A DNA stretch of 63,575 nucleotides, taken from Fimbriimonadaceae bacterium (GTDB taxonomy: Bacteria > Armatimonadota > Fimbriimonadia > Fimbriimonadales > Fimbriimonadaceae). Below are positions 1 to 63,575 of the stretch, one piece after another. Position numbers and translations under genes: made by a program. The notes under the pieces are model-generated. The model made no database searches. It had not been told where the DNA came from and saw only the letters and a list, made by a program, of their open reading frames with translations. How positions within the stretch are numbered: the stretch's first letter is position 1; every line of letters begins with the position of its first letter. The DNA is taken from contig JADLBH010000019.1 in assembly GCA_020847855.1 (NCBI GenBank), positions 1 to 63,575 of the forward strand. Direction: 5' to 3'.

Positions 1-19
1 AGCCCTGGGCAAGGTTCTA

Positions 20-1244
20 AGTGTATCTGATCGGAGCCTGCCCGCTATCCCCAGCGATTCGTACCCTAGGCACTAGCGCCCCCCCAGTGTATCTGATCGG
101 AGCCTGCCCGCTATCCCCAGCGCGAGGAAGAGCGGCCCGAGGATGTCGGGTAGTGTATCTGATCGGAGCCTGCCCGCTATCCCCAGCTGTGAGTAGCGCG
201 GCGCGGGGGTGTGGTCAAGTGTATCTGATCGGAGCCTGCCCGCTATCCCCAGCCTCCCATCTATCTATGCCACGTTCGCCCGAGTGTATCTGATCGGAGC
301 CTGCCCGCTATCCCCAGCGACGCCGCCGCCGAGATGGCGCGGCTCGCGAGTGTATCTGATCGGAGCCTGCCCGCTATCCCCAGCAGTGTTGGGATACGCT
401 GCCGTCGTACGTGGAGTGTATCTGATCGGAGCCTGCCCGCTATCCCCAGCCGGCGTATGTCGCGGCTCAATGGGACGGTTAGTGTATCTGATCGGAGCCT
501 GCCCGCTATCCCCAGCCTTGTCGCAATTGCCCGGGCGAGAGCTACGAGTGTATCTGATCGGAGCCTGCCCGCTATCCCCAGCCACGAGACCGCGCACCTG
601 GAAGGCCAGGAAGTGTATCTGATCGGAGCCTGCCCGCTATCCCCAGCATTCCCTAAAACGTTCAACGCGCACACGCGAGTGTATCTGATCGGAGCCTGCC
701 CGCTATCCCCAGCGCATGAACAGCAGAGTGACGACGCACCCTAGTGTATCTGATCGGAGCCTGCCCGCTATCCCCAGCTGCCAGTCGCGGTCAGGTCTCG
801 AGTCCTAGAGTGTATCTGATCGGAGCCTGCCCGCTATCCCCAGCGGTGTGAGGCGTTCCCCGCCGATAACGCGGAGTGTATCTGATCGGAGCCTGCCCGC
901 TATCCCCAGCCAACGAGGCGAGGGACACGGCCGCCGACAGTGTATCTGATCGGAGCCTGCCCGCTATCCCCAGCATGGTCGTGCTCGACGCGGTCCGTCT
1001 CACGCCAGCCGAGTGTATCTGATCGGAGCCTGCCCGCTATCCCCAGCACGCGCCGTCCGAGCATCCCGTCCCGGTCCAGTGTATCTGATCGGAGCCTGCC
1101 CGCTATCCCCAGCTACTTCCTGCCGACCCTGGCCGAAGGCGCAGTGTATCTGATCGGAGCCTGCCCGCTATCCCCAGCTCTCTTAGCCGAGTCTCGCTTC
1201 TCGTTTGCAGTGTATCGAACCGGAGCCGGGCCGCTGTCCCCGGT
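20..1244 (+). CRISPR. CRISPR array, distal (trailer) end, 19 repeats
   Basis: A 36-bp direct repeat (begins AGTGTATCTGATCGG, ends GCCCGCTATCCCCAGC) recurs at 20, 86, 152, 218, 283, 349, 415, 481, 547, 612, 678, 743, 809, 875, 939, 1012, 1078 and 1143 without a mismatch. The last copy (1209-1244) differs at about 8 of 36 positions, as is typical of the end far from the leader. The 18 intervening spacers all differ; nearly all are 28-30 nt, one (975-1011) is 37 nt. Bases 1-19 look like the tail of another spacer, so the array continues to the left. The degenerate end places leader and cas genes off-window on the left, with transcription along the + strand. A 36-bp repeat with 30-nt spacers is common in type II and some type V systems, but no cas gene is visible, so the type is open. 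Confidence 0.97.
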
Positions 1245-1284
1245 AATACCCACATAACGACGTTACGAGACTACTTTGCCGACT

Positions 1285-1307
1285 GGGGGCGGGGGATTAC
1301 CCCCCCA
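1285..1307. terminator. G5-ATTA-C5 hairpin, possible bidirectional terminator
   Basis: GGGGG at 1291-1295 and CCCCC at 1300-1304 can pair across a four-base loop. The hairpin contains the stop codon of the fucosidase gene on the minus strand and follows the last CRISPR repeat on the plus strand. There is no U-tract, so a terminator role is only plausible. Confidence 0.3.
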
Positions 1308-4300
1308 CTGGAACCGGCAGCAAACGCAAAGATCGAAGGTTCATCACCGCGCCGCCCGGCTTCGTGACCGGGGTTACTTTCAAGACCGTCCGCCCCCCCT
1401 CACACGAGACCGTGCCCAGGGTCGCCGTCTCAAAGCGGTCCCACCCCCCGGAGGAAGGCACCTTCGCCCGCACCGACGAGCCTCCCACCGCAAACTCGAC
1501 CTCGGCGCCCTCGTTCCCGGGCGCGCACGCCCACTCCACCTCTACCGAATAGATCCCTTTCGCCAGGCCCTCCACCTCCAGGCGGAGAGTGGTCAGCTGC
1601 GAGGTCCAGTACCCGATGCACTTCTTGTCCGCCTCGTAACGCGCCGTCCCGTCCACCGACCATTCGTCCGCGGCGACCTGCAACACCCCGTCGGCTCCGG
1701 GTCGCAAGAGCACGGGCGTCACCTCCACCGGCCCCTCGTGCTCCACCACGATCACCCGCACCAGAGGATCGGCGGCCGAGATCGGCACCGGGATCTTCAG
1801 GCCCTCTGCGCCCCCGGAGTACATCAGGCTTCCGGGCTGCTCGCGCTGTGCCATAGGGTAGATGCGGGTCACCTTCGCCTTCACTCCGGGCAGGGTCACC
1901 TCCTCCAAGACCGGATCGAAGACGCACACAAAGAGCTTGCCCGGCTTGCTCGTTACCCGGCCCCAGGGCACCTGCTTCAATAGCGGCCCTGCAGAAGTGC
2001 CGTACACTGCATCGCCATAACGGTTCAGCCAGCGGCCCACCGTCGCCATGCGCTCCAGGCTTTCGGGGGGGATCTCTCCCGCAGCGGTCGGGCCCACGTT
2101 GAGGAGGTAGTTCCCCCCCTTGCTCGCACAGTCAACTAGGTTCTCGACGAGCGTCTTGGGCGACTTCCAGTTTGCATCGTTGGCATCGAAGCCCCAAGAG
2201 CCGTTCATGGTCATGCAAGACTCCCAGTCGGTCCCAGGGAAGCCCCGCGCAGGGATCTCCTGCTCTGGTGTGCCGAAGTCCCCCCCGTATCCGTCCTCGG
2301 TCATACCGGCCATGCCGTCCCGCCCTTTGTCAATCCGGTTGTTGATGATCAGGTTCGGCTTGAGCCCGCGAAGGTACTGCTCCAGTTCCAGGCCGAGGTC
2401 GTGGGTCCAAGTCGTGTCCCACTCGCCATCGAACCACAGAATCGCAGGGTCGTATCGGGTCACCAACTCATAGAGCTGCGCCTTCATGTAACCCACGTAG
2501 GCCGTGAAGTCTCCGGGGGGGCGCTTGTCGGCCCCGCGCTTCGGAAGATAGTCCTTGTGAGTCCAATCGAGGATCGAGTGATAGAGCCCGAACTGGATCC
2601 CTTCCTCGTCGCAGGCCTTCTTGAGCTCGCCGAGGATGTCGGTATGGTTCGGGGTGGTCTCGACGTCAAAGTTCGAGACCTTGCTGGGCCAAAGCGCAAA
2701 CCCTTCGTGGTGCTTCGAGGTGATCACGATATACTTCATCCCAGCTGCTTTCGCCGCGCGCACCCATGCGCGGGCGTCAAACTTCTCCGGGTTCCACTGT
2801 TTGGCAAGGGGTAGCCAGTCTTGGGGGGGGATGTCGGCGTGGTTGATGAGCCATTCGCTCGCACCAGGGTAGTCCTTGCCCTTCCAAACCCCGGCGGGAA
2901 TGGCATAAAGCCCCCAATGGATGAAGAGCCCAAAGCGGGCCTCCCGCCACCACTTCATGCGGGCGTCTTTCGCCTGGGCGTCCTGAATCATGGGCTCGTT
3001 CTGCGTGTACATCGTCTCTACCATTCGCAAATATGCCGCGATCGGCTCCATTCCCATCTTCGCCCGGCGCTCATCGAGTCTTTCGGGCGCCTCGGTAGGC
3101 TGAAGGCTCGCTTTGCCCTTGAGGATCGTGCACTGGGTGCCGAACCTTTGCGGCTTTCCTTGGGCGCGAAGCACCCGGTCCGTGAGGTAGGCGAAGTGCT
3201 GTGGGTCTGCCTCGCCCTCCTTCAGCGCGTCCTCCATCGCCTTCAGGTAGCGGGCTTGGAACTTCGGGTCGGCATCCGCGTGTTGGACGAGCAACCAGGC
3301 GTTCCCTTCTGCCCGACTACCGTACAGCGAGCGAATCGGATATCCGTATTCGTGCAAGAACTCGACCATATAAGCAGTAGAGGCGCGGTCCGCTTCCTCG
3401 ACCGCAGTTTGGAGCGACTTGTCGGGTGTTGAACCGGTGCTCGTCGCGTCGAGCAGCTTTCTGCGTGCGGCTTGGTCCGCCTCGACCAGGCTCTCGATCG
3501 CCGCCGCTCGCGCCTGGGGGGAAGCGTACATCTTGGCCTGCACGTCCGCATGGCTCTTGCGATCCCCAACGACCGTCACTTCGATCTTCGAGACCGGGAG
3601 CGGCGTGACTCGAACAAGCCTGCGGTTCCCGATCGTCGTGCCCGTGACCGGCGAGATCCGAGGATTCATGATCGGGAACGCATCCACGGGAGAAGTGAGC
3701 CAAGCCTGGAAGTGGGAGACCCGCTGGCCGCGCTCGATCGGCTCGCGGAGCTCGAGGATGTCCGCCACCTCGCCCGGTCTGGCGGGCCGCGAGAACGTCG
3801 CACGGTGCCAGGCACCGAACTGCCGCAACGCCCGGACGTCGTTCTCATGGATCAAGCCTCGGGTGTCGGGGGGGACGTTCAGGATCAAGTTCGCCCCCCT
3901 CCCCACCGACGCAAGATAAATCTCAATGAGTTGATCCAAGGTCTTCACCCTGCCGTTCTCGCTCGCCCGCCAGAACCAGCCGGGACGGATCGAGACGTCG
4001 CACTCGGCGGGGATCCAGTCCGGCCCGCCGCGAGTCCCAGTCTGGAGCAGGGCCGTGTCTGCGTGCCCCGGCGAGTGCTTCGAGTTGTCAATCGTGCTCC
4101 AGTTCGTCTCGGAGACCGTGCCCGCCTCGTTCCCGGCCCAGCGGACATCGGGCCCGGCGTCGCTGAAAATACAGGCGTTCGGCGCCAGCTCCCGCACGGT
4201 TGCGATATATCGCGGCCAGTCGTAGACCTGCCTCTTCCCGTTCGGCCCTTCGCCGTTCGCGCCGTCGAACCACACCTCGCTCACCTCGCCATAACCGGTA

Positions 4301-4770
4301 AGCACCTCGCGCAACATCCCCACGAAGACATCGTTGTACTCCGGGGTGCCGTAGGCCGGGTGGTTGCGGTCCCAGGGGCTGAGATAAACGCCGAACTTCA
4401 GCCCGAACTTCTTGCAAGAGCGGCTCAGGTCGCGCAGGACGTCGCCCTTGCCCTCCCTCCATTTCGACTGCGCCACCGTGTGTCTGGAAAGCTTCGAGGG
4501 CCAGAGGCAAAAGCCGTCGTGGTGCTTGGCGGTGACGACGACCATGCTCATCCCCGCGTCCCGGAAGGCGCGGCACCACTGGTCGGTGTCCATCGCGGTC
4601 GGGGCAAAGGAGCCGGGGTCCTCGGTCCCCTTCCCCCACTCCTCCCCGCTAAAGGTGTTCGGCCCGAAGTGCACAAAGGCATAGTGCCCCAGGCCGTGCC
4701 AGGCCGACTGCCGGGCAGACGGGACGGCCTGCCCGCTCATCGCGAGACCACAGACGAGCGCCGGAAGCAT
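1297..4770 (-). CDS. Exported tandem GH29 alpha-L-fucosidase with central DUF6624 domain
   Basis: 1157 residues. An N-terminal hydrophobic segment (about residues 1-19) suggests export. The first GH29 barrel (about 25-415) has AKHHDGFCLWPS (81-92) and the strand WFDG with candidate nucleophile Asp169. Residues about 420-600 match DUF6624: DQAARR, a WLLVQHAD motif (492-499) and FGTQ (543-546). A second GH29 domain (about 605-1000) has FGLFIHWG, SKHHEGFALWPS and WFDG with candidate nucleophile Asp781. The last 120 residues look like a carbohydrate-binding beta-sandwich. GH29 enzymes remove L-fucose from glycans; the protein is probably a secreted or periplasmic glycan-degrading enzyme. Normal GH29 enzymes have one barrel and 400-600 residues, so the double barrel with an inserted DUF6624 is unusual. 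The DUF6624 function is unknown. No other sugar-use genes adjoin it. Confidence 0.9.
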   Translation of the reverse strand: MLPALVCGLAMSGQAVPSARQSAWHGLGHYAFVHFGPNTFSGEEWGKGTEDPGSFAPTAMDTDQWCRAFRDAGMSMVVVTAKHHDGFCLWPSKLSRHTVAQSKWREGKGDVLRDLSRSCKKFGLKFGVYLSPWDRNHPAYGTPEYNDVFVGMLREVLTGYGEVSEVWFDGANGEGPNGKRQVYDWPRYIATVRELAPNACIFSDAGPDVRWAGNEAGTVSETNWSTIDNSKHSPGHADTALLQTGTRGGPDWIPAECDVSIRPGWFWRASENGRVKTLDQLIEIYLASVGRGANLILNVPPDTRGLIHENDVRALRQFGAWHRATFSRPARPGEVADILELREPIERGQRVSHFQAWLTSPVDAFPIMNPRISPVTGTTIGNRRLVRVTPLPVSKIEVTVVGDRKSHADVQAKMYASPQARAAAIESLVEADQAARRKLLDATSTGSTPDKSLQTAVEEADRASTAYMVEFLHEYGYPIRSLYGSRAEGNAWLLVQHADADPKFQARYLKAMEDALKEGEADPQHFAYLTDRVLRAQGKPQRFGTQCTILKGKASLQPTEAPERLDERRAKMGMEPIAAYLRMVETMYTQNEPMIQDAQAKDARMKWWREARFGLFIHWGLYAIPAGVWKGKDYPGASEWLINHADIPPQDWLPLAKQWNPEKFDARAWVRAAKAAGMKYIVITSKHHEGFALWPSKVSNFDVETTPNHTDILGELKKACDEEGIQFGLYHSILDWTHKDYLPKRGADKRPPGDFTAYVGYMKAQLYELVTRYDPAILWFDGEWDTTWTHDLGLELEQYLRGLKPNLIINNRIDKGRDGMAGMTEDGYGGDFGTPEQEIPARGFPGTDWESCMTMNGSWGFDANDANWKSPKTLVENLVDCASKGGNYLLNVGPTAAGEIPPESLERMATVGRWLNRYGDAVYGTSAGPLLKQVPWGRVTSKPGKLFVCVFDPVLEEVTLPGVKAKVTRIYPMAQREQPGSLMYSGGAEGLKIPVPISAADPLVRVIVVEHEGPVEVTPVLLRPGADGVLQVAADEWSVDGTARYEADKKCIGYWTSQLTTLRLEVEGLAKGIYSVEVEWACAPGNEGAEVEFAVGGSSVRAKVPSSGGWDRFETATLGTVSCEGGRTVLKVTPVTKPGGAVMNLRSLRLLPVPVGG

Positions 4771-5058
4771 GCGCCGAGCCTACCCCGCCTTGGTCTGGAG
4801 AAGCGAGGTGCCGAAGAGGCGGGCCACTCACCCCAGCCCTCGGCCCTGTCGCGAGGTTGCGGCTCACCGCGAGCGAGCCTCGCGCTCCGGCCGCCGTCCG
4901 GAACGGCCCGCCACTGGCGTGTTGGCCCCGGCAGGGTGGGGGGCGGGGGAGCCGTGGTCTCGCAGGCCGAGGGACGCGGCGGGGCTGGGACCGGGCCGCG
5001 CGGGCCTTTCTGGGTGGCCTGGCCGCCTTGTCGGAACGGTTTCCGGTCGGCTCGTTGC

Positions 5059-5310
5059 GGCCCCGGGTCGAATTAAAATCATTCCGGGTCGTGTGGGGAC
5101 CGTTCCGGGTCGTGGGGGAGCGGCTCCGGGTCTTAGAGAGGTCGCTCCAGGTTCAAGGAGAATCATTTCGAGTCGAAGGAAAACCGCTCCAGGTTAGGCG
5201 AGAATCATTTCAAGTCGAAGGAAAACCGTTCCGGGTTAGGCGAGAATCGCTTTGGGTCGAAGGAAATCTGTTCCGGGTTCAAGGAAATCCGTTCCGTGAC
5301 CTACGGATCC
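5059..5310. repeat. Degenerate 21-bp tandem repeat, about 11 units
   Basis: From 5080 every 21 bases begins with a variant of CGTTCCGGGT followed by a purine-rich half such as CGAAGGAAAAC; ten consecutive units fit the 21-bp register without indels (5080-5289), with partial units on both sides. The units differ from each other at many positions. On the + strand they would encode heptads like SFRVEGK, but the reading frame has no convincing start or third-position bias, so I treat it as non-coding. It ends just upstream of the gene at 5365. The rest of 4771-5058 is GC-rich with no supported gene. Confidence 0.75.
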
Positions 5311-5364
5311 GTCTCGCGGCTGCCGAGAATGCCCTTACGGGCTACGAAAGCCCAGAGGAAAACA

Positions 5365-6006
5365 ATGCCTAGCTTCTATCAAGTAAAGAAGTCCGCCTTC
5401 GGGGCATGGATCACGAACTTCCACACGGTCGCCTCGGCGAACGCCACCCCCCTCGGGCTCTCGCCCGCCGACCTCACCCTGATCACGAACACGAAGACCG
5501 AGTTCGTGAACTCCTTTAACGCGCAAGAGTCGGCCCGTGCCGCCTCGATCGGCGCGACCGCGATGTGCGACCAGGAATGGGGCGACGCGGTCGCGATCGT
5601 GAGCGGCTTCAACGCCAGGTTCCAGGCGATCGCGGGCATCAGCCCCGAGCTCCTGGGCGAGCTGGGCCTGAACGTCCCTGGTGGCGGGGGGGGCTCGATC
5701 CCCGTCTTCGCGCCGAGCGACCTGAGCGGCCTGGGCTGCAGCAACGGAGTAAACCAACTGAAGTGGTCGCGCAACGGGAACGAGTCCGGTACGGTCTATG
5801 TGATCGAGGCCGCCTATGACGGCACGAACGACTGGGAGATCGTGGACAACTCCACGCGGCCCAAGTTCGACCACACGGGCCAGACGCCGGGCCGCTTTGT
5901 GCGCTATCGCGTCTTCGCCCAGCGCGGCACGACCAAGAGCAACCCGAGCGGCACGGTCTCGATCTACGACCCCGGCGCCGCCGGGACGATGTCGCTGGCG
6001 GCCTGA
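5365..6006 (+). CDS. FN3-like hypothetical protein, paralogue of the gene at 27930
   Basis: 213 residues. Start ATG 5365 is preceded by AGAGGAAAACA, an acceptable ribosome-binding site. The N-terminal half is alpha-helical with the motif TPLGLSPADLTLIT; a glycine stretch (GGGGG) leads to a C-terminal beta-domain of about 90 residues resembling a fibronectin type III fold (LKWSRNGNESGTVYVIE) and ends GTMSLAA. The gene at 27930 has the same order: TPLGLTPGDITEIT, LKWGRNGNTAATVFEI and an end GTLGLAA. There is no signal peptide. The function is unknown; the shape suggests an adhesion or scaffolding role. A hairpin at 6021-6051 follows it. Confidence 0.8.
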   Translation: MPSFYQVKKSAFGAWITNFHTVASANATPLGLSPADLTLITNTKTEFVNSFNAQESARAASIGATAMCDQEWGDAVAIVSGFNARFQAIAGISPELLGELGLNVPGGGGGSIPVFAPSDLSGLGCSNGVNQLKWSRNGNESGTVYVIEAAYDGTNDWEIVDNSTRPKFDHTGQTPGRFVRYRVFAQRGTTKSNPSGTVSIYDPGAAGTMSLAA

Positions 6007-6020
6007 CGCCGCCCGGTGCG

Positions 6021-6051
6021 AGCCCCCGCTACCGGCAAGTTCGCGGGGGCT
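6021..6051 (+). terminator. 9-bp stem hairpin after the FN3-like gene
   Basis: AGCCCCCGC (6021-6029) and GCGGGGGCT (6043-6051) are perfect inverted repeats separated by 13 nt, 15 nt after the stop codon at 6006. There is no strong U-tract. Confidence 0.5.
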
Positions 6052-6058
6052 TGCGCTA

Positions 6059-6092
6059 TGATGTTCATGAGGACACACCCTCATGAACATCA
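6059..6092. promoter_or_regulatory. 14-bp perfect dyad across the start codon of the 6083 gene
   Basis: TGATGTTCATGAGG (6059-6072) is repeated in perfect inverted orientation at 6079-6092 with a six-base spacer (ACACAC). The right arm contains the ATG start (6083-6085) and the left arm contains the GAGG that could act as ribosome-binding site. A TATGAT hexamer at 6057-6062 is a candidate -10 box, which would put transcription start inside the left arm. It could therefore be a repressor operator or an RNA hairpin that hides the start codon. Confidence 0.6.
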
Positions 6093-7183
6093 ACATGCCA
6101 ACCCTCGTCGCGGCCGTCGCGGCGAGCTCCGCCACCTCCGCGATCGTTGCGGCAGGCTTCGTCAACCTCCAGGACTCCACTCCTGGCGCAGCCCAGACCG
6201 GGCACACGAACATTTCGGGGTACTCCCTCGCCGGTCGCTTCGGCGCCGGGGTCTCGCCCACGCTCGCCAGGGTGCAAGTGAAGGAGACCGGGGGGCTCCA
6301 GGGCGTCCGCGCCGAGTCGGGCACGGGCGTCGCGGTCTTCGGCAAGAGCACCGCGGGCACTGGCCTCGGGGCCGGGGGCTACTTCACCACCAGTTCGATC
6401 GGCGGCCGCGGCATCGTCGGCGACGCGCTGAGCGGCACCGGCAACACGGTGGGGGGGCTCTTCTACAACCGCTCGGCTGGAGGGGGGGTCGGAGTCTGGG
6501 GCCGCGCCATCGGCGCGGGCGGGACGGCGACCGGCGTCTTCGGCGAGACCCTGAGCGCGAACGGCACCGCCCTGGCCGCAACGAACAGCGGCAGCGGGAA
6601 CTCGATGACCGCGGGAACCTCCGCAGACTCGTTGCAGACCGTGGGCGACCTGCCCCGCCACGACTACGGCACGACGACCGCCGCGATGGTCCCCGTCGCC
6701 TATGGTTACCTTGCGGGTGCTACAGGGGGCCCGTTCCACATCGGCAGCGGGAACTGGACGGGCACGAAGCCCGCAACCGGAACCTACGACATTGACATCT
6801 CCGGCGTCTCGCTCAACGCCGGGGCGTTCGTCGTGGTTGCGATGACGTTCGACAGCAGCGCGCAAGAGCTGGTAACGCAAGCATCCCCGGCCAGCGGAGA
6901 CGTCCGCCTCGTCGTCCGGGACCTGGGATCGAATGCGCTGGAGGACAGCGACCTTCAGTTCGTGGTCTACCGGACGAGCAACGTGATCGCCGGCCCGCCA
7001 CCGGCAGGCGAGCCCGGGCGGCCGAAGCAGCTCGACCGCTACGGCGACTACGAGACCTGGCAGAAGCGCGACCCGAAGGGCTTCGAGGCCTGGCGCAGGC
7101 AGTACGTCGCCTGGCAGCGCGAGCAGATGCGCTCGCAGCCCTACGAGGCGCCCACCGACCCGAACGGCGAAGGCCATCCCTAG
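6083..7183 (+). CDS. Exported glycine-rich repeat protein
   Basis: 366 residues. An N-terminal hydrophobic stretch (residues 6-26, VAAVAASSATSAIVAAGFV) could be a signal or anchor. Residues 35-175 are built of short Gly-rich beta-repeats such as GVGVWGRAIGAGG and ATGVFGETLSANG, seen in many poorly characterised bacterial surface proteins. Residues about 195-305 form a separate beta-rich domain, and the Pro/Arg-rich tail (RPKQLDRYGDYETWQKRDP) is charged. The 14-bp dyad over the start codon suggests tight control. The function is unknown; a surface or tail-fibre-like structural role is an inference from the repeats. Confidence 0.75.
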   Translation: MNINMPTLVAAVAASSATSAIVAAGFVNLQDSTPGAAQTGHTNISGYSLAGRFGAGVSPTLARVQVKETGGLQGVRAESGTGVAVFGKSTAGTGLGAGGYFTTSSIGGRGIVGDALSGTGNTVGGLFYNRSAGGGVGVWGRAIGAGGTATGVFGETLSANGTALAATNSGSGNSMTAGTSADSLQTVGDLPRHDYGTTTAAMVPVAYGYLAGATGGPFHIGSGNWTGTKPATGTYDIDISGVSLNAGAFVVVAMTFDSSAQELVTQASPASGDVRLVVRDLGSNALEDSDLQFVVYRTSNVIAGPPPAGEPGRPKQLDRYGDYETWQKRDPKGFEAWRRQYVAWQREQMRSQPYEAPTDPNGEGHP

Positions 7184-7210
7184 CGAAGGGACCCCCTCTG
7201 GCCGCAGGCT

Positions 7211-7233
7211 GCCGCCCGCACCCCGCGGGCGGC
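7211..7233 (+). terminator. GC-rich hairpin after the glycine-rich gene
   Basis: GCCGCCCGC (7211-7219), loop ACCCC and GCGGGCGGC (7225-7233) form a perfect 9-bp stem 27 nt after the stop codon. It is followed by a G-rich tract rather than a U-tract. Confidence 0.5.
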
Positions 7234-7253
7234 CCTTCGGGGGGGGGCAGGGC

Positions 7254-7412
7254 TCACCCAGGCTTGCGGAGGATCTTCTCCATCGGTCGGCCCTTGGCGA
7301 GCTCGTCCACGAGCTTGTCCATATAGCGGGCCTCGCGCTTGAGCGGGTCCTCGACCTCCTCGACCCTCACCCCGCAGACCACGCCAGTGATGAGCAGCCG
7401 GTCGGGATTCAT
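7254..7412 (-). CDS. Small conserved-looking protein, 52 residues
   Basis: An ATG at 7412 on the minus strand opens a 52-residue frame: [19 protein letters not shown], then an [21 protein letters not shown] stretch, ending MEKILRKPG. The mixed charged/hydrophobic composition and helix-forming second half look like a real protein, and the frame is closed by TGA 7254-7256. There is no obvious ribosome-binding site and an in-frame stop lies five codons upstream, so it may be a remnant of a larger gene. I cannot name the family. It lies between the convergent or tandem plus-strand genes at 6083 and 7540. Confidence 0.5.
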
Positions 7413-7539
7413 CCGCGGCGCGGGCGATCATCGAGCCCGCTTCACCAGCCTGGCAAAGTTACCAGATTTCCTATGACTTGTCCTCCAATCGCGACTTGGT
7501 AACGGTCCGATAACGATAGGCCGTCACACTGCTTACACG

Positions 7540-8269
7540 ATGAAACATATCGTGCCTGCAATCGCCATTCTTTCGGCTTCGTCGCTCGCCTTCGCCGACT
7601 TCGATTACGACGACTTCTTCGACATCTCGAACCTCCAGCTCAACGGCACCGCCGAGCAGCTCGGTAACGTGATCCGCATGACGCACGACGGCGTGTCCGA
7701 CGAGGCTGGCAACATGTGGCAGATGATCCCGGAGGCCGTCGGCAACGGGTTCACGACTCGGTTCGAGTTCCGCTGCGACGGCGCCGGCAGCCTCCCCGCC
7801 GACGGCTTCGCCTTCGGCATCCAGAACACCTCGACCACCGAGATGGGCAACGGGGGGGGGCGACAACGCGATGATCGGGATCAACGGCTCCGTCGTCGTG
7901 AACTTCCAGTCGTTCTGGAACAAGGTCCAGATCGTCGCGACCGACGACAGCGGGAACAACGTCTACTTCGACGAGGTGGGTTTCACCGGCCTGCACCGGA
8001 GCGACCCCTGGCTCGCCGAGGTCACCTATGACGCCGGCACCGGGGACTGGGACGTGAGCCTGGACGGCAACTCCGTGATCAGCGCGAACTTCGGGCTGGA
8101 CGAGGCGGTGACGCTGACCGGCAACTCTGCCTATGTGGGCCTGGGCGCGGCGACCGGCCTCGGCTTCGACAACAACGACGCGCTGAGCTGGGAGCTTCAG
8201 GCGGTGCCGGAACCTGCGACGTTCCTTGCGCTCGGGCTCGGCCTGCTCGCCCTACGCCGCAAGCGCTAA
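7540..8269 (+). pseudogene. PEP-CTERM surface protein, frameshifted in a G9 run
   Basis: The first frame (7540) encodes a signal peptide (MKHIVPAIAILSASSLAFA) and a lectin-like start; the frame is lost at nine Gs (7852-7860) and resumes one base later as NAMIGINGSVVVNFQ. Removing one G restores one continuous protein of about 242 residues. The C-terminus has the PEP-CTERM sorting signal: VPEPATFLALGLGLLALRRKR split as VPEP motif, hydrophobic helix and basic tail. PEP-CTERM proteins are processed by exosortase and anchored or released at the cell surface; no exosortase gene is in the window. The middle resembles a concanavalin/legume-lectin-like sandwich. The frameshift may be a sequencing error, a true mutation or a slippage switch. 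It ends tail to tail with the regulator on the minus strand, overlapping by 4 bp. Confidence 0.85.
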
Positions 8270-9987
8270 AACGGGTCGAGCCGGGCCATGGCCTCTCCGA
8301 AGAGGTCGCCCGGCTCTACCGGCTTCGGTACGGCCAGGCCGACCGTCGAAAGGGCGGCAATTTCTGCGGGCAGGAGGGGAAACGCCATGGCCTCGCGGAA
8401 CCCGACGGTGCGCGGCAAGAGCGCCTCGCCTTCCGTCCGTCCCAGGATCTCGAGGACGATCGCGGAAAAGACGAGAAGGCGCCCGAACAACATCGGGTTG
8501 CGCTCTCGGTGCGCTTCGGCAAGGCCCTGGGCAACGTCCCCTCGCCCAGCGGCGTCCCCTTGCATTGCGCGTAGCCACCCGAGTAAAGCGTAGCCCGAGG
8601 AGACCGACCCATCGAGGTCGTGCGATCGGCGAAGGCGGTCCCATTCTTCGAGCCACCGGCCTGCCGCACCCAGGTCCGATTGCAGCAGCGCGGCCTCGAT
8701 CAAGTGCTCGACCGCCTGGCACAGCGCGAGGCGGCCGCGCCGCGTAGTGGACTTGCGCAGCCCGGCCAGCTCCGACTCCACCATCTGGTTGCCTTCTTGA
8801 ACTTCGCCCGCGAGCAGCTTCGCGTAGCCCAGGTTGGCACGGCAGACCGTCACCATATACTCCTCGCCGAGGCCGTGCGCGACCTCGACCGCCGCTCCGA
8901 GCGCCTCCTGCGCCCCGAGACAATCGCCTCGCCGGGTCGCAAGGAACGCACGGTAGCTGAGGGCGACAAGCTGGTCGCGCGAGCCTGGCGATGACGCCGC
9001 GAACAGCCGCTCGCTCCATTCCGCCGTCGCGGCCACGTCGTCCGCCGCCAGGGCAAGCATCAGCACGTCGCGCACGAGCCGGCGGCGTTCGTCCGACCAC
9101 CCATCGGTGCTTTCGAGCAGGCCGAGCAGCAGCGGGTAGAAGTCGCGGCCGTGCCGCTGCACGGGCCAGGCGAGCCTTTCCGACGTCATCAGTTCGAGGA
9201 CCTTCTCGGGGTGCTCTTCGATTGCGATGCGAAAGAGCTCGCGGAAGCACTCCGCGTCGCTCGTCACGGGGCCGGTGCCAGAGGCGAGCCCTGCTAGCTC
9301 GTGCCCAGGCTCGGCGCCGAACGCCGTATGCAAGCGCGAGGAGAACGCGGCGAATGCCGTCCGCGCTTCGTCGCGTCGGCCCAGGACGATGAGTGCCCGC
9401 ATGAGCGCGTCGAGGGCGGCTTCCGAGTAGGGCATGGCGTCGAGCGATTGCGCTGCCAGTTGGGCCGCTTGCTGGGCGCGCCCGAGCTCGAGCAACAGTC
9501 GGGCGGCCTCGCACCGGGCGCGAGCGAGGACGTCGTCCAAGCGATCCCGCTCGCGCTCGGCCCAATCCGTGTGCAATCCGGCCAGGAACCCTGGGCCGAG
9601 CAGGTGGTCGAGGCCGAGCAGGCTCTCAAGCCGGGCTTCGGACGTCTCGGCGAACCGCCGCCGCCGCTCGAGCCGCTCGAACTCTTGCCAGTCGGACTCG
9701 ACCTCGGTGTCTAGGCTCACCTTCGCCCTGTCGCTATGGATCGCGCCACTGCCAAGCCCCTTGCGGGCGTATGAGACTGCCGCCCGCAGGCTGTTCGCCT
9801 GGCTTTCGGGCGGGGCGTTGGGCCATATCTCCTCGGCGAGGCGGGTGCGCGACATGGCCCGGCCAGGTTCGATGGCTAGCCGGGCGAGCACCTGCTCGGC
9901 CCTTGCCGTGCGGAACTGGGCGGCCTCACCAGAGGGAAGCACGGCCCGGAAGGTGCCGAAGACCCCGATCTTCGCGCCAACGCCCAC
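8266..9987 (-). CDS. BTAD-domain (SARP-like) transcriptional regulator
   Basis: 573 residues from GTG 9987. The frame is open as far as 10329, but that would run through tRNA-Cys; GTG 9987 has a TATGCT hexamer 6 nt upstream (9994-9999 on this strand), fitting a leaderless start. Residues 1-95 form a winged-helix DNA-binding domain (IGVFGTFRAV; SRTRLAEEIWPNAPPES). Residues about 100-240 match the bacterial transcriptional activator domain (LDDVLARARCEAARLLLELG), and the rest is helical TPR-like. There is no NB-ARC ATPase, unlike the larger regulator at 28678. Such proteins activate transcription of nearby genes; targets may include the surface proteins to its left, which is inference. Confidence 0.85.
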   Translation of the reverse strand: MGVGAKIGVFGTFRAVLPSGEAAQFRTARAEQVLARLAIEPGRAMSRTRLAEEIWPNAPPESQANSLRAAVSYARKGLGSGAIHSDRAKVSLDTEVESDWQEFERLERRRRFAETSEARLESLLGLDHLLGPGFLAGLHTDWAERERDRLDDVLARARCEAARLLLELGRAQQAAQLAAQSLDAMPYSEAALDALMRALIVLGRRDEARTAFAAFSSRLHTAFGAEPGHELAGLASGTGPVTSDAECFRELFRIAIEEHPEKVLELMTSERLAWPVQRHGRDFYPLLLGLLESTDGWSDERRRLVRDVLMLALAADDVAATAEWSERLFAASSPGSRDQLVALSYRAFLATRRGDCLGAQEALGAAVEVAHGLGEEYMVTVCRANLGYAKLLAGEVQEGNQMVESELAGLRKSTTRRGRLALCQAVEHLIEAALLQSDLGAAGRWLEEWDRLRRSHDLDGSVSSGYALLGWLRAMQGDAAGRGDVAQGLAEAHRERNPMLFGRLLVFSAIVLEILGRTEGEALLPRTVGFREAMAFPLLPAEIAALSTVGLAVPKPVEPGDLFGEAMARLDPF

Positions 9988-10015
9988 ACGGCAAGCATAT
10001 CCGGTCGGGGCAGAA

Positions 10016-10091
10016 TGGAGGCGCCGGGCAGATTCGAACTGCCGAATGAGGGTTTTGCAGACCCTTCCCTTAACCGCTTGGGCACGGCGCC
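10016..10091 (-). tRNA. tRNA-Cys (GCA)
   Basis: Minus-strand cloverleaf: acceptor GGCGCCG pairs with CGGCGCC, anticodon stem AGGGT/ACCCT encloses loop CTGCAAA with anticodon GCA (10056-10058), T-arm GGCAG-TTCGAAT-CTGCC. Discriminator base T (the usual U73 of tRNA-Cys) is followed by an encoded CCA (10016-10018). Confidence 0.97.
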
Positions 10092-10145
10092 GTGGCCCGG
10101 TTGTACCCTCGGGCACGGCGAGCATGCGGGCCCCTGGCCCTCGTG

Positions 10146-10151
10146 CTAGAA
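10146..10151 (+). promoter_or_regulatory. -10 hexamer TAGAAT, leaderless start
   Basis: TAGAAT ends 8 nt before the GTG at 10160; there is no ribosome-binding site between them. Confidence 0.5.
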
Positions 10152-10159
10152 TCCCAGGC

Positions 10160-10789
10160 GTGCGGAGACTCTTCGCCCTGCTTCTCGCGCTCGGGCCTGC
10201 CTGGGCGCCCGCGCAGGACGAGACGCCGGTCGCCGTGCCCACCTGAACCGGGTGACCGGGCGAAGGCCGGTTCCTCGGTTCGGGGGACATCCAGCACGAG
10301 TGGCAGTTCACCCTGCGTTGGGTGGACACCGACGAGCCGCGCCCGCGGTGGCGGCTGAACGCGGCCTACCGGGTGACGCCGCGGCTGAGCCTGGGGGCGG
10401 AGTACAACCCGGCGGCCGGGGAGTTCTCGCCGACCGGGAACTGGGTCGCGCACCCGGAAACCGACCGCTGGCCGCTGGTCTCGGTGGGCACGAGCAGCGA
10501 CCGGATCTTCACGCCGCGGGACAACCAGGCGTACTCTGCGACCTTCGCCAAGACGCTTCCCGGCGGACGCGCCGCGCCCTATGTCGGGGTGAGCTACTCG
10601 GAGTTCGAGGACGGGCTGGTCTTTCCCTTCGGGCTGAACGTGTCGCTCGCGCCGAGTTGGGACGCGCTAGCGATGCACGACGGCCGGAACTCGCACTTGC
10701 TCTTAACCTATAAGATGAAAGGGGCGAACGTGACGCTCATGCTCCTGCGCATGCGCTCGCCCGGGGTCTCGTTCGGCTATGGGTTCTAG
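10160..10789 (+). pseudogene. Exported beta-barrel-like protein with two in-frame TGA codons
   Basis: GTG 10160 begins a signal peptide (VRRLFALLLALGPAWAPAQ). TGA codons at 10244-10246 and 10253-10255 interrupt the frame, but the same frame continues open to 10789 with a coherent protein: FLGSGDIQHEWQFTLRWVD, amphipathic strands and an aromatic C-terminus (SFGYGF) typical of outer-membrane barrels. Both TGAs sit where Trp would fit (VPT-x-TG-x-PGEG). The intact length would be 209 residues. There is no SECIS-like hairpin that would support selenocysteine. Simplest reading: a recently broken gene or two G-to-A differences. Confidence 0.6.
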
Positions 10790-10834
10790 GGGCGCGTCCT
10801 GGGCGCGATCGGAGCGTTTCTAGGTTGGGATCTT

Positions 10835-10940
10835 GTCGTTCCTGCCCGGTTTTTTGCCGCCGCGACTCGGGTTTTTATCGCTCCGACTCGGGTCCTTGCG
10901 GCAGATCACGAGGACTCGTTCGTTCCCACTCGGGTCGCCA
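10835..10940. repeat. Short degenerate 21-bp periodic repeat
   Basis: Three units of 21 bp (10835-10855, 10856-10876, 10877-10897) share the core CGxTCCxACTCGGGT; another copy of the core lies at 10919-10937. The core resembles the 5080-5310 repeat. It lies in the otherwise empty gap 10790-11115. Confidence 0.45.
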
Positions 10941-11115
10941 AGGCATGAATTGAACCTGGACCACCGGTTCTGCAGAGGTCTCGCTCGAACTTCGCGCCTC
11001 GGGTCGGGAACCGGGCGAGCGGTTCGGGTCAACCCCGGTTCGAGAAGCCAGGGCCGAAGAAATCGAGCGCCATACGCGAACTGCGAAGTTGAGTCCCTCG
11101 TCAGTATCGTTAGCC

Positions 11116-11660
11116 ATGTTGGCGTTTCTCCTTTTCACGAGTGCGTGCCTGTCCTCGGAACCGGCGGATATCGCCTGGGGGCCGGACGTTGACGGCGTGC
11201 GCCTCGGCCTCGAAGTGGCGGAGAGCAAGGCCGGCCCCCGATGCTCCGTGTGCACCTTAGCAACGACGCAAAGGAGCGCCGAGATGTGTACTTGGGCGAC
11301 TCCTTGGCCCCGATCGTGACGCCGAGCTTCGAGCTCTGGCCTTCGGGCCAGCCACGTAGCTATCCCAATGGGCTCACGGTCAGCCCGCCCCAAGTGGCTC
11401 GCCAGATCTATGCAGGTTCGGACTATGGTCGGTTTGCGAAACTCGCTCCCGGAGAGTCGCGTCCATTCTATCAGTCGCGGTTCTACTTTCCCTGCAAACC
11501 GGGAAGCTACCGGGTCAGGGCAAAGTTATTGACGCCGAAGCAAAGCAGGGTCGTCTATCTACCCGATGGCGAGCCCGTGACATCGCTATACTCCTCGGGC
11601 GACGATGCCATAACGCGGAGAGAGTCCGACTGCCTGGACCCTCTCGAGGCCCAACCCTAG
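11116..11660 (+). pseudogene. Predicted lipoprotein, frameshifted in a C5 run
   Basis: ATG 11116 opens a lipoprotein signal (MLAFLLFTSAC, with a possible lipobox Cys). The frame breaks at CCCCC (11235-11239); adding one C joins it to the downstream frame (MLRVHLSNDAKERRDVYLGD onwards) to give one protein of about 181 residues. The second half is beta-rich, with a late FPCKPGSYRVRAKL region resembling immunoglobulin-like or protease-inhibitor-like sandwiches. Function unknown. Sequencing error or true mutation cannot be told apart here. Confidence 0.6.
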
Positions 11661-11822
11661 GGAAGGCTCCCTGCCTACCCGGCCAGGGCGCAAGCCTCAG
11701 CATTACGGTCTAACGCCGCCCTCATGCCCCGCTTGCCCGTCTGGGCCACTAAGGATCAAGCGGTCGGCGGGAGAGGATGAAGTGGCTCGCCACAGGCGGA
11801 ACATCGGGCGCCTCCCGAACCT

Positions 11823-12491
11823 TCATTCGTCCACCCGACAGAGCTCCGGATCGCGAACGTCCGTAAACAGGTGTGAGATGCAACCCTGCTGCCCTCCAAG
11901 CTCGCCCGGTGCGCCACGGTAGCGACGAAACGCGTAACGAGCCCTCTGGATCGAGCCGTCTCTGCGAACGCGCAGCATGGGGCCGGAATAGAGGAACACC
12001 AAGTTTGCACCGAGCGGCGTCTTGAGGTCGTGCTTGTCGCCAAGCACCCTCAGTGCCAGAATCCCAGGGTTACTGTCGAACGAACCGACAAGGTCATAGA
12101 ACCGCTCCGCCCCGAGCCACGTCCCGCGGAAGTGCGTCTCCCATGAGACGGGATACTCCGACTCGTAGCGGAAGAGTGTGGCACGGTTGAGGATCTCCCC
12201 ACCATAGCCGAGCGGAAGGTCGTCCGTCGGAGCCCGCAGGATCCGAGCATCGGTCAATTGCCCAGAGCGGACGATGTCGTCCATCGGGCCGATGTGCCAC
12301 CGACCGGCATCTTCGGAATAGGCCGCGATCGCCAGATAGAGCTGACGGCCGTCCGAGGTCGCGCTCGCCCGAAAGCCCTCGCGGCGTGCCTCGCGAGTGG
12401 CCCCGAACAGCAGTCCGGCAAGCAAGATCAGGATCGCAAGGCTCACGATGATCTCGATCAGGGTCAGTCCACGCAATCTCCGGTCCCTCAT
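11823..12491 (-). CDS. Pseudopilin-like protein, cassette 1
   Basis: 222 residues. The N-terminus RLRG-LTLIEIIVSLAILILL is a type IV prepilin signal: short basic leader, Gly before the cleavage site, Glu5 and a hydrophobic helix. The C-terminal region has a conserved pattern (FDSNPGILALRVLG, SGPMLRVRRDGSIQRARYAF) shared with the pseudopilin at 39387. Pseudopilins are processed by prepilin peptidase and assemble into short periplasmic pili of type II secretion or type IV pilus systems; no other such gene is nearby. The start overlaps the stop of the membrane-protein gene (ATGA), so the three genes of the cassette are one operon. It is the last gene. Confidence 0.85.
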   Translation of the reverse strand: MRDRRLRGLTLIEIIVSLAILILLAGLLFGATREARREGFRASATSDGRQLYLAIAAYSEDAGRWHIGPMDDIVRSGQLTDARILRAPTDDLPLGYGGEILNRATLFRYESEYPVSWETHFRGTWLGAERFYDLVGSFDSNPGILALRVLGDKHDLKTPLGANLVFLYSGPMLRVRRDGSIQRARYAFRRYRGAPGELGGQQGCISHLFTDVRDPELCRVDE

Positions 12492-12916
12492 TTCCGTGCC
12501 GCCTCCCACCACAAGGCAAGACCCTTGGCCAGGGAAGCGCAGATGATCGGCTGGCAAACGACGGTACCGATGAACTCCAGAGCATCCAATATCGCCTGCG
12601 TCTCGGCCGAGACTGAGATCGAGCGCGTGACAAAGCGAACGACGATCAACGCTATGGAAGCCACGACGAGCACCGGGCGCCACTTCCCTCCAATCCACAG
12701 GGCTGCGATCGGGAGGGCGATCACTGCGACATTGACGACTTGTGCGAGAAACACGTCGGCCGGGTTGATATTGAGCCGAATCCAGGGGCCATCGCCCCTG
12801 GCGAAGGCCAACCACACCCCGACCCAGACCGGTGCAAGGGCCACCGCCGACACGAGCACAGCGACGCTCCGAACCATCACCGCCTTCAGCCGGCTTTGGG
12901 TCAAAGAGGAGGCCAT
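12488..12916 (-). CDS. Small multi-spanning membrane protein, cassette 1
   Basis: 142 residues from ATG 12916, which overlaps the end of the Cys-rich gene by 16 nt. Three to four hydrophobic helices are visible (about residues 12-35, 52-76, 80-96 and 108-130). A longer frame begins at 13027 but would overlap the upstream gene extensively. No known family recognised. The position between the Cys-rich and pseudopilin genes is the same as that of the 40045 gene in cassette 2, although the two membrane proteins are only weakly similar. Confidence 0.7.
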   Translation of the reverse strand: MASSLTQSRLKAVMVRSVAVLVSAVALAPVWVGVWLAFARGDGPWIRLNINPADVFLAQVVNVAVIALPIAALWIGGKWRPVLVVASIALIVVRFVTRSISVSAETQAILDALEFIGTVVCQPIICASLAKGLALWWEAARK

Positions 12917-13377
12917 GGCACATCGCAGGACGGTTCGCCCTGGTTCCCAGTACACCCTGGGAACTGCGTGTTCGACGTGCGGCAACAATCGCCCGTTCGG
13001 TTCCAGTCCAAACACGCGACGCGCCACACCCAGCCCCCGCTACTGGGGCATTGATAGTAGATTCGGGTCTGTCGGTACACCCACTCGTTCTGCCACCAGA
13101 ATCCGCCACAGAGGTCGCCCGAGTCCTTCTTGCACGTGTCGCGGACGTCCCAGTGATGCTCTTCGCAACCCCCATCAACGCACGGATTGCTACCTGCAGG
13201 CATCTCTTGAGGATGGTACGTTCCATCGAGAACGGCGGTCAGATCCCGACGGAACTCTGCCGCCGAAACGGTCTTCGAGTTCCCACTGCGGCAGGTGGTG
13301 TGGCTCCTCACGGCCTCAAAGTGGCGAACCGCGTCGCCCTGGAAGAAGAGTGCATTCCCTGCCAAGAGGAGCGGCAT
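12901..13377 (-). CDS. Cys-rich protein, cassette 1
   Basis: 158 residues. The C-terminal 100 residues contain about 12 Cys in a pattern matched in the protein at 40448: SNPCVDGGC, DTC, LCGGF, then QCPSSGGWVWRVAC, DCCRT, GCTGNQGEPSC. The paired cysteines suggest a disulphide-bonded extracytoplasmic domain. The N-terminus (MPLLLAGNALFFQG) is only weakly hydrophobic and lacks the clear signal peptide of the paralogue, so the start may be wrong or the 5' end damaged; an in-frame TAG closes the frame just upstream. It is the first gene of the cassette. I do not recognise the family. Confidence 0.7.
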   Translation of the reverse strand: MPLLLAGNALFFQGDAVRHFEAVRSHTTCRSGNSKTVSAAEFRRDLTAVLDGTYHPQEMPAGSNPCVDGGCEEHHWDVRDTCKKDSGDLCGGFWWQNEWVYRQTRIYYQCPSSGGWVWRVACLDWNRTGDCCRTSNTQFPGCTGNQGEPSCDVPWPPL

Positions 13378-13609
13378 GGAAGCTGTACCTGCCTAAACTA
13401 GCCAACTCGCTAAGACGAAGCGAGCCGAGAGCCGAGAGCCGAGAGCCAATTTTCATGATCATCGTTCCTCCATGGAGAACTATACACGATCCCTACGTCG
13501 CTCTTCTTTCCGGTGCGCTTGCCCCACGGACTCTCGAACCTGAGACGACTGCAGCGGAGCGATCTCCTGAGGCTCCGCGTGCCTGCGTCCATGCGGTAAG
13601 CTCCCGTAC

Positions 13610-13843
13610 ATGGCGAACGTCGCGATCGAGTACTGCCAGGCTTGAAACTATCTGCCCCAGGCCGCCAGGTTGGCGGCTGCCATTCAAGAGGCTCTCGGCA
13701 TGGAGACAGAATTGATCCCCAGCAAGGGCGGGATCCTCGAGGTCACGGTGAACGGCTCCGTCGTCTGGACCAACCGCGAGACCCGCGTCAAGGATGCGCC
13801 GCACGACGTGGTGATCGCCGCGATCCGCGAGAAGACGGCCTGA
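13610..13843 (+). CDS. SelW-like (Rdx family) selenoprotein with in-frame TGA
   Basis: 77 residues if TGA 13643-13645 is read as selenocysteine. The N-terminus reads VAIEYCQA-U-NYLPQAARLAA, giving the CxxU redox motif in the position of the CxxC/CxxU of the Rdx (SelW/SelT/SelH) thioredoxin-like family. The remainder (ELIPSKGGILEVTVNGSVVW) matches the family's second half: a Gly-Gly-x-hydrophobic-Glu-Val strand followed by a turn and Trp. A hairpin just downstream of TGA (13661-13677) fits a bacterial SECIS. A TAAGCT hexamer ends 7 nt before the ATG, matching other leaderless genes here. The protein is probably a small thiol-redox protein. The true stop is TGA 13841-13843. Sec incorporation needs selA, selB, selC and selD elsewhere in the genome. 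Confidence 0.88.
13661..13677 (+). promoter_or_regulatory. SECIS-like hairpin
   Basis: GCCGCCA (13661-13667), loop GGT, TGGCGGC (13671-13677): a perfect 7-bp stem starting 15 nt after the TGA, with a G and U in the apical loop as in characterised bacterial SECIS elements. It lies inside the coding sequence, where bacterial SECIS elements are found. Confidence 0.7.
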
Positions 13844-13975
13844 TCAAGGGAGATGGCGGGAGGAGCCTCCGTGCTCCGTCCTCCGTTACCACCGTCCGAT
13901 GGTGACTGCCGCCACGGCCACTATAACCCCACGGACCCGTCGGCGCCTAGGCCCTCGTACCCTCCAAGGGGCCGC

Positions 13976-14962
13976 CTAGGTGAGACCTGCCGCCTCGCGG
14001 TAGATTCGCGCGAGCCGCTTCGCATGTCGGGAGGGATCGAGCCGGTTCTCCACCCACGCCCTTCCTGCCGCACCGATGGACTCCCTACGAAGCGGGGAAG
14101 CGGCGGCCTCTGCCAGAACGCGCCCGAGGTCGGCATCGTCGTCGAAGAGCCAGGTCGAGACGCCAGGGTCGCCGATCTCCGTCAGGCCGCCCCAATTCCG
14201 CAAGACGACCGACACCCCGGCCTGCATCGCCTCGACCGCAGTTCGGCTCCACCCCGCGCGCCGGGCCGGCACGACCACGAGATCCGCCCCGCTCAGCCAC
14301 CGGCCCGGATGGTCGAGCCAAGTCCGAAGGACCGTGACGCGTACATCGCTGGAGTGCAGCCGTTCCGTTCCCTCGCCCACCACCGCCAGCCTTGCCTCGG
14401 GCGTGTCCTTCCAAACCGCCTCCATCGCGGGGAAAAGGGACGCCAACCCAGACTCTGGCGTGAACTCCCCTTGGGCATAGACAAGAACGCAACCAGACGG
14501 GATCCCAAGCTCGTTGCGGACCACGTCGCGATCAGGGTCCGCAATGCGCGCTGGGGGGGGGACGACCTCGAGGTGGAGGACGTCCGCGTTGTCCAAGTCG
14601 TCGTGTACCGACCTTGATGGCACGATCCCTCGCCGCGACGAGTTCAGGCGGTCCACCAGGTCGGGGTGGGTCGTCTTGGGGGGATCGTACGCGGTATAGA
14701 CCCACGGAAAGCGCAAGGAGAACGCCTCGGCGCAAGCCCACGCTGCGCGATAGCCAAGAGCGTGGATCACATCGAAACCTCGAGCATCGGCGCGGAGGCG
14801 CTTGGAAACCTCCTTGTCCGTTGCTCGTCCCGTCTGGGCCGGGATCCAGGCGGCATCGTCCACAACGAGCTCCACGCCCTCCTCCGCGAGCCAGACCGTC
14901 GCGTCGGCGGCCCAACACGCGAGCCCCCCCCTTGGCTGGCGGAGCAAAGCCAGCACCCTCAC
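13976..14962 (-). CDS. Glycosyltransferase, GT4-like
   Basis: 328 residues from GTG 14962, whose GTGA overlaps the stop of the MoxR gene. A Rossmann-type first half (VRVLALLRQPRGG, HALGYRAAWACAEAF) and a GT-B second half (LVYAQGEFTPESGLASLFPA; VVGEG; VVVPARRAGWSRTAVEAMQAG with the late Glu) fit glycosyltransferase group 1. Such enzymes transfer a sugar from a nucleotide donor to cell-envelope or other acceptors; the substrate cannot be read from sequence. It shares an operon with the MoxR ATPase, which is an unusual pairing. Confidence 0.8.
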   Translation of the reverse strand: MRVLALLRQPRGGLACWAADATVWLAEEGVELVVDDAAWIPAQTGRATDKEVSKRLRADARGFDVIHALGYRAAWACAEAFSLRFPWVYTAYDPPKTTHPDLVDRLNSSRRGIVPSRSVHDDLDNADVLHLEVVPPPARIADPDRDVVRNELGIPSGCVLVYAQGEFTPESGLASLFPAMEAVWKDTPEARLAVVGEGTERLHSSDVRVTVLRTWLDHPGRWLSGADLVVVPARRAGWSRTAVEAMQAGVSVVLRNWGGLTEIGDPGVSTWLFDDDADLGRVLAEAAASPLRRESIGAAGRAWVENRLDPSRHAKRLARIYREAAGLT

Positions 14963-15906
14963 CGCGGGACCTGTTGCGCCTCGATGACCTGCTTGAGGAC
15001 GTCCGCAGGGCCCAATCCTTCGATCTCCGCCTCGGGCTTGAGCAGCACCCGATGGCGAAGGACTGGAACGGCAAGCTCCTTCACGTCGTCCGGAATGACA
15101 AAGTCCCGCCCCCGCATCGCAGCGATCGCCTTGCCACAACCAAGAAGCGCGAGCCCTGCTCGTGGAGAGGCACCGATCATCGCGTCACGGTGGGTCCGCG
15201 TCGCCGAGACGAGACCATAGATATAGTCGAGCACCTTGTCCTCCACCCGGATCGAGGCAACCTCCTCACGGGCCGCGCGCAACGCGGCCTCGTCGGCGAC
15301 GGCGTTGAGCCCCCCCTCCTTGAGACGTCCAGGACGGAAGCCGCCGTGGTATCTCCGATAGACCTCGGTCTCCACCTCTTGGTTCGGGTAACCGATAACC
15401 GTCTTCATGAGGAAGCGGTCGAGCTGGGCTTCGGGCAACGGATACGTGCCCTCGGTCTCGATCGGGTTTTGGGTGGCGAAGACGAGAAAGGGGTATGGCA
15501 GTGGGTAGGTCTCGTCTCCGATGGTGACTTGGCGCTCCTCCATGGCCTCGAGGAGCGCGGCCTGCGTCTTCGGGGGGGTTCGGTTCACCTCGTCGGCGAG
15601 GAGCATGGCGCTGAAGACAGGCCCCTTGTGGACGCGAAACGTCGCGTCCTTGACGTCGAAGACCATCGTGCCGGTCACATCGCTCGGCATGAGGTCCGGC
15701 GTGAACTGGATCCGGCCAAAGTCGAGACCGAGCGCGGCGGCGAATGCACGGACCAAGAGGGTCTTCGCCAGACCCGGCATGCCTTCCAGGAGGATGTGAC
15801 CGTCCGCAAGGATCGCCGCCAAGCACTGCTCCACGACCTCGTCGTGACCTAGGAAAGCTCGGCGAACCTCCGCGCTCACCTTCGTTGCAAACTCGCCCGC
15901 CGACAT
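14959..15906 (-). CDS. MoxR-family AAA ATPase
   Basis: 315 residues from ATG 15906. Walker A LEGMPGLAKT, Walker B LLADEVNRTPPKTQAALLEA, sensor region FATQNPIETEGTYPLPEAQ and the C-terminal lid all match MoxR ATPases, which act as chaperones that activate metal-dependent or VWA-domain proteins. The usual partners (DUF58 and VWA proteins) are not next to it; instead it precedes a glycosyltransferase by a 4-bp overlap. The TAGCAT hexamer 10 nt upstream of the start is a candidate -10 box. It is divergent from the ABC transporter genes. Confidence 0.92.
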   Translation of the reverse strand: MSAGEFATKVSAEVRRAFLGHDEVVEQCLAAILADGHILLEGMPGLAKTLLVRAFAAALGLDFGRIQFTPDLMPSDVTGTMVFDVKDATFRVHKGPVFSAMLLADEVNRTPPKTQAALLEAMEERQVTIGDETYPLPYPFLVFATQNPIETEGTYPLPEAQLDRFLMKTVIGYPNQEVETEVYRRYHGGFRPGRLKEGGLNAVADEAALRAAREEVASIRVEDKVLDYIYGLVSATRTHRDAMIGASPRAGLALLGCGKAIAAMRGRDFVIPDDVKELAVPVLRHRVLLKPEAEIEGLGPADVLKQVIEAQQVPR

Positions 15907-16000
15907 CCGAGCCGCGATGCTACCCCGTGCTTGCCGGGGCTTGGCACGACCAGACGGACGAGCCAATGCAGATGGACTTGGGCCATGATGAGACCATTCG

Positions 16001-16750
16001 ATGCTCCAATTCGCCAGCCTGGTCAAGAAGTATAAGAACCACCTGGCGGTGGACGGGCTCTCCTTCACTGTGAACCCTGGCGAGATCGTCGGACTCTTGG
16101 GGCCGAACGGCGCAGGAAAGACGACCGCCATCCGGTGCGCGGTTGGCATCCTTAGGCCCACGGACGGGGCGATTTACGTCTGCGGCTACAACGTCGAGGA
16201 CTCTCCGAGCGAGGCGAAGAGCAGGTTGGCCTTCGTGCCCGAGCTGCCTGCCCTCTACGAGCTCCTCACCGTGAACGAGCACCTGAGGTTCATCGCCATG
16301 TGCTTTCGCCGGCTCGACCTCTTCGAGCGGGACGGCGATCTCCTTCTCTCGCGCTACGACCTCTTGGAGAAAAAGGACAAGCTCGTGGCCACGCTCAGCA
16401 AAGGGATGCGACAAAAGCTTGCCGTCGCCTGCGCGTTCGTGCATGACGCCAAGGTCCTCGTCCTCGACGAGCCCATCATCGGGGTCGACCCGGCAGGGAT
16501 CGCCGAAATGAAGAAGGCCCTGTTCGAGGCACGAGACTCTGGTTGCGCGGTGCTCGTCTCCACTCACCAACTGGATACGGCCGAGAGGCTTTGCAACCGC
16601 GTCGTGATCCTCGCCAAGGGCAAGAAGGTCGCCGAAGGAACCCTGGACGAGATTCGGGCCGCGCGTGGCCAGGGCGATGCGACCCTGGAGGAACTCTTCC
16701 TCCAACTCACCCAGGAGGCAAGGGATGCAACCCCTCCTGTTCCTCTTTAG
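16001..16750 (+). CDS. ABC transporter ATP-binding protein
   Basis: 249 residues. Walker A GPNGAGKTT (about residues 35-43), signature LSKGMRQKL, Walker B VLVLDEPIIGVDP and the H-loop VSTHQLD are all present, with a DrrA/NatA-like layout. It is coupled to the permease gene by a 26-bp overlap, so the two form one exporter. The substrate is unknown. Confidence 0.93.
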   Translation: MLQFASLVKKYKNHLAVDGLSFTVNPGEIVGLLGPNGAGKTTAIRCAVGILRPTDGAIYVCGYNVEDSPSEAKSRLAFVPELPALYELLTVNEHLRFIAMCFRRLDLFERDGDLLLSRYDLLEKKDKLVATLSKGMRQKLAVACAFVHDAKVLVLDEPIIGVDPAGIAEMKKALFEARDSGCAVLVSTHQLDTAERLCNRVVILAKGKKVAEGTLDEIRAARGQGDATLEELFLQLTQEARDATPPVPL

Positions 16751-18410
16751 CCGCAGTCTGCTCAACGGCATCAGGAGGACACTGAGCAGCCCAGGTCGGC
16801 TCATCGGGGTCCTGTTCCTTTTTGGATATCAGTTCTTTCTCTTCGGGCGGTTCCTCTTCCGAGGCTCGTCCAAGGGCCCCTCGGACGGCACGACCCCCCC
16901 GGGTTTGGAGATCCCGGCGGTGCCGCTCGCCACGGTCTCGGCCGTCCTTTTCCTGCTCTTCGTCGCCGTGGTTGTGTTCAACACGATCTCCCTCGGTGGC
17001 TTCCGCGCAACGTTCCGGGCCGCCGATGCGGACATGCTCTACCCCACGCCCGTGAGCGCACGTATCGTCGTAGCGTGGCGAATCATCGGCGACACCCTGA
17101 TCCGTCTGCTCCTCCCGATCTTTCTCTCCGTGCTCGCCTTCGCCGGGGCGGGCAGGTCCGTACGCGGGGTCGCAGGCAGGCTCCACGATATAGATGCCCT
17201 CGGCTCCACGCTTCGGCTCACGGTCATCGGATACCTATTGATCGCGGTTTGCTTCGCCGTCTTCGGCTGGGGTGTCTCGCTTTGGTCGTACCGGAAGGCC
17301 GGGACGGACGAGAACCCGCTCCGCTGGATCTGGGTCGCCCAGACCGCCTATATTGTGATCGGTGCGGCCGCGTTCGGTGTCTTCGTGGTTCGGGCGCCGA
17401 GTTGGGAGAGGCTCGTGGGATTCGCCAATCACCCAGCAACTCGAGCATATTTCTTCCCAGCACACCTTGCCGAGCGCTTTGCCCTCGGCCCCTACAGCGC
17501 GGACTGGGCCTCTCTCGGGCTCGGCCTCGCCGGATTGCTCGCGGCCGCGGCCGCAGGTTGGTCCCTGGCGATGCGAAACGCGCCCTATCTCTATGACCAG
17601 GCGGCGACCCGTGCCTACCAGGTCACGCTCCAAACCGACCGGATCAAGACGCAAGGGGCGCACTTCTCGAGCGCTCTCGACCGCGCGACCCGAGGTCGGC
17701 TCGGTCTCGGAAGGACCGCGCTCTTCTTCCGCTTGCGGGCCGAGGGTGTCCGAGCTCTCCTTTGGAAGGAACTGATCCTGGGCGTCCGGCTAGGAACCGC
17801 GCAAGCGATCATTGTCACCCTCTGCGTCGGGGCCGCTCTGGTCGGACTGAGCTACCTGGAGGGGCGAGCACCCACTGCGGTCGCGGCGATCCTGTGCGCC
17901 CTGGCGCCCCAGCTCACCTCTCCGGCAGCGCGGACCACCGTGCTCCCAGAAGCCCTGTCCCGCATAGACCTTGTCAAGCCGCTCCCGTTCCCGTCTTGGC
18001 AGTTGCTCGCGTGGGACAGTGTTTCGCGTGGCCTGCTGCCCTGCGTCGCCACGCTCCCGTTACCGATTCTCGGCTGGGCGATGGGCCTCGCTCGGTTCGA
18101 GCTGCTCGTGCTGGCTTGGTTGACGGGCTGTGTGCTCTTCGTCACGATGCTCCTCGGCTACCTGCCCGCGGCGATTGCGATGCCCGATGCCAAGGATCCG
18201 GCCCAGGCGGGCATCCGCGGGCTTGCCTCCTTGGTCGTGCTGGGCCCGATCGGAGTCTGCGCAATCGGGCCTCCGGTTCTCGCCGCATTTCTCAAGCAAC
18301 CGGTCTGGGCCGGCCTCGTGGTCTCCATCCTCCTCCTTCTCGGAGCCGGGGCGGCCGCAGCGTGGCTCTCGGGCAGAATGTACGATTCCTTCAATCCAGC
18401 CGACCCATAG
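16725..18410 (+). CDS. ABC exporter permease
   Basis: 561 residues from ATG 16725, with a good ribosome-binding site (CAGGAGG) inside the ATPase gene. About twelve hydrophobic segments (for example LIGVLFLFGYQFFLFG, VSAVLFLLFVAVVVFNTI, LGLAGLLAAAAAGW, LTGCVLFVTMLLGY) make it a large membrane subunit. Being about twice a typical ABC-2 permease in length, it may be a fused double permease for the ATPase in the preceding gene. Substrate unknown. Confidence 0.8.
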   Translation: MQPLLFLFSRSLLNGIRRTLSSPGRLIGVLFLFGYQFFLFGRFLFRGSSKGPSDGTTPPGLEIPAVPLATVSAVLFLLFVAVVVFNTISLGGFRATFRAADADMLYPTPVSARIVVAWRIIGDTLIRLLLPIFLSVLAFAGAGRSVRGVAGRLHDIDALGSTLRLTVIGYLLIAVCFAVFGWGVSLWSYRKAGTDENPLRWIWVAQTAYIVIGAAAFGVFVVRAPSWERLVGFANHPATRAYFFPAHLAERFALGPYSADWASLGLGLAGLLAAAAAGWSLAMRNAPYLYDQAATRAYQVTLQTDRIKTQGAHFSSALDRATRGRLGLGRTALFFRLRAEGVRALLWKELILGVRLGTAQAIIVTLCVGAALVGLSYLEGRAPTAVAAILCALAPQLTSPAARTTVLPEALSRIDLVKPLPFPSWQLLAWDSVSRGLLPCVATLPLPILGWAMGLARFELLVLAWLTGCVLFVTMLLGYLPAAIAMPDAKDPAQAGIRGLASLVVLGPIGVCAIGPPVLAAFLKQPVWAGLVVSILLLLGAGAAAAWLSGRMYDSFNPADP

Positions 18411-18451
18411 GAAGAGCGAAGTGGAACACAGCCCGGCGGTAGACTGTTGAC

Positions 18452-19591
18452 TTGCCCATGAGAGTCAGCGCGTCGGTCAAGGCCGCGGCGGCGATGCTGA
18501 GTCTCGTCTGCTTGGGCATACTCGGGTTCCGCGCCTATAGCACGCTCGCCCTCCGAAACTTCCAGCCCACTCCCGTCGAACCGGGCGAGTTCTCGATCCT
18601 TGCGTTCGCCCGAAGCGGGGGGTACCGCATCATCGTTTCCAACGGGATCGCCCACCTCACCGAGCTCCGCCCCGACGCGGAGGGCGGGTTCGAGAACCCC
18701 ACCGACGATCAACGCGAGATCGAGGACGCGCCACGCCTGCCCATGCGAGAGATGCTGGCGTCGCTCCGCGGGGATACGGAAGCGCTCGGCACCCTCACGA
18801 TGAGCGTGAACAAGCTCTCGAGTGACGACATCCCCGTGAACCCCGTCGTTTGGAGGGCCGAAGACGTCCAAAAAGCCCTGCAAGGGGACCGGGCAATGAG
18901 AGCGAGATTGGAAAAGGACCTGCAGACCACCCTGGAGGGCCAGCCGTTGCCCGTGATCTCGAAGACCGCCCTCGACAAGGGGATCCTGATAGACAGCCCG
19001 GTCGAGGTCACCTACAAGGTCGAAGGCGAGACGAAGCACCTCACGTGCCGTGTTCGAGAGGCGTACCAAACGAGGTTCGTTGCCGCCGTGCAGAACGGGC
19101 TCCGGGAGAAGTTCGCCCGGCCCGACCACCTCATCGCTGGAGTCTACCGGCAGGAGGCTCGTGCGATCTTAGATGGCAAACAGTCCCCCGAGGACGTCGC
19201 CCGTGCTCTCCGGGCCCGATTCGAGCCCGATCGGCTCGCATCGCTCGCGGTCAAGCCGTCCCGAATCCTCTCCGCTTGTAAGGTCCTGATCAACCAGCGG
19301 CACCTCCAAAGCATCGGATCGCAGTGCAAAGTGAACGCGCTGGGAGCGGACGACTGCACCGTGACCCTGGGCCTGAGCGACGAGGGAAAGATGCGACTGT
19401 GGAAGTACAGCCACGATAACCCCGGTTTCCAGCTCCTGGTGACAGTGCGGGGTGTTGCGGTCGCTGCACCCAGAATTGGGACCGAACTCTCGTCGAACGA
19501 GGTCAAACTGACCCAACTTCCCTCCCGAAGTCTGGTACAAGAAACGGTTGACCTCGTCAACTCCGTACTTCGTTCCAGGAACCCGTCATGA
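18452..19591 (+). CDS. Membrane-anchored protein with SecD-like periplasmic domain
   Basis: 379 residues from TTG 18452, chosen because TAGACT (18440-18445) lies 6 nt upstream; ATG 18458 is the alternative. One N-terminal transmembrane helix (AAAAMLSLVCLGILGFRAY), then a long extracytoplasmic region. The last 80 residues (VTLGLSDEGKMRLWKYS; VRGVAVAAPRIG) resemble the P1 head of SecD: hydrophobic strand, Gly, Pro-Arg-Ile and a late helix. No SecD/SecF membrane domain follows, so this is not a standard SecD. It heads the run of lipoprotein genes ending at rodA. The function is unknown. Confidence 0.6.
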   Translation: MPMRVSASVKAAAAMLSLVCLGILGFRAYSTLALRNFQPTPVEPGEFSILAFARSGGYRIIVSNGIAHLTELRPDAEGGFENPTDDQREIEDAPRLPMREMLASLRGDTEALGTLTMSVNKLSSDDIPVNPVVWRAEDVQKALQGDRAMRARLEKDLQTTLEGQPLPVISKTALDKGILIDSPVEVTYKVEGETKHLTCRVREAYQTRFVAAVQNGLREKFARPDHLIAGVYRQEARAILDGKQSPEDVARALRARFEPDRLASLAVKPSRILSACKVLINQRHLQSIGSQCKVNALGADDCTVTLGLSDEGKMRLWKYSHDNPGFQLLVTVRGVAVAAPRIGTELSSNEVKLTQLPSRSLVQETVDLVNSVLRSRNPS

Positions 19592-20352
19592 TTAGACCTC
19601 TCCTCGTCCCAGCCGCGATCACCGTAGCTCTCTCCCTCGTCGGGTGCGGCGGTTCGAAAGGTAAGTCCCAAGCGGGCACCGCCGGGCCGACTCCCGTAAA
19701 GACCACCGAAGTCGCTGCGGGCCAGGAAAAGTCGCTCATCCCCCTTGCGAAGGGCAACACCTGGGTCTTCGAAGTGGACGCCTCGGTCCAAGGCCCAGGC
19801 GGCAACCAACAGAACAAGACCGAGGCGACCTTCCGTGTCGTGAAAGTCGAGGACAAGCCCGACGGACAATACGCCTATGTGGACATCTTCAACGAGAAGG
19901 ACGTGAAGATCGAGTCCATCGTCTGGAGGCTCAACGAGAAGGGGCTGTTCGAGCTCTCGGACGTGCGATTCAAGGACGGGAATGACAAGGTCCCCGTGAT
20001 CCCGAACTCCCCGCCCCTGCCCTCGATCCTCTTCCCCATCGTTGCGGAAAAGGAGAGCAAGCTCACGGTCACCGGACTGCGACCCGATGGAAGCAAAGGG
20101 CCGGCCAACGTCAAGGTCTGGAACGAAGGCATGCAGGAGATTGACACCGAGATTGGCCGGTTCACCGCACTCGCGGTCACGGCGGAAACGAACTACACGT
20201 CGAAGAACATGACCTATGCGTTTGGGAAGAAGACTTGGTGGGTTCCCGATGTCGGCCTCGCCAGGATGGTCATGTCCTTGACGGTCACCGCACCCGATGG
20301 AAGGCAGCTTCGACAATCGTCCACGCTACGTCTCAAAAGCAAGTCACCATGA
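19588..20352 (+). CDS. Lipoprotein 1 of a three-gene series
   Basis: 254 residues. Signal peptide with lipobox LVGC (residues 17-20), so the mature protein is lipid-anchored. The rest is beta-rich: GNTWVFEVDASVQG, then FTALAVTAETNYTSKNM and WWVPDVGLARMVMSLTV. The pattern recalls outer-membrane or periplasmic lipoproteins of unknown function that measure substrate after a growth phase. It overlaps the previous stop by 4 nt (ATGA) and the next start by 4 nt. Confidence 0.75.
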   Translation: MIRPLLVPAAITVALSLVGCGGSKGKSQAGTAGPTPVKTTEVAAGQEKSLIPLAKGNTWVFEVDASVQGPGGNQQNKTEATFRVVKVEDKPDGQYAYVDIFNEKDVKIESIVWRLNEKGLFELSDVRFKDGNDKVPVIPNSPPLPSILFPIVAEKESKLTVTGLRPDGSKGPANVKVWNEGMQEIDTEIGRFTALAVTAETNYTSKNMTYAFGKKTWWVPDVGLARMVMSLTVTAPDGRQLRQSSTLRLKSKSP

Positions 20353-21083
20353 GATCCCTCTCTCTCTTAGCAGTCCTCGCGCTCGCGCTCGCAGGTTGTA
20401 ACTCGAAGACGGCCGAAGTCAAGGGTGCAGGGGCGAAGCCCGGTCCGAACGACGCGCCAAAGTCCGGCTCCTTGACCGTCCCGGAGGATCTGAAGAACGA
20501 CGCCTATGTGTACTATGGGCTCGGTAACTCGAACGAATTGACCTACCAGATGATCCAAGGCAAAGGACTGGCGCCCCAGGAAGGCACGCAGACCATGAGC
20601 CCGGAAAGCGAGGCGAAGGACGGAAAAATGACCTTCGCAACTAGCCGCGGCGGAGCCATGGTGGGCATGGGGGACGAAAAGCTCAGCCTGGAGAAGGACG
20701 GACTTTACCTCGTCTCGGGCTCAGTGATCTCCCCTGAAAAGCCCTCGCTCGTGTTACCGGCCAAGCTCGACATCGGCACGACGTGGGACACCGACACCAC
20801 GATGACGTCGGACAAGGCGACCGTCAAGATGAAGGGCCGATCCAAGGTCGAGCGAAGCGAGACGGTCAAGGTCAAGGCGGGTACCTACGAAACCCTCCTC
20901 ATCGTCCAGACCGCGGAAGCGGACAACAACGGCACGAAAGGCACGATGGCGGCCAAGGGATGGTATGCCAAGGGGATCGGCATCGTCAAGATGAACTTGG
21001 AGTACAAGCAGCACGACGGACAGGTCGTCACCACAACGCTGGAACTGGTGCGCGAAGGCAAACCGGAAGGAACCGACTCCTGA
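20349..21083 (+). CDS. Lipoprotein 2 of a three-gene series
   Basis: 244 residues. Lipobox LAGC (14-17). Similar order to lipoprotein 1: a polar linker, then beta-strands (GTTWDTDTTMTSDKA) and the end motif GWYAKGIGIVKMNLEY, which echoes WWVPDVGLARMVMSL of its neighbour. These repeats suggest tandem duplication. Function unknown. The ATG overlaps the previous stop codon by 4 nt. Confidence 0.75.
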   Translation: MRSLSLLAVLALALAGCNSKTAEVKGAGAKPGPNDAPKSGSLTVPEDLKNDAYVYYGLGNSNELTYQMIQGKGLAPQEGTQTMSPESEAKDGKMTFATSRGGAMVGMGDEKLSLEKDGLYLVSGSVISPEKPSLVLPAKLDIGTTWDTDTTMTSDKATVKMKGRSKVERSETVKVKAGTYETLLIVQTAEADNNGTKGTMAAKGWYAKGIGIVKMNLEYKQHDGQVVTTTLELVREGKPEGTDS

Positions 21084-21721
21084 TGGGGCCCAAGGCCTGG
21101 ACAGGCGTCGGATTGACGGCATTGCTAGCCTCCCTTCTCGCCTGCACCCGGCCGGTCGCCATCAATGGCGGAACGTCCCGCGCCGCCGACTTTCCAGACC
21201 CTGCCTCGCTCGGAGCCGACCAGCTTGGCGAACAGAAGGCGAGCCTGATCCTCGCCGGCACGAAGATCCCGGTCGAGGTCACGGAGAAAAGGGAGGGCTC
21301 CGCCTATACAGTGCTCGTCCGCGCCCACGGGGAGACGTTCGAGGAGGAATCCTACGTGATCGGCAAGTCCGAGTTCCTTTTCGAGAGCCTCAACGGCGAG
21401 CGGTTTCAGCCACCCATTCCCATCGTCAAATTTCCGCTCACGGTCGGTGACGGTTGGGACTGGACCGGGGACGCCTACCTTGGCCCTCTGGGGAGGCCCG
21501 CGAACGCAAAGGTCACGACTTCGAGCGATCAGTTGAATCTTGCTAGCGGGAACATGGACACAGTTCTTATCCTGGTGAACCTCTCGGTTCAGACCGGGAA
21601 GTCGGTGACCGCCGACCGCAAGCTCCAGTTCTGGATCAAGCCAAAGGCCGGCATCGTCCGTCGTGAGTTTGGCTCGAGCTCCCTGCGAGAGCCTTGGGCC
21701 GCTGAAGACGGCGAACAATGA
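21083..21721 (+). CDS. Lipoprotein 3 of a three-gene series
   Basis: 212 residues from ATG 21083, sharing one base with the stop of the preceding gene. A hydrophobic N-terminus ends in LLAC (about residues 17-20), a possible lipobox. The middle (FPLTVGDGWDWTGDAYLG) and the end (FWIKPKAGIVRREFG) match the two previous lipoproteins. The frame is translationally coupled to rodA (ATGA). Confidence 0.7.
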   Translation: MGPKAWTGVGLTALLASLLACTRPVAINGGTSRAADFPDPASLGADQLGEQKASLILAGTKIPVEVTEKREGSAYTVLVRAHGETFEEESYVIGKSEFLFESLNGERFQPPIPIVKFPLTVGDGWDWTGDAYLGPLGRPANAKVTTSSDQLNLASGNMDTVLILVNLSVQTGKSVTADRKLQFWIKPKAGIVRREFGSSSLREPWAAEDGEQ

Positions 21722-22821
21722 CCTGGGCGCGAGGGCGCTCGACCTTCTCCGGACCGATCGGCCACGCGGGTCGCATCGCCAACTGGCCACTCCTCATCGC
21801 GGCGGGGCTCATCTTTGTCTTCGGCCTCGCGGCCCTGTACAGCATTGACTACTCCAGGGGAACCACGTTCGCGCCCCGACAGGCCGTCTTCGCAGCGATC
21901 GGCCTACCCCTCGTCCTCGTTGCATCAAGGATCTCGCCAGCGCGGTGGTGCTCCATCGCTCCCTGGCTCTATGTGTTCAACCTATTGCAGCTCGTCTCGG
22001 TGTTCGTGATCGGGCGGAAGACGAACGAAGCGACGAGGTGGATAGACATCGGGCCGCTGCAGTATCAGCCCAGCGAGGTCACGAAGGTGCTCGTGATCCT
22101 CACCCTCTCCGCGTTCTTCGTAAGGAACGCGGAGAAAGGGATGACGACCGGGCTCTTCGTACGGTCGCTTCTCCACGTCGCCCCTTTTGTCGGCCTCGTA
22201 TTGCTCCAGCCTCACCTTGCTGGGGCTGTCTCGATCCTGGTGGTCTGGTTCGCGATCACCCTCGCAGCGGGCATGCCGTGGCGCACCCTGTTGGTCGCGG
22301 TCGTGATCGCAGGGGGCCTGGGCGCGGCCGCTTGGTACACCCCAGGGGTCATCAAGCCTTACATGCGTGATCGGATCGAGTCCAAACTGAATCCGGACAG
22401 TCAGGCAGGGGCCTATCAACAGACGCAGGCCGTCATCGCGATCGGGGTCGGAGGGGTCAACGGCACGGGCTACCTCCGTGGGGAGCGCAAGGCGGCGCGC
22501 TTCATACCCGAGCAGCAGAACGACTTCATCTTTACCGTGATTGGCGAGGAGGGGGGCTTCGTCGCCGGGTCGTTGATGCTCTGCGCGTTCGGATGGTTCT
22601 TTTTCAGAGTCTGGGACGTAGGGCACACCTCGGCGATGCTCTATGGGCGCTGCGTGAGCAACGGGGTGCTCGCAGTGCTCGGGTTCCACGTCTTCGTGAA
22701 CCTGGGCATGAACCTGGGGATCCTTCCCGTCGCGGGGCTCTGGTTGCCGTTCGTGAGCTATGGCGGCACCGCGCTGTGGATGGCCATGGCGTGCGTGGGA
22801 ATCCTGCTGGGAGTCGAGTAG
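21718..22821 (+). CDS. rodA: Peptidoglycan glycosyltransferase RodA
   Basis: 367 residues with about ten transmembrane helices. SEDS-family motifs: TRWIDIGPLQYQPSEVTKV, GAYQQTQAVIAIGVGGVNG, ARFIPEQQNDFIFTVIGEE and FVSYGGTALW. SEDS proteins polymerise glycan strands during cell elongation. The partner class B penicillin-binding protein and mreBCD are not in the window; instead the gene is coupled to three lipoproteins and followed by ftsK. FtsW is possible, but the sequence order fits RodA better. Confidence 0.9.
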   Translation: MTWARGRSTFSGPIGHAGRIANWPLLIAAGLIFVFGLAALYSIDYSRGTTFAPRQAVFAAIGLPLVLVASRISPARWCSIAPWLYVFNLLQLVSVFVIGRKTNEATRWIDIGPLQYQPSEVTKVLVILTLSAFFVRNAEKGMTTGLFVRSLLHVAPFVGLVLLQPHLAGAVSILVVWFAITLAAGMPWRTLLVAVVIAGGLGAAAWYTPGVIKPYMRDRIESKLNPDSQAGAYQQTQAVIAIGVGGVNGTGYLRGERKAARFIPEQQNDFIFTVIGEEGGFVAGSLMLCAFGWFFFRVWDVGHTSAMLYGRCVSNGVLAVLGFHVFVNLGMNLGILPVAGLWLPFVSYGGTALWMAMACVGILLGVE

Positions 22822-22905
22822 GCGGAGAGTGCAAAGACCCTCCCGACCGAATTGGGTCATAATAGGTCAACGTACGCTCACGGACGAGCGTCTGGAAAGC
22901 TAGGA

Positions 22906-25077
22906 ATGCGCACTCCTGCCCGCAAGACCGCGGCGGGCCGGGCCGAGATCGCCTCGCCCGACCATCGCCGTTCAGACATCGCTGGTCTCGTTTCCATCGC
23001 GAGCGGGGTCGTCCTCGGCGCCGGGCTCGGCTTGGGCCGGACGGGCCTTGTTGGCGACGCCTTGACCATGACCCTGGCCAACCTTGCGGGCAAGGGCGCA
23101 TGGGCCGCGCCCGTGATGCTGGTCGTCGTGGGGATCGCCCTCCTTGCCGGACGGGCGCCGCGCACGGTGGGCCGCACCGCCGCGGGAGGCGCGATGGTCT
23201 TCCTCACCGTCCTTGGATTCTTGGCGGCTGCTAAATACGGAACCTACTTCGATCCGGAAGCGGTCGTCCAGAGCGGGGGATATCTTGGCGCCTCGATCGC
23301 CTGGCTCTTTGCAACCCTCTTGGGTCGAGCGGCATGGGTGGGAACGTCCCTGCTGGGGCTGGCCGGGCTCGTCTTGTGCCTCGACGCGCCGTTGCGCCAC
23401 GCCCTCGACCCGCGACGAAGGTTCCGCAAGTCCGACAAGCCCTCCACCGTGAAGCCGATTCCTGCCAGGAGCGTCCCGGCCAAGGCCGTTGTCACCATGC
23501 CCGAGGTCGAGCTCGACGACGTCCCCGAGGCGACGCGCCCACGCCCCTCCCTCCTCAAGCCCAAAGCCGAGCCCAAGTCAGCCCCCGTCCTCGACACCGC
23601 CCCCGTCCGGTCCGGCTTTAGCCTCCCACCCATGTCGCTCCTCCACGAGCCGATCTCCAAGTCCAAGCGCAGCCAGCAGGAGATGCAGCACAACGTCCAA
23701 ACTCTTGAGTCCACCCTGGAACAGTTCGGCATCGATGCCAACGTCGTCGAAGTCGCCACCGGGCCCACCATCACCCGCTACGAGCTCCAGCTCGGCCCTG
23801 GCATCAAGGTGAGCCGCATCACCGCCCTCGGCGATAACATCGCCATGAACCTCGCCGCCAGCCACGTCCGCGTCGAAGCCCCGATCCCCGGCAAGACCGC
23901 CATCGGGGTCGAGGTCCCCAACGCCGTCCGCGCCATGGTCGCCCTCCGCGAGCTCTGCGAGGACCTCGAGTTCCACAGTCACGACCTCAAGCTCGCGGTA
24001 GGACTGGGCTGCGACGTCAGCGGCGTGCACAAGTACGCCGACCTCGCGAAAATGCCCCACATGCTCGTCGCTGGCGCCACGAACAGCGGCAAGTCCATCT
24101 GCCTCGCCACGATCATCATGTCGCTCATCGTCCGGCACACACCCAAGGAGGTCCGGCTCGTCATGATTGACCCCAAGCGCGTCGAACTTGCCCTCTTTGA
24201 TGGCCTCCCCCACCTCATGTGCCCGGTCGTCAAGGACATCAAGGAGGCGCCTGGCGTCCTGCGGGCGGTCTGGCGGGAGATGGACAGACGCTACGACCAG
24301 TTCAGCGAGGCGGGAGTCCGCAACATCGAAGGCTGGAACGCCAAGTGTGCCGAGGACGAGAAGATCCCCTATATCGTTGTCGTCATTGACGAGCTCGCCG
24401 ACCTGATGATCCAAGCCGCCGCCGAGGTCGAGACCAGCATCTGCCGACTCGCCCAGCTCGCCCGTGCCACCGGCATCCACCTCGTCATCGCCACCCAGCG
24501 GCCCTCCGTGGACGTCATCACCGGCACCATCAAGAACAACATCCCCTCCCGCATCGCCTTCGCGGTCAGCTCCCAAGTGGACTCCCGCACCATCCTCGAC
24601 CAGGCCGGCGCCGAGAAGCTCATCGGCAAGGGAGACATGCTCTTCCTCCCCATTGACCAGACCAAGCCCGTCCGCATTCAAGGCTGCTACGTCAGCGAGA
24701 AGGAGATCGAGGACGTCTGCCAGTTCTGGCGCGCACAGGCCAAGCCCCACTACGTCCTCAACCCCGTCCAGATCGCCATCGAGGAGAAGGAGGCCACGAT
24801 GAAGGAAGAGGAAGAGGCCGACCCCCTCTGGCACGAGGCCGTCAAGTTCGTCGTCGAGCGCCGCCAAGCCTCCACCTCCATGCTCCAGCGCAAGTTCGCC
24901 ATCGGCTTCCAGCGCGCCTCGCGCCTCCTCGATATGATGGAGGAGCGCGGCGTCGTCGGCCAGCGCGACGGCCCCCGCCCCCGCGAGGTGCTCCTCGACC
25001 CCGGCCAAGTCGCCCTCATGCTGAACGGGGCCGAGGAACTCACCGCCGTGCCCGAAGGCGCCCGCCTGGAAGACTAA
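22906..25077 (+). CDS. ftsK: DNA translocase FtsK
   Basis: 723 residues. Four hydrophobic segments near the N-terminus (for example VSIASGVVLGAGLGLG, APVMLVVVGIALLAG, MVFLTVLGFLAA, LLGLAGLVLCLD), a polar linker, then the motor domain with Walker A GATNSGKS (about residue 388) and Walker B YIVVVIDELADLM (about 487). The C-terminal 75 residues form the winged-helix gamma domain that reads KOPS-like sites (LWHEAVKFVVERRQASTSML). FtsK pumps chromosome ends through the division septum. Codon use in the motor half is notably C-rich at third positions. ATG 22906 follows a weak CTAGGA site. Confidence 0.93.
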   Translation: MRTPARKTAAGRAEIASPDHRRSDIAGLVSIASGVVLGAGLGLGRTGLVGDALTMTLANLAGKGAWAAPVMLVVVGIALLAGRAPRTVGRTAAGGAMVFLTVLGFLAAAKYGTYFDPEAVVQSGGYLGASIAWLFATLLGRAAWVGTSLLGLAGLVLCLDAPLRHALDPRRRFRKSDKPSTVKPIPARSVPAKAVVTMPEVELDDVPEATRPRPSLLKPKAEPKSAPVLDTAPVRSGFSLPPMSLLHEPISKSKRSQQEMQHNVQTLESTLEQFGIDANVVEVATGPTITRYELQLGPGIKVSRITALGDNIAMNLAASHVRVEAPIPGKTAIGVEVPNAVRAMVALRELCEDLEFHSHDLKLAVGLGCDVSGVHKYADLAKMPHMLVAGATNSGKSICLATIIMSLIVRHTPKEVRLVMIDPKRVELALFDGLPHLMCPVVKDIKEAPGVLRAVWREMDRRYDQFSEAGVRNIEGWNAKCAEDEKIPYIVVVIDELADLMIQAAAEVETSICRLAQLARATGIHLVIATQRPSVDVITGTIKNNIPSRIAFAVSSQVDSRTILDQAGAEKLIGKGDMLFLPIDQTKPVRIQGCYVSEKEIEDVCQFWRAQAKPHYVLNPVQIAIEEKEATMKEEEEADPLWHEAVKFVVERRQASTSMLQRKFAIGFQRASRLLDMMEERGVVGQRDGPRPREVLLDPGQVALMLNGAEELTAVPEGARLED

Positions 25078-25079
25078 CC

Positions 25080-25114
25080 CCCCCTCCTCGTCAGCCACGC
25101 TGATGAGGAGGGGG
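25080..25114. terminator. 16-bp palindrome, copy A, between ftsK and the DUF559 gene
   Basis: Left arm 25080-25095 (ending TCCTCGTCAGC) and right arm 25099-25114 pair over 16 bp with one GU, loop CAC. It lies 2 nt after the ftsK stop and covers the end of the DUF559 gene on the other strand, so it could terminate both. The same arms recur at 25686-25720. Confidence 0.7.
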
Positions 25115-25507
25115 CCGGGGGGTGGAGCGACCCCCGCCCCGCTCCTCGCACGCCATACGCACAACCCTCAGCCACCTTGCAAAGGGGGCACCGGTCGGGT
25201 CGAACAGGTCAAGCGTAGGGATACGGATCGTCATCACCCCTCTCTCTAAAAGGAACGCGTCGCGCGAAGCGTCCCGCTCTGCGCGTTGGCCGTGCTGTTC
25301 CCCATCGGTCTCCACGCAAAGGCTCGCCTCGGGAAAGTAGAAGTCGAGGATGTACGGCCCGACCGGCACCTGGCGCTTGCACATGAATCCGATGCCCCGC
25401 TTCCGAACGGCCTCCCAGAAGCGCTTCTCACTCACCGACATCTCCGACCGAAGCCGACGGGCACGATGCAGGGCCTCCATCGAGTGGTTGCGGGCACCTT
25501 TGTCCAT
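25091..25507 (-). CDS. DUF559 / Vsr-like endonuclease domain protein
   Basis: 138 residues. The DUF559 signature is clear: RSEMSVSEKRFWEAVR, VGPYILDFYFPEASLCVETDGEQH and ERGVMTIRIP. The acidic residues (DFYF, ETDGEQH) fit the restriction-endonuclease-like fold of Vsr-related proteins. The biological role is unknown. The last codons (PRPPPHQRG) are encoded within palindrome A. On the upstream side lie a long hairpin and a 36-bp tandem repeat, so the gene is enclosed by repeats. Confidence 0.88.
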   Translation of the reverse strand: MDKGARNHSMEALHRARRLRSEMSVSEKRFWEAVRKRGIGFMCKRQVPVGPYILDFYFPEASLCVETDGEQHGQRAERDASRDAFLLERGVMTIRIPTLDLFDPTGAPFARWLRVVRMACEERGGGRSTPRPPPHQRG

Positions 25508-25537
25508 GCAGGAGTATAGCCGCTCCCTCCCCTAGCC

Positions 25538-25685
25538 CCTCCCTCATGTCTTCGACACGAGGGAGGGGGACCGGAAGCCCCTCATGTTCCGACACGAGGG
25601 AGGGGACCGGGAGCCCCTCATGTTCCGACACGAGGGAGGGGACCGGGAGCCCCTCATGTTCCGACACGAGGGAGGGGACCGGAAG
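25538..25685. repeat. 36-bp tandem repeat (4 units) with hairpin at its left end
   Basis: A 36-bp unit (CATGTTCCGACACGAGGG..., GAGCCCCT) occurs three times almost exactly plus one diverged first copy. Each unit can fold CCCTC against GAGGG. At the left end CCCCTCCCTC (25538-25547) pairs with GAGGGAGGGG (25561-25570) through an inner TGTC/GACA stem. Translated on the + strand it reads SCSDTREGTGSP, but it precedes the likely start of the next gene and is treated as non-coding. Confidence 0.8.
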
Positions 25686-25720
25686 CCCCCTCCTCGTCAG
25701 CGCCGCTGATGAGGAGGGGG
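25686..25720. repeat. 16-bp palindrome, copy B
   Basis: Arms 25686-25701 and 25705-25720 are identical to those of copy A at 25080-25114; only the three loop bases differ (GCC against CAC). It ends 38 nt before the start of the pentapeptide-repeat gene. Confidence 0.8.
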
Positions 25721-25746
25721 GTGGGGGTGGAGAACCCGCAGGGTGT

Positions 25747-25752
25747 CACAAT
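25747..25752 (+). promoter_or_regulatory. -10-like hexamer CACAAT before a leaderless GTG
   Basis: CACAAT lies 6 nt upstream of GTG 25759, the same spacing as other starts in the window. Confidence 0.35.
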
Positions 25753-25758
25753 AGGCCC

Positions 25759-27576
25759 GTGAGCGAGAAGCCCAAGGGCTGGTTCGAGCGCAACCGGCAG
25801 TACGTCGCTTGGGGCGTTGCCGCCTTCCTCGTCGGTACGGGGGGGATGCTCGGCCTCCTCTCCCTGGCCGGGATCACGTCCCTTCCTGTCCCGGTGACGA
25901 TCCTTGACAAGGCCGCCCAGGGCCACGTCGTCACAGCCGCCGTTTCCTGGTTCGCGGGCACGATCGCCCTCTATACCTTCTATATCAACATCAACCAGAA
26001 GGAGAGGCAGCACGCCGCCCTACTCGGGCAGGAGAGGCACTTGGACCTCTCGCGCGAGAGGCGCGAGCGCGACCTTGCCGAGCTTCTCCGACTCGAGGAG
26101 GAGTTCAAGGCCCTCGCCGACGACTTCGCCCAACCAGAGACCCTCGCCCGGATCAACGCCGCCATCGGCCTCGGTGAGCTCGCCCAGCGGGCCGACCCGA
26201 GGCGCGAGGAGGACGGGCGCGTCTTGCCCGACCCGCGCGAGGACGGCGCCCAGACCGCATTCGGCACCGACGGGAAGCTCCTGGACGAGCCCGTCCCCTG
26301 GCCCGACGAGTGGCGCAGCCTCAAGACCGAGCGCAACTACCCCTACTTCCTCCGCGCCGCCCACCGGCTTGCCGCCGCCCTCCACCAGTGGGACGACGCC
26401 GCCCGCAGCCAGGCCCTGCGCGTCCTGCGCGAGATGGGCGATTGGGCCAAGGACGAGAAGACGGACGAGCCCCTGCTCCATGCCCTCTGCAACGCCCTCG
26501 CCGAGGCCAACCGCGATGCGTGGGCGCAACTGCGCGACTGGGCCGCCGTCTGCCTGGCCAGCGAGACCGCACCGGACGATCTTGCGAACCTTCTGGGCTT
26601 GACGGAGCCGGAGGGCGGTCGCGAGGAGACGGCCCGGAAAGCGTTCCTCGCCGACCTGCGAGACGGCCTCGAGGGCTCGGCAACGGCGGTGGCGTTCGAG
26701 GCCGTGCCCCCGGACCAAAAGAAGCCCAAGGGAGAACTGGAGAACCGGTTCTTCCTCTCCGGCAAGGGGTGGCTCGCCACCCGCGACGCCCTCGCCACCG
26801 CGCTTCGCACGCTCTCCGCAGCGCCGGACTCGGGGCCGGCCGAGGGGCTGAGGGTCCCCGAAGCACAACTCCTAAGCGAGCGTCGGTCACTCGACCTCGC
26901 CTTCGTCCGCATGTTCCAGGCGGACTGCACCAGGGCCCACTTCGAGGGGGCGGACTGCACCAGGGCGCACTTCGAGGGGGCGCGCTGCTTCGAGGCGCAC
27001 TTCGAGGGGGCGGACTGCACCGGGGCGCACTTCGAGGGGGCGCGCTGCACCGGGGCGCGCTTCGAGGGGGCGCGCTGCTTCGAGGCGCACTTCGAGGGGA
27101 CGGGCTGCTTCGAGGCGCACTTCGAGGGGGCGCGCTGCTTCGAGGCGCACTTCGAGGGGGCGAACTGCACCAGGGCGCACTTCGAGGGGGCGGACTGCAC
27201 CTGGGCGAACTTCGAGGGGGCGAACTGCACCGGGGCGAACTTCGAGGGGGCGAACTGCACCGGGGCGAACTTCGAGGGGGCGGGCTGCACCGGGGCGCGC
27301 TTCAACTCGAACTCCAGGCTCGCCTCGGCACAGATGGGCCAACGTTCGGGTAGCGAAACGATCCAAGGCACCCTCGATTCTTGGGAGAGCGCGGACTTTC
27401 GTCACTGGACCTTCAACGACGACACCCAGGCGTGGGCGCCGACCGAGGAGTACGACCAGGAGCTCTGGAACTTCCTGAACACGCGACTCCCGGTCGCAGC
27501 AGGGCAGTCCGCCCGTGTGCCGCCTTGGGAGGCGGGGGGGGGCACTGATGCAGGCGATGGCGCTGAGCCGGGCTAG
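25759..27576 (+). CDS. Membrane-anchored pentapeptide-repeat protein with a cysteine ladder
   Basis: 605 residues from GTG 25759 (the frame runs back through the 36-bp repeat, but GTG with CACAAT upstream is the better start). Two transmembrane helices (about 17-40 and 55-77), then a charged coiled region (ERHLDLSRERRERDLAELL) and a helical domain. Residues about 390-515 are 13 near-identical decapeptides of the form xxC-T/F-x-A-x-FEGA; this is a right-handed pentapeptide beta-helix with a Cys at the same place in every coil. The tail is unrelated and acidic. The fold of this kind of protein is known from DNA-mimicking and membrane-associated proteins, but the role here is unknown. Confidence 0.82.
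   Translation: MSEKPKGWFERNRQYVAWGVAAFLVGTGGMLGLLSLAGITSLPVPVTILDKAAQGHVVTAAVSWFAGTIALYTFYININQKERQHAALLGQERHLDLSRERRERDLAELLRLEEEFKALADDFAQPETLARINAAIGLGELAQRADPRREEDGRVLPDPREDGAQTAFGTDGKLLDEPVPWPDEWRSLKTERNYPYFLRAAHRLAAALHQWDDAARSQALRVLREMGDWAKDEKTDEPLLHALCNALAEANRDAWAQLRDWAAVCLASETAPDDLANLLGLTEPEGGREETARKAFLADLRDGLEGSATAVAFEAVPPDQKKPKGELENRFFLSGKGWLATRDALATALRTLSAAPDSGPAEGLRVPEAQLLSERRSLDLAFVRMFQADCTRAHFEGADCTRAHFEGARCFEAHFEGADCTGAHFEGARCTGARFEGARCFEAHFEGTGCFEAHFEGARCFEAHFEGANCTRAHFEGADCTWANFEGANCTGANFEGANCTGANFEGAGCTGARFNSNSRLASAQMGQRSGSETIQGTLDSWESADFRHWTFNDDTQAWAPTEEYDQELWNFLNTRLPVAAGQSARVPPWEAGGGTDAGDGAEPG
26920..27305. repeat. 30-bp in-gene tandem repeat, about 13 units
   Basis: The decapeptide coding units are almost identical at DNA level (CACTTCGAGGGGGCG recurs at 30-bp intervals), indicating recent duplication or gene conversion. 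Unit number could vary between strains. Confidence 0.85.
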
Positions 27577-27613
27577 CGGGGTGCGCTTGCTTGCTTGGTT
27601 GCCGTCCTTGGCG

Positions 27614-27739
27614 GCGGGCTTGGGGGCCTTCTCCGCGTCCTTGCCACCGAGTGCAGCGGGCTTGGGGGCGTTCCCCGCGTCCTTGCCGCCCAGCGCGGCG
27701 GGTTGGGGGGCGTTGCCCGCGTCTTTGCCGCAAGAGGCG
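27614..27739. repeat. 42-bp tandem repeat, three units
   Basis: Units 27614-27655, 27656-27697 and 27698-27739 share GCGGGCTTGGGGGC... and ...CGCGTCCTTGCC. They follow the pentapeptide gene in the gap 27577-27929. The minus strand is open and would read Ala/Lys/Pro/Asp-rich repeats (GGKDAGNAPKPAAL), but no start codon supports a gene. Confidence 0.75.
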
Positions 27740-27929
27740 GCGTGCTGGGTGGCAAGCGCGCCAAGAATCCCCGCCCCCCCGCGGCGCTTTCGGCACTGGT
27801 TTCGAAAAGAACCTCCCTACAGCCCTCCAGTCCGCGGTGCTGTGTGCCGATGATCGGGACAACCGTGACGGCCGCAGCCGGGGGACCCGAACCCCATGCC
27901 GCGCACCGTCGCCGACCAGGAGCAGCACA

Positions 27930-28574
27930 ATGCCGCAATACATCACGGAAATCCAAGCCGATGGCGAGCTGAACACGGCCCTCGCCTCCTTCGCACAGAC
28001 GTGCACGGCCCAGGCGACCCCCCTCGGCCTCACGCCCGGCGACATCACAGAGATCACGAACGCGGCCACGAACTTCGACACCAACCTGCTCGCTTGGCAG
28101 GGCGCGAAGAACGCGGCCAGCAACGCGGTAACCGCTAAGGACGGACAAAAGGCGACCAGCAAGGCCGTGGTCAGCAAGTTCGCCAAGAAGTTCCGCGCGA
28201 ACCCGGCGGTGAGCGACCAGCTCCTCGCCAGCCTCATGCTCCCCCCCCACAGCACTCCCGGCGAGAAGACCGCCCCGACCACACCGATCAACCTGATCGC
28301 GAACGGCGACGGGAACGGCTTCGTGACGCTCAAATGGGGGCGCAACGGCAACACCGCCGCCACAGTCTTCGAAATCTGGTACCGCTTATCGGCGACCGGC
28401 GAATGGACGGTGCTGGGCTCGACCACAAAGGCAAAGTTCGAGCACCAATGGACCCCAGGGACCTATATCGGGTTCCGCCTCACCGCCTCGCGCAACGGGC
28501 AGACGAGCCCTGCGAGCACGCCGGTCGTGCTCTGGGAGCAGGGCGGCGAAGGCACACTGGGCCTCGCGGCCTAG
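27930..28574 (+). CDS. FN3-like hypothetical protein, paralogue of the gene at 5365
   Basis: 214 residues from ATG 27930, preceded by CAGGAGC. Helical first half with TPLGLTPGDITEIT, matching TPLGLSPADLTLIT of the 5365 protein; beta-rich second half (VTLKWGRNGNTAATVFEIWY) resembling fibronectin type III and the same ending (GTLGLAA against GTMSLAA). No signal peptide. Both paralogues lie close to a BTAD regulator. The function is unknown. Confidence 0.8.
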   Translation: MPQYITEIQADGELNTALASFAQTCTAQATPLGLTPGDITEITNAATNFDTNLLAWQGAKNAASNAVTAKDGQKATSKAVVSKFAKKFRANPAVSDQLLASLMLPPHSTPGEKTAPTTPINLIANGDGNGFVTLKWGRNGNTAATVFEIWYRLSATGEWTVLGSTTKAKFEHQWTPGTYIGFRLTASRNGQTSPASTPVVLWEQGGEGTLGLAA

Positions 28575-28577
28575 CAT

Positions 28578-28609
28578 GCGCCCCCACCCCCTATGAAAGG
28601 GGGGGGCGC
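28578..28609 (+). terminator. GC-rich hairpin followed by a short T-rich run
   Basis: GCGCCCCC (28578-28585) pairs with GGGGGCGC (28602-28609); CTCTTT follows. It lies 4 nt after the stop codon of the FN3-like gene. Confidence 0.6.
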
Positions 28610-28663
28610 CTCTTTCGACCCCTCTCGTGCCCGAGCCCTTGCACGGCGCGGGCACGGTTCTCG

Positions 28664-28669
28664 TATAAT
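28664..28669 (+). promoter_or_regulatory. Consensus -10 box TATAAT, leaderless start
   Basis: A perfect TATAAT ends 8 nt before TTG 28678. TTGCAC at 28639-28644 is a possible -35 with a 19-bp spacer. No ribosome-binding site is present, implying translation from the mRNA 5' end. Confidence 0.65.
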
Positions 28670-28677
28670 GAGTCAGG

Positions 28678-31587
28678 TTGTTGCGACTGCGGCTGTTCGG
28701 TAGGGTCGGGCTGCTTCGGGGCGACGGCGCGACCGTCGAACTGGAGACGCGCAAGGTCGCGCTCGTCCTGGCCGTGCTCGGGCTTCGGCCCGGCAAGCCC
28801 TACGGGCGACAGACGCTCGCCGACGCGGTCTGGCCCGAGTCGGACCCCGACGCCGCCCGCGCCTCCCTCCGCGTCGCGCTCAGCTCGCTGCGCAAGGCGC
28901 TCGGCACGGACTCCGGCGCCATCGTGACGGACCGCATCGAGTGCTCCCTCGATCCTGAGTCAGCCACCTCCGACACCGGCGAGTTCTTCGCCGCGATCCG
29001 GGGCGCAAGGGTCGGCGGGGGCACGAGCGTGGAACACCTGGAGAGGGCCCTCGGCCTATATTCCTCCAAGCCGCTGGAAGGGCTCGACGGCCCTTGGGTG
29101 GACTGGGCGCGAGGTCTGCTGCGCAAGCGCGCCGACGAAGCCCGCGAACTCCTCCTCGAGGCGCTGATGCAGGCGGGCAAGACGGAGAAGGCGGCCCAAG
29201 CCGGCCTGGAAGCCATGGAGCGGCAACCGGGCTCGGAGAAGATCGCCCGGTACGCGATCTCGGCCCTGGTCGGGCTCGGCAGGGCGGCGGAGGCGACCGA
29301 GGCCTTCGAGCGCCTGCGGGACCATCTTTGGAAGCGGCACGGCGTCGCTCCGGCGGCAGACATTGCCCGAATCCTGCCCTCGAAGACCGCGGCGCCCCCC
29401 CCGATGACCGAAAGGGCCCACCTCCCGGTGGCCCTGGGAAGGATGGTCGGGCGAGACTCGGAACTCCAGCGACTGTTGGACGTTCTCTCCCCTGGTTCCG
29501 CCCAGGATCGGCTCGTTACAGTTTTCGGTGCGGGGGGGCTGGGCAAGACCCGGATGCTCATCGAGGTCGCGCAGGCGCTCTCGCCGCGCTATCAGGGTCG
29601 CGTCGCCTGGGTGGACCTCACCTCGATCCGGGACGCGAATCAGATCGTCCCGAACGCGCTCTCCGCGATGGGGCTTCGCCCGATCGCGGGCCAACTTTCC
29701 AGGATCGAGGCCGACCTGGGCTCCCCCCCCTACCTCGTCGTCCTGGACAACCTCGAACAGTTCGGTGCCGAGGCACAGGCACCGATCGAGTCGCTGCTCG
29801 CCGCCCACCGTTCTCTCCGGGTTCTTGCCAGCTCGCGGCACAAGATCGAGATCGAGGGCGAAAGGGTCTTCCCGCTGGAGCCGCTCGCGACCATGGGCCC
29901 GGAAGCGCGCACGATCCCCGCGGTGGAACTCTTCATGGACTTGGCCGAGCGGAACCGGCCGGGCATCCAGTGGAGCGACGAGGTTCTGGAGAGCGTCACG
30001 GGTCTCGTGCAGGCCCTCGAAGGCCTCCCGCTCGCGATCCGGCTCGCCGCCAACCGCGCCGACGTGCTCTCGGCGAGCGAGATTCGGCAACAGGTCTCCG
30101 ACCGTTTCGCGCTCCTCCGCGAGCAAGACAACTCCCAACCGGAGCGACACCGCAGCCTGTGGGCCTCGATCGAGTGGACCTACAAGCTCTTGCCCTCCGC
30201 GAAGCTCTTCTTCGCGCAAGTCGCACAGTTCCCTGCCCCCTTCACCTTGGACCACTGCCGCGCCGTCACGGATGAGCCCGCGGCGCTAGAAATGGCGCAG
30301 GTCTTGGTGCGCCGCTCGCTCCTCTCCCTGGAAGACACCCCCACCGGCTCGCGCTACCGAATGCTGGAAAGCGTGCGCGAGTTTGGCGACCGTGTGCTCG
30401 AAGCCGAAGACCGGAGCCGCCTCGTACGGCGGTACGTCGAGCACTACGCGACCTGGTGCGACGCCCGCGCAGACGAGCTTTACACCGACGGGGCGGACAA
30501 CGCGATGCGACTCCTGGCCGCCGAGGAGCCGAACTTCCGACAAGCCTTCGAGTGGGCCCTAGAGGACGTTCCGCGCCTGGGGCTCTCCATCGCCTACAGC
30601 GTCGCCACGTACTTCGACGGCTGCGGCCGATATTGGGACGCGATCGCCTGGCTCGACCGCGCGGAGGAGAAGGCGGGGGGGGACGTGGACCCGGAGCTCC
30701 TAGCGGGCGTCGCCTCCGACCGGGCCCAGTGCTATGTGCGCCTGCGGCGGCCCAAAGAGGCAGTGTCCGCCCTCGAGCGGCAAATTGGACTGATGGACAA
30801 GGTGCCCCCCCGCACAAAGTTCAACTTCTTCACGAGCCTCGGCTCGGCCAGCCTCATGGCCGGTGAGTCGCATCAGGCATTGGCCCACTTTCGAGCCGCC
30901 TCCGAGTTTGCCCGCGAAGTGAACCTGGTGGAGGTCTACGCCCCGGCGGCCTCCAACGAGGCGCTCGCACACCTGATGCTTGGTGAACTGGACGCGTCGG
31001 AGGCCAAGGCAAACGAGGCAAAGGAACTGGCGGAGCGCTCGGCACGCCGGGCCAGCTTGGGCTCGAGTCTCTATACGCTAGCCCACGTTGCGCTCTGCCG
31101 AGGTGACGTCCCGCGCGCGATGGAGCGATGCAAGGAGAGCGTACGCGTTCTTGAAGAGGGGGGGCTGAACGCCGCACTGTCCGGTCGCCTCACTTTCCTC
31201 TCCGAGCTGCACTGCGCCGTAGGCAGGTTCGAAGAGGCGATCGAGTACCTGACCCGCTCGGTGGACCGCCTGGTGCGCGCAGGGATGGACCGCGATCTTG
31301 CCGACTGCGCTCGGGCCGCCGGAAGCTTTTGTCACGCGACCGGCGCCCAACGCCAGGCCGTCGAGTTCCTCTCCTTCTACGAGAGATACCTCGACGGTAG
31401 CTTCGTAGGCCGATCCCTCGCGGACACCCGGAAAACAGTGCCTGAGCTCCTTGCGGAACTGAGAAGGGCACTGGGGAAGGCCGCGTTCGACGGGGCCGCC
31501 CTTGCGGGGCGTGCTTGGGATCTGCGCGATATTCCGGAGAAGGTCGCCGCGCTCACCTTGCCCGAACCCAAACGACTGCAAGCCTAG
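28678..31587 (+). CDS. BTAD/NB-ARC/TPR transcriptional regulator (AfsR-like)
   Basis: 969 residues from TTG 28678. Residues 1-95: winged-helix DNA-binding domain (LRLFGRVGLL; GRQTLADAVWPESDPDAAR). Residues 95-235: bacterial transcriptional activator domain. Residues about 255-560: NB-ARC-type ATPase with Walker A GAGGLGKTRM and Walker B YLVVLDNLEQF. The remainder is a TPR superhelix. This is the architecture of large SARP/AfsR regulators, in which nucleotide binding controls oligomerisation. The neighbours give little clue to its targets. It is convergent with the C39 peptidase gene, overlapping by 4 bp. Confidence 0.9.
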   Translation: MLRLRLFGRVGLLRGDGATVELETRKVALVLAVLGLRPGKPYGRQTLADAVWPESDPDAARASLRVALSSLRKALGTDSGAIVTDRIECSLDPESATSDTGEFFAAIRGARVGGGTSVEHLERALGLYSSKPLEGLDGPWVDWARGLLRKRADEARELLLEALMQAGKTEKAAQAGLEAMERQPGSEKIARYAISALVGLGRAAEATEAFERLRDHLWKRHGVAPAADIARILPSKTAAPPPMTERAHLPVALGRMVGRDSELQRLLDVLSPGSAQDRLVTVFGAGGLGKTRMLIEVAQALSPRYQGRVAWVDLTSIRDANQIVPNALSAMGLRPIAGQLSRIEADLGSPPYLVVLDNLEQFGAEAQAPIESLLAAHRSLRVLASSRHKIEIEGERVFPLEPLATMGPEARTIPAVELFMDLAERNRPGIQWSDEVLESVTGLVQALEGLPLAIRLAANRADVLSASEIRQQVSDRFALLREQDNSQPERHRSLWASIEWTYKLLPSAKLFFAQVAQFPAPFTLDHCRAVTDEPAALEMAQVLVRRSLLSLEDTPTGSRYRMLESVREFGDRVLEAEDRSRLVRRYVEHYATWCDARADELYTDGADNAMRLLAAEEPNFRQAFEWALEDVPRLGLSIAYSVATYFDGCGRYWDAIAWLDRAEEKAGGDVDPELLAGVASDRAQCYVRLRRPKEAVSALERQIGLMDKVPPRTKFNFFTSLGSASLMAGESHQALAHFRAASEFAREVNLVEVYAPAASNEALAHLMLGELDASEAKANEAKELAERSARRASLGSSLYTLAHVALCRGDVPRAMERCKESVRVLEEGGLNAALSGRLTFLSELHCAVGRFEEAIEYLTRSVDRLVRAGMDRDLADCARAAGSFCHATGAQRQAVEFLSFYERYLDGSFVGRSLADTRKTVPELLAELRRALGKAAFDGAALAGRAWDLRDIPEKVAALTLPEPKRLQA

Positions 31588-32606
31588 CCGGGCCAGTTTC
31601 CAAACCGAGGCTTGGGTGGGCGCATCAAGCTCGGATAGATCAAGTACACCGTCCGCCCGGAGCGCGACCAAGCCGCCTCGAAGTCGGACCGAAGGTAGGT
31701 CTGCCTTGTCACCTCCCGACCGGGATCGTTGAACACGGGGTCCCCTGCAGGAGTGAAGCCCACCAGCACAACGAGATGGCCGTCGTTCCCATCCGCAACG
31801 CCCTTTCCACGAAGAAGCCCGTTGCTCACCGAGCACACCACGGGCCAGCCTCGCACGATCCAGTCCTCGAGCTCCGATGTGCTGACAAGGCGCGAGACCA
31901 TGGCACGCAGGCCGGGCTTCGAGCCGGCGAAAGCGACGTTGAACGACCAGTTCCCCGTGCCGTCCCATCCTGGATCGAAGACTGCCTTGCACTCGGTGGG
32001 AACATCGCTTGCAAGCTGCGGCCGTGCCAATGCCTCTGCCCAATAGCCCAGCACCATCGCGACCGCGGTCGGGCTACAGATCTTGTCACCGTTCGGGTAG
32101 TCCATCTGGTAGAGACGGGGGGGCTCCAAAACCTTCCCCCAAGCCTCACGATTGGGCTCGGAGTTAGGCAGCGAAGCTTCTGGGTCCCGGAAACTGGCTC
32201 CTACCCATTCGACCTTAGGCCCCCCTCCCTTGAGGATCACACTAACTCGTACTGCTACTGCTGGCTTGGTGAGGACGAGGGTATCGGTAAGAACTTTCCC
32301 ATCCTCGTCTCCCTGGTCGTTCAAGCTCGTGCGCAAGGTGTCCGGCGAGTTGCCCCACTCTCCCATCACAAACTCCTTCGTCCATCCATCGGCCGTCTCC
32401 GCGGAGGCGAGCACCTTCACGCTTCCCTCGCCCTCTCTGCCAACGTTCCACGACAGCACAAGCTCCTTCCAAGCCGCCTTGGGACGGAGCACGACCGAGG
32501 CCCGATACCCCGAATCGGCTCGCTCCCAGGCTCCGGGCTGCCATTGGTCAAAGCCGGTCGCAGAGTTCGTCGCCGCTTGCAGGGCAAGAAGGATGTGCGG
32601 GCTCAT
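31584..32606 (-). CDS. Predicted exported C39-like cysteine peptidase
   Basis: 340 residues from ATG 32606 (ATG 32615 is possible). The N-terminal 150 residues form a beta-sandwich, and the C-terminal half matches the C39-like papain fold: active-site Cys in NGDKICSPTAVAMVLGYW, His in NDGHLVVLVGF and Asp in VFNDPG. C39-like proteins cleave peptides or act in cell-wall and export systems. The hydrophobic start (MSPHILLALQAA) may be a weak signal peptide. No ABC transporter adjoins it, so bacteriocin processing is not supported. Confidence 0.8.
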   Translation of the reverse strand: MSPHILLALQAATNSATGFDQWQPGAWERADSGYRASVVLRPKAAWKELVLSWNVGREGEGSVKVLASAETADGWTKEFVMGEWGNSPDTLRTSLNDQGDEDGKVLTDTLVLTKPAVAVRVSVILKGGGPKVEWVGASFRDPEASLPNSEPNREAWGKVLEPPRLYQMDYPNGDKICSPTAVAMVLGYWAEALARPQLASDVPTECKAVFDPGWDGTGNWSFNVAFAGSKPGLRAMVSRLVSTSELEDWIVRGWPVVCSVSNGLLRGKGVADGNDGHLVVLVGFTPAGDPVFNDPGREVTRQTYLRSDFEAAWSRSGRTVYLIYPSLMRPPKPRFGNWPG

Positions 32607-32709
32607 TCGATACATTCTGACGCATCGGGCATGCGCTCGAACCGCCGGCCAAGCTCGCGAACCGGCCGCAGAGTGGCGAACCGGCTTCCGAAGAGCTATC
32701 ATCGAAGCC

Positions 32710-33954
32710 GTGCAAGCGCGCTGGTGGTCTGGCGTCACTCGGTACCAGTGGCTCGTCCTCGCGGTGGCCTGGCTCGGGTGGGTCTTCGACATCGCAGACA
32801 CCGCCCTGTTCAACTTTGCCAAAGGCCCGATGCTGAAGGAACTCCTGGGCGCACAAGCCGATCCGGCCTTCGTCCAGGCCGTGGATGGGAGGCTCCTCAC
32901 CGTGTTCCTTCTCGGCTGGGCGGCGGGCGGACTGGTCTTCGGGGTTCTGGCAGACCGATGGGGACGAGCCCGGACCATGATCCTCACGATCCTCATCTAT
33001 GCCTGCTTCACGGGCGCGACGGCCCTCTGCACAAGCTGGGAACAAGTGGCGGTCGTACGGTTTGTCACAGCGCTGGGGATTGGGGGCGAGTGGGCCGCGG
33101 GTGCGGCGCTCGTCGCCGAGGTGTTCCGGGATCGGACGAGGGCGCCCGCAGCCGGTGTGCTTCAGACCGCGGCCGCATTCGGCCCCGTCTTTGCGGCCTT
33201 GGTGAACTTCGGGATCGAGCCCGAGCAGTGGCGATGGTTGTTCCTGGTCGGAATCGTTCCCGCGCTGGTCACGGTCTTGATCCGGGTTTGGATCCGGGAA
33301 CCGGAGCGACATGCCGACCGAGTCGAGCCCCGCGGCGATCTTCGAGAGCTCTTCGGTCACCCGGTTTGGCGAAGGCACGCGGTGATCGCGCTCGTGCTCG
33401 GCGTGGTCGTGATCGCTGGTGCGGCGAACGTCTCCTATTGGATCCCGAACCTTGTGGAGCAGGCGAGCCAGGGCATGTCCGCGAAGGCGATTCAAGATCG
33501 AAAGTCGGTCGTCACGATGGTCATGCACATCGGCACGTTCCTCGGGGTGCTCGCCATGCCTTGGGTGTGCGAGCGGGTGGGGCGAAAGCTCGCCCTCGGC
33601 CTCTTCATGGTCCTGTCGCCCGTCTCGGTCTGGCTTGCGACCCAGGCATCGGGGACGTGGTCAGGCCTGCTCGTGGCCGCGCCGTTCATGTCGTTGTTCT
33701 CGATCGGGATCTCCTCGGGCCTGGTTCTTTACTTTCCCGAACTGTTTCCCAGTCGGCTCCGTGCAACCGGCTCAGGGATCGCCTACAACGTATCGAGGAT
33801 CTTCGCGGCGGGTGTGCCCTTGCTCACCACGGCTTGGATGGGAAAGGATTTCAGCGTTGGGAAGGGCGTTGCGACGACCGCTCTCGTATTGGGTCTAGGG
33901 ATCCTCGTCCTCCCCTTCGCCACCGAGACCAAGGGCCGCGAACTCGAAGCCTAG
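32710..33954 (+). CDS. MFS transporter
   Basis: 414 residues from GTG 32710, which has a TATCAT hexamer 7 nt upstream; longer starts in the same frame are not supported. Twelve helices and the MFS signature between helices 2 and 3 (GVLADRWGRAR) and in helix 4-5 (GIGGEWAAGAALVAE) fit sugar-phosphate/aromatic-acid/sialate type permeases. The substrate cannot be read. It is convergent with nuoI. Confidence 0.88.
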   Translation: MQARWWSGVTRYQWLVLAVAWLGWVFDIADTALFNFAKGPMLKELLGAQADPAFVQAVDGRLLTVFLLGWAAGGLVFGVLADRWGRARTMILTILIYACFTGATALCTSWEQVAVVRFVTALGIGGEWAAGAALVAEVFRDRTRAPAAGVLQTAAAFGPVFAALVNFGIEPEQWRWLFLVGIVPALVTVLIRVWIREPERHADRVEPRGDLRELFGHPVWRRHAVIALVLGVVVIAGAANVSYWIPNLVEQASQGMSAKAIQDRKSVVTMVMHIGTFLGVLAMPWVCERVGRKLALGLFMVLSPVSVWLATQASGTWSGLLVAAPFMSLFSIGISSGLVLYFPELFPSRLRATGSGIAYNVSRIFAAGVPLLTTAWMGKDFSVGKGVATTALVLGLGILVLPFATETKGRELEA

Positions 33955-34400
33955 TCGCGTACCGGTTCGAGAAGCATCTCCTTGGTATAGATAAAGTCTT
34001 CTCGCTCATAGTTGGACAATTCGAAGTCCTTTCGCAGCACGATCGCGCCGGTCGGACACGCCTCTTGGCAGAACCCGCAAAAGATGCAGCGGAGCATGTT
34101 GATTTCGTACCGGTGCGCGTAACGCTCCCCAGGGGAGAACCGCGCCTCGTCGGTATTCTCGGCCGCTCCAACGTAGATGCAGCGCGCCGGACAAGCCCCC
34201 GCGCACAGCGAGCAACCGATGCAGCGCTCCAGCCCAGAGTCATAGCGGGTCAAGACGTGGCGCCAACGGGTGCGACCGAACTGCTCGCGCCGTTCCTCAG
34301 GGTACTGGATCGTGACCTTAGGGTGCGCAAGTCGCTTGGCCGTGATGCCAAACCCAACGACGATCGGCTTGACTACGTCGCGAAAGACCTCGAAGCTCAA
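33951..34400 (-). CDS. nuoI: NADH-quinone oxidoreductase subunit I
   Basis: 149 residues with two 4Fe-4S motifs: [15 protein letters not shown] and [14 protein letters not shown]. This subunit carries clusters N6a and N6b in the peripheral arm of complex I. It is coupled to nuoB by a 4-bp overlap. The other nuo genes are not in the window, and the usual order (nuoB followed by nuoC/D) is not kept. Confidence 0.95.
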
Positions 34401-34972
34401 GCCGTCTCCTCGAACGAGCGAGGTTTGAGCTCGATCAGGTTGAGCTGCTTCGTCGTCCGCATGCTTTGCCGCTTCACCTTGTTCTGCAGTTTGATGACGG
34501 CATACATCAAGGCGTCAGGGGAGGGAGGACAACCCGGCACATACACGTCCACGGGCACGACCTGGTCCGCACCCTGGACGATCGCGTAATTGTTGTAGAC
34601 GCCGCCGCTCGAAGCGCACGCACCCATGCTGATGACCCACTTCGGCTCGGGCATCTGGTCATAGATTTGCCGAAGCACCGGAGCCATCTTCTTGCTCAAT
34701 CGTCCCGCGATGATCATCACGTCGGCCTGGCGAGGGGTCGCGCGGAACGCCTCACTGCCGAAACGTGCCAGGTCGAACCTCGCGGCGACGGTACACATCA
34801 TTTCAATCGCGCAACAGGCGAGCCCGAAAGTAAGCGGCCAAAGAGCGTTGGATCGAGCCTGATTGATCAGGGTGTCCAGGGTCGTGACGACCACGCTCCC
34901 GCCCTTCATCGTGTCCCCGAGGACAGGCGTGCTACTGTCGTGCATCACGAGGGTCTCGATCCGCTTCGGCAT
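34397..34972 (-). CDS. nuoB: NADH-quinone oxidoreductase subunit B
   Basis: 191 residues. Cluster N2 ligands are recognisable: the tandem Cys in [19 protein letters not shown] and [18 protein letters not shown] hexamer (34981-34986 on this strand) ends 8 nt before the ATG, overlapping the TAG stop of the DUF393 gene, so transcription is probably leaderless. nuoI follows with a 4-bp overlap. Confidence 0.95.
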
Positions 34973-34980
34973 GTGCCCCT

Positions 34981-34986
34981 ATTCTA
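34981..34986 (-). promoter_or_regulatory. -10 hexamer TAGAAT for nuoB
   Basis: The hexamer lies 8 nt upstream of the nuoB ATG and includes the TAG stop codon of the DUF393 gene. Confidence 0.5.
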
Positions 34987-35370
34987 CTCCTTGCCGCAAT
35001 CGTGAGGCTGCACGGAAGGTCGCTTGGGGATCTCGCACGTCCGCCTGCCGAACCAGCGAAGCCGATTTCGCTCCACGAGACGATAGCCCAGCCGGACGAG
35101 GGGCCGAAGACCACGCGACGCGAGCAAAGGCGCCACCCACCCGACAAAGCCGGGAGCAAGGCGGGCCAAGCGCAACCACGCCTGCTCGGCGAACAAGACC
35201 TCGCCATCGGCCTCGAGCGCCATGGCATCGCCATACCCTTTCGCCTGAGCCTCCGCAGATTGGAGGATGTCCGTCTCGAGCTCCTGCCCAGAGGCACGGG
35301 CCCACCGCACCACCCGCAGTTGCGAACTGTGGCACAGGTTGCACTCACCGTCGTAATAGAGCCGCCACAC
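34984..35370 (-). CDS. DUF393 thiol-disulphide-oxidoreductase-like protein
   Basis: 128 residues from GTG 35370. The DUF393 motif YYDGECNLC near the N-terminus gives a CxxC thioredoxin-like active site (YDGECNLC). The middle (ALEADGEVLFAEQAWLRLARL) and the WFGRRTCE tail are typical. The cellular target is unknown. It lies upstream of nuoB on the same strand. Confidence 0.85.
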   Translation of the reverse strand: MWRLYYDGECNLCHSSQLRVVRWARASGQELETDILQSAEAQAKGYGDAMALEADGEVLFAEQAWLRLARLAPGFVGWVAPLLASRGLRPLVRLGYRLVERNRLRWFGRRTCEIPKRPSVQPHDCGKE

Positions 35371-35449
35371 AGCCTTACACCTATGAGAACGCGAGGAGAG
35401 CCCCAAGAGTCGCCTCGGCCCGATCCATCAGGCCCGATGTCCCCCGGAG

Positions 35450-35455
35450 TAGAAT
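35450..35455 (+). promoter_or_regulatory. -10 hexamer TAGAAT, leaderless OsmC gene
   Basis: TAGAAT lies 6 nt upstream of GTG 35462. Confidence 0.5.
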
Positions 35456-35461
35456 CGCTTC

Positions 35462-35920
35462 GTGGCCAAGACCCATGAGTACCCCGTGAGCGTTTCGTGG
35501 TCGGGCGCGCGCGAAGGCAGCGGCTCAGCAAAGACAGTCCGAACAGGGATCGAGGTCCCCCTCAGAGTGCCGCCCGAGTTCGGGGGTTCCGAGGGTGCAG
35601 GCACGAATCCTGAAGAACTCCTCGCAAGCTCGATCTGTGCCTGCTACACGATCACGCTCGGGATCATTGCCGGGATGCGGAAGCTGCCGGTCACGCACAT
35701 CGTGACCAACGCCGTGGGCGAAGTCGAGGAGAACGGCCCCCAGTTCACGTTCAAGAAAGTGACCCTCCAGCCAACGATCTCACTCTCGGGCGAGGCCACC
35801 GACGAACAGGCGAAGGCGACCGAGGAAGCCGCGCACAAGGCAGACGCCTACTGCATCATCACGAACGCCGTCCGCGGCTCGGTCGAGATTCTCGTGGAAC
35901 CCAAGATCGTCAAGAGCTAG
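35462..35920 (+). CDS. OsmC/Ohr-family peroxide-related protein
   Basis: 152 residues from GTG 35462. Layout and cysteines (LLASSICACYTITLG and DAYCIIT) fit the OsmC family, whose members reduce organic hydroperoxides with two cysteines. The extra Cys next to the first is uncommon. It is followed after 1 nt by tpiA, so they form an operon. Confidence 0.88.
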   Translation: MAKTHEYPVSVSWSGAREGSGSAKTVRTGIEVPLRVPPEFGGSEGAGTNPEELLASSICACYTITLGIIAGMRKLPVTHIVTNAVGEVEENGPQFTFKKVTLQPTISLSGEATDEQAKATEEAAHKADAYCIITNAVRGSVEILVEPKIVKS

Positions 35921-35921
35921 C

Positions 35922-36713
35922 ATGAGGGCCAAACTCATCGCCGGGAACTGGAAGATGCACCTGACCTTGGCCGGGGCCACAGCCCTGGTCGAGGAGTTCC
36001 TCGGCAGCTACCGGCCCAAACCCGATGTGGACGTCGTGGTGTGCCCTGGTTTCGTCGCCCTTTCCAAGGTTCGCTCGCTCATCAAGGACACCCCTCTCAA
36101 GCTGGGCGGGCAGGACGTCTTCTGGGAGGAGGAAGGCGCGTTTACTGGCAAGGTCAGCCCCGCGATGCTCGCGGACGTCGGCGCGGACTATTGCATCGTA
36201 GGACACTCCGAGGCGCGGGGCCGCTTCGGCGGTGGCCAGGTGGATCCCAACCTCCTCCCTTTCTTCGTCGAAACCCACGAGTCGCTTCACCAAAAGATAG
36301 AGGCCCTACTCTATCGCGCCATCACCCCGATCCTCTGCATTGGCGAAACGCTGGCAGAACGCGACGCGGGCCGAGCCGACGCGGTAGTGGAACAGCAAAT
36401 CCGAGGAACCCTCCAAGGCCTCGAACCCTCCGCACTCTTCGGCGTCGTCCTTGCCTACGAGCCCGTTTGGGCGATCGGGACGGGAAAGGTGTGCGAAGCC
36501 GAGGAGGCCGGGCGGATGTGCGGAATCGTGCGCGAGACCTTGAGAGACCTCTCGGACGACGATGTGGCCACTACCGCTCGAATCCTCTATGGCGGGAGTC
36601 TCAAGCCGGACAACGCCTATGCCGTCTTCCAACAGCCCGATGTGGACGGCGGTCTCGTCGGGGGCGCCTCCCTGAACGCGGCCAGCTTCGCCCAGATCGT
36701 CCACGCGGCATGA
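35922..36713 (+). CDS. tpiA: Triosephosphate isomerase
   Basis: 263 residues. Catalytic features: GNWKMHL with Lys, VGHSEAR with His, AYEPVWAIGTGK with Glu, and the phosphate-binding GGSL region. The common SERR is SEARG in this protein. It interconverts dihydroxyacetone phosphate and glyceraldehyde-3-phosphate. Preceded by the OsmC gene and followed, with ATGA overlap, by a thioesterase gene. Confidence 0.96.
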   Translation: MRAKLIAGNWKMHLTLAGATALVEEFLGSYRPKPDVDVVVCPGFVALSKVRSLIKDTPLKLGGQDVFWEEEGAFTGKVSPAMLADVGADYCIVGHSEARGRFGGGQVDPNLLPFFVETHESLHQKIEALLYRAITPILCIGETLAERDAGRADAVVEQQIRGTLQGLEPSALFGVVLAYEPVWAIGTGKVCEAEEAGRMCGIVRETLRDLSDDDVATTARILYGGSLKPDNAYAVFQQPDVDGGLVGGASLNAASFAQIVHAA

Positions 36714-37255
36714 GTGGAACCCGAGTTCAGGAGACCAGCGTCGAACTGGCTCAGATCATGACCCCGAACGAGGGCAACTTCCTGGGCAAGGTCTTCGGTG
36801 GGGCCGTGCTCGCCATGATTGACCTCTGTGCGAGCGCAACGGCCCAGAAGTTCTCGGGCCGCCTCTGCGTGACGGCCGCCTTCGACCGCGTGGACTTTCG
36901 TGAGCCGATCGAGATCGGTGAGCTGCTCACGATTCGCGGCCACATCAGCTACACCGGGCGAACAAGCATGGACGTCACCATCAATGTCTTCGCGACCAAC
37001 CTGGCGAATGGCGAGCGGCGACACACGAACACTGCCCGAGTCACTATGGTCGCACTGGGGGACGATGGGCGGCCAACCCCCGTGCCGGCGCTCGAGTGTG
37101 AGGCGCGCGAGGAGAAAATCGGATTCCTCATGGGGCGCCTCCGCCGCGAGCTGCGCGCCTCGCGGCTGGCAGAACTGGAGAAGCACGAACTCCGGTTCGA
37201 CTCCGCCACGGATGCCGAACTCTCCGCATGGATGGCCGGCGCCCCGATCTCCTGA
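36710..37255 (+). CDS. Acyl-CoA thioesterase, hotdog fold
   Basis: 181 residues from ATG 36710 (ATGA overlap with tpiA). The motif NFLGKVFGGAVLAMIDLCASA with the Asp, followed by ITVFDRVDFREPI-like strands (AAFDRVDFREPIEIGELL), is that of acyl-CoA thioesterases of the YciA/ACOT type. Hydrolyses acyl-CoA to free acid; substrate length unknown. Confidence 0.88.
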   Translation: MSGTRVQETSVELAQIMTPNEGNFLGKVFGGAVLAMIDLCASATAQKFSGRLCVTAAFDRVDFREPIEIGELLTIRGHISYTGRTSMDVTINVFATNLANGERRHTNTARVTMVALGDDGRPTPVPALECEAREEKIGFLMGRLRRELRASRLAELEKHELRFDSATDAELSAWMAGAPIS

Positions 37256-37322
37256 CCGCAAGAGCGTGGCTGAACAGGCCGAGGGAGCGACTCCCGAGTC
37301 ATCTCTGTTACACTGAGGGAGG

Positions 37323-37982
37323 TTGAGGTCGAACGCCGAGTATCTGGCATCCGTCCCGCTCTTCGCCGGGCTCGTCCCCCATGATCTGGAGCGGATCGGA
37401 GCTCTTTGCTCCAGGCGCAGGCTCGCGCGGGAGGAAATCTTGTTCCTTGAACGGGCACCCGCCGATGCGCTCTACATCGTCGTGAAAGGCCGCTTGAGGA
37501 TCGAGCGGCTCAGTGAGGACGGCGACTCCCAGGTCCTCGCATTCCGAAAAGCGGGGGAGTCTGTCGGTGAGATGGGGGTGATTGATGGGCTCGAACGATC
37601 GGCCCAAGTCACCGCCGCAAGCGCGTGCCACTTGCTCGTACTGCCGCGTGCCGAGTTTGTCCGCTGTCTTCTAAGCAATCCAGGCGTGAGCCTCGAAATC
37701 ATGAAGACGATGGCAGCGCGCCTCCGGGAAGCGGCGCAAGCAGCGATAGATCGGCGGTCGAAGGACATCCACGAAAGGCTCCTGGGGTTGATCGAGAACC
37801 GCGCGGACGCGGAGGGAAACTTCAGGATGGAGATGAGCCAGAACGCCTTGGCCGACGTCCTTGGTTGCACCCGCGAGGCCGTGAACCGCGGCTACCGAAC
37901 CCTGGAACAAACGGGAAAGATCAGGCGAATCGGCCCCCGAGCAGGAAAGCTGCTTGCCCCCGGCCCTACGAGGGACAAGTAA
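37323..37982 (+). CDS. Crp/Fnr-family transcription factor
   Basis: 219 residues from TTG 37323; TACACT (37309-37314) lies 8 nt upstream. Cyclic-nucleotide-binding-like beta-barrel (YIVVKGRLRIERLSEDG; GESVGEMGVIDG), dimer helix, then a winged helix (MSQNALADVLGCTREAVNRG). No iron-sulphur Cys set as in Fnr. The signal is unknown. Confidence 0.9.
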   Translation: MRSNAEYLASVPLFAGLVPHDLERIGALCSRRRLAREEILFLERAPADALYIVVKGRLRIERLSEDGDSQVLAFRKAGESVGEMGVIDGLERSAQVTAASACHLLVLPRAEFVRCLLSNPGVSLEIMKTMAARLREAAQAAIDRRSKDIHERLLGLIENRADAEGNFRMEMSQNALADVLGCTREAVNRGYRTLEQTGKIRRIGPRAGKLLAPGPTRDK

Positions 37983-38226
37983 TGCGGCGCGCAGGCTCAC
38001 CCCCGCCCAAGATCCGAGCCGACGGTTTGGTTTCGCGAAGGCCCCGCATCTCGGTTGGCTCAATCCAGGCGAACCGTACGCTTCCCCACCCGGCTTGCGG
38101 GCGTGACTCTAAATCCTAACCGATCCTATGCCTTCCCCCTTAGTGCGCACAGACCCGGACACCGACGGTCGTGATCTTGACGTTTGTTTGCACCGCCTGT
38201 CTTCGGTTGCGGGTAGCCTCCCAACG

Positions 38227-38589
38227 ATGGAGACCCGGTACTTCGTTAACGACGTCGAAGCTTCCATCGAATGGTACACGGCGAACTTGGGCTTTCGTCT
38301 TGACGAGCGTTGGGGGCCCGCCTTTGCTATCCTCGAGCTGTGCGGGGAGTTCCTCTGGCTGAGCGGGCCGGGCACTTCCGCGATGAAACCCATGCCCGAT
38401 GGCCGCGTTCCGGAGCCGGGCGGCTGGAACCGCTTCGTCGTCGTCGTGGACAAATTTGACCAAACGGTCAGCAGGCTGAAAGCCTCCGGTGCGAAGTTTC
38501 GGAACGAGCCGATCACCGGCCCCGGCGGATCGCAGGTCTTGATCGAGGATCTCGACGGCAACCCAGTCGAAGTCTTCTGTCCAGACTAG
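38227..38589 (+). CDS. Glyoxalase/bleomycin-resistance-family protein
   Basis: 120 residues from ATG 38227, with TAGCCT 7 nt upstream; the frame is open further left but that start is less likely. Two beta-alpha-beta-beta-beta units: ETRYFVNDVEASIEWYTANLGF and VVVVDKFDQTVSRLKASGAKF, ending LIEDLDGNPVEVF with a metal-binding-type Glu. Substrate unknown. Confidence 0.88.
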   Translation: METRYFVNDVEASIEWYTANLGFRLDERWGPAFAILELCGEFLWLSGPGTSAMKPMPDGRVPEPGGWNRFVVVVDKFDQTVSRLKASGAKFRNEPITGPGGSQVLIEDLDGNPVEVFCPD

Positions 38590-38657
38590 GTACCCATTGG
38601 GCAGATTAGGTCGTTGCATGTGGAACCACACGGGACTGTCGGGTGTTGTGCTGGGCA

Positions 38658-39119
38658 ATGACGCGAGCGGTGCGACGAGCGACCGGTTGGAACGTCTTGG
38701 CCGGGACGGGGGCCGGTGCCCTGTTGCTCTTGGTGGTGCTCGGCTGGAACCTCGTGGGCGTGGGGCTCATCCCTCTGCTGCTCGCCGCGCTCGTCCTCCT
38801 CGGTTCCAAGGAACGCCCTGCGGATCGCGACGCCGCTCTGCTGCTCGCAGGTTTCCTAGGTGACTGGCTGGTTCTCGCACCAGCCCTGTTGGCGAATCCT
38901 ACGAAGGCGAACGGGATCCCAACTGCGCTTCCTCAAGCTGACACGATCGTCGGGCTCGCCAACTTGGGAGTCGTCGCTGTCGGGCTCTGGGCTCTCGCCT
39001 GTCCAATACTTGTCCGGAAGCACTGGCCCGCAGCGGTGTTGCTCGGGCTAGGCCAGGTTTGGATCGCGCTGATGGGTTTGCTCGCCGCCGTGGGGAGTGT
39101 ATACGGGAGCTACCTCTGA
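38658..39119 (+). CDS. Predicted four-helix membrane protein
   Basis: 153 residues from ATG 38658 with GGGCA upstream. Helices at about 19-50, 60-80, 100-120 and 125-148 (LLLLVVLGWNLVGVGLIPLLLAALVLL is the first pair). No family recognised. A weak hairpin at 39161-39176 may terminate it. The gap 39120-39386 holds no other feature that I can support. Confidence 0.6.
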   Translation: MTRAVRRATGWNVLAGTGAGALLLLVVLGWNLVGVGLIPLLLAALVLLGSKERPADRDAALLLAGFLGDWLVLAPALLANPTKANGIPTALPQADTIVGLANLGVVAVGLWALACPILVRKHWPAAVLLGLGQVWIALMGLLAAVGSVYGSYL

Positions 39120-39160
39120 CACGACGACGGCAAGTGGACTTAGGCCATGAGCGCAGGCGC

Positions 39161-39176
39161 GGCACCTACCGGTGCC
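39161..39176 (+). terminator. Weak hairpin
   Basis: GGCACC (39161-39166), loop TACC, GGTGCC (39171-39176), 42 nt after the membrane-protein stop. Confidence 0.3.
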
Positions 39177-39386
39177 TTCACTCATGAAGCGACATAGAGG
39201 ATGGTTCGCGTTTCAGCGGCATTAGGCCGCTCTGAGACTCCAGGGCGACTCCAAACAATCTCAGCTCCATCCGCGGATGCACCTTGCATGCAAGCACTTG
39301 AGCGCGGAAAAGTTCCGGCACTCTGCAAACCGAGAGACGCTCTTGTCGTACACTGCGGGGCGAGCATTCTCTCAACAAGTTGGTGC

Positions 39387-40058
39387 CTAGTTAGAACCAT
39401 CTGGCTCAAATCTACACGCTTCCTTGTTATCCGTAAACAGCGCAGCTGCACAGAAGGTCGTGGTCGAGCCATGGGAGTCCGGGACTCGGTCGAACTTCAT
39501 TTGCGCCCGCTCCACAGAGCCATCTTCTCTAGCACGGATCATCGGTCCGTCGAAACGAAACGACAAGAGGCGCATCTCGCAACTTGGGTCGCTGTACTCG
39601 GTTCGGTTCCCTAAGGTACGCAAAGCTATCAGTCCAGGGTTCGAATCGTACCGCATCACGAGGTCGTACATCTGGTCCACTTCGCCAGGGTGCGTCCCTC
39701 GAAACAGGTACTCCCAACTGCACGGATAAGAGACAAGGACGTCCCCTCCGGTACTGCATTCGAGCCAACGCCCGTAGTAGCCAGATCGGAACTCGTCACC
39801 TGGTTCTCGCAATATTTGAGTGTCTTGCAGGTGCCCAGCGTCGTGAAGCTGGTCCAACGTGCTGTTCGGTAGCTTGCCCTCGGCTTCTCGATACTGAAGT
39901 AGTGCCATAAGGGTCTGCCTCCCATGGATGGTCGCAGCACCTCGTCGCCCTTCTTTCCTTGCCTCGGAAAGAACAGGCATGAGCAGCGCAAGAATCAACG
40001 CAAGGATCACGAGAACGACCAGGATCTCAAGGAGCGAGAAGGCCCTATACCTGTGCAT
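39387..40058 (-). CDS. Pseudopilin-like protein, cassette 2
   Basis: 223 residues. Prepilin signal MHRYRA-FSLLEILVVLVILALILALL with Ala in place of the usual Gly before the cleavage site and Glu5 kept. The body (YDSNPGLIALRTLGN; FDGPMIRAREDGSVERAQ) is clearly homologous to the pseudopilin at 11823. The ATG overlaps the membrane-protein gene by 14 nt. Position and orientation within the cassette are the same as in cassette 1. Confidence 0.85.
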   Translation of the reverse strand: MHRYRAFSLLEILVVLVILALILALLMPVLSEARKEGRRGAATIHGRQTLMALLQYREAEGKLPNSTLDQLHDAGHLQDTQILREPGDEFRSGYYGRWLECSTGGDVLVSYPCSWEYLFRGTHPGEVDQMYDLVMRYDSNPGLIALRTLGNRTEYSDPSCEMRLLSFRFDGPMIRAREDGSVERAQMKFDRVPDSHGSTTTFCAAALFTDNKEACRFEPDGSN

Positions 40059-40437
40059 TCAGTCTCCTGCGGCCGCAAGCTGCCGCGACCGCGAGGGCCG
40101 AAACAACCGGTGCCCCAACGAACCCGAGTAGCAGTGTCAATTTCGGCTTCCATTCCGGCGCAGTTCCCGCGAATGGCTGCCTTGTCGCATAGTGTGTGCC
40201 CAAGAGCGCAACGGCCGCTACGCACGGGACCCACCACGAAACACCCTTGCGGGCGATCACAAGCCCAAGAGCCGCCCCTGCCAGGTTGAAAACACAACCG
40301 ATGCCAAAGTTGTACCAAAAGTAATGGAAGACCGTGCCTTCGAGCCCCGGCGGACTCGATGCGGCGATCCCGAGCACGTTCAGCATCGAACCCGACGCTG
40401 TGGCTGCCAGGACGATCAGACTCCTTCGAAGCACCAC
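40045..40437 (-). CDS. Small multi-spanning membrane protein, cassette 2
   Basis: 130 residues from GTG 40437, 10 nt after the stop of the Cys-rich gene; the frame is open to 40515 but that start would overlap the upstream gene. About four hydrophobic helices (SLIVLAATASGSMLNVLGIAA, FNLAGAALGLVIA, WWVPCVAAVALLG and VVSALAVAAACG). No family recognised. The equivalent gene in cassette 1 is 12488-12916. Confidence 0.65.
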   Translation of the reverse strand: MVLRRSLIVLAATASGSMLNVLGIAASSPPGLEGTVFHYFWYNFGIGCVFNLAGAALGLVIARKGVSWWVPCVAAVALLGTHYATRQPFAGTAPEWKPKLTLLLGFVGAPVVSALAVAAACGRRRLNAQV

Positions 40438-40447
40438 TGAGATTCGG

Positions 40448-40987
40448 CTACACTCCCGCGCCACACGGCAACTCGCCGTTGTTGCCGAAGCACCCAGTCG
40501 GTAATGGATCCCCATCGCGGCAGCAAACTTGCAACGGATGGAAGCTTTGAGGGCACCAGACGCGAAAGACGCTCACCCCTCCGGGCTTGGGGCAGGAGTC
40601 GCGCATGTAAGTTCGAGTCCACACCCGATCGTCCTGGCCGAACACGCCAGGACAAGAGTTGTCGATCACACACCAATCCTGGACCTGGTCGCCTAAGTAA
40701 GAGCAACCCGCTTCGACGTACGGATTGGACGAAGGCGAACTTGCAGGGCGCTCGCTACTCGACTGCATGCTGTTCTTGAGCGAGGCTCGAATGCTCGACT
40801 GTACGAGTTCCTTTTCCCGAATGGGATCCCGATTTTCACAGCCGGGCGAGCCCTTGGACGCAATGCGGTCTGAGACAAGGGCTGCAGCTCGAGCTTCTCG
40901 AGAGACAAGCACCGATCCTAGCCCAAGAGCAAGGGCCGAGGCACCTTTGAAGAATCCGAACTTCTGAGGCAACAGAGGGATGGCCAT
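40448..40987 (-). CDS. Exported Cys-rich protein, cassette 2
   Basis: 179 residues. Signal peptide GASALALGLGSVLVSREARA with an ARA-type cleavage site. The last 90 residues repeat the Cys pattern of the cassette 1 protein: SNPYVEAGC, DWC, SCPGVFGQ, RTYMRDSCPKPGGVSVFRVWC, CCRDG and GCFGNNGELPC. The shared CC, CP-x-x-GG, RV-x-C and GC-x-GN-x-GE motifs define the family. Probably a disulphide-rich domain at the cell surface or in the periplasm. Function unknown. Confidence 0.78.
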   Translation of the reverse strand: MAIPLLPQKFGFFKGASALALGLGSVLVSREARAAALVSDRIASKGSPGCENRDPIREKELVQSSIRASLKNSMQSSSERPASSPSSNPYVEAGCSYLGDQVQDWCVIDNSCPGVFGQDDRVWTRTYMRDSCPKPGGVSVFRVWCPQSFHPLQVCCRDGDPLPTGCFGNNGELPCGAGV

Positions 40988-40988
40988 G

Positions 40989-41002
40989 TGGCCATATGGC
41001 CA
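40989..41002. promoter_or_regulatory. 14-bp perfect palindrome TGGCCATATGGCCA
   Basis: The palindrome ends 2 nt before the ATG of the Cys-rich gene (read on the minus strand) and lies 60 bp after atpG. It is a candidate operator, or a chance result of repeated GGCC/CATATG motifs. Confidence 0.35.
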
Positions 41003-41061
41003 AGCATGAAATCAATGGCTTGGCTCGAACTCAGGACTTTAGGCCCAGTTCGACCGGATGG

Positions 41062-41931
41062 CTACGCCTTCAGCGCTTCCGCCCCGCCGACGATCTCGAG
41101 GATCTCCTTCGTGATCCCGGCTTGGCGAACCCGGTTGGCGGTGAGGGTCAGGCCACCGATCATCTTGCCCGCGTTGTCGGTCGCGCTCGTCATGGCGGTC
41201 ATCCGCGCCCCGTGCTCGCTGGCCGCCGCCTCGAGGAGAGCCTGGTAGACGACGGTCACGAGATACTTCGGCAGCAAGAGCCCGAGTAGCGCGGCGGGCT
41301 CCGGCTCGTACATGTACTCCGCCACCTTCGAGCCGCTTTCTTCCTCGTGGGAGCCTACTGGGGGCTCGATCGGTAGAAGCTGCACCACCTGCGGCACCTG
41401 GCGGATCGGCGAATAGAACTTCGAGTAGCAGAGGTAGATTGCGTCCACCTCGCCTTCCACGAACATCCGTTTCACCTCGTCCGCGATCTCGACCGCATGG
41501 GAGATGTCCCCGCCTGCCGTGGGAAGCGTGAACGACTTGGCCACCTCGTGCCCTCGCTTCGAAAAGAACTGCCAGCCTTTCTTCCCGACGCCTACGATCG
41601 CGTGCTCCTTGCCGGACTCTTTTAGGAAGTCCGCCGCCTTGCGGATCACGAGCGTGTTGTACGAGCCCGCGAGCCCCCGGTCCGCGGTCAGGAGCAGGAG
41701 ACCGATCTTCTTGATCTCGCGTCGGTCGAGCAAGGGGTGGGCGGGCAGCTCGCCGGCCTGGCCGACGTTCTCCATGAACTCCCGCATCTTCTCGGCGTAG
41801 GGCCTGGCCTCCTCGACCCTCATCTTCGCTCGGGTAAGGCGAGCCGCCGCCACCAGCTTCATCGCGCGCGTGATCTGCTGGATGTTCTTGGCGGAACGAA
41901 TCCGTTGCCGGATCTGCTTGAGGGTCGCCAT
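41062..41931 (-). CDS. atpG: ATP synthase subunit gamma
   Basis: 289 residues. Ends with the conserved gamma C-terminal helix (RVRQAGITKEILEIVGGAEAL) and begins ATLKQIRQRIRSAKNIQQITRAMK. It forms the central stalk of F1. It is the last gene of the ATP synthase operon here; the beta and epsilon genes do not follow. Cassette 2 starts 75 bp downstream on the same strand. Confidence 0.95.
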   Translation of the reverse strand: MATLKQIRQRIRSAKNIQQITRAMKLVAAARLTRAKMRVEEARPYAEKMREFMENVGQAGELPAHPLLDRREIKKIGLLLLTADRGLAGSYNTLVIRKAADFLKESGKEHAIVGVGKKGWQFFSKRGHEVAKSFTLPTAGGDISHAVEIADEVKRMFVEGEVDAIYLCYSKFYSPIRQVPQVVQLLPIEPPVGSHEEESGSKVAEYMYEPEPAALLGLLLPKYLVTVVYQALLEAAASEHGARMTAMTSATDNAGKMIGGLTLTANRVRQAGITKEILEIVGGAEALKA

Positions 41932-41934
41932 CGC

Positions 41935-43464
<1,530 letters not shown>

Positions 43465-43471
43465 GGTTCTT

Positions 43472-44026
43472 CTAAGTTTGTTTGAGCGCGTCGAACAACA
43501 AGGAGTCCTCGAGCCGCGAGAGCGACCCCCGGAGGCTTCCGTCCAATACGTAGTCGCCCCACCGTACGGTGAGCCCACCGATGAGGTCTGGGTCTATGCC
43601 GAACTCGGCCTCGACCCTCTTGCCGCTCTTTTCCTCGAGCCGCTTCAGAATCCGCAGCTTGTCCTCCTCGCCCATCGGCTCGCGAGACGTCACAACGGCT
43701 CTAACGACGTGCTCGCTCTCGCGACGGAGCTCGATGAAGTTCTCCCGGACGAGCGGGATCGTGGTTTCTCGCCGCTTGTCCAAGAGAAGTCGCACAAACG
43801 CCATCGTGAGCGCGGTCACCCGATCGGAGAAGGCTTTCTCGACCACCTGGAACTTGCGCTCGCGCGTGATGTCCGGGCTACCGAGGAACGAAGTGAAGGC
43901 ACCGCTGCCCCGCGCGACCGCCATGATCAGGTTCAGGTCGGATTCGACACTGCTGACGATCCCTTCCTTGGTCGCTGCTTGGAACAGCGCCTTGGCATAG
44001 CGACGGGCGACGCGGGCCTCGGTCAA
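43472..44026 (-). CDS. atpH: ATP synthase subunit delta
   Basis: 184 residues. N-terminal helical bundle ([13 protein letters not shown]) and C-terminal [20 protein letters not shown] are typical of OSCP/delta, which links F1 to the stator. The start overlaps atpF by 4 bp. Confidence 0.93.
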
Positions 44027-44652
44027 GCCGTGGGCACCTCGACCTTGTCCAAGAACTCGTCAATGAGGCGCCGGTTGCGCTCGTTGTCCATGTTCTCACT
44101 CAGGAGCTTCTCGGTGGCTTGTAGGGTGAGGTTGGCGACGTGCAGGCGGATATCGCCCAACGCCCGAGCCTTCTCGGCCGCGATCTCGTCCGTAGCCCGA
44201 CGGGTCATCTCGTCCGCTTTCGCCCTCGCCTCCGACTCCAGCGTGCGGCGCAGCTCCTGGGCCTTGTTGATTTCAGCCTGGATCTCGGCGCGTGCGCTCG
44301 CCTCCGTAGCGCTGATCCGGCCCTCGTACTCGGACTTGAGGCCGTCCATCTCCGAGCGTAGCGCTGCCGCCTCGGTGAAGGTCGCTTCCAGAGAGTTGTT
44401 CCGCTCGTTGATCGCATCGCGCAACGGTGCGTAATAGAAGTTGTCGAGCACCTTGAAGAGGATCAGGAACACACCGATGATCGCCAGCGTCTTGCCAGGA
44501 TCGAGGAGGATTCCTTGATGCTCCAAGGTCTCGACGAACGAGAGCTTCACGTTCTTCGAGACGTACATCCCGCCGACCATCAAGGCGACCCCAACGAGCG
44601 CGCTCACGATCAGGGCCCCCTTGCTCGGTGCTTTCAGTTCTGCTTCTGCCAT
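44023..44652 (-). CDS. atpF: ATP synthase subunit b
   Basis: 209 residues. Two hydrophobic segments in the first 65 residues (an extra one compared with E. coli b), then the long charged stalk helix (ATFTEAAALRSEMDGLKSEY). It forms the peripheral stator. Neighbours are atpE and atpH. Confidence 0.92.
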   Translation of the reverse strand: MAEAELKAPSKGALIVSALVGVALMVGGMYVSKNVKLSFVETLEHQGILLDPGKTLAIIGVFLILFKVLDNFYYAPLRDAINERNNSLEATFTEAAALRSEMDGLKSEYEGRISATEASARAEIQAEINKAQELRRTLESEARAKADEMTRRATDEIAAEKARALGDIRLHVANLTLQATEKLLSENMDNERNRRLIDEFLDKVEVPTA

Positions 44653-44710
44653 TGCTTTGGAATGTAGGGAAAGGTCCGCGGGCGTGGCCGCCCGCGGACG
44701 TGTCGGCTCC

Positions 44711-44929
44711 TTACCGGAACGCGCCCATCGTGCCCGGCACGATGAAGACGGTGAGGAGGAAGACCAGCTCGACGAACGCGAGCGCGATCAGCATCACGAC
44801 CTGCAGCTTGCTGATCGCTTCCGGTTGCCGGGCCATGCCCTGCAACGCGGAGAAGCCGATCAGCCCGAGGCCGATGCCGACGCCAAGCGCGGCGAGTCCG
44901 ATTCCGATACCAAGTCCTTGACCAGTCAT
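44711..44929 (-). CDS. atpE: ATP synthase subunit c
   Basis: 72 residues, two helices. Loop motif ARQPE between the helices, and Glu54 in the second (IALAFVELVFLLTV) as proton carrier. Rotor ring subunit of Fo. Confidence 0.97.
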   Translation of the reverse strand: MTGQGLGIGIGLAALGVGIGLGLIGFSALQGMARQPEAISKLQVVMLIALAFVELVFLLTVFIVPGTMGAFR

Positions 44930-44984
44930 TTGTTGTTGTGTTCTCCTTGTGGGTTGTGGGTTTTGATTGAAATTCCCTTTTCGA

Positions 44985-45722
44985 TCAGTGCTCGTCCTCG
45001 TTCCCGGTGACGAGTGCGAGGTAGACGCAGGTGAGCATCGTGAAGATCATCGCTTGCACGATGACCGTCATGAGCTTGATGGGCATGAGGATCAGGGCCC
45101 CGGCTGGCACATAGAAGGCCTCGCCGAGCTGGTTCATCGAGGTCACCGCAAGGTGCCCCCCTTCGATGTTGCCAAAGAGCCGGAGCGAGAGGGACACGTT
45201 CTTCATCACTTCCGAGATCATCTCGATGACGAAGATCATCATGGTGACGATGAACATCGCCGGCGGCAGCTTGGGCCCCGCGAAGTGCTTCAAGTGACCG
45301 ATCAGCCCGTGGGCGCGGATCCCTTCCCATTGCACGTACCCGACGCACATCAGCGCCATCGCGAGAGTGAAGCTGAGGTCCGCCGTGGGCGAAGTCGGCA
45401 TGAAGAGCGCAACCGCGTTCGACACGAAGATGATCAACCATACGGTCAGAATCATCGGGACGTACTTTCTGCCGTGCGGGCCGATCGTCCCCGTACACAT
45501 CTGGTGCACAAAGAGGTAGACCTGCTCGAACAGACCTCCGAAGAGCTTTCGAAAGACGGGGGTCCCCGACTTCTGCGCCGAGCGCACGTTGCCCATCGCA
45601 ACGCTCAACGTGGCGAACACGATCGCGACGACCAAGCCCGTGTACAACATCAGGCCCTCAAACGAGTTGTGGGCTTCCGAAGAGGCCACGAGTCTCGGAG
45701 TCAGTCGAAGTAGTTCACCCAT
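44985..45722 (-). CDS. atpB: ATP synthase subunit a
   Basis: 245 residues. Helix with the essential Arg (SLSLRLFGNIEGGH) is clear; several other membrane helices. It forms the half-channels for protons. Starts within the end of the AtpI-like gene (8-bp overlap). Confidence 0.96.
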   Translation of the reverse strand: MGELLRLTPRLVASSEAHNSFEGLMLYTGLVVAIVFATLSVAMGNVRSAQKSGTPVFRKLFGGLFEQVYLFVHQMCTGTIGPHGRKYVPMILTVWLIIFVSNAVALFMPTSPTADLSFTLAMALMCVGYVQWEGIRAHGLIGHLKHFAGPKLPPAMFIVTMMIFVIEMISEVMKNVSLSLRLFGNIEGGHLAVTSMNQLGEAFYVPAGALILMPIKLMTVIVQAMIFTMLTCVYLALVTGNEDEH

Positions 45723-46098
45723 CAGAGGCAGGTGCCTGTCTCGAGCCCTCGAAAAGGGCCTTCGCGGCGGTGAGCAAGTATACCAACGCCAATCCGAGCA
45801 GGAACCAGGTTGGGGCTGGCGGTCCCATTCGCGACGTGAGCATCCACGCGAAATAGAGCACCGGGAGCTTCAGCGCCAACAGAAAGATAGGCCCGATCCA
45901 ACCTTGATCGCTACCTCCGGAGCGTGCAGCGCGGGCAAAAAGCTCCGTGAGGCCCCACGTGCCAAACATCCCAAGCCCTATGGCCACAAGGCCCAAGGCG
46001 GCGCCCGACGCGGCGGGAGGCCCCCCCAAAAAGTATCCCAGGGCGCACAACCCTACCGACGAGCCGAGGGCGAAACCAAGCTCCTTGGGTCGGCTCAC
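45715..46098 (-). CDS. AtpI-like membrane protein
   Basis: 127 residues from GTG 46098 (GTGA overlap with the upstream stop). Four hydrophobic helices (SSVGLCALGYFLGG; GLVAIGLGMFGTWGL; FLLALKLPVLYFAW; WFLLGLALVYLLTA). Its position between atpZ and atpB fits the AtpI chaperone/ion-uptake family, but sequence identity is not strong. Confidence 0.7.
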   Translation of the reverse strand: MSRPKELGFALGSSVGLCALGYFLGGPPAASGAALGLVAIGLGMFGTWGLTELFARAARSGGSDQGWIGPIFLLALKLPVLYFAWMLTSRMGPPAPTWFLLGLALVYLLTAAKALFEGSRQAPASDG

Positions 46099-46499
46099 AT
46101 CCGCTTCATCTGGTGAACCGAGAACCAGATGCCCGCCGCACCGCCCGCGCAGAACCCGACGAGTTGAAACACGTTGCTCTGGGTGCCCCTGTCCACCAGC
46201 CAACCCAGGCCGAAGCCGACCAACGGCAAGCCAAGCAGCGCGTAGGCGACGGAGAGCCCGATACCCGTGCTCTTGCCCAGGCCACCGCTGGAAAAGGAAC
46301 CCGCCTCGATCTTCCTTTCCTCTGCCATCTTCTTTTGGATCGCGGCATTGCCTCGCCTCTCTATGCTCGCGAGCCGGTCTTGGAGCCTTCGCTCCTCTGC
46401 TTGGGCAGCCTCGCGGGCCGCCTTGCCCACCGACGCCACCTCCCCCTCCATCTCCTCCAACTGGGATTCAACGTCGGTCGGCTCCTGCCCACCTTCCAT
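46095..46499 (-). CDS. AtpZ-like protein, first gene of the ATP synthase operon
   Basis: 134 residues from ATG 46499. This start is chosen over ATG 46508 because a perfect TATAAT (46507-46512 on this strand) lies 7 nt upstream of it. The N-terminal half is a charged coiled coil (ERRLQDRLASIERRGNA), then two helices (GIGLSVAYALLGLPLVGFGLG and NVFQLVGFCAGGAAGIWF) as in AtpZ/AtpI-type F1Fo accessory proteins. Confidence 0.78.
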   Translation of the reverse strand: MEGGQEPTDVESQLEEMEGEVASVGKAAREAAQAEERRLQDRLASIERRGNAAIQKKMAEERKIEAGSFSSGGLGKSTGIGLSVAYALLGLPLVGFGLGWLVDRGTQSNVFQLVGFCAGGAAGIWFSVHQMKRM

Positions 46500-46506
46500 A
46501 AGCGTC

Positions 46507-46512
46507 ATTATA
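46507..46512 (-). promoter_or_regulatory. -10 box TATAAT for the ATP synthase operon
   Basis: A perfect hexamer on the minus strand, 7 nt upstream of the atpZ-like ATG 46499, with no ribosome-binding site between; recG is transcribed divergently from 46527. Confidence 0.6.
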
Positions 46513-46526
46513 GGGGTATTGGCGAC

Positions 46527-48662
46527 ATGACTAGGGAGCGGACGTCCGGCCTAGCCACCGAGGTGCGATTCTTGAAGGGGGTCGGGCCCAAGGGTGCAGC
46601 CTTGCTTGAAAAGATCGGCCTTCGAACAGTGGAGGACGTGCTCTGGCACTTGCCCCGACGGTACGAGGACCGGCGAGACGCACCCCAGATCATGCTCCTC
46701 CGGCCCGGCCGTTCGAGCACGGTGATCGGGAAGCTCGAGATCGTCCGCTCCCGCGGTATCGGCCGCGGCCGGGTCATCGTCGAGGCGCTGGTGAGCGACG
46801 AGACCGGGGAGATCGTCCTGTGCTTCTTCAACCAGCCATGGGTCGGGCGCCAACTCGAGAAGTACACCGGCCAGAGGGTCGTCGCCTATGGCAGCGTCAA
46901 GGAGGGGTACCGCAGGCGGCTCGAGCTGCACGGCGTCGAGTGGGAACCCGCAGAGGACGATGTTGACGCCTTCGCGAGGATCGTCCCGGTCTATGCGCTG
47001 AGCGAAGGTGTTCCCCAGAGGCTGGTTCGCGCCGCCGCTGCCGCGGCTGTGGGTCAGTTCGGCAACGACGTGCCCGACCCGCTCCCGCATACCTTCCGCA
47101 AGCAGCACGGCCTCCCCTTGTCGAGCGAGGCCCTAACGGAGCTTCACCATCCTACGAGCGACGAGGCGCGCATCCGCGCCCGCCGCAGGTTCGCCTTCGA
47201 AGAGTTCCTGTACCTGCAGATCGCCCTCCAGGTCCGGCGGCAAGAGATCAAACAGGAAGTGGGCATCTCGTTCCCCATCCGAAGCCTGGGGAAGAGCCGT
47301 GCCTCGGCGGGAACGTTGTTCGAGCCCGAGACTGGCTCGCCGCTTTCGGAGGAGGTCGCGGCCCTGTTCCCCTTCGAGCTCACCGAGGCCCAGAACCGGG
47401 TGATCCAGCACGTATGGCGCGACATGGAGGCCGCAGCCCCTATGAACCGCCTCGTGCAAGGGGACGTAGGGAGCGGGAAGACCGCCGTGGCCGCAGCCGC
47501 GATGCTTGCCGCGGTTCGGTGCGGCTGGCAGGCCGCGATGATGGCGCCCACCGAGATCCTCGCCGAGCAGCACTACTTCAACCTCAAAAAGGTCTTCGAT
47601 CCCAGGGGCATACCTGTAGTCCTGCTCGCGGGCAAGCTGGGCGCCCGTGACCGCAAGTCGGCTCTCGCCAAGGCGGAGAACGGCGAGGGCCGGATCCTCG
47701 TCGGGACGCACGCGCTCATCCAGGAAGGGGTCAAGTTCCACAGTCTTGGACTCATCGTCATTGACGAGCAGCACCGCTTCGGGGTCGCCCAGCGCATGGC
47801 CCTTCGCCAGAAGGGGGAGACCCTGCCCGACGTACTCGTGATGACGGCGACTCCGATCCCTCGCTCCTTCACCATGACGATGTACGGCGACTTGGACGTG
47901 AGCGTGCTCGACGAGCTTCCGCCAGGCCGGTCACCGGTTACGACCTATTGGCGACGGCCAGGGGATCGGTCCAAGGTCTATTCCCAGGTCGAGGAACTGC
48001 TCGCGACCGGAGCCCAAGCCTACTTCGTCTGCCCCATGATCAGCGAGAACGAGAAGATCCAAGCCCAGGCGGCCGAGGACCTCCACTACCGCCTCAGTAC
48101 AGGAGTCTTCGCCCATAGGAAGGTCGGCCTCCTCCACGGTCAGATGAAGGCCCAAGAGAAGGAGGCGGTCATGGAAGCGTTCCGGGCAGGCGAAACCGCG
48201 ATCCTCGTGGCCACGGTCGTGATTGAGGTCGGGGTGGACGTCCCCAATGCCAGCGTGATGGTCGTGGAAGACGCGAACCGCTTCGGTCTCGCTCAGCTCC
48301 ACCAACTGCGGGGGCGTGTCGGCAGGGGGGCAAGAAGGAGCTTCTGCATCCTCATCTCCGAGGGCACGAGCGACGACGTGGTGGAGCGAATGCAGACCCT
48401 GGTGGACACGACGGACGGCTTCGTGATCGCGGAGAAGGACCTCCGGCTCCGCGGCCCCGGCGACCTGATGGGAACTCAGCAACACGGCCTCTTGACCTTC
48501 CAAGTCGCAGACCTCGTTAAAGACGCAATCCTGCTCGAGGAGGCGAGAGAGGCGGCTCGGCTACTCGTGGCCAACGGCGAGCTCGATCGGCCAGAATGGG
48601 CCATGGTCGTGGAGCGCACGCGAGCGCGTCGGGGTGACGAAGCGCTGGTGACCGTCAGTTGA
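46527..48662 (+). CDS. recG: ATP-dependent DNA helicase RecG
   Basis: 711 residues from ATG 46527. Wedge/OB domain (VRFLKGVGPKGAALLEKIGL), Walker A QGDVGSGKTAV (about residue 312), IDEQHRFGV, then MTATPIPRSF and the helicase C domain with QLRGRVGRG. The TRG motif region is near LRLRGPGDLMGTQQHGL. Remodels stalled forks and Holliday junctions. Divergent from the ATP synthase operon. Confidence 0.97.
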   Translation: MTRERTSGLATEVRFLKGVGPKGAALLEKIGLRTVEDVLWHLPRRYEDRRDAPQIMLLRPGRSSTVIGKLEIVRSRGIGRGRVIVEALVSDETGEIVLCFFNQPWVGRQLEKYTGQRVVAYGSVKEGYRRRLELHGVEWEPAEDDVDAFARIVPVYALSEGVPQRLVRAAAAAAVGQFGNDVPDPLPHTFRKQHGLPLSSEALTELHHPTSDEARIRARRRFAFEEFLYLQIALQVRRQEIKQEVGISFPIRSLGKSRASAGTLFEPETGSPLSEEVAALFPFELTEAQNRVIQHVWRDMEAAAPMNRLVQGDVGSGKTAVAAAAMLAAVRCGWQAAMMAPTEILAEQHYFNLKKVFDPRGIPVVLLAGKLGARDRKSALAKAENGEGRILVGTHALIQEGVKFHSLGLIVIDEQHRFGVAQRMALRQKGETLPDVLVMTATPIPRSFTMTMYGDLDVSVLDELPPGRSPVTTYWRRPGDRSKVYSQVEELLATGAQAYFVCPMISENEKIQAQAAEDLHYRLSTGVFAHRKVGLLHGQMKAQEKEAVMEAFRAGETAILVATVVIEVGVDVPNASVMVVEDANRFGLAQLHQLRGRVGRGARRSFCILISEGTSDDVVERMQTLVDTTDGFVIAEKDLRLRGPGDLMGTQQHGLLTFQVADLVKDAILLEEAREAARLLVANGELDRPEWAMVVERTRARRGDEALVTVS

Positions 48663-49006
48663 GCCAAGGCCCTCCTGCCGAGAAGTCTGCCGCGGTCACT
48701 TATGTCATGGCGGCCGCGTGGCTGTTCGCGATCGGCCTCGGCGTTACTCACCTGCCCTACGATCTGAGTCGCCAAAGCCCCATCTTGGTGCTGGGCGAAT
48801 TCGCCCAAGCTGTGAGCCCCAAGGAGGGCCACCCGTGGCCCTTGGATAGTGCTACGCACCCGCTCCAAGGTCGCCATTGGGTCGCGGAGCGCCCAGCCCC
48901 CACCTACCGACTCGTCCGCACCGAGACCGAGCGCGGCAAGGAGTTTGCGCTCTATGAGGTGACGCTTCGGGGAACAAGGCGGGTCGTCAAGCTGGTCCGC
49001 CCCTAG
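48659..49006 (+). CDS. Small membrane-anchored hypothetical protein
   Basis: 115 residues from TTG 48659 (TTGA overlap with recG stop). One helix (AAVTYVMAAAWLFAIGLGV) near the N-terminus, then a mixed soluble part (PAPTYRLVRTETERGKEF). No family recognised. It overlaps the topA stop by 4 bp in convergent orientation. Confidence 0.55.
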   Translation: MSQGPPAEKSAAVTYVMAAAWLFAIGLGVTHLPYDLSRQSPILVLGEFAQAVSPKEGHPWPLDSATHPLQGRHWVAERPAPTYRLVRTETERGKEFALYEVTLRGTRRVVKLVRP

Positions 49007-51588
49007 CGCTGGCGCCGAGACTTGCGAAACGGCCGCTTTGCCGGGCCCGCGGCGATCTTTTTTTGGATCAGGTCCGCCGCAGTTTCGGCAGAGAGCGTCT
49101 CAGGATCGATCCCTTTCGGGATCGTGGCATTGACCTTCCCGTTCGTCACGTAAGGCCCGTACCGTCCCGACATGACCCTCACCTCACCTTCGACCCCCGT
49201 GATCTCTCCCAGGGCCCGGAGTGCGGCAGACCCTCCCCTCACCTTTTGGTTGAGGGCCGCCACCGCCTCATCAAGGCTAACGGACGCGGCCGTCCGCCAG
49301 TCTGCGAGCGAGGCCTTCCGCGCCCCGCAGGAGACATAGGGACCGTACCGACCGATCTGGATCGTGACCGGGTCGCCTTCGTGCTCCCCGACAGTCCTGG
49401 GAAACCTCAGGAGCAGGCCGAGGTCCTCGTCCGTGATGTCTTGGATCGCGATGCCCGCAGGTAGGGAGATCCGGCGCGGCTTTTCCTCGTCCGTGCCGAC
49501 CTCGAGGTAGGGCCCAAACCGGCCCGTCTTTGCGAAGACGCATTGCCCAGTCTCAGGGTCAACCCCGACGGCGTCCGGCTCGGCGGTGCTGGCGTCCAAG
49601 AGCCGCTTGGCCGCTTCCAGGTCAAGGTCGGCGGGCGGGAGACCCTCGGGAACGCTCGCCGTGTTGCCGGTACCCCCCTCGCCCCGCTGGAGGAAGGCTC
49701 CGTTCCGACCGATCCGCACGATGATGTCTTCCCCCAATGGCATGTTGGGAAAGGGAATGTCCGCTTTGCGATCCTCGACCTGCTTCTCCAAGCCTGGTTC
49801 TGCCGGCGAGCCTCGGTAGAAGCGGCGGAGATGGTCTACGGCGTCGCGCTGGCCGTTTGCGATCTCGTCGAGCTCCTCCTCCATGTCTGCGGTGAACCGG
49901 ATGTCCACGAGCCTGGCAAAGCTGTCTTCCAAGAGCTGGGTCACGGCGAAAGCGGACCACGAAGGCACCAATTCGTTCCCCTTCCGGAAGACGTACCCTC
50001 GATCCTGGATCGTGCCAATGATCGAGGCATAGGTGCTGGGCCGACCGATCCCCTCTGCCTCAAGCTTCCTCACGAGGCTCGCTTCGTTGTATCGAGCGGG
50101 CGGAAGCGTCGCGTGCCGAGCCGATTCGACCTCGGCCCTGCCAGATCGCTCGCCGACCTCGACCTTGGGGAGGATCTTGTCGCGCTGCTCGAGCTCGGAG
50201 GCTGGGTCGTCGCTCCCCTCGACATAGACCCGCAAGAACCCTGGGAACGAGATTCGTGTGCCGTTCGCTTGGAACGTGAGCGTCCTCCCCGCATCCTCTG
50301 TCTCAACCTCGATCCGAGTCCGATCGAGGCGCGCCTCCACCATTTGGCAGGCAAGCGTTCGCTTCCAAATCAGGTCATAGAGCGCGAGCTGCTCGCGGTT
50401 CAGGTGCTGGGCCACAGACGCAGGCGTACGGTCCAGTTGGGTCGGCCGAATCGCCTCGTGCGCCTCCTGCGCGTTCTTGGCTTTGCTCTTGTATCGAACC
50501 GCCTTCGCGGGCAGATAGTCGGGGCCATACTGGGATCGGATCAAGTCTCGCGCCTCCTGGAGCGAGCGCTCGCTGAGGGTCAGGCTGTCCGTACGCATAT
50601 AGGTGATGAGGCCGATCAACTGGCCGTTCACCTCGATGCCCTCGTAGAGTTGCTGCGCGATCTGCATGACCTGTCGCGCCTTCATGCGGAGCTTTCGGAC
50701 TCCCTCCTGCTGCAGGGAGGAGGTCATGAAGGGTGGAGGAGGTTTCTGGGTGCCGGGCTTCGTCTCGTTCACCGTACATGCCCACCCCTTGGTCCCGTCG
50801 AGTCGCGCTGCCATCTCTGCGGCCTGACTTTCGGTGATCCAGACCTTCTCGGGAGCCGTACACTCGCCCTCCAAGCTAAAGTCCTGGCCACTGGCGACCG
50901 CCTTCTCGTCTATCCGGGTGAGCGAGGCTTCCAGCGAGCCGTGCGCGAAGGGCAATCGGGCCGAGAGGTCAAAGTAGACCGCCTCTCGAAACCGCATCCG
51001 CTCCCGCTCCCGCTCGACGATCAAGCGGACGGCGACGCTCTGAACCCGTCCCGCGCTCAGTCCCCGCGCAACCTTGCGCCACAGCAAGGGCGAGAGCGTG
51101 TAGCCGTAGAGCCTGTCGAGGATCCTGCGAACCTCCTGCGCCTTGACGAGGGCGAGGTCCAGATCCCTCGGTGCGGCGACGGCCGCCTGAATCGCCTCGG
51201 GGGTCACCTCGTGGAACACGACCCGTTTTACGTTCACGGTCTTGGAAGGCTTGATGAGTTCGAGGACGTGCCAACTGATGCTCTCCCCCTCTCGGTCTTC
51301 GTCCGTAGCGAGCAGGAGCGTGCCTGCACCCTTGGCTTCCCTTCTCAGTTGAGCGACACGGGAAGACTTGTCCGAAGGCACGACGTAATACGGTTGGAAC
51401 TCGTCGTCCACGTCCACCCCGAGCTGGGCCCACGGCTTCTTTCGCACCTCCTCCGGGAGCTCGGAAACCTTCTCCGGCAAGTCGCGGACATGGCCATAGC
51501 TCGCCACGACCTCGTAGCCGGGGCCGAGAAACCCTGAGATGGTCCGCGCCTTGGCTGGGGATTCTACGATGACGAGCGTCTTGCTCAC
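49003..51588 (-). CDS. topA: DNA topoisomerase I
   Basis: 861 residues from GTG 51588, preceded by CACTAT 6 nt upstream. TOPRIM domain (LVIVESPAKA), active-site Tyr in GLITYMRTDSLTLSE (about residue 327) and the C-terminal GRxGPY repeats (four: VRIGRNGAF, AKTGRFGPYL, IGRYGPYVSCG, MSGRYGPYVTNG) instead of Cys4 zinc fingers. The tail (FRKSRRQR) is basic. Relaxes negative supercoils. Confidence 0.96.
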   Translation of the reverse strand: MSKTLVIVESPAKARTISGFLGPGYEVVASYGHVRDLPEKVSELPEEVRKKPWAQLGVDVDDEFQPYYVVPSDKSSRVAQLRREAKGAGTLLLATDEDREGESISWHVLELIKPSKTVNVKRVVFHEVTPEAIQAAVAAPRDLDLALVKAQEVRRILDRLYGYTLSPLLWRKVARGLSAGRVQSVAVRLIVERERERMRFREAVYFDLSARLPFAHGSLEASLTRIDEKAVASGQDFSLEGECTAPEKVWITESQAAEMAARLDGTKGWACTVNETKPGTQKPPPPFMTSSLQQEGVRKLRMKARQVMQIAQQLYEGIEVNGQLIGLITYMRTDSLTLSERSLQEARDLIRSQYGPDYLPAKAVRYKSKAKNAQEAHEAIRPTQLDRTPASVAQHLNREQLALYDLIWKRTLACQMVEARLDRTRIEVETEDAGRTLTFQANGTRISFPGFLRVYVEGSDDPASELEQRDKILPKVEVGERSGRAEVESARHATLPPARYNEASLVRKLEAEGIGRPSTYASIIGTIQDRGYVFRKGNELVPSWSAFAVTQLLEDSFARLVDIRFTADMEEELDEIANGQRDAVDHLRRFYRGSPAEPGLEKQVEDRKADIPFPNMPLGEDIIVRIGRNGAFLQRGEGGTGNTASVPEGLPPADLDLEAAKRLLDASTAEPDAVGVDPETGQCVFAKTGRFGPYLEVGTDEEKPRRISLPAGIAIQDITDEDLGLLLRFPRTVGEHEGDPVTIQIGRYGPYVSCGARKASLADWRTAASVSLDEAVAALNQKVRGGSAALRALGEITGVEGEVRVMSGRYGPYVTNGKVNATIPKGIDPETLSAETAADLIQKKIAAGPAKRPFRKSRRQR

Positions 51589-51764
51589 GCGCGAATAGTG
51601 TGAGGTCCACCCGCCCCTGGTGTCAAGCTCCCGGCGAGTTCTTGGCGGAACTCGTGCCGTTCGACCTGGGCCTTCCAGTCCGGCTCAAGCAGGAAATGAC
51701 CTAGCCCGGCACGTTCGCAACTCTGAAGGCGTCCGTTACAGTAGGTCTACAAAGGTTCTGCGCG

Positions 51765-53261
51765 ATGGATCCCAGAGTGCAAAAGCGAGTCTTGGTGATT
51801 GCCGCCGTCACAGGAGTGCTGGCGGCGGTGTTCGTCTTGCCTCCCGCGCTCGACTCGCTCTACCGCGCTGCCGCCCGAGCGTCGGGGTCCCCATCGGGCC
51901 AGGCTCAGCTTCCCAACGCCGAATCGCTCGTGCTCGATCGGATCGTGATCCAAGACGCGAGCAAGAGCCTGAGCGAGCGGAAACAGATCGCCGAGGAGCT
52001 TGCACGCAGGATCTCCGCCGGGCAAGAATCGTTTGACGAGGTCGCGGCAAAGTACGGCGACGACGGTTCCAAAGATACTGTGCGCGTGTCCCGTATCGCG
52101 GCGCAGAACTCGGCCGACCTGCGGCCCTTGGCCCTCCTGGAGCCGGGCAACTTTCTCCCCAGCGCGGTCTACGATGCCAAGGTGGAGACCTATGCGCTCT
52201 TCCGGCTCAAGGGGGTTGAGCAAGTGCGCGGCACCGGGGGCGGGCCTTCCCAAGAGGCGTACAACCTCGACAAGGGACCGGTCACGATGCTCGCCCTGGG
52301 GCTGTTGGGCCTCGTCCTCGGGGTGGCGCTCGGCCAAGGCTTCTTGCGAGTCTCAGAAAGGATTGCCGTAAAGTGGGAGAAGACGGACACCGGGGACAAG
52401 GTCAATCTCTTCCTGGGTGCCGTGCTCGGGCTCATCGGTTCTCTTCCATTCATGCTCGCGTTGGGAGGGTTGGGCCGGATGTGGGCCAGCCTGATCACCT
52501 TCGCCATTGCCATTGGCTTGGGCATGCTCGGCGTCTTTGCCCTTCGCTCCATGGGGGATGTGCTGCCGTGGCAGGCCGCCGGCGCCAGAGCCCGCAAGAC
52601 CGGCCTCAAAGTCATTGACACCAACGTCCTCATTGACGGCAGACTATACGACCTCGCCCGAACCGGCTTCATCGAAGGCGAGTTCTATGTCGCGAACTTC
52701 GTCCTTCGCGAGCTTCAGTTCATCGCCGATTCCAGCGACCCCTTGCGCCGACAGCGCGGCCGCAGGGGGCTGGATATGCTCCGACACATCCAAGCCGACT
52801 TCCCGGTCAAGGTGGGGGAGCACGACCGCTATGCGGGGGACGCCAAGGATCCGGTGGACGAGCGGCTCGTCCGGCTCGCGAAGGCGCTCGGCGGTGACCT
52901 TGTCAGCAACGACTACAACCTGAACCGGGTCGCCTCGATCCAAAGCGTGAGGGTCCTCAACATCAACGACCTTGCACTTGCGGTCCGCCCCAACGTCCTG
53001 CCCGGCGAGAGCCTCGAGCTCTTGATCGTGCGCGAAGGCAACCAGGCCGGACAGGGCATCGGGTACTTGGACGACGGCACCATGGTCGTGATTGACGGAG
53101 GGCGCGAGCACATCGGCGAGACGCGGCCCGTCTGGGTGTCGCAAGTCATCCAGACCGAGCGCGGCAAGATGATCTTTGCCGAGATGGACGAACCGGAAGG
53201 GGAGCACCCCGCGAACGGATCGAATCCCAAGACCCACGGCCGGCAAGGCAAACCGATTTGA
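51765..53261 (+). CDS. PIN-TRAM domain protein with N-terminal parvulin-like region
   Basis: 498 residues. Helix 1 (VLVIAAVTGVLAAVFVLPPAL), then about 130 extracytoplasmic residues with a parvulin-like pattern (IAEELARRISAGQESFDEVAAKYGDD), then three helices (about 172-265), a PIN ribonuclease domain (IDTNVLIDGR at about 284; DAKDPVDERL; VSNDYNLNR) and a TRAM domain (GESLELLIVREG). YacL-type proteins usually have only the helices, PIN and TRAM. Role unknown; the acidic residues suggest an active nuclease. It is coupled to ispDF by a TTGA overlap. Confidence 0.82.
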   Translation: MDPRVQKRVLVIAAVTGVLAAVFVLPPALDSLYRAAARASGSPSGQAQLPNAESLVLDRIVIQDASKSLSERKQIAEELARRISAGQESFDEVAAKYGDDGSKDTVRVSRIAAQNSADLRPLALLEPGNFLPSAVYDAKVETYALFRLKGVEQVRGTGGGPSQEAYNLDKGPVTMLALGLLGLVLGVALGQGFLRVSERIAVKWEKTDTGDKVNLFLGAVLGLIGSLPFMLALGGLGRMWASLITFAIAIGLGMLGVFALRSMGDVLPWQAAGARARKTGLKVIDTNVLIDGRLYDLARTGFIEGEFYVANFVLRELQFIADSSDPLRRQRGRRGLDMLRHIQADFPVKVGEHDRYAGDAKDPVDERLVRLAKALGGDLVSNDYNLNRVASIQSVRVLNINDLALAVRPNVLPGESLELLIVREGNQAGQGIGYLDDGTMVVIDGGREHIGETRPVWVSQVIQTERGKMIFAEMDEPEGEHPANGSNPKTHGRQGKPI

Positions 53262-54361
53262 GGTTCTGTGGGATCGTGCTCGCCGCCGGCTCGGGAACCC
53301 GGTTCGGCGGAGACAAGCTTTGGCGCCCCATCGGCGGTTGCCCGGTCTGGCTCCGCTCCTTCCGTGCCCTTTCCAACCCGCCGGTGGAAGCGGTCGGCCT
53401 GGTCGTGCCACGGGGTTCGGAGCCTGGGTACGCCAGCCTCGTGCCGGGCGCGCTCTTCGTCGTTGCCGGGGGAGGGACCCGGAGTGAGAGCCTTGCCAAC
53501 GGCATCGGGGCGGTTCCCGAGGGGTACGACGCAGTCCTTGTCCACGACGCGGCGCGGCCGTTCTGCGCGCCGGATCTCGTAGCCCGAGTCGCGAAAGCTG
53601 TCGAGACTCATCGAGCCGCGTACCCGGCGGTTCCTGCCGTTGACACCGTTCGGCTACGGACTTGCGATGGTACGACGATGCTGGACCGTTCCAGCCTACT
53701 CCTTGCCCAGACCCCTCAGGGCGCCATGCTCGAAGACCTTCGGAGGGCCTTGGCGTCAGGCGAGGCCACTGACGAAGCGGCCATGCTGGAAGCCATCGGA
53801 ATCCATGTCGTACCCGTCGAGGGAGACCCCGTGAACAAGAAGATCACCTATCTGAGCGACCTGCCGAGCGATTGCGAGACGCGAGTGGGGATCGGTTACG
53901 ACTCTCACCGGTTCTCGGACGATGTGGGCCGCCCGCTCTGGCTCGGGGGCATCATGGTCCCAGGCCGAGGTCTCGCGGGCCACTCCGACGCCGACGCGAT
54001 CCTCCACGCGATCACCGATGCGCTTCTGGGCGCCGCCGCACTGGGCGACATCGGAGAGCACTTCCCAGATACCGACCCGAGGTGGAAGGACGCCAGGTCA
54101 AGCGTCTTTCTGAGCGCGGCCGCGCAACGGATCGCCGGAGACGGTTGGTATATTGTGAATACGAACGTGACCGTCATCGCCGAGACCCCGAAGCTTGCCC
54201 CGCACCGGGCGGCGATGCGGGCGGCGATTGCGGAGTGTCTCGGTATCGAAGCCTCCCAAGTCGGCCTCACGGCCACGACCAATGAGCAGATGGGCTCGAT
54301 CGGCAGGGGAGAAGGCATCGCCTGCATGGCCGTTGCAACCATCGCCAGAACTCGATCCTGA
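53258..54361 (+). CDS. ispDF: Bifunctional IspD/IspF
   Basis: 367 residues from TTG 53258. IspD part with IVLAAGSGTRFGG and VLVHDAARPF; IspF part from about residue 205 with VGIGYDSHRF, GHSDADAILHAITDALLGA and ATTNEQMGSIGRGEGI. The two enzymes act in the methylerythritol phosphate pathway, cytidylylating MEP and cyclising CDP-MEP-2-phosphate. Fusion of the two non-consecutive enzymes is known from other bacteria. Confidence 0.94.
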   Translation: MRFCGIVLAAGSGTRFGGDKLWRPIGGCPVWLRSFRALSNPPVEAVGLVVPRGSEPGYASLVPGALFVVAGGGTRSESLANGIGAVPEGYDAVLVHDAARPFCAPDLVARVAKAVETHRAAYPAVPAVDTVRLRTCDGTTMLDRSSLLLAQTPQGAMLEDLRRALASGEATDEAAMLEAIGIHVVPVEGDPVNKKITYLSDLPSDCETRVGIGYDSHRFSDDVGRPLWLGGIMVPGRGLAGHSDADAILHAITDALLGAAALGDIGEHFPDTDPRWKDARSSVFLSAAAQRIAGDGWYIVNTNVTVIAETPKLAPHRAAMRAAIAECLGIEASQVGLTATTNEQMGSIGRGEGIACMAVATIARTRS

Positions 54362-54368
54362 ACCGCCT

Positions 54369-54908
54369 ATGCAAGTTATCGTCAGGAACACACAAGGACA
54401 CCTCTCCGACCCCGACCGCGACTACGCTGTCAAAAAGCTCGAACGGCTCAGTCGCTACTTTCACGCCGCGAGGAGCGTCGAGATCGTCTATCGCGAGGAG
54501 AAGACCTTCCACCGGCTCGATGTGACCGTCCACGCCGATGGCTTCCACCTGCGGGGGGAGGAGCAAGACCAGTCCGTCCGAGCCGCGGTGGACGCCGTGG
54601 TGGACAAGCTCGAGCGTCGGCTCCGCCGCCTGCGCACGCGGATCATCCAGTCGCACCGCAAGCGCGGCGAGAACATCCCGCTCGGTCTCCAAGAAGCAGA
54701 GGCCCACGAAGAGGACCCGCACGAGGTCAATGAGACTAAGAGCTATCTCATCAAGCCCATGTCCGTCGAAGAGGCCGCCCTCCAGATGGAGCTGCTCGGG
54801 CGTGACTTCTTCGTGTTCATTGACGAGCACACGAACAAGGCCGAGGTGATCTATCGCAGAAAGTCCGGAACTGGATACGGGCTGCTCGTCCCCGAGGGAA
54901 GCCGCTAG
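54369..54908 (+). CDS. hpf: Long-form ribosome hibernation promoting factor
   Basis: 179 residues from ATG 54369. N-terminal HPF/RaiA fold (VDVTVHADGF-like strand; RAAVDAVVDKLERRLRRL) and the C-terminal dimerisation domain (FVFIDEHTNKAEVIYRR). Long HPF forms 100S ribosome dimers in stationary phase. Confidence 0.94.
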   Translation: MQVIVRNTQGHLSDPDRDYAVKKLERLSRYFHAARSVEIVYREEKTFHRLDVTVHADGFHLRGEEQDQSVRAAVDAVVDKLERRLRRLRTRIIQSHRKRGENIPLGLQEAEAHEEDPHEVNETKSYLIKPMSVEEAALQMELLGRDFFVFIDEHTNKAEVIYRRKSGTGYGLLVPEGSR

Positions 54909-55534
54909 TCGCCCAGCTTCTCACCGCACAGTGCAGCGGCCGATACGACCCGCGCGCCCGCCTTCCGAAGGGCGTCGGCGCACGCCGTCATTGTGGCTCC
55001 CGAAGTGATCACGTCGTCCACAAGTAGGATCCTAGACCCCTTGACGTTCCTTGCCGAGAACGCGCCTTGGAGGTTCGAGAGTCGCTCGGCCTGGCTAAGT
55101 CCCACCTGCGGACGGGTGCGTTTGATCCTACGCAGCACGGAGAGGTCAACACGGCAGGGCCAACCCTTGGTCAAGCTTTCGGCCTGATTGAATCCGCGCT
55201 CGATCCAGCGCATAGCGTGGATCGGCACAGGAACCACTGCGTCGAAGTCCCCAAGCACACCGCGAACCTCGGCCAGGAGGAACTGACCCAGAACCGGCCC
55301 AAGGCTCGTGACCCGGTCGAACTTGAGCCGCCGAACCGCTTGCGCCGCCCGTGCCGTATAGTCGAATCGAACCCAACACCGGTCCACCAAGGGAACCGGC
55401 GCCGCGGGGGACCCATTGCTGTGCATGTCTGCAACGCACTCCGGGCACGCCGGCGGTTCGCCAATCCTGCCGCACAGTCCGCATCGCGGAGGATAGACCC
55501 AGTCCAAGGCGTGTGCGATCATCTCAACGCGCAT
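54905..55534 (-). CDS. ComF-family phosphoribosyltransferase-like protein
   Basis: 209 residues from ATG 55534. Cys4 knuckle (PPRCGLCGRIGEPPACPEC) and PRPP loop ILLVDDVITSGAT are the two ComF hallmarks. ComF is implicated in DNA uptake and recombination of imported single strands. No other competence genes adjoin, but cassette pseudopilins elsewhere in the window could belong to an uptake machine. Confidence 0.9.
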   Translation of the reverse strand: MRVEMIAHALDWVYPPRCGLCGRIGEPPACPECVADMHSNGSPAAPVPLVDRCWVRFDYTARAAQAVRRLKFDRVTSLGPVLGQFLLAEVRGVLGDFDAVVPVPIHAMRWIERGFNQAESLTKGWPCRVDLSVLRRIKRTRPQVGLSQAERLSNLQGAFSARNVKGSRILLVDDVITSGATMTACADALRKAGARVVSAAALCGEKLGD

Positions 55535-55605
55535 TACACCCTGGCCCAAACCACAAACGGCCCCTCGCGCGAGCGAAGGGCCGTCTGTGCTCTCTCTGGT
55601 CGGCG

Positions 55606-55923
55606 CTAGTCCTGGATGCCTTGGCCGAAGAACGGCTCGAAGGGAATCAGTCCCAACCTAGTGGCGGCACGGAGGGCCTGGACTCGGTTGTTGACCTGTA
55701 ACTTCTGATAGATGTTCGCCAAGTGGAAGTCCACGGTCCGCTTGGATACGACCATGCGGTCCGCGGCCTCTTGGCTGCTGTGGCCCTGAGCGATAAGGCT
55801 CAGAACCTTGACTTCGGTCGGCGTGAGCCTGACCCCTCTGCTTGCTTCGACTTGTCTGTTCGTTCCTGGCATTGCCATGTAACCCTTCCCTCGCTTGGAC
55901 TGAGTGCCGCCTACGGTCTTCAT
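55606..55923 (-). CDS. LuxR-type HTH protein
   Basis: 105 residues from ATG 55923, 8 nt after GGAGG. The GerE HTH is nearly the whole protein (LTPTEVKVLSLIAQG; ADRMVVSKRTVDFHLANIYQKL). There is no receiver domain, so it is a minimal GerE-like regulator. Lies upstream of comF on the same strand. Confidence 0.85.
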   Translation of the reverse strand: MKTVGGTQSKRGKGYMAMPGTNRQVEASRGVRLTPTEVKVLSLIAQGHSSQEAADRMVVSKRTVDFHLANIYQKLQVNNRVQALRAATRLGLIPFEPFFGQGIQD

Positions 55924-55941
55924 TCCATGTTCCTCCAAGAG

Positions 55942-57111
55942 TTATGACCCCGTATTTTTGCTAGCAATCCGGGAAGGGGTCTTGGGTTGGCTCCAGGCCC
56001 CGGAAGCTGCGCCGTTCGAGACAGACACCATTCGGATGGATCCGGATCGTTGGCCCGTAGACGCTCGATACTTGCGCAAGACATCGTCGCTGAACTGTTC
56101 TACGTGCTCGGTCTCGACAAGTGCCACGCACGCCCCGCCCATGCCTGCCCCCGTCATGCGAGCCCCCCAGCATCCTTGCGATTCTTGCGCCGCTCTTGCC
56201 ATCTCATCCAATTCGACCGTGGTGACGGCATAGTTGTTCCGCAACGACAGATGGCTGTCGCGCATCAATTCACCTATCCTCTCCCGATTCAGATCCCTGA
56301 GCGCCGTTGCCATCTCCCGGCACCGGTCGTTCTCCGTCACAACGTGGGACGCCCGCAACCCTGGTCTTTGTTCTAGGGAGCCGAGGTTTGTCATCTTGCT
56401 GTCAACTTCGCGCAGCGAACGTACGCCGAGGGCTGAGCAGGCTTCCTCACACTCGCGTCGGCGCTCGTTGTAGACCGACTCCGCCAGCGTCCGCGGCATG
56501 CCGGTGTCGCAGATCGCGATGGAAAGACCGGCAGGAAGCGGTACGTACTCGACGGTCAAGCTCCTCACGTCCATGAAAAGCGCGCACCCCGCCTTCCCCA
56601 TGATCGAAGCCATCTGGTCCATGACGCCGCACTGCACGCCGACCATCCCGTGCTCCGCCTTCTGGCAGGCAAGAGCGATTTCCAGGTCATCGCGCATGCC
56701 GCCATCGAGGCTGTCCCAGAGGCGAGCAAAGGCCGTCTCCAGGGCCGCGCTGCTGCTGAGCCCGGCACCGATGGGGAGATCGGTACCGGTGAGGGCATGG
56801 ATCTCCATCGCGCCTCCCATCGCCCAAGCGACCCCGGCGACATATCGAGACCAGCCTTCCACTTGCCCAGGCGCTACGGTCCTCGCCTGGAAGGACGCTC
56901 CGTGCCCCTCCTCCATGGAGACGACTCTGGTCTCGTGCTCGGCCGGGCAGGCCAAGACCCAAGTCCCCAGGCTGATCGCTGCCGGGAAGACATAGCCCTC
57001 GTTGTAGTCCGTGTGCTCGCCGATGAGGTTGACTCGGCCGGGTGCCCAGGCGAGCCATGCGGGCTCGCAGCCGAACTCGTTCTCGAACCGTCGCACAGCG
57101 TCCGCAGGCAT
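55942..57111 (-). CDS. galK: Galactokinase
   Basis: 389 residues from ATG 57111 (57156 and 57228 are alternative starts; dnaE2 stop is at 57225). GHMP motifs: PGRVNLIGEHTDYNEG, LPIGAGLSSSAALE and GARMTGAGMGGACVALV. Phosphorylates galactose. Follows dnaE2 on the same strand, an unexpected partner for a sugar kinase. Confidence 0.92.
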   Translation of the reverse strand: MPADAVRRFENEFGCEPAWLAWAPGRVNLIGEHTDYNEGYVFPAAISLGTWVLACPAEHETRVVSMEEGHGASFQARTVAPGQVEGWSRYVAGVAWAMGGAMEIHALTGTDLPIGAGLSSSAALETAFARLWDSLDGGMRDDLEIALACQKAEHGMVGVQCGVMDQMASIMGKAGCALFMDVRSLTVEYVPLPAGLSIAICDTGMPRTLAESVYNERRRECEEACSALGVRSLREVDSKMTNLGSLEQRPGLRASHVVTENDRCREMATALRDLNRERIGELMRDSHLSLRNNYAVTTVELDEMARAAQESQGCWGARMTGAGMGGACVALVETEHVEQFSDDVLRKYRASTGQRSGSIRMVSVSNGAASGAWSQPKTPSRIASKNTGS

Positions 57112-57224
57112 CTTTGCCTGCAACCCCGGTAAGGGCACCTGGATCCTAGGGTGCATCGGTGCGGAAACCCTACCGTGGTGCGATCGGAACGACAAGCCGC
57201 CCGGGCCTTTCGCACCCACCTTGC

Positions 57225-60200
57225 TCATCGGGCCAGGAAGTCGGCGGTCTCGAGCGGCAGTGCCCCCTCAGTGGCACCGGCGACCATCGGGCGATAAGGA
57301 AAGACCCGTTGGGCGAGGAAGGCGGTGTGCCCGTCGCGCCACTGGGCATGCCCCACCACGGTCACATAGGGTGAGCACACGATGGCGTGCCCGTCCCTGC
57401 GGTAGGTTTCGTCGAAGCAGGTCACGTTCAACAGCCCCGTCTCGTCCTCAAGGTCGAAGAAGACCACGCGCCGACCACTGGGCGTGGGGGGAAAGCGCAG
57501 GCGTATGGGGTTCCCTACGACCACCGCCCTCGTCCGATCCGGCAGGCGCTTGGCCCATTGCGCCGTCACACACCCCTTCCCCTCCAAGCGCGAACGCTCC
57601 CAGTGGACCAAGTGGCGCTCCACGTCCAGCCCCAGCACGGAACGCTCGTACAGGGCACGCTCCATCGCAGAAAAGTCCTCCATCCCGCATTCGAGCCGAA
57701 CAGGGTGTGAACCCTCGTCCCAAAGCGTGGCTGCATCCTTTTCGGCCGCCGAGAGCAGCGCAGGCAACGACCATAGAAGGTCCCTACGGTGGGGGTGGAG
57801 GGAGTCGAGCGCGCCACAAAGCACCATGGCCTCCAGTTCGTCCCGTGCAGGCCGCACCCTGCGGACAAAGCCATACGCCGACCCGTACCCCTCGCCACGC
57901 TCGGCAACGACACGCTCCTGGCACCCGCGCGAGAGCCCCTTCACGTTCCGTAGGGAGAGCCGTATTGCGGAGTTGGGAACCATGATCCGCGGCTCGACCG
58001 TCGAGACACAGTCCTCCACCTCATGGTGGAGCGAGCTCCGCTCGACGTCCACCGGCAAGATCGCAACCCCGCGTGAGCGCGCCTCGTTCACGAGCGTGCA
58101 GGGGCCATAGTAACCCGCAGGCTGCGCATCGAGCAACGAAGCAAAGAACTCGGCCGGATAGTTCTGCTGACAATGGATCGAACGCAGGGAGATCTCGGCG
58201 AAGGCGAGAGCGTGCCCTTGGGCAAAGCCATAACCGTTGAACCCTGCGACCAGTTCGAAGACGTGCTCGGCGAGCGATGGGCTAAACCCGTTCTTGACCA
58301 CCCGTTCCACCACCTGGTCGCGCAGGGTGTACCCATAGCCCTCGTGCCTTCGTTTGTGGATGTCCTCGCGGGTGTCCTCCGCCTCGCCGCTCGAATACCC
58401 TGCGAAGGTCTGGAGCAACTGGTCCACCTGTTCCTGGAAGACGATGATGCCATAGGTGTGCCCCATGATCCGCTCCATCTCTGGGTGCTCGAAGCTATAG
58501 GGCTTGAGCCCGCGCCGACGGGCGATCAGCTCATTGATCTTCACCGCCCCGCCGACTCCCGGCCTGATCCCCGCCTGCATGAGGCTGGCGTCGTGAAGAT
58601 CGGTGGTGCGGAGCCTCATGTGGGCCTGGCGCATGGCCGGGCTTGCCGATTGCGGGATCCCCACCAACTCGCCCGAGCGCATGGCGCGATATCCCTCCTC
58701 GTCGTCCGTGCCCAGATCTTGTGCGTCGAAGCCCGGCTCTGTCGCCCGTATGCGCCGTTCGGTGCCAGAGAGCACGTCCTGTCCACGGAGACAGAGGATG
58801 TCGAACTTGTCGAAACAATGCTTGGCACTGCGCTTGTCCCATTGGATGATCCGGAGGTGCTCCTCGCCCTCCTCGGCGGCAGACCACTGGACCGGCACAG
58901 TCTCATGGATTGGACGGTCGCTCACGACGATGCCGGAGGAGTGTGCACGCATGTTCCTCGGCACGTCGGCAAGTCGGCGGGCGAGCAGGAAGAGCCAATA
59001 GAGCCGGTTCTTGTCAATGCCGCTGCCCGCGAGTTCGGGCCTACGCTCCAGTGCGCTCTCGATCTCCTCGGGGGCGACACCTCCGTGCATCCGTTTGGCG
59101 ATGAACCCCAAGGCCGCCTGGCTCAGCCCAAGGGCCTTGCCCACCTCGCGAACGATGCCGCGGGTGTTGTACGCGCCGATCGCCGCGACCGTCGCCACCC
59201 GCTCCTTGCCGTACTTCTGCGTGAAATAGGACCGGACGTCGTCGCGCCGTGCCGCTTCGAAGTCAATGTCAATGTCCGGCCGTTTGCTGCCGTCCTCGGG
59301 CAAGAACCGGTCGAAGTGGAGGTCGTGGGCCATCGCATCAATCCTGCTCAGCCCCAGGCAATAGGCGACGGCGGAGTCCACGACCGAGCCGCGTCCGCTG
59401 AAGTGGATCCCTTCGCCCCGCGCCCATTCGCAAGCGTCCCAAATCGCGAGGAAGTGGTCCGCGAAGCCGAGTCGGCATATGCGCTCGAGCTCATGGGCCA
59501 AGCGCGCGCGCAGACGCGTACCCACCTTATGGTGGACACGCGCCGCGCCCGACATCGTCGCCTCGTGCAGGGCCGCCGAGGCATCGGCGTGCAACTGGGG
59601 CAGACGGGTGCGGCCTGGAAGCACGTCGTCCTCGCACATCTCGGCGAGCCGAACCCTCGCCGCCAGCCACTCTTCCCGACCGCGATAAAGGGAGCGGGTC
59701 TCATCAGGGCTCCGAAGCCACTGCTCGCAGTTGAGGGAGCGAGAGGGGCATGGCGGCACCGGGGGCTGCGAGGGGTGCCGTTGCAGCTTGCGGCCCAACA
59801 CCTCGTCCACGGTGCAGAGCGTGTCGGCGCACACCGTTACGTCCTGGGCGGGAAAGTCCTCTGGCATGGCATGGGTGAGCGGGCCGCCCGCCACCAGCAC
59901 GAGGGACTTGGTACGGGCCATCTCCTCGAGCCGCGCCTCGATCTGCACACCCCAAGGGCAGTAGCTCCGCTCCACCTCGAGGAAGACCGATGGAGAACCG
60001 TATAGATCCACCAATTGGTCAACCCATTCCGAGGCCTCCTCCCAACGACGCGAGGCCAGAAGCCGGTCCAGGCGGCCGCGGTGCCCCCCACTCAAGCACA
60101 GCAACCCGCGCGAGTGCCGCCTGAGCCGATCCAACGTACACAGGGGGAAGAGCCGAGGCTCGCTCAGATGACACTCGGTGACCAGGGAGGAGAGGGACAC

Positions 60201-60737
60201 ATAGCCGCGCTTGTCCCGTGCGACGAGCACGACCTCCCCGCCCGTGTCCATCTCGAAGGTCGAACCGATCAACGGCTTCACGCCGAACGCGACGCACTCC
60301 CGAGCCATCTCCATAGCGCCAGTGAGCGAAAAGCGGTCGGCAAGCATGACGGTCGAAACCCCGAGCGAAGCAGCACGGCGAGGCACCTCGCGCGCGAGCA
60401 ACACGCTACGGCCGAACGAATAGCCGCTGAGGACATGGAACCATGCGCTCCCGCCCTCTTGCCGCGAGACCCGCGGCGTACGCTCTTCGAGCAGCCCGCA
60501 CGCCTTCGCGACCTTTTCGTCGCGCGTCTTGCGTGGCCGGATGCCTGGTTCTTCGCGCTGGGTGGGGTCCATCGGTCGTTGCCCGCCGGCGATGGGGCGG
60601 GCAGCAAGCTCGCGCCGAGCCTCACGCACCACCCCCTTCTGATCGCGCCAACGGGCTGCCTCCACGGCAGGGGCGCCCGCCCACCACTCGCCCGCCTCAC
60701 ACCAGCGGGCGAGCACCTCAACGCCACCCGTTCGCAT
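57225..60737 (-). CDS. dnaE2: Error-prone DNA polymerase III alpha (DnaE2/ImuC type)
   Basis: 1170 residues. N-terminal PHP domain (AWFHVLSGYSFGRSV), polymerase core with DxDxD catalytic aspartates in RPDIDIDFE (about residue 490), a conserved GYGFAQGHALAFAEIS region and a C-terminal OB fold. No tau-binding tail, consistent with the error-prone type. The start (60737) overlaps the end of imuB by 20 nt, so it belongs to the translesion operon. Confidence 0.9.
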   Translation of the reverse strand: MRTGGVEVLARWCEAGEWWAGAPAVEAARWRDQKGVVREARRELAARPIAGGQRPMDPTQREEPGIRPRKTRDEKVAKACGLLEERTPRVSRQEGGSAWFHVLSGYSFGRSVLLAREVPRRAASLGVSTVMLADRFSLTGAMEMARECVAFGVKPLIGSTFEMDTGGEVVLVARDKRGYVSLSSLVTECHLSEPRLFPLCTLDRLRRHSRGLLCLSGGHRGRLDRLLASRRWEEASEWVDQLVDLYGSPSVFLEVERSYCPWGVQIEARLEEMARTKSLVLVAGGPLTHAMPEDFPAQDVTVCADTLCTVDEVLGRKLQRHPSQPPVPPCPSRSLNCEQWLRSPDETRSLYRGREEWLAARVRLAEMCEDDVLPGRTRLPQLHADASAALHEATMSGAARVHHKVGTRLRARLAHELERICRLGFADHFLAIWDACEWARGEGIHFSGRGSVVDSAVAYCLGLSRIDAMAHDLHFDRFLPEDGSKRPDIDIDFEAARRDDVRSYFTQKYGKERVATVAAIGAYNTRGIVREVGKALGLSQAALGFIAKRMHGGVAPEEIESALERRPELAGSGIDKNRLYWLFLLARRLADVPRNMRAHSSGIVVSDRPIHETVPVQWSAAEEGEEHLRIIQWDKRSAKHCFDKFDILCLRGQDVLSGTERRIRATEPGFDAQDLGTDDEEGYRAMRSGELVGIPQSASPAMRQAHMRLRTTDLHDASLMQAGIRPGVGGAVKINELIARRRGLKPYSFEHPEMERIMGHTYGIIVFQEQVDQLLQTFAGYSSGEAEDTREDIHKRRHEGYGYTLRDQVVERVVKNGFSPSLAEHVFELVAGFNGYGFAQGHALAFAEISLRSIHCQQNYPAEFFASLLDAQPAGYYGPCTLVNEARSRGVAILPVDVERSSLHHEVEDCVSTVEPRIMVPNSAIRLSLRNVKGLSRGCQERVVAERGEGYGSAYGFVRRVRPARDELEAMVLCGALDSLHPHRRDLLWSLPALLSAAEKDAATLWDEGSHPVRLECGMEDFSAMERALYERSVLGLDVERHLVHWERSRLEGKGCVTAQWAKRLPDRTRAVVVGNPIRLRFPPTPSGRRVVFFDLEDETGLLNVTCFDETYRRDGHAIVCSPYVTVVGHAQWRDGHTAFLAQRVFPYRPMVAGATEGALPLETADFLAR

Positions 60738-61890
60738 GGCCCCACGCAGAGATCACACGGCGATGGCGAGGGATCGGCACCTCGCTCGCCAGCCTCACTG
60801 CCCCCTCGCCAAAGGCAGCGCGTACCGCCACCAGTGCCGGCGTGACCGAAGCGCGCGACCGCCAAAGGCCTTCCTGCCCTGTCTCGATCGGTCGAAGACC
60901 CAGCGCGGCCACACGAACCGACAAGGGAGGGAAATCGAGGTGCGCCTTCTGCCATTCCGCGTGCAGTGCTACCTTCATCCCTGCCGCCGAGGCTGCCGAC
61001 TTCGTCATGCGCCGCCGCCGCGAGACGCACCTCCCCTCCTCAGACTCGAACACGAGCAGAACCTCCTCGGCAGTGCGCTCCGTCGCGCTCAGGGTGGCTG
61101 CCAACCTCAGGGCAAGGATCGAGAGCACCGCGGTCAGCTCCATCGAGCAACCGATCGGCGCCAAGGAGTCCCAACGCTCCTCGGTGCTCGGTCCAGGATA
61201 ACTGGGTACGACGGGATCGGGCCAAACCCCCTGCGATGCCGCAGACACTAGGGCCGCCCCATCGCCAAACTGGGTCCGTAACACGGCGAGCGGCACCTCC
61301 GCGACCTGGCCGATGAGACGGTGCCCCAGTGCCACCAACCGGGCACGGTGCAAAGGGTTGACAGGACACAAGCGTGCAACCGGCAGCGGGGCGAGATACC
61401 TCCTTACATCCACCACCGGTTCAAGGACAGGGACCTCCCAGCGCAAGGGAGCAAGGTCGAGACTCGAAGCGGCAAGCTCGGCCACCCATCGGCAGGGCGC
61501 GATCCCTGCCCGCAGGCCGCACGGCACCTCCTGTGCCACCGAGCGGAGCACGCCCTCGGCCGCTGAGAGCCCATCGTAGTGCCCAGCCATGTCAATCCAG
61601 GCCTCGTGCGGTAGACCCGGCATCACCTTGGAGCTATAGGGCAGGACCCGATCGAGCCAACGGTCGCGGTGAGGACCACACTCCAATGTGTCGAGATCGG
61701 AATAGGCACCGTCCCCACGCAGGATCGCTCGCGCCTCGGCCAAGGGCACGCCGCGCGTGATCCCCCTCTCCCTGGCCAAGGGGCACGCCTCGAGCACAGC
61801 ACCTGAGATGTGTACAATGTGCGGCCGGTCGAGCCTCCTGACGACCGAAGTGTAGAATCCCTCCAAGCAGACATAGAGCACCATAGCCAT
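60718..61890 (-). CDS. imuB: ImuB-like Y-family polymerase homologue
   Basis: 390 residues. The N-terminus VLYVCLEGFYTSVVRRL aligns with the Y-family DxDxFFAxVE motif, but its Asp is replaced by Cys; the second motif (WIDMAGHYD) keeps only one acidic residue of SIDEA. ImuB is a catalytically inactive adaptor binding the beta clamp and DnaE2. ImuA is not adjacent. ATG 61890 lies 9 nt from TAATAG in the divergent promoter. Confidence 0.85.
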   Translation of the reverse strand: MAMVLYVCLEGFYTSVVRRLDRPHIVHISGAVLEACPLARERGITRGVPLAEARAILRGDGAYSDLDTLECGPHRDRWLDRVLPYSSKVMPGLPHEAWIDMAGHYDGLSAAEGVLRSVAQEVPCGLRAGIAPCRWVAELAASSLDLAPLRWEVPVLEPVVDVRRYLAPLPVARLCPVNPLHRARLVALGHRLIGQVAEVPLAVLRTQFGDGAALVSAASQGVWPDPVVPSYPGPSTEERWDSLAPIGCSMELTAVLSILALRLAATLSATERTAEEVLLVFESEEGRCVSRRRRMTKSAASAAGMKVALHAEWQKAHLDFPPLSVRVAALGLRPIETGQEGLWRSRASVTPALVAVRAAFGEGAVRLASEVPIPRHRRVISAWGHANGWR

Positions 61891-61899
61891 ACCTGTCTG

Positions 61900-61918
61900 C
61901 TATTATTGCACGTAATAG
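61900..61918. promoter_or_regulatory. Divergent promoter dyad CTATTA-N7-TAATAG
   Basis: Only 35 bp (61891-61925) separate imuB from aag. The dyad arms are TAATAG read in each direction: the right arm (61913-61918) ends 7 nt before the aag ATG, the left arm 9 nt before the imuB ATG. TAGAAT (61916-61921) overlaps it. The arms may be -10 boxes and the dyad may also be a repressor site. Confidence 0.55.
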
Positions 61919-61925
61919 AATACGT

Positions 61926-62531
61926 ATGTCTACTATATTGCTGCGCCATGCCCTGAACGACCTTCCCGTCGAGGAGTGCGCCAAGCGGCTACTCGGCTGG
62001 CACCTCCGCACCCCGGACTGCCTCGTCCGCATCGCCGAGACGGAAGCCTATGGTGGAACGGACGACCCTGGAAGCCATGCATGGCGGGGCGAGACCCCTC
62101 GTACGCGAGTGATGTTCGGCCCACCCGGCCATGCGTTTGTCTACTTCACCTATGGCAACCACTGGATGCTGAACGTGGTCGCTCGCCCTGTGGGTAGGGC
62201 GGGCGCGATCCTGATCCGCGCCGCCGTAGCCCTCGAGGGGGAGGCGCACATTCGATCACGGCGACCCAAGGCAAAGTCCGAGCGCGACCTCCTGGCCGGC
62301 CCAGGGCGGCTCGCGCAAGCCTTAGCGATCCGCGCCGAGCACTACGGCCTCGATCTGCTGAGCCCCTCCTCCCCGATTCACCTGGAACCCGGCGACCATG
62401 TCGCCTCCGTACTACAGGGGGTACGGGTCGGGCTCTCCCCCGGTCGTGGGGAACACACCCCGTGGCGGTTTGTGGACGCCGGGGCGAAGGAGTGGTGCTC
62501 GCGGCCGGTTCGCGGGCTGGAGCCCGCCTAA
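61926..62531 (+). CDS. 3-methyladenine DNA glycosylase (AAG/MPG family)
   Basis: 201 residues. Family motifs: AETEAYGGTDDPGSHAWRG with the catalytic Glu, and MFGPPGHAFVYFTYGNHWMLN. Removes alkylated purines. Divergently transcribed from imuB/dnaE2, so the two repair activities share a control region. Confidence 0.94.
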   Translation: MSTILLRHALNDLPVEECAKRLLGWHLRTPDCLVRIAETEAYGGTDDPGSHAWRGETPRTRVMFGPPGHAFVYFTYGNHWMLNVVARPVGRAGAILIRAAVALEGEAHIRSRRPKAKSERDLLAGPGRLAQALAIRAEHYGLDLLSPSSPIHLEPGDHVASVLQGVRVGLSPGRGEHTPWRFVDAGAKEWCSRPVRGLEPA

Positions 62532-62923
62532 GCGACCTGGTCCCGGTGGGTGTACGCTCCGTCCCGTTGGTCGGTGGGTCGGCTCAGGACATAGGCCGCT
62601 CCGAACGCTCCCAGAGCGAGCACTGTGATCCACACCGCCGCGCGATCCCGCACAAACCACGCCGAGGCGAGAACGGAGACCGACATCGCGGTGACCGCCC
62701 AAACCTTCCCCCGCACCGTGATCGCCTTCGTCAGCCGCCAGCGCCGGAGCGCCCCCCCATACACCTTATGGTTAAGGAGCCAGGCCTCGAGCCTTGGGCT
62801 GCCCTTGCTGAAGCACCAGAGGGCAAGGATCAGGAAGACCGTGGTCGGGAGCACGGGGACGAACGCCCCGACGATGCCGACGCCTACCGAGGTGAGCCCA
62901 GCTGTGTTCCAGATCCACCGCAC
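62528..62923 (-). CDS. DUF454 (YbaN-like) membrane protein
   Basis: 131 residues from GTG 62923 (62968 is an alternative). The family pattern RWIWNTAGLTSVGVGIVGAF then VLPTTVFLILALWCFSKGSP is clear, with about four helices. Function unknown. Convergent with the glycosylase, overlapping by 4 bp. Confidence 0.85.
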   Translation of the reverse strand: MRWIWNTAGLTSVGVGIVGAFVPVLPTTVFLILALWCFSKGSPRLEAWLLNHKVYGGALRRWRLTKAITVRGKVWAVTAMSVSVLASAWFVRDRAAVWITVLALGAFGAAYVLSRPTDQRDGAYTHRDQVA

Positions 62924-63001
62924 AACAGAGTAAGGATCCCCGGAACGACGCTCCCCGCTATGGCACAATAACGACGATCCCGTGACCCTGGCGACGAGCC
63001 G

Positions 63002-63575
63002 CTATTTGTGGATCGCCATCCCGTGGGCGTCCTCGAACGCCTCCAGGACCGCCTCGCTCATCGTCGGGTGAGCATGGATCATATCCGCCATCGCTTCCAA
63101 TGTCGCCTCGAGCTTGATCGCGGCCACTCCTTCGTGGATCATGTCCGTGACGTGGGAGCCGATCATGTGAACACCGAGCACTTCGCCGTACTTCTTCTCG
63201 CACACGACCTTGACGAACCCGTCCTGGTGGCCCGAGGCCATCGCCTTCCCCAAGGGGCGAAAGGCGAACTTGCCGACTGCCACGTCGTGGCCTTGCTCCT
63301 TGGCCTCGCCCTCGGTCAGGCCGACGCTCGCAACCTCGGGGATGGTGTAGACGCAGTTCGGTACGGCACGATAGTCCACCTGCCGCTTCTCGCCCTTCAC
63401 GATGTTCGATGCCACCACGGTTCCTTCGTGCGAGGCGACGTGGGCGAGCTGGATCCGGCCTGTCACGTCCCCGATCGCGTAAATGTTCGGCACATGGGTC
63501 ACAAGGGAGTCGTCCACGATCTCCACCCCTCTGCGATGAAGCTTGATCCCCAGCTTTTCTAGACTCATGTCGTCG
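63002..63575 (-). CDS. lpdA: Dihydrolipoamide dehydrogenase, C-terminal part
   Basis: Partial: the frame runs off the right edge. FAD-binding IYAIGDVTG, then the dimerisation domain with the conserved HAHPTMSEAVLEAF, where the first His of the pair and the Glu partner the active-site disulphide. E3 component of 2-oxo-acid dehydrogenase complexes. The NAD domain and disulphide lie outside the window. Confidence 0.93.
   Translation of the reverse strand, partial: DDMSLEKLGIKLHRRGVEIVDDSLVTHVPNIYAIGDVTGRIQLAHVASHEGTVVASNIVKGEKRQVDYRAVPNCVYTIPEVASVGLTEGEAKEQGHDVAVGKFAFRPLGKAMASGHQDGFVKVVCEKKYGEVLGVHMIGSHVTDMIHEGVAAIKLEATLEAMADMIHAHPTMSEAVLEAFEDAHGMAIHK

Follow-up and report, generated by a model that had tools for sequence, protein, structure and literature searches.

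A recurring cassette of a cysteine-rich exported protein, a small membrane protein and a type IV pilin-like protein, with repeats that suggest phase variation

We found that two similar gene clusters in the stretch of DNA analysed here (the window, 63,575 nucleotides, which is contig 19 of a 2.5-Mb host genome) belong to a family of three-gene cassettes that recurs in the phylum. The cassettes encode a Cys-rich exported protein, a small membrane protein and a type IV pilin-like protein, and in many lineages simple repeats lie at the 5' end of the Cys-rich gene. We give about an even chance to the reading that the cassette specifies a secreted, disulphide-rich contact molecule (an adhesin or exoprotein), which its own minor pilin would carry to the surface on a type IV filament built elsewhere.

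Both clusters in the window lie on the minus strand. In cassette A, the gene for the Cys-rich protein (13377-12901; 158 aa, 11 Cys; 126 bits to the Cys-rich profile described below) is followed by that for the small membrane protein (12916-12488; 142 aa), which has 4 predicted transmembrane (TM) helices, and then by that for the type IV pilin-like protein (12491-11823; 222 aa; 228 bits against the cassette pilin profile), which carries the N_methyl motif and the sequences DSNPG, GPMLRVRRDGS and LFTD. The Cys-rich and membrane genes overlap by 16 nt, and the membrane and pilin genes by 4 nt. Cassette B encodes a Cys-rich protein with an ordinary-looking signal peptide (40987-40448; 179 aa, 10 Cys), a membrane protein with 3-4 TM helices (40437-40045; 130 aa) and a pilin-like protein (40058-39387; 223 aa), spaced by a 10-nt gap and a 14-nt overlap, respectively. 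The GTG start of its membrane protein is uncertain, and the frame stays open upstream as far as an ATG at 40515. Gene order, overlaps and gap were all as described in the original prediction, which had also called the two pilins homologous and noted a dense Cys pattern common to the two Cys-rich proteins. The pilins do match each other (126 bits, E = 6e-41, 40% identity), and the likeness of the Cys-rich proteins extends beyond the Cys residues (BLASTP 46 bits, E = 1e-11). Sequence comparison of the two membrane proteins revealed no significant similarity; they are similar in length and position, each with 3-4 strong hydrophobic segments. The N_methyl domain of the pilins was the only named-family match in both cassettes.

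In a first pass, we built two-sequence profiles of the pilin and of the Cys-rich protein. Run on 101 related genomes, the pilin profile returned a small set of full-length matches besides generic N-terminal ones, and the matches of the Cys-rich profile adjoined those same full-length pilins. Because they were found without using the pilin and still adjoin pilins, these profile matches, together with BLASTP, exclude the reading that the Cys-rich proteins are alike in Cys spacing only. Profiles from wider alignments (16 Cys-rich proteins, 18 pilins) were run on 291 genomes of the phylum. The Cys-rich profile identified 30 genes in 19 genomes and 10 genera, and a cassette-type pilin lies downstream on the same strand, within about 1.2 kb, of 29 of them; the 30th (genome G187) ends 302 nt short of its contig end. 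A hydrophobic ORF of 124-210 aa stands between the Cys-rich gene and the pilin in 25 of the 31 units with both ends readable, and four of the remaining six have a similar membrane gene just after the pilin (L059, L061, L126 and L135). Listing the neighbours of the profile matches showed that Cys-rich homologues are mostly linked to a pilin and a membrane gene, and the three-gene module predicted from the window alone is indeed a recurring one. The order of Cys-rich, 4-TM and pilin genes is repeated locus after locus, and since it recurs genome after genome the arrangement is not due to chance. Furthermore, sequence distances among Cys-rich proteins and among pilins are correlated (Mantel r = 0.74, P = 2e-4; 29 units), as expected for genes inherited as a single unit.

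The two copies that had been noted are indeed those of the window, although the host genome as a whole holds five units. Besides the window pair, there is one on contig 5 (L056), and contig 20 (L057) carries two more, the second of which lacks the membrane gene. At another locus (L125; G189:C3:252000-266000), one Cys-rich gene is followed by a row of three cassette-type pilins and membrane genes, two of the pilins being very alike. Cassette B lies directly after atpG (window 39387-41931; the identity of atpG was read from the translated sequence), and atpD does not adjoin atpG in the window. In genus g4, a same-strand membrane-pilin pair without a Cys-rich gene is found some 2 kb past atpG (L052, 5957-9503; L053, 6002-9549). 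This pair looks like the cassette B locus after losing its Cys-rich gene. A profile search of 34 outgroup genomes, mostly Planctomycetes and Verrucomicrobia, returned no relatives of the Cys-rich protein, a weak negative given that the search had no positive control. In GTDB, a 4-row pilin alignment matched mostly Planctomycetes through the generic pilin helix, with no evidence of cassettes.

The Cys-rich proteins are 110-200 aa long and contain 8-15 Cys, and most have an N-terminal hydrophobic segment predicted to suit Sec export. They often have a G-C motif near the mature N-terminus; a variable linker then leads into a core whose pattern reads C-x2-C ... QDxC ... C ... N ... R ... Y-x-C ... 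V-x-C-x2-W ... G-x-CC ... C ... C. Across this core, the alignment shows invariant Cys as well as Gly and Arg positions that are almost invariant. The family profile had no match in the PDB below E = 0.79, the 16 members had none in Pfam except one to an unrelated family (E = 0.07), and defence and bacteriocin models matched none of the cassette proteins. AlphaFold, given nothing but the two window sequences, yielded poor models, with a mean pLDDT of 37 for the Cys-rich protein and 41 for the pilin. The view that no system of this composition has been described held for Pfam, NCBIfam, PADLOC, PHROGs, the PDB and the literature searched. At one locus (L139, 4317-4738) the Cys-rich gene is split over two frames, which cover profile positions 7-110 and 107-158, and has an A10 run upstream; this may be another off state or a pseudogene.

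The membrane proteins are the most diverged part of the cassette; as their sequences are barely alike, a common role for them rests on position and topology. In two genera (L046 and L054), membrane protein and pilin are encoded in one ORF; the stretch immediately before the pilin motif contains no ATG, GTG or TTG over 40 codons in L046 and over 30 codons in L054. These fusions link the membrane protein with the pilin, not with the Cys-rich protein. If the TM helices of a fusion are even in number, its pilin part would still start in the cytoplasm, and the prepilin peptidase could cut it and leave both products. A role as thiol oxidase was considered and rejected: the membrane proteins have 0-5 Cys, and no shared CxxC was seen.

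PF07963 was matched above cut-off by both window pilins and by 17 of the 18 members of the pilin family, and the Glu of the prepilin motif is invariant in the alignment. GspG was the best named model for 16 of the 18, and five matched DUF1559; tested against TIGR01710 (GspG), the window pilins reached 30.2 bits, well short of the cut-off of 88.85. Across the 291 genomes, the cassette pilins stand out as a full-length family of their own (about 55 matches above 130 bits) that is largely tied to the Cys-rich gene. The host genome encodes 37 N_methyl proteins. Secretion ATPase, secretin and prepilin peptidase gave zero matches in the window contig, and all lie on other contigs, as foreseen for a module that would plug into a machine encoded elsewhere. 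We found five full PilB/GspE-type ATPase matches and further partial ones, three secretins, several GspF/PilC domains, PilT-like matches and a single prepilin peptidase. ATPases, a platform protein, the peptidase and pilins occur together on contig 23 (T4P-like), and an ATPase, a platform protein, four pilins and a secretin on contig 15 (T2SS-like), so the machinery absent from the cassettes exists elsewhere in the genome. With its N-terminal motif and a machine in the same genome, the third gene qualifies as a type IV pilin or pseudopilin.

Of 29 Cys-rich genes, 16 have a simple repeat at their 5' end, compared with 3 of 231 other genes at the same loci (Fisher p = 4e-15; fixed rule, between -100 and +150 of the gene, the related species being not fully independent). 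The other 13 Cys-rich genes, cassette B included, have no repeat by that rule. The original prediction had overlooked these repeats, the three further units and the membrane-pilin fusions. Its interpretation was supported in part: the module recurs, no system of this composition turned up in the sources searched, and a pilus or secretion machine is encoded elsewhere in the genome; display of the Cys-rich protein on that machine is a hypothesis.

In two genera of two distant families (f2/g37 and f8/g50), a run of 7-15 G comes after the signal-peptide codons (...MPHTLAAL...), and the sites are homologous. Among the 291 genomes, this poly-G leader pattern occurs at 12 places in 9 genomes, and a reversed-pattern control gave 0. 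Five copies are in frame (G7, G7, G10, G12 and G15) and seven are out of frame (G8 to G11), where the lengths come from one assembly per species, differ between copies and between species, and may include homopolymer assembly errors. Long intact Cys frames persist past the tract in most out-of-frame copies. At locus L055, tandem cassettes have identical leader DNA and unlike bodies, one with G15 in frame (4744-4758) and the other with G10 out of frame (7492-7501), as if the leaders had been kept alike by recombination. In f2 and f8, an ORF matching sigma-70 region 4 (5e-10 at best, less strongly in others) lies directly upstream of the Cys-rich gene, and the end of this ECF-sigma-like ORF overlaps the Cys-rich leader and the G run (L058, 4203-4883; L059, 4383-5105; L126, 3133-3888; L128, 3017-4135; L135, 3574-4308; minus loci in reverse-complement coordinates). 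In L128, the out-of-frame state of the G tract fuses the sigma frame and the Cys-rich frame into one ORF.

The repeats in the window's family vary in kind and sit just before the Cys-rich gene. Both contig-20 genes (L057, G000:C20) are preceded at about 36 nt by (AG)12, and these two are the only (AG)9+ arrays in the whole 2.5-Mb genome. About 70 bp of DNA upstream of the two arrays is similar, which indicates that the repeat-bearing leader was duplicated along with the gene. Other repeats before the gene are G9 on contig 5, G10 in L132, C8 in L044 and (GGCTCTC)3.7 in cassette A; L049, from a related family, has (CT)7. In f1 genomes, the repeats fall outside what is predicted to be coding sequence.

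The cassette A array (13422-13447) is a perfect tandem repeat with 3.7 copies of a 7-bp unit, which reads GGCTCTC on the minus strand. It lies 45-70 nt before the ATG of the Cys-rich gene and is the only pure array of a unit below 11 bp that TRF reports in the window. On the minus strand, a TAG in the Cys-rich frame (13395-13393) lies 5' of the ATG at 13377, between the ORF and an upstream signal-peptide-like stretch. The N-terminus of this Cys-rich protein is doubtful because a basic n-region is absent and because of this in-frame TAG, and this copy may be in an off state or in decay. By itself, slippage of the 7-bp array cannot open the frame because of the TAG at 13395; that route was ruled out, as no array-crossing frame joins the Cys-rich frame before ATG 13377. 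Elsewhere in the window, we observed a long degenerate tandem array at 20-1178 (units of 66, 131 and 263 bp; AGTGTATCTGATCGGAGCCTGCCCGCTATCCCC...), a 36-bp x 4.1 repeat of 95% identity at 25541-25689, and a 30-bp x 12.8 tandem repeat within or beside a coding region at 26919-27303.

Repeats placed to alter frame or expression, and enriched over background, are the mark of a phase-variable locus, and both features were found here. The DNA evidence strongly suggests that Cys-rich expression is switched randomly on and off by repeat slippage (phase variation), a mechanism that usually marks surface contact molecules. That the repeats are instead incidental, products of high G+C DNA or of assembly errors, with a constitutive gene and decaying out-of-frame copies, seems to us quite unlikely. 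The assemblies are drafts of one genome per species, the window alone holds a dozen G/C runs of 8-9, and some Cys-rich genes do look decayed (the frame-split gene of L139 and the TAG of cassette A). However, the enrichment of 16/29 over 3/231 was obtained within the same DNA, unrelated repeat types (G, AG, CT, 7-mer) fall at one place across lineages, two distant families retain poly-G at a single homologous site (control 0), and most out-of-frame copies keep long intact Cys frames past the tract.

Two other explanations accept the cassette and give it a different task. It may serve specialised type II secretion, with the Cys-rich protein a released exoprotein (an enzyme or binding protein), the pilin serving the contig-15 T2SS-like machine as a pseudopilin specific to this substrate, and no display on a filament. 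We regard this as somewhat unlikely, even though GspG is the best named model for most of the pilins, the genome has a cluster of GspE, GspF, pilins and secretin, and exported Cys-rich proteins are a typical kind of T2SS cargo; a one-to-one pairing of pseudopilin and cargo gene, repeated in many paralogous copies, is unusual for a T2SS, and surface structures, not exoenzymes, are where phase variation is typically seen. We consider it improbable that the cassette is an antagonism module in which the Cys-rich protein acts on rival bacteria, the 4-TM protein is a membrane immunity protein and the pilin is an export device. Small, fast-diverging multi-TM proteins are often immunity proteins, and here the membrane protein is the most diverged part, paralogous copies are strongly different, and membrane and pilin genes persist without the Cys-rich gene in L052 and L053. 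In two genera, though, the membrane part is fused to the pilin and not to the Cys-rich protein, Cys-rich and membrane genes are not always neighbours, and the bacteriocin and defence models showed no similarity.

If the cassette does specify a contact molecule carried by its own minor pilin, the Cys-rich protein, given its signal peptide and 8-15 Cys, would be exported by Sec and oxidised in the periplasm. The pilin, with its prepilin motif and a machine available in the genome, would be cleaved by the single prepilin peptidase and join a T4P or T2SS-type filament. The 4-TM protein would sit in the inner membrane beside the pilin and aid its insertion or loading, a role to which its conserved position and the two natural fusions point; in those fusions it would form the N-terminal part of the prepilin. 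Linkage and co-divergence of the two genes are consistent with a pilin that binds the Cys-rich protein and takes it through the secretin. In many lineages, slippage of the 5' repeats, as the repeats and mixed frames suggest, would switch expression of the Cys-rich protein and leave the pilin and membrane genes intact.

A more far-reaching version, which we advance tentatively and hold to be possible rather than probable, is that the cassettes represent a new class of phase-variable plug-in surface modules confined to one little-studied phylum. Each would bring its own minor pilin and membrane partner, many alternative Cys-rich tip proteins would be shown successively on a single shared pilus machine, and in the two fusions the 4-TM protein would be a prepilin leader cut by prepilin peptidase. 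If true, small self-contained cassettes would give a shared filament machine exchangeable, randomly switched tip proteins, a design so far known mainly from PilC/PilY1 in host-associated bacteria. It would also mean phase variation in an environmental phylum, probably under phage, predator or surface pressure, and would provide functions for protein families that match nothing in present databases.

Small multi-copy cassettes with pilin-like proteins and no secretion machine of their own are also seen in the Verru_Chthon cassette, for which we know of no Cys-rich partner. A few cassette pilins match its models (NCBIfam TIGR02596 and TIGR02599) weakly; the window pilins do so through the generic N-terminal helix only, far below both cut-offs (16.2 and 13.5 bits vs 70 and 256.5). 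The cassette pilins are part of the large N_methyl population seen in the PulG/DUF1559 pilin-like expansions of Fimbriimonas and Planctomycetes, but differ in forming a separate full-length family that is largely tied to a Cys-rich gene. They may provide a handle on why genomes carry dozens of pilin-like genes (37 here, 79 PulG-like genes in Fimbriimonas; PMC4072686).

It has been reported that in TcpF/TcpB of Vibrio cholerae and CofJ/CofB of ETEC, a minor pilin at the filament tip binds a secreted protein and carries it through the secretin (PMC9565799). The cassettes resemble these pairs in that a Sec-exported soluble protein is encoded with a pilin-like protein, and carriage outside by a filament is what we propose. 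In contrast, TcpF and CofJ have no detectable sequence relation to the Cys-rich family (PDB profile search, none below E = 0.79), and these pairs belong to a full pilus operon, are not Cys-rich and have neither a 4-TM partner nor repeats. A TcpF/CofJ-type protein is characterised by attachment to its minor pilin through an N-terminal segment; what the Cys-rich family has in this region is the common G-C motif near its mature N-terminus. PilC/PilY1 is likewise a surface contact protein linked to minor pilins, and Myxococcus has several paralogous PilY1 clusters per genome (PMC13190605). PilY1 differs in being a large protein with a conserved C-terminal domain and four minor pilins, whereas the cassette has one Cys-rich protein of 110-200 aa and usually one pilin; the PilY1 C-terminal domain is absent from the 16 Cys-rich members searched with Pfam, and no sequence similarity was found. 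The pilus-tip adhesins PilC1 and PilC2 of Neisseria are switched by poly-G in the signal-peptide region (PMC13190605, PMC5953494), much like the G tracts of the cassettes, and pilC is listed with G9-20 (PMC5953494). Taken together, a phase variation like that of Neisseria PilC and a pairing of secreted protein and pilin like that of TcpF/TcpB and CofJ/CofB suggest, by analogy, a tip protein or exoprotein that can be switched and has a minor pilin of its own.

What the first reader, a model, noticed from the sequence alone, without database searches (positions are those of the whole stretch)
40448..40987. Cys-rich family with a shared motif signature
Aligned by eye, the proteins at 12901 and 40448 share SNPxV-xx-GC, D-x-C, CP-xx-GG-xx-VxRV-x-C, CCR and GCxGNxGExxC, about ten cysteines in all, with little else conserved. 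That is the mark of a small disulphide-fixed domain, possibly a ligand-binding head. I cannot match it to a known domain.
Basis: partly seen in the sequence, partly recalled or inferred. Interest (0 to 1): 0.7.

Follow-up and report, generated by a model that had tools for sequence, protein, structure and literature searches.

The report
Cys-rich domain in pilin gene cassettes
Two look-alike genes make a small, probably exported protein braced by disulphide bonds that matches no known family, and in this bacterial phylum such a gene is found beside a membrane-protein gene and a pilus-subunit gene, so it is probably an interchangeable working part of surface or secretion filaments.

Summary
Both genes lie on the minus strand: 40448-40987 (W40) and 12901-13377 (W12). 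Their similarity far exceeds chance (z = 12.9 even with cysteines held in place). They share a ~90-residue, ten-cysteine domain with no accepted Pfam, NCBIfam or PDB match. AlphaFold2 predicts a compact four-stranded beta domain (pLDDT 88, pTM 0.75) with no significant PDB fold match. Two cysteine pairs are lost together across 42 members (p about 1e-5 each), as disulphide partners would be.

Each gene opens a tightly packed, partly overlapping three-gene cassette: Cys-rich protein, small 3-4 helix membrane protein, type IV pilin-like protein. A profile found relatives in 25 of 291 genomes of the phylum (a lower bound). All 12 newly found places examined, in 10 genomes, carry the pilin and membrane genes. 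The Cys-rich protein and pilin vary together (Mantel r = 0.68). This genome has five such cassettes from four divergent clades.

Best explanation (inferred, about 50%): each cassette supplies an alternative pilin plus an exported disulphide-fixed partner for a shared type IV pilus/type II machine, most simply an adhesive tip or cargo. It is a new protein family in a new kind of pilin cassette; function is untested.

The parts
40448..40987 (-). W40: Cys-rich protein (179 aa); likely Sec signal peptide (about residues 1-35, MAIPLLPQKFGFFKGASALALGLGSVLVSREARAA)
   Evidence: signal peptide read from sequence; paralogue of W12
40457..40729 (-). W40 ten-position Cys domain (9 of 10 cysteines present: 95, 106, 112, 132, 145, 155, 156, 166, 175)
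   Evidence: AF2 model pLDDT 81.8, pTM 0.67
40045..40515 (-). W40 cassette membrane protein, 3-4 predicted TM helices; true start uncertain (GTG 40464 overlaps the Cys-rich gene end; ATG 40386 further in)
   Evidence: no accepted Pfam or NCBIfam family
39387..40058 (-). W40 cassette type IV pilin-like protein (N-terminal RAFSLLEILVVL, C-terminal REDGSVERA), overlaps the membrane gene by 14 nt
   Evidence: PF07963 E = 3.2e-6, above cut-off; pilin C-terminal profile
12901..13377 (-). W12: Cys-rich protein (158 aa); N-terminus/signal peptide uncertain
12919..13191 (-). W12 ten-Cys domain (C66, 71, 82, 90, 110, 122, 131, 132, 142, 151); co-loss suggests disulphides C71-C110 and C82-C132
   Evidence: AF2 pLDDT 88.4, pTM 0.75, four strands
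12488..12916 (-). W12 cassette membrane protein (4 predicted TM), ATG 12916 overlaps the Cys-rich gene by 16 nt
   Evidence: no Pfam or NCBIfam family
11823..12491 (-). W12 cassette type IV pilin-like protein (RGLTLIEIIVSL; VRRDGSIQRA), ATGA overlap with the membrane gene
   Evidence: PF07963 E = 6.8e-5, above cut-off

Best explanation
The two proteins are members of a previously undescribed family of probably exported, disulphide-fixed beta domains. Each is the first gene of a three-gene cassette: Cys-rich protein (CR), small 3-4 helix membrane protein (TM), type IV pilin-like protein. Proposed mechanism: CR is exported by Sec and folded by disulphide formation; the pilin is processed and assembled by a shared type IV pilus / type II secretion machine; the TM protein sits in the inner membrane and helps the pilin or presents CR to it; CR is then displayed at the filament tip or pushed out by it, giving the filament one of several binding specificities. 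Shown: the domain family, the cassette, its spread, the linked variation of CR and pilin. Predicted: fold, disulphide pairs, signal peptides, TM helices. Inferred: export route, physical CR-pilin contact, adhesive or cargo role.
For: Iterative profile search among 5435 six-frame ORFs picked only cassette Cys-rich ORFs. The 25-member profile searched over 291 genomes gave 38 places in 25 genomes; 12 places not used to build it (L246-L257), in 10 genomes, were opened, and all 12 have a pilin and a >=3 TM ORF on the same strand next to them. 38 cassettes have all three genes; CR and pilin C-terminal identities correlate across cassettes (Mantel r = 0.68, permutation p = 0.0005), less so TM (r = 0.40, 0.35). 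Genes overlap in W12 (16 nt; ATGA) and at TM/pilin in W40 (14 nt). Many CR proteins begin with a typical signal peptide. The genome has 11 matches to the pilus/T2SS ATPase family, 10 over the cut-off, and 40 pilin-motif matches. F. ginsengisoli has 79 PulG-type pseudopilins and its authors ascribe its pili to attachment (PMC4072686). In M. xanthus a type-I-signal-peptide protein, PilY1, is encoded with minor pilins in three clusters serving one machine and is part of the extended pilus, modelled as its tip complex (PMC7541494), a working precedent.
Against: No direct evidence that CR touches the pilin, reaches the surface or binds anything. The cassettes in this window are not next to machine genes that I identified. 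The Mantel correlation also reflects common descent of the whole cassette, not only contact. W12 may lack a working signal peptide. Some pilin+TM pairs have no recognisable CR, so CR is not required for that pair. The E-values of individual distant members are modest; several Cys-rich neighbours (for example L186, L199, L209, L215) fell below the inclusion threshold.
Confidence: 0.5

Rival explanations
1. CR is a secreted effector or bacteriocin-like toxin, the TM protein its immunity protein, and the pilin part of the export route.
For: Small, exported-looking, disulphide-rich, divergent between copies; the small membrane protein is the most divergent of the three (mean identity 17.5%), as immunity proteins often are.
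Against: (sigma-)TM-pilin sets without CR exist (L179, L187, L190, L193), and in L183 and L181 only the N-terminal piece of CR survives while TM and pilin are intact, so TM travels with the pilin rather than with CR. TM divergence correlates only weakly with CR divergence (r = 0.40). No PADLOC match.
Confidence: 0.12
2. CR is a dedicated cargo (for example a carbohydrate-binding or enzyme-inhibiting protein) released through the type II secretion machine by a matching pseudopilin, with no filament adhesion.
For: Pilin C-terminal and CR variation go together; the W40 pilin resembles the GspG model, but below its cut-off (30.2 against 88.85 bits); T2SS-type ATPases present.
Against: Known T2SS cargos are not usually encoded one-to-one with a private pseudopilin and a membrane protein (own knowledge); nothing here separates cargo from tip.
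Confidence: 0.22
3. CR is a periplasmic assembly or folding partner of the pilin (chaperone-like or redox), not displayed.
For: Tight coupling of the genes; CR lies closest to the pilin in the CR-pilin-TM order (CR stop 14-120 nt before the pilin motif).
Against: No CXXC redox motif kept across members; a folding helper would be expected to be less variable than its client, but CR is about as variable as the pilin C-terminus (24.6% against 23.5% mean identity); some pilins lack CR.
Confidence: 0.1
4. The likeness is convergence among unrelated Cys-rich ORFs.
For: Low identity; Cys-rich spurious frames are common in GC-rich DNA.
Against: z = 12.9 with cysteines fixed; profile selectivity; context; paired cysteine loss.
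Confidence: 0.02

Closest known systems
PilY1 / minor-pilin clusters of type IVa pili (Myxococcus xanthus clusters 1-3)
   Same: A Sec-exported non-pilin protein encoded with minor pilins, in several alternative clusters serving one machine (PMC7541494)
   Different: CR is a ~90-residue domain with a predicted four-stranded disulphide fold and no Pfam match, so no PilY1 domain; one pilin rather than four; an extra TM protein
Verru_Chthon cassette (TIGR02596, TIGR02599)
   Same: Gene cassette built round pilin-like proteins; the W40 pilin N-terminus matches weakly
   Different: Below cut-off (16.2 of 70 bits; 13.5 of 256.5 bits), the match covering only the N-terminal motif. From memory, that cassette consists of several pilin-like proteins without a Cys-rich partner
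Type II secretion pseudopilins (GspG, TIGR01710) and other N_methyl pilins
   Same: Prepilin N-terminus (PF07963) and hydrophobic helix
   Different: C-terminal domain with a DPNPG..DGSV signature forms its own group (A5)
Beta-defensins
   Same: Weak profile resemblance over 31 residues (E = 1)
   Different: No significant match; different size and cysteine pattern; not seen with the 25-member profile

Membership tests
PilY1 (Neisseria_PilC domain) tip adhesins | Conserved PilY1 C-terminal domain | tested here: not met
   No accepted Pfam hit for W40, W12 or 25 members; the domain has ~90 residues
PilY1 (Neisseria_PilC domain) tip adhesins | Encoded with minor pilins | tested here: met
   Pilin adjacent in 12 of 12 newly opened places and in all 38 listed cassettes; whether these are minor pilins is not known
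PilY1 (Neisseria_PilC domain) tip adhesins | Located at the pilus tip | not testable with these tools
   Needs fractionation or microscopy
Verru_Chthon cassette | TIGR02596/TIGR02599 members above cut-off | tested here: not met
   16.2 of 70 bits and 13.5 of 256.5 bits
Type IV pilin-like proteins (third gene) | Prepilin cleavage/methylation motif PF07963 above cut-off | tested here: met
   26.9 and 22.7 bits against 21.2
GspG major pseudopilin (third gene) | TIGR01710 above cut-off | tested here: not met
   30.2 and 16.4 bits against 88.85
Known disulphide-rich folds in the PDB | Significant fold match | tested here: inconclusive
   Foldseek best E = 0.40; VIA-align best Z = 3.3, rmsd 2.9 over 48 residues
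Anti-phage defence proteins | PADLOC model match | tested here: not met
   0 hits

The most novel reading that the evidence does not exclude
A phylum-wide repertoire of interchangeable pilus heads: Armatimonadota equip one or a few pilus/T2SS machines with many private cassettes, each pairing a highly variable disulphide-fixed domain of a new fold with its own pilin and membrane partner, in some lineages preceded by a sigma-factor-like gene, so that cells choose what their filaments bind.
Probability: 0.3. Interest if true: 0.75.

Novelty: new variant of a known kind. Interest (0 to 1): 0.55.

Why it matters
Armatimonadota carry dozens of pilin-like genes without known function (79 PulG-type in F. 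ginsengisoli, PMC4072686; 40 pilin-motif matches here). The cassette gives a class of them a constant partner and a testable hypothesis, adds a disulphide domain family with no match in Pfam, NCBIfam or PDB, and offers an independent parallel to PilY1-type filament tips.

Tried and rejected
Known Cys-rich domain: Pfam, NCBIfam, PHROGs, PADLOC, PDB by profile, PDB by fold; nothing significant. Best rows (COMMD domains, HCMV UL130, affimers, beta-defensin 1) are chance-level and were not pursued. Viral contigs: none. Position after the ATP synthase operon as a functional clue: the W40 cassette follows atpG by about 74 nt, but none of the 29 relatives whose loci were held has a CR or pilin match within 1.5 kb after atpG; one further genome has a pilin there (L189), so it is at best a recurrent landing place. 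Toxin-immunity: weakened by CR-less TM-pilin pairs. Papers: no description of a Cys-rich/pilin cassette in Armatimonadota among those searched.

Full report
Observation. The two proteins are on the minus strand at 40448-40987 (W40, 179 aa) and 12901-13377 (W12, 158 aa). Compared alone they give E = 1e-11, 31% identity. Against 2000 shuffles the score is z = 16.6, and z = 12.9 when cysteines are held in place and the other residues shuffled. W40 lacks the first of the ten domain cysteines.

The family. The genome holds more copies: a direct search found the two, and a profile from five sequences (A2) found a third on contig 20. Relatives first appeared in genomes G007 and G037, whose records are titled Fimbriimonadaceae. 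Iterating the profile over 5435 six-frame ORFs from cassette loci converged on 27 ORFs, all Cys-rich frames next to a pilin, and no decoy (one gene is split into two ORFs). The 25-member alignment (A6) was searched in 291 genomes of the phylum: 38 places in 25 genomes at E <= 0.001, including other families of the phylum (f2, f5, f8, f32). That is a lower bound, because at most 17 candidates per genome were scored. In this genome five copies were found (two in the window, two on contig 20, one on contig 5).

Structure. AlphaFold2 on W12 with 25 sequences gives pLDDT 88.4 and pTM 0.75, five models alike (85.9-88.4), with four beta strands at 16-27, 42-56, 59-66 and 70-76 of the domain. On W40 with seven sequences: pLDDT 81.8, pTM 0.67, four strands in the same order. 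Foldseek against the PDB: no E <= 0.001, best 0.40; VIA-align best Z 3.2-3.3. These do not prove a new fold. Among 42 members, cysteines 2 and 5 are lost together (p = 3.9e-5) and cysteines 3 and 8 are lost together (p = 1.4e-5); in W12 these are C71-C110 and C82-C132. Members are related, so the p-values are optimistic, but no other pair approaches them. This is what disulphide partners do, and supports an oxidised, exported domain.

Context. Downstream of each gene on the same strand lie a small membrane protein without an accepted family and a protein with the prepilin motif PF07963 (26.9 and 22.7 bits, cut-off 21.2). In W12 the three ORFs overlap (membrane ATG 12916 against Cys-rich stop 12901; ATGA between membrane and pilin genes); in W40 the pilin overlaps the membrane gene by 14 nt. 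The Cys-rich profile, blind to pilins, found further places; 12 of these, in 10 genomes and not used to build the profile, were opened, and 12 of 12 have a pilin and a multi-TM ORF alongside. Of 40 cassettes processed, 38 were parsed with all three genes; in the other two my motif filter missed the pilin although the profile had found it. Two gene orders occur: CR-TM-pilin and CR-pilin-TM. In families f2 and f8 an ORF with a sigma-70 region 4 / helix-turn-helix match often lies just upstream (Sigma70_r4_2 up to 43 bits against 25.7; loci).

Evolution. Mean identity between cassettes is 24.6% (CR), 17.5% (TM) and 23.5% (pilin C-terminus). Identity matrices of CR and pilin correlate at r = 0.68, CR-TM 0.40, TM-pilin 0.35. 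The copies in this genome fall in four clades: W40+W12, contig 20a, contig 20b and contig 5; W40 and W12 are sisters (support 0.84) and the others group with cassettes of other genera. So the repertoire is old and patchily kept. TM-pilin pairs without CR, and loci where only the CR N-terminus survives, show CR is the dispensable part.

Machine. The genome has 40 matches to the pilin N-terminal motif, 37 over the cut-off, and 11 to the T2SS/pilus ATPase family, 10 over the cut-off. F. ginsengisoli was reported with 79 PulG-type genes, 65 with the methylation motif, PilB/C/D/Q/M and PilT, no motility, and pili thought to serve attachment (PMC4072686).

Interpretation. An exported non-pilin protein encoded with a private pilin, in several alternative copies, resembles in logic the PilY1/minor-pilin clusters of M. 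[quoted passage not shown] It is not a PilY1: it has no such domain and a different size. I therefore propose a filament head or matched cargo, at about 50% for a filament-associated role, 22% for pure cargo, 12% for toxin-immunity and 10% for an assembly helper.

Limits. Outside the phylum only curated family libraries, the PDB, one degenerate-pattern scan of GTDB genomes and one of viral contigs were searched. Signal peptides and TM helices were read by hydropathy, not by a dedicated predictor. Organism names behind most genomes are unknown.

Noticed in passing
window 13377-13460 (minus strand): The ATG with a good Shine-Dalgarno (about 13456) upstream of W12 is out of frame with the domain, a 7-bp unit (GGCTCTC) is repeated three times just after it, and a stop precedes ATG 13377 in the domain's frame; the W12 signal peptide may be decayed or switchable.
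   Followed up: partly
window 40987-41062: The W40 cassette starts about 74 nt after the atpG stop on the same strand; in genome G120 (L189) a cassette-type pilin also directly follows atpG, while 29 relatives checked show no CR or pilin match there.
   Followed up: partly
L108 3226-3369, 4821-4899, 6702-6894 (own genome, contig 20): Two tandem cassettes are bounded by direct repeats (144 nt at 90%, 79 nt at 94%) including a (CT)n tract and apparently the tail of the upstream gene, suggesting duplication or insertion by recombination.
   Followed up: partly
L182, L184, L198, L135 and relatives: Sigma-factor-like genes (Sigma70_r4_2 / helix-turn-helix matches) sit directly upstream of cassettes in families f2 and f8.
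   Followed up: partly
L120 3973-4320; L114 8692-9297; L110 4593-5057: Further short Cys-rich exported-looking proteins beside pilins in the same genome that the family profile does not reach.
   Followed up: no
G007 contig 1, 1748470-1762845: Three pilin cassettes within about 14 kb.
   Followed up: no
window 1300-4770: Large protein with a DUF6624 region joined to an alpha-L-fucosidase domain.
   Followed up: no
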